Below, piece after piece: positions 1-5,227 of a stretch of DNA of 5,227 bases. Every line of letters starts with the position of its first letter. Position 1 is the stretch's first letter. Origin of the DNA: Planctomycetales bacterium (GTDB lineage Bacteria; Planctomycetota; Planctomycetia; Pirellulales; Thermoguttaceae). Made by a program: the position numbers and the translations under genes. The notes beneath the pieces were generated by a model. It had not been told where the DNA came from and ran no database searches. It saw only the letters and a list, made by a program, of their open reading frames with translations. The stretch covers positions 1 through 5,227 of the forward strand of contig SKJM01000064.1 of NCBI GenBank assembly GCA_007122045.1, read 5' to 3'.

Positions 1-363
1 GGCGTCGTATCTGGTAATCTTGGGTAAGTGTACATACGTACCGTTGCTCTCTGGGCCGATCCAGCCTTCCCGTTCGAAGCCTGGGGTGAGATCCCCCATC
101 CCCCATCCCCCACCCACCATCCACCATTCCCCTGGGGGGGTGGATGTGGAAAACGCGAAAATTGACACCCAAAAAATCGATGGCTCCGGGCTGGCCACGT
201 TCTCTTGCCAGGCTACGGTGCCTATCGCTTTCGGCCAAAATCGGGCGTCGTGGTGCATTGTCCCGTGGTAGCCCGCTGACCATGGCTTCGGCGGGGCGAG
301 CGTGGCCGCCTCGGCAAGACTTGTGTGCCCACTCTCGGCCGCCGCCATCTCCCACCCCCCCTG
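1..363. other. Non-coding upstream region, no supported gene
   Basis: No gene can be supported here. The short open frames have no Shine-Dalgarno sequence, no recognisable domain and run through low-complexity sequence. Reading frame 1 stops at 25-27 (TAA), so the first 27 bases could be the tail of an upstream gene, but nine codons are too few to judge. The stretch holds a C-rich tandem tract (93-115) followed by a G-run (134-140), and an isolated TTGACA at 162-167 with no matching -10. The regulatory signals for the next gene begin at 364. Confidence 0.6.
93..115 (-). repeat. CCCCCAT tandem tract; G-quadruplex motif on minus strand
   Basis: Three C5 runs (93-97, 100-104, 107-111) and a C3 run (113-115) are separated by AT, AT and A. 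Read on the minus strand this is GGG-T-G5-AT-G5-AT-G5: four G-runs with loops of one or two bases, which meets the usual definition of a parallel G-quadruplex. C-rich sequence continues to about 132 and is followed by a G7 run at 134-140. The motif is directly visible; that it folds or has a function is inference. It could equally be a slippage-prone spacer. Confidence 0.7.
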
Positions 364-402
364 TGTCGCAAACACGAAGCATTTTGACGCAAAAACAAAG
401 TT
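364..402 (+). promoter_or_regulatory. Conserved upstream box, copy 1 (PEP-CTERM-associated)
   Basis: This 39-bp block matches 1564-1602 at 34 of 39 positions, and the last 15 bases (CGCAAAAACAAAGTT) are identical. It has two CGCAAA half-sites at 367-372 and 388-393, exactly 21 bp apart, which is two helical turns. It lies upstream of the promoter at 411-439 and about 125 bp before the first PEP-CTERM start. The repetition, the half-site spacing and the position before two related genes suggest a regulator binding site. The identity of the regulator is unknown. Confidence 0.65.
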
Positions 403-410
403 TTCGGCGT

Positions 411-439
411 TTGACCATGGCGCAGCCTGTTGGGATAAT
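411..439 (+). promoter_or_regulatory. Sigma-70-type promoter of first PEP-CTERM gene
   Basis: TTGACC (411-416) and GATAAT (434-439) each match the consensus at five of six positions and are separated by the ideal 17 bp. The predicted start of transcription is near 446, giving a leader of about 80 nt that contains a doubled TAAGGG (441-452) at its beginning. The same hexamer pair and spacing recur at 1601-1629 before the second PEP-CTERM gene, which raises confidence that both are real. Confidence 0.65.
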
Positions 440-524
440 ATAAGGGTAAGGGTTCCGGGTTGGTTCGGACTTCCGGGGCTGGACGCAAAACGTCACGATT
501 TCTCATTTTTAAGGAGAACGAATC

Positions 525-1355
525 ATGCGTAATAATCTTGTCATCGGCACGGGGCGGAACCTTGCCCTCGTCGTCGTCGCCGCAACAGCCCTGATTGCCG
601 GCGGCGCCGTGCTCCCGCACACCGCCAGTGGAGGTATGATCTTCACCGACACCTTCGATTCCGGGACGGGAGCTTGGTACAAGGGCGGAACGGGCGGCAC
701 GCTCACCAACGCATCCGGCGAGCTTTCCTGGGCGCCTGGGACCGCCGGGGTTGACCAAATCATCGGTCGCTCGTTCACGACGACTCCGGTCGGCGTTGGC
801 GAGAGCATCCGCCTCACGTTCGATTACCGCCAAACCGGCGCGTCCGTGAACATTCTCCGCATTGGCCTTTTCGACGTGGAAACGCCGATTGCCGCCGACA
901 ACTGGGCGGGGGGCAATGCAATCGGCCCCTGGGAGGGTTACTACACGTTTGTTCGCGACAACAGCAGCGCAGGCAATGTGGCACGCAGGGAATCGGGCAC
1001 GAATACGAGTTCCTCCAACTTCCCCACGTTTGGCGGGGCGAGCATCGGCAGCAACACCACGCAATACAACATTAACCAGAATGGCACGACCACCTACCAG
1101 GGCCTGTTCGAGGTCTTCCGTACCTCCGAGACAGAAATGCAGACGCTGTTCACCCTGTCGAGCAATTCGACCACGCATTTCTCGGTCGCCGGGACGACCA
1201 GCACAACGCAGGATGCCTTCAACACGGTGGTGCTTCGGTCGTCGGGTGGCACGTCGTTGTTCGACAACGTTGCGGTCACGTTCATTCCCGAGCCGGGCAC
1301 GTGGCTGCTCTTGCTTTCGGCGGTGGCCTGCGGTCTGCTGGTGCGGCGGCGGTAA
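525..1355 (+). CDS. PEP-CTERM sorting domain-containing protein, first paralogue
   Basis: A 276-residue secreted protein expected to be exported by Sec and processed at its C-terminus by an exosortase. A hydrophobic signal segment (about 12-30) precedes a cleavage region near TASGG (33-37). The mature part opens with FTDTFDSG, a start common in surface proteins with a concanavalin-A/LamG-like beta-sandwich fold. The middle (about 150-225) is rich in Ser, Thr, Asn and Gly, poor in Lys and free of Cys. The sorting tail is PEP (255-257), a hydrophobic helix (about 260-273) and RRR (274-276). The start is well fixed by AAGGAG at 511-516, eight bases before ATG. It has its own promoter (411-439) and the conserved box at 364-402. 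The specific role is unknown: cell-surface, extracellular-matrix or biofilm roles are typical of the family, but no catalytic motif is visible. The sorting call is firm, the fold is tentative. Confidence 0.9.
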   Translation: MRNNLVIGTGRNLALVVVAATALIAGGAVLPHTASGGMIFTDTFDSGTGAWYKGGTGGTLTNASGELSWAPGTAGVDQIIGRSFTTTPVGVGESIRLTFDYRQTGASVNILRIGLFDVETPIAADNWAGGNAIGPWEGYYTFVRDNSSAGNVARRESGTNTSSSNFPTFGGASIGSNTTQYNINQNGTTTYQGLFEVFRTSETEMQTLFTLSSNSTTHFSVAGTTSTTQDAFNTVVLRSSGGTSLFDNVAVTFIPEPGTWLLLLSAVACGLLVRRR

Positions 1356-1563
1356 CAAGGAGTGAGGAGTCAGTGCGGCGGGCGCATATTGCGCCGCGTC
1401 ACCCTCCCGCGCAGCGGGAGCGTCGGACGCCGTCGTGGCCGGCACAGGGCGTGCGGTGAAGAAGCCGTGCTGCGAAGGGAGCCGCTGCCTTCGCAATGAA
1501 TGAGGCGCAAGGCGTTGCCCTTGTTGTGACTTGATGGCCGAAGGCCTAGGGTTCGCCCAGGCC
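1356..1563. other. Intergenic region between the two PEP-CTERM genes
   Basis: No gene is supported between 1356 and the box at 1564. It holds three hairpins, two adjacent at 1381-1420 and one at 1542-1564, and otherwise GC-rich sequence with no recognisable element. A short frame starting at 1531 runs through the regulatory box and promoter of the next gene and has no Shine-Dalgarno sequence, so it is not taken as coding. Any end of transcription for the first PEP-CTERM gene should lie here. Confidence 0.6.
1381..1420 (+). repeat. Two adjacent GC hairpins after first PEP-CTERM gene (REP-like or terminator)
   Basis: The first inverted repeat is GGCGC (1381-1385), loop ATATT, GCGCC (1391-1395). 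The second is CTCCCGC (1404-1410), loop GCA, GCGGGAG (1414-1420), a perfect 7-bp stem. They start 26 bases after the stop codon. Neither is followed by a T-run, so a classical intrinsic terminator is not shown. They could stabilise the 3' end of the mRNA, act in factor-dependent termination, or be members of a dispersed palindrome family; copy number in the genome would separate these. Confidence 0.4.
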
Positions 1564-1564
1564 T
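1542..1564 (+). terminator. Strong hairpin with TTCG loop, no T-tract
   Basis: AGGCCT (1542-1547), a bulged A (1548) and GGG (1549-1551) pair with CCC (1556-1558) and AGGCCT (1559-1564) around a TTCG tetraloop, giving nine pairs with one bulge. It ends where the conserved regulatory box begins (1564). There is no T-tract, so it is not a classical intrinsic terminator. It may still act as a transcriptional barrier that insulates the next promoter from read-through. Function is inference. Confidence 0.35.
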
Positions 1565-1602
1565 GTCGCAAACGCGAAGAAATATGCCGCAAAAACAAAG
1601 TT
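1564..1602 (+). promoter_or_regulatory. Conserved upstream box, copy 2 (PEP-CTERM-associated)
   Basis: Second copy of the box at 364-402, with 34 of 39 bases identical and the same pair of CGCAAA half-sites (1567-1572 and 1588-1593) 21 bp apart. Here the last two bases of the box are already the first bases of the -35 hexamer at 1601, whereas in copy 1 the -35 lies 10 bp further downstream. An activator or repressor bound here would therefore touch or overlap the polymerase site. Confidence 0.65.
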
Positions 1603-1629
1603 GACGCCCTTGCGGGCATCAAGGATAAT
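1601..1629 (+). promoter_or_regulatory. Sigma-70-type promoter of second PEP-CTERM gene
   Basis: TTGACG (1601-1606) and GATAAT (1624-1629) are separated by 17 bp, the same arrangement as at 411-439. The spacer carries an inverted repeat, GCCC-TTGC-GGGC (1606-1617), extendable with one mismatch to 1603-1620, that could be an operator. The leader to the GTG start at 1776 would be about 140 nt. Confidence 0.6.
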
Positions 1630-1760
1630 GAAATACGGAAGCTGAGGTCCTTTTCGATTTCCGGCCGGGAGTGGCCCGCCGGCCCGAGGCTTCCGCGAAC
1701 CTGTAAGGGCGACACCGCCCAGAAAGGGGGGCGCAGATGCTTTGCAAGTGCGCTACGAAC

Positions 1761-1766
1761 AGGAGG
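1761..1766 (+). promoter_or_regulatory. Shine-Dalgarno site that favours the GTG start at 1776
   Basis: A perfect AGGAGG lies nine bases before an in-frame GTG at 1776-1778. The in-frame ATG further upstream at 1737 is preceded only by a purine-rich run (1723-1730, AAAGGGGG). Starting at 1776 gives a textbook signal peptide, while starting at 1737 adds thirteen residues with two Cys and four Arg ahead of it. This site therefore decides the start call. Confidence 0.7.
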
Positions 1767-1775
1767 CCGCGACGG

Positions 1776-2555
1776 GTGAAACTCGCACGGCTCGCCGTGG
1801 TCGCGATCGCCGCCGCGGTCATGCTCAGCGCCGGCATGACGCACGCGGAAATCATTTACCTCGATAACTTCGACAGTGGCAGTTCCGGCGACCAGCTCTT
1901 GGGCAACGCCCCCGACGTGAGGCCGGGCGCGGAAACCTGGTCGGGCACGGGCGTGTTCAAATACGATGGTGCGGGCGCGGTCTATTTCGACCACAACGAT
2001 GCCCGTTCAAACCATTTGCCGCTGACGATCGAGGACGACCTGATTTACACGCTTACCGCGAGGGTCAGGAACGCGCGTCCTGATACCAGTAGCGATTGGA
2101 TCGCCATCGGCTGGGCGGAAAACGATCATTATGCTGGCTTCAACTCAAGCAGCAGCAGCGCGTCACGCGGCCATTACTGGATGATTTGGCGAGGCAGCAC
2201 CGAACTTCGTGCATTTGTAGGGCCGGCGACCGCCTCCAGTGCGGATGGCGGGTCGGGCACCAACGCTCCCGGCGAGGGCGACGAGCTGGATCTCCGAATC
2301 GTCCTCGATCAACTTGCCGCAACGCCGACGGCCTATTTCCAGTATAAGAATCCCAGCGAGAGCCAGTGGACCGAGTACGCTTCGGTAGCGCTCAACGACA
2401 CGCTGTTGAATAATATCAGTCGCGTCGGCATCTCGGCCAGTAGTACCTTAACCGGTGTTTCCTCCTTCGAGTTGACTGCGGTGCCCGAGCCGGGCACGTG
2501 GCTGTTACTGCTTTCGGCCCTGGCGTGCGGGCTGCTGGTGCGGCGCCGGCGATGA
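1776..2555 (+). CDS. PEP-CTERM sorting domain-containing protein, second paralogue
   Basis: A 259-residue secreted protein from the preferred GTG start; an in-frame ATG at 1737 would give 272 residues. The signal peptide is residues 1-24 (MKLARLAVVA to MTHA) with likely cleavage before EIIYLDNFDSG. The mature domain has alternating hydrophobic beta-strand patterns (for example YTLTARV at 91-97, IAIGWAENDHYAGF at 109-122, YWMIW at 134-138, DLRIVLDQ at 172-179), consistent with a concanavalin-A-like/LamG-type sandwich, which in this family often binds carbohydrate. The tail is PEP (237-239), a hydrophobic helix and RRRR (256-259), the signal for exosortase processing. The only Cys (251) is in the tail helix. 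It shares N-terminal FDSG and C-terminal sequence with the upstream paralogue but the middle differs. It has its own box and promoter (1564-1629). Ligand and role are unknown. Sorting call firm, fold tentative. Confidence 0.9.
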   Translation: MKLARLAVVAIAAAVMLSAGMTHAEIIYLDNFDSGSSGDQLLGNAPDVRPGAETWSGTGVFKYDGAGAVYFDHNDARSNHLPLTIEDDLIYTLTARVRNARPDTSSDWIAIGWAENDHYAGFNSSSSSASRGHYWMIWRGSTELRAFVGPATASSADGGSGTNAPGEGDELDLRIVLDQLAATPTAYFQYKNPSESQWTEYASVALNDTLLNNISRVGISASSTLTGVSSFELTAVPEPGTWLLLLSALACGLLVRRRR

Positions 2556-2562
2556 TTTACGT

Positions 2563-2583
2563 GCGGCAATTTATGGCCGCTTT
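2563..2583 (+). terminator. Weak terminator-like hairpin after second PEP-CTERM gene
   Basis: GCGGC (2563-2567) pairs with GCCGC (2576-2580) around an eight-base loop and is followed by TTT. It begins eight bases after the stop codon of the second PEP-CTERM gene. The stem is short and the T-run is only three bases, so read-through into the DUF1559 gene 120 bases later is plausible. Confidence 0.3.
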
Positions 2584-2651
2584 GGGCGCGCTTGGCTGTA
2601 CGCCCCGGTTCGTAATGAATCGCCAGGGAGCAGGGAGCGGGCAAGGCCAAA

Positions 2652-2669
2652 GCGGGAATGAATTCCCGC
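2652..2669. promoter_or_regulatory. Interrupted palindrome upstream of DUF1559 gene
   Basis: GCGGGAAT (2652-2659), centre GA, ATTCCCGC (2662-2669): perfect 8-bp arms, 34 bases before the start at 2703. It could be an operator on DNA or a hairpin in the leader mRNA. An in-frame ATG at 2658 falls inside it and has no Shine-Dalgarno sequence, another reason to prefer the start at 2703. No confident -35/-10 pair is seen in 2556-2702. Confidence 0.4.
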
Positions 2670-2690
2670 ACTCCAAAGGCGCATTGTCGC

Positions 2691-2696
2691 AAGGAG
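2691..2696 (+). promoter_or_regulatory. Shine-Dalgarno site that fixes the DUF1559 start at 2703
   Basis: AAGGAG lies six bases before ATG 2703. The upstream in-frame ATG at 2658 lacks such a site and would add fifteen residues ahead of the short basic leader typical of type IV pilin-like signal sequences. Confidence 0.75.
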
Positions 2697-2702
2697 CATT
2701 CC

Positions 2703-3644
2703 ATGACTACCGGCAATCCCAAATCCAAAGTCGGAAACCCAAACCTCGCCTTTACCCTGGTCGAGCTGCTGGTGGTCATCGCCATCATCGGCATCTTGAT
2801 TGCTTTGCTGCTGCCGGCGGTGCAGGCGGCGCGCGAGGCGGCGCGGCGGTTGCAATGCGCGAACAACCTGAAGCAAATCGGGCTGGCCATGCACAACTAC
2901 CACAGCGCGCTCGGCTCGCTGCCCGCCGGGAGCCTCCACGCCTCGACGCAGGGCACGCCCCCCGGCATTAGCTGGCACGTGATGGTCCTGCCCTACCTGG
3001 AGCAGGACGCCGTGTACAACGTGCTCACGCCGACCGTCGACGCCCGGGTGGCCGACGACAGCCCCGTGCAGGCCTGGCTGACCATGTACGTGTGCCCCAG
3101 CGCCGAGCCGCCGGTGGACGATTGGCAGAATACGGGCGTGAACAAGGCGACGAACTACGCGGGCGTGGCCGGATCGGGGAACGTGCGGGCGCTGAAACCG
3201 GAAAGTTCGCACTGCGGCGACGTGGCCCTTGACGGCACGTTCTACCCCAATAGCGGCACGCGGCTGGACGATATGCGCGACGGCACCAGCAACACCATCA
3301 TCGTGGGCGAGCGAGATTACGAAACCCGGTCCTGGATTGCCGGATCGTGGTATTCCGGCAGCCGGACGAACATGACCAAGATCTGCAATTACGGCAAGAA
3401 CGTGGCCTGGCCGATCAATTCCGACCCCGACCAGATCGGCTATTACGTCTTCTCACAAATTGCTCCCCCCGGAGCCCAGAAAAGCGTCCTGTTCAACGAT
3501 CTGCACTACGGCAGCCGGCACCCGGGCGGGGCGCTGTTCCTGCTGGGCGACGGCAGCGTCCATTTCCTCAGCGAAACGATGGACTTTACGACCTATCAGG
3601 ACATGGCGACGATCGCCGGCGGGAAGGTGGTATCGTGGCAGTAG
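2703..3644 (+). CDS. DUF1559 domain-containing protein with prepilin-type N-terminus and H-X9-DG signature
   Basis: A 313-residue type II secretion/type IV pilin-like protein of the large DUF1559 (SBP_bac_10-like) family that is greatly expanded in planctomycetes. The leader (1-16) ends before [16 protein letters not shown] (17-32), the prepilin methylation motif, with Phe at +1 and Glu21 at +5. The residue before the cut is Ala, not the usual Gly, which prepilin peptidases can also accept. The hydrophobic helix is followed by [14 protein letters not shown], typical of the family. Near the C-terminus His273 and Asp283-Gly284 are nine residues apart ([12 protein letters not shown]), matching the prepilin-type processing-associated H-X9-DG domain. 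Cys52 and Cys131 are among the Cys residues. The protein should sit in the cytoplasmic membrane and extend outward; molecular function is not established for the family. The stop overlaps the start of the lipoprotein gene, suggesting coupled translation. Confidence 0.93.
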
Positions 3645-4027
3645 TGCCCCTTGGGAAGACGTTGGTTCTCGGCGTGGTCGTGCTGGCCGGTTGCGGCCGC
3701 GCGGCCGGCCCGCCCACGTATCCGGTTTCCGGCAGGGTCACGTACCAGGGCGCGCCGCTGGAGCGGGGCACGGTGCTGTTCGTTCCCGAAACCGGCCCGG
3801 CCGCCGGCGCGACGATCGCCGCCGACGGCACGTTCAGCCTCCGTGCGGTTGCCGGCAAGCATCAGGTGGGCGTCTCGTCGGTCCCCGAGCCCCCGCCCGG
3901 TATCGAGCCGATGACCTACGACGCACCGCCGCTGATTCCCCCCCGCTACAGCCGACCCCACAGTTCCGGCCTCACGGCCGAAGTGCAGGCCGGCCGTGAC
4001 AACCGCGTGACGTTCGAGCTAGAATAG
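3635..4027 (+). CDS. Small lipoprotein with transthyretin/carboxypeptidase-regulatory-like domain
   Basis: A 130-residue putative lipoprotein. The signal sequence [20 protein letters not shown] ends in a lipobox LAGC with Cys20 as the lipidation site. The remaining segment has a compact beta-sandwich pattern: [21 protein letters not shown] (29-49), [19 protein letters not shown] (62-80), then a Pro-rich stretch (84-106, including [14 protein letters not shown]) and a last strand ending TFELE. This layout is common in planctomycete proteins that follow DUF1559 genes. The start is uncertain: GTG 3635 overlaps the DUF1559 stop by ten bases with AAGGTGG just before it (3624-3630), while GTG 3644 would overlap by one base. 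Both keep the lipobox. Overlap implies translational coupling and a shared location at the cell envelope. No catalytic residues are evident; a structural or partner-binding role is inferred. Domain assignment is by pattern only. Confidence 0.85.
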
Positions 4028-4035
4028 AAGAAAGC

Positions 4036-4247
4036 GTAGGGTGGGTGGTTCCGGCCGCACGTTGCGTTCGGCGAGTGGTTTGGCGTTGTCGAGCGGCCGG
4101 GTTCACCCACGCGCACGGCATCGTTTCAAGCCGGTCCGCGTGGGTGAACCCGGCAGGACAGCAGGGTAAACCGAACTCCCGCATGACAGCCCCGCGGCGC
4201 GCGAGCGCCAACCGTCCGGCAACGCCCGCCGGAACCACCCACCCTAC
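4036..4247. repeat. Nested inverted-repeat element, MITE-like or REP-like
   Basis: Perfect 20-bp terminal inverted repeats, GTAGGGTGGGTGGTTCCGGC (4036-4055) and its complement (4228-4247), enclose a second perfect 18-bp inverted repeat (4096-4113 and 4137-4154). The outer and inner arms are related: TGGGTGnnnCCGGC occurs four times in alternating orientation. A further small stem, GGCGC-GCGA-GCGCC, lies at 4196-4209. No transposase or convincing gene is inside; the open frames through it are by-products of the repeats. TA is present just inside both ends (4037-4038 and 4245-4246), so a TA target duplication around a GGGTGGG...CCCACCC element is possible but unproven. It separates the lipoprotein and flavoprotein genes. 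It could be a non-autonomous mobile element, a dispersed palindrome, or a structured terminator region. Confidence 0.7.
4096..4154 (+). repeat. Inner perfect 18-bp inverted repeat forming a long hairpin
   Basis: GCCGGGTTCACCCACGCG (4096-4113) is exactly complementary to CGCGTGGGTGAACCCGGC (4137-4154). Inside it CGGC (4116-4119) can pair with GCCG (4130-4133) around a ten-base loop. This makes one of the most stable structures in the window, lying 69 bases after the lipoprotein stop. It has no T-run after it. Confidence 0.75.
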
Positions 4248-4280
4248 ATGAATCATCCTCATTATGCCAGGAGAACCACC

Positions 4281-5227
4281 ATGAGACGATTCCATTCCGT
4301 TTCCAGCATCGGCCTTCTGGCCCTGGCGATGTTGATCCCGGCCGGCAGCCCCGCGCATGCCGAGCCCCACACCATCCTGCTCGAAGCCGAGGCATTCGAC
4401 GAACTCGGCGGCTGGGTGATCGATACCCAGGTGATGGACCAGATGGGCTCCCCGTTCCTCATGGCCCACGGCCTCGGCCGCCCGGTGGCCGACGCGACCA
4501 CGCAGGTGACGTTTCCCGCCGCGGGCACGTACCGCGTGCTGGTGCGCACGCGCGACTGGGCCGCGACGTTCGACGCCCCGGGCACGCCCGGCCGGTTCCA
4601 AGTGCTGGTGGCCGGCGAACCGCTGCCGGTGATCTTCGGCACCGAGGGGGCCGAGTGGCATTGGCAGGAGGGCGGCACGGTGGAAATTACCGAGGCGAAC
4701 CGGGAAACGACCGTGGCACTGAGGGACCTGACCGGCTTCAACGGCCGGTGCGACGCCATTGTGTTCACCACCGACCCCGACTTCGCGCCGCCGAACGAAG
4801 GCGAGGCGATGGCCCGCTTCCGGCGCGAAATGCTCGGCCACCCGGAAAGGCCCGAGGAGGCCGGGCCCTACGACCTGGTCGTGGTCGGCGGCGGCGTGGC
4901 TGGGTTGTGTACGGCCGTCTCGGCCGCGCGGCTGGGCCTCACCGTCGCGCTCATCCAGGACCGGCCCGTGCTGGGCGGCAACAACAGCTCGGAAATCCGC
5001 GTGCATCTGCACGGCCTGGTCAACCTGCCGCCGTACCCGGCGCTGGGCGGGCTGGTGCGGGAGGTGGGTCCGCGCGGGGTGGGCAACGCCGGGCCGCCGG
5101 AACGCTACCAAGACGACCGGAAGACGGCCCTGGTCGAGGCTGAGCCCAACATCGAACTGTTCCTCAACACCCGCGTCAACGAGGTGGAGATGGACGGCAG
5201 CCGCATTGCCGCGGTGGTGGGGCAGAA
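4281..5227 (+). CDS. Secreted FAD-dependent oxidoreductase (FAD_oxidored/PF12831-like), 3' end beyond window
   Basis: 315 complete codons are present and the frame is still open at the window edge. AGGAG at 4269-4273, seven bases before ATG, supports the start. Residues 1-27 form a signal peptide (hydrophobic GLLALAMLIPAG, likely cleavage after AHA). Residues about 28-165 form a beta-rich domain (HTILLEAEAFD, TYRVLVRTRDW, RFQVLVAG, CDAIVFTTD) that resembles carbohydrate-binding or golvesin-like sandwich modules. From 197 the Rossmann fold begins: YDLVVVGGGVAGLC with G203-x-G205-x-x-G208 for the FAD pyrophosphate, an acidic residue Asp227 after the second strand, and LGGNNSSEIRVHLHG (231-245), a motif characteristic of this flavoprotein group. 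Members are sometimes annotated as xanthan lyase-like, a label I would not rely on. Substrate is unknown; a role in sugar or polymer breakdown outside the cytoplasm is inference. Being downstream of the repeat element, it may have its own promoter. Confidence 0.88.
   Translation, partial: MRRFHSVSSIGLLALAMLIPAGSPAHAEPHTILLEAEAFDELGGWVIDTQVMDQMGSPFLMAHGLGRPVADATTQVTFPAAGTYRVLVRTRDWAATFDAPGTPGRFQVLVAGEPLPVIFGTEGAEWHWQEGGTVEITEANRETTVALRDLTGFNGRCDAIVFTTDPDFAPPNEGEAMARFRREMLGHPERPEEAGPYDLVVVGGGVAGLCTAVSAARLGLTVALIQDRPVLGGNNSSEIRVHLHGLVNLPPYPALGGLVREVGPRGVGNAGPPERYQDDRKTALVEAEPNIELFLNTRVNEVEMDGSRIAAVVGQ

Follow-up and report, generated by a model that had tools for sequence, protein, structure and literature searches.

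A direct-repeat box ahead of two planctomycete PEP-CTERM genes as a predicted operator of a XylR-type activator

We propose that a 39-bp block, present twice in a 5.2-kb contig (the whole stretch of DNA analysed, hereafter the window), is the operator of a XylR-type activator of the two PEP-CTERM genes that follow it, and we put the probability of this prediction at roughly 70%. The CGCAAA core of the block goes with XylR/AraC-type genes and with varied targets, so the block would belong to an operator class of sugar-sensing regulators that has some PEP-CTERM genes among its targets. The link of the window box to XylR-type genes rests on the core and its spacing, because no further copy of the full half-sites was found, and the linked loci that support the operator reading are few.

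Two direct-repeat boxes and the genes behind them

The two copies of the block (364-402 and 1564-1602) have the same base at 34 of 39 positions, whereas in 300 simulations of the upstream regions under a first-order Markov model the best gapless 39-mer match reached at most 26/39, with a mean of 22.6. A repeat comparison gave 81% identity for the surrounding 48 nt of the two blocks, and in 10-bp steps outside the block the identity was 0-5/10, which is the chance level, so that the match is confined to the block. The recurrence beyond the surrounding similarity, with which the original prediction began, was therefore borne out, and no dispersed repeat of which the block could be a part was seen. 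The prediction had also placed two CGCAAA half-sites 21 bp apart in each copy; this spacing is present in both, and the repeat unit can be refined to an asymmetric 15-bp half-site, two of which stand in direct orientation in each block. On the plus strand, box 1 consists of a distal half-site at 365-379 (GTCGCAAACACGAAG) and, 21 bp from it, a proximal one at 386-400 (GACGCAAAAACAAAG), and box 2 of a distal half-site at 1565-1579 (GTCGCAAACGCGAAG) and a proximal one at 1586-1600 (GCCGCAAAAACAAAG) that abuts the -35. All four share the consensus G.CGCAAA..C.AAG, are identical at 11 of 15 positions, and have the outer parts RCGAAG or ACAAAG. The mismatches between the copies fall on 4 of the 8 linker bases (those written as N in the consensus of the original prediction) vs 1 of the 31 other positions (Fisher p = 0.004, with boundaries picked after the variation had been seen). 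A third CGCAAA (GGACGCAAAACGTCACG, 480-497) lies in what is presumed to be the 5' leader ahead of the first PEP-CTERM gene, with no exact partner 19-24 bp away. Rfam, searched up to an E-value of 1, returned nothing at the boxes and a single match in the window, RT-15 at 2726-2869 (17.7 bits, gathering score 82).

Each box is followed on the plus strand by a promoter-like sequence of the predicted form TTGAC(C/G)-N17-GATAAT, and these are the only two sigma70-like sites found in positions 1-2700, where 0.6 were expected from shuffled sequences. Copy 1 (411-439) has TTGACC at 411-416 and GATAAT at 434-439, and copy 2 (1601-1629) has TTGACG at 1601-1606 and GATAAT at 1624-1629; the -35-like hexamers are consensus matches only, and the -10-like hexamers, each behind a 17-nt spacer, come from a promoter scan. 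Between the last base of the proximal half-site and the -35, copy 1 has 10 nt and copy 2 has 0 nt, which sets the two copies roughly one turn of the helix apart. Counted from the first base of the second CGCAAA, the -35 and the -10 begin at 23 and 46 nt in copy 1 and at 13 and 36 nt in copy 2. The boxes thus have asymmetric half-sites within the range of about 15-17 bp, directly repeated with a period of about 21 bp, and a proximal half-site that adjoins the -35 (copy 2) or lies 10 nt from it (copy 1), the arrangement looked for in an operator of the AraC/XylS type.

A PEP-CTERM gene stands behind each box as predicted, and a dedicated cis element ahead of both is well supported. Protein 1 (276 aa) is encoded at 525-1355 and protein 2 at 1776-2555, both on the plus strand and called from reading frame and Pfam; the C-terminal motif PF07589 scores 23.0 and 27.3 bits in the two proteins (cut-off 20.7), and Pfam gives no further domain in either. 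For protein 2, GTG 1776 is a likelier start than the longer option, ATG 1737, because a database protein that is 99% identical (P0052) begins there. The protein database contains 50 further relatives of protein 1, many of which carry what we take to be Verrucomicrobia-like tails, yet 118 other genomes of the window's family gave one weak match only (G024); horizontal transfer of this gene is possible. Downstream on the same strand follow a DUF1559 / H-X9-DG pseudopilin gene (2703-3644, by Pfam), a gene at 3638-4027 (approximate start) for a small protein that has a lipoprotein-like start and weakly matches CarboxypepD_reg (27.2 bits, below the cut-off of 32.3), and the start of a FAD-dependent oxidoreductase gene. 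The order PEP-CTERM, DUF1559 pseudopilin, small lipoprotein-like protein occurs at three loci of the genome (window 1737-4027, L042 and L048). Between the small lipoprotein-like and oxidoreductase genes, the segment 4036-4247 is bounded by a perfect 20-bp inverted repeat (4036-4055/4228-4247) with an inner 21-bp inverted repeat of 95% identity (4096-4116/4134-4154), and it resembles a small mobile or REP-like element. Inspection of open reading frames and domains revealed no regulator gene on the window contig.

CGCAAA pairs beyond the window

The original prediction had the block define a PEP-CTERM regulon, and this part was not upheld: the box is not a general PEP-CTERM regulon element. With up to three mismatches, the full box was found in the window's own genome (a metagenome-assembled genome in 861 contigs, 4.3 Mb long and 72.7% complete) only as the two window copies 1.2 kb apart, and in 0 of 59 relatives; a reversed control pattern had no match in the own genome. 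The DUF1559/H-X9-DG and PEP-CTERM genes of this genome suggest that it comes from a planctomycete. In a collection with one genome per species, in which records close to the window's genome may be absent, the exact 20-base repeat pattern occurred in 18 stretches, 17 of them inside a mechanically called reading frame of at least 80 aa and none planctomycete by title, and these look like chance matches. The own genome has 25 PEP-CTERM matches at E-values up to 1, of which 21 lie above the cut-off, one of these only together with its neighbours in frame. Among the 11 PEP-CTERM upstream regions that could be read (with start codons picked by us), a CGCAAA pair stands in 3 and is absent from 8, and matches were not concentrated at PEP-CTERM genes generally. 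Part of the proposed association survives, in that CGCAAA pairs recur ahead of PEP-CTERM and DUF1559 genes, but they also stand ahead of oxidoreductase, transporter, epimerase and aminotransferase genes. Two of the PEP-CTERM upstream regions (L040 on C629 and L045 on C423), and more loosely a third (L047 on C643), share a leader around TTTGCACCtGaAAACGGA, which is possibly a different control element; several of the other PEP-CTERM genes of the genome have TTGACA-type promoter-like sequences without the box. We also sought the upstream DNA of relatives of the first PEP-CTERM gene, in 119 genomes of the family, which gave the own gene and the weak G024 match, and in 387 genomes of the phylum to which a Verrucomicrobiales MAG belongs, four of which had a match; at the five loci from the latter search, a CGCAAA pair with a period of 19-24 was absent.

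Three further pairs of the own genome proved informative as to neighbours. The first came from a direct-repeat scan (period 20-22) of the 11 PEP-CTERM upstream regions, in which this repeat alone has p = 0.12: it has the form CGCAAA-N16-CGCAAA (TCGCAAAgaacccctgattttttCGCAAAA, contig C460, period 22) and lies between divergent genes for a XylR-type regulator and a PEP-CTERM protein. A hexamer-pair scan of the retrieved loci brought up the second (TCGCAAAcaacccccaattttttCGCAAAA, contig C840), a near-copy of the C460 box that stands after a PEP-CTERM gene and 144 bp ahead of a DUF1559 gene, and a scan of retrieved loci also gave the third (contig C602), with a period of 20, directly after a XylR-type regulator gene and 123 bp ahead of a GFO_IDH_MocA oxidoreductase gene. 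At C460 and C840, too, a DUF1559 gene follows a PEP-CTERM gene. The C460 and C840 boxes escaped a weight-matrix scan based on the window half-sites because their outer parts, which are alike, differ from those in the window. C460 and C840 probably answer to one regulator, and the window boxes probably to another, so far unseen, regulator paralogue. The pattern CGCAAAN{15,16}CGCAAA occurs 5 times in the own genome vs once for its reversed control (the fifth match was not located). Two XylR-type genes of the own genome have pairs that depart from this pattern, one in its period of 20 (C602, locus L269) and one by a mismatch (C271, locus L270), which suggest an operator class wider than the exact pattern searched.

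Across the own genome and 59 relatives the same pattern has 339 matches and its reversed control 336 (318 vs 239 when G022, a genome rich in the control, is left out), and therefore most CGCAAA pairs are due to chance. The intergenic ones were nevertheless set apart from the coding ones by their neighbours. Among the matches listed, 151 outside the own genome had their surrounding sequence examined (91 coding and 60 intergenic, as assigned by a simple purpose-made gene caller), and AraC-type reading frames were sought with a model derived from nine AraC proteins of the own genome in a piece of 1.6-4.0 kb per locus (median 3.0). In the relatives, again among the matches listed, such a frame was present at 9/56 loci with an intergenic pair vs 1/87 with a coding pair (Fisher p = 0.001). 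The lone coding match (L233) may precede the true start of the gene, as does L177, which was counted as intergenic. The window's own family accounts for 8/32 intergenic vs 0/20 coding loci (p = 0.017) and the other families for 1/24 vs 1/67; 24 of the 32 intergenic loci of the own family have no AraC-type gene in the piece examined. Linkage to AraC-family genes is hence seen at C460, at C602 and at these 9 of 56 intergenic loci of relatives, and at neither box of the window contig. In one relative (G025), two pairs stand on either side of a single XylR-type gene; one of them faces a PEP-CTERM/CBM96 protein and the other a GFO_IDH_MocA protein. Three candidates from other families (G054, G053 and G050), in which AACCCC is placed as in C460, resembled relatives but fall within, or probably within, coding sequence. 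In another genome (G030, locus L142, 1711-1801 in minus-strand coordinates), five CGCAAA follow one another at 21-22-bp steps in DNA called non-coding, and an AraC-type gene was absent from the 3.5-kb piece.

Regulators, targets and promoter distances at the linked pairs

Ten of the adjoining regulators (two in the own genome, eight in relatives) were scanned with Pfam, and nine of them carry a LacI-like sensor followed by an AraC DNA-binding domain, as in XylR (Peripla_BP_3, PF13377, with HTH_18, PF12833), three of these also having PF22177; the tenth combines AraC_binding (PF02311) with HTH_18 (PF12833). The C460 and C602 regulators are both of the Peripla_BP_3 and HTH_18 type, and that of C460 matches the E. 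coli XylR structures 4fe4 (E = 4e-46) and 4fe7 (E = 5e-46) over residues 22-380. At the positions that we take to be the recognition helices, the first helix of the linked regulators is near-constant (SRRxLExRF-like) and the second is variable. The SRRxLExRF-like helix is also present in the own-genome AraC-type genes of C271 and C625, whose contigs lack the exact pair and each contain a pair with one mismatch. The domain pair of nine of the ten neighbours is that of E. coli XylR, and the first helix of the latter (SRSNLEKRF) is alike; however, CGCAAA pairs with a period of 20-22 are absent from the xylA-xylF region of E. coli, even with up to two mismatches in all.

The targets of the linked pairs are varied. 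By Pfam, PEP-CTERM proteins are found at G028 (with Laminin_G_3), twice at G025 (with Laminin_G_3 and with CBM96) and at C460 (with Laminin_G_3), so that four linked targets have Laminin_G_3 or CBM96 domains; the C460 protein scored 26 bits for PEP-CTERM in one scan and 20.3 in another, just below the cut-off of 20.7. DUF1559 proteins are targets at G035 and C840 and GFO_IDH_MocA proteins at G025 and C602, and the others are an SSF transporter (G017), an epimerase (G014), a DegT-type aminotransferase (G030) and a PATR-repeat protein truncated at a contig end (G018). In a first test for enrichment, PEP-CTERM or DUF1559 genes followed 5 of 24 intergenic forward matches vs 11 of 251 background genes (p = 0.0075). 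Later comparisons gave 7/20 loci vs 3/215 genes (p = 1e-6) and, for the AraC-linked loci, 4/9 vs 3/215 (p = 4e-5), both biased in favour of enrichment, as the target motifs were called by Pfam in longer DNA and the background by a stricter text pattern in short pieces. The background sets differ as well, with 9 PEP-like genes in the first test and 1 in the later one.

The distance to the promoter was compared over 14 linked boxes, namely five of the own genome (C602 with its period of 20), eight of the nine AraC-linked boxes of relatives, and G028, where the AraC-type gene lies at a distance of 1.65 kb; two loci were excluded, L207, which belongs to another family and has a weak HTH match, and L233, the coding match. 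At C460, C840 and C602, -35-like and -10-like hexamers begin 14 and 37 nt after the first base of the second CGCAAA (TTGCTT/TCTAAT, TTGTGT/TCCAAT and TTGTTA/TATACT, respectively), those of C840 being weak, with the weight matrix favouring another -10 at offset 48. When the best -10 was taken from 52 offsets, it fell at 34-37 nt in seven boxes and at 45-50 nt in the other seven. Among 5000 circular shifts, none attained the observed value of a statistic on offsets 34-37 and 44-47, windows that were set after the sequences had been seen. The means of four-offset windows were highest at 34-37 (2.5) and next at 44-47 (1.1), and the single-offset means were not sharply peaked. For the simple motif TANNNT, intergenic forward matches compared with coding matches as 6/24 vs 3/91 at 32-38, 3/24 vs 4/91 at 42-48 and 0/24 vs 3/91 at 20-26. 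Two clusters of -10 distances about one helical turn apart are expected if a protein on the box faces the polymerase, and promoter geometry is a weaker test of the operator reading.

The operator reading, its alternatives and its meaning

The alternative that fares best, itself rather unlikely, is that the box binds a different regulator of 21-bp direct repeats, e.g. a response regulator, and that the XylR-linked boxes share CGCAAA with it by chance. It would fit the outer parts in the window, which are unlike those of C460 and C840, as well as the lack of a visible regulator on the contig and the finding that CGCAAA pairs are no commoner than their reversed control. Against it, the core, the near-identical spacing, the orientation and the promoter distance match those of XylR-linked boxes in the same genome, and the variable outer parts would be explained by paralogous AraC domains in which the first helix is conserved and the second varies. 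We also consider it improbable that the two boxes are simply a local copy, a promoter segment duplicated or converted as the PEP-CTERM genes became tandem, and so reflect ancestry and not function. Such a copy would account for a full box found only twice at a distance of 1.2 kb, but the flanks and the distance from box to promoter have diverged while 30 of the 31 half-site positions agree, and the pairing of CGCAAA recurs at other loci at a similar promoter distance. The A-runs upstream of the -35 could instead mark an A-rich phased segment, UP-element-like or bent DNA, that aids RNA polymerase directly; we give this very little credence, as conservation is base-specific in G.CGCAAA..C.AAG and the A/T-rich linker is the more variable part. 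The sigma-54/PrsR promoter element of Proteobacteria, likewise found upstream of PEP-CTERM genes, can practically be dismissed, since in its description it is confined to Proteobacteria among the genomes covered (PMC1569441), the -24 GG/-12 GC-like matches in the window (8 vs 6.8 expected) include none at the boxes, and the boxes precede sigma70-like hexamers.

In the predicted XylR-type operator, each direct half-site would be occupied by one AraC domain of a dimer, with both domains, each fused to a LacI-like sugar sensor, on the same face of the DNA. CGCAAA would be read by the conserved first recognition helix and the outer part by the variable second helix, which would so separate paralogous regulators. 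Upon sugar binding, the proximal subunit may contact RNA polymerase at the -35, with copy 1 acting about one helical turn farther upstream. The regulator gene for the window may sit on unassembled adjoining DNA.

The repeat period and the overlap with the -35 have a precedent in XylS at Pm. Two sources describe the XylS operator as two 15-bp direct repeats and that of MtlR at PmtlE as AGTGC-N5-AGTAT-N7-AGTGC-N5-AGGAT, two 15-bp blocks that lie upstream of the -35 in a stretch of at least 37 bp (PMC5481539, PMC4514859). Both resemble the window boxes in having two asymmetric 15-bp blocks in direct orientation upstream of a promoter, but the window half-site is G.CGCAAA..C.AAG, the targets are exosortase-type surface proteins, and the regulator here is a predicted one. 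PrsK/PrsR control through sigma-54, as described in the 2006 paper that defined PEP-CTERM, is alike in placing a common element before PEP-CTERM genes and different in promoter type, in motif and in its restriction to Proteobacteria; in that paper, the other upstream regions await explanation and control outside Proteobacteria is left open (PMC1569441). In the literature searched, subscription papers being outside the scope, no title or abstract opening among those listed describes this operator.

Beyond the window, we tentatively suggest a common code, a proposal that could nearly as well be right as wrong. Paralogous XylR-type sugar sensors of one planctomycete-like family would share operators in which CGCAAA is constant and the outer part varies, with a 20-22-bp repeat and two helically phased promoter distances, and the code would tie sugar sensing to exosortase-sorted, carbohydrate-binding surface proteins and DUF1559 pseudopilins. 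The analysis provides a concrete operator together with a candidate class of regulator that has a sugar-sensor-like domain, and the code may make pairs of regulator and target predictable from sequence. If it holds, PEP-CTERM surface proteins would be displayed in response to specific sugars, and the operator code would offer a route to the inducers of genes whose function is otherwise unknown.
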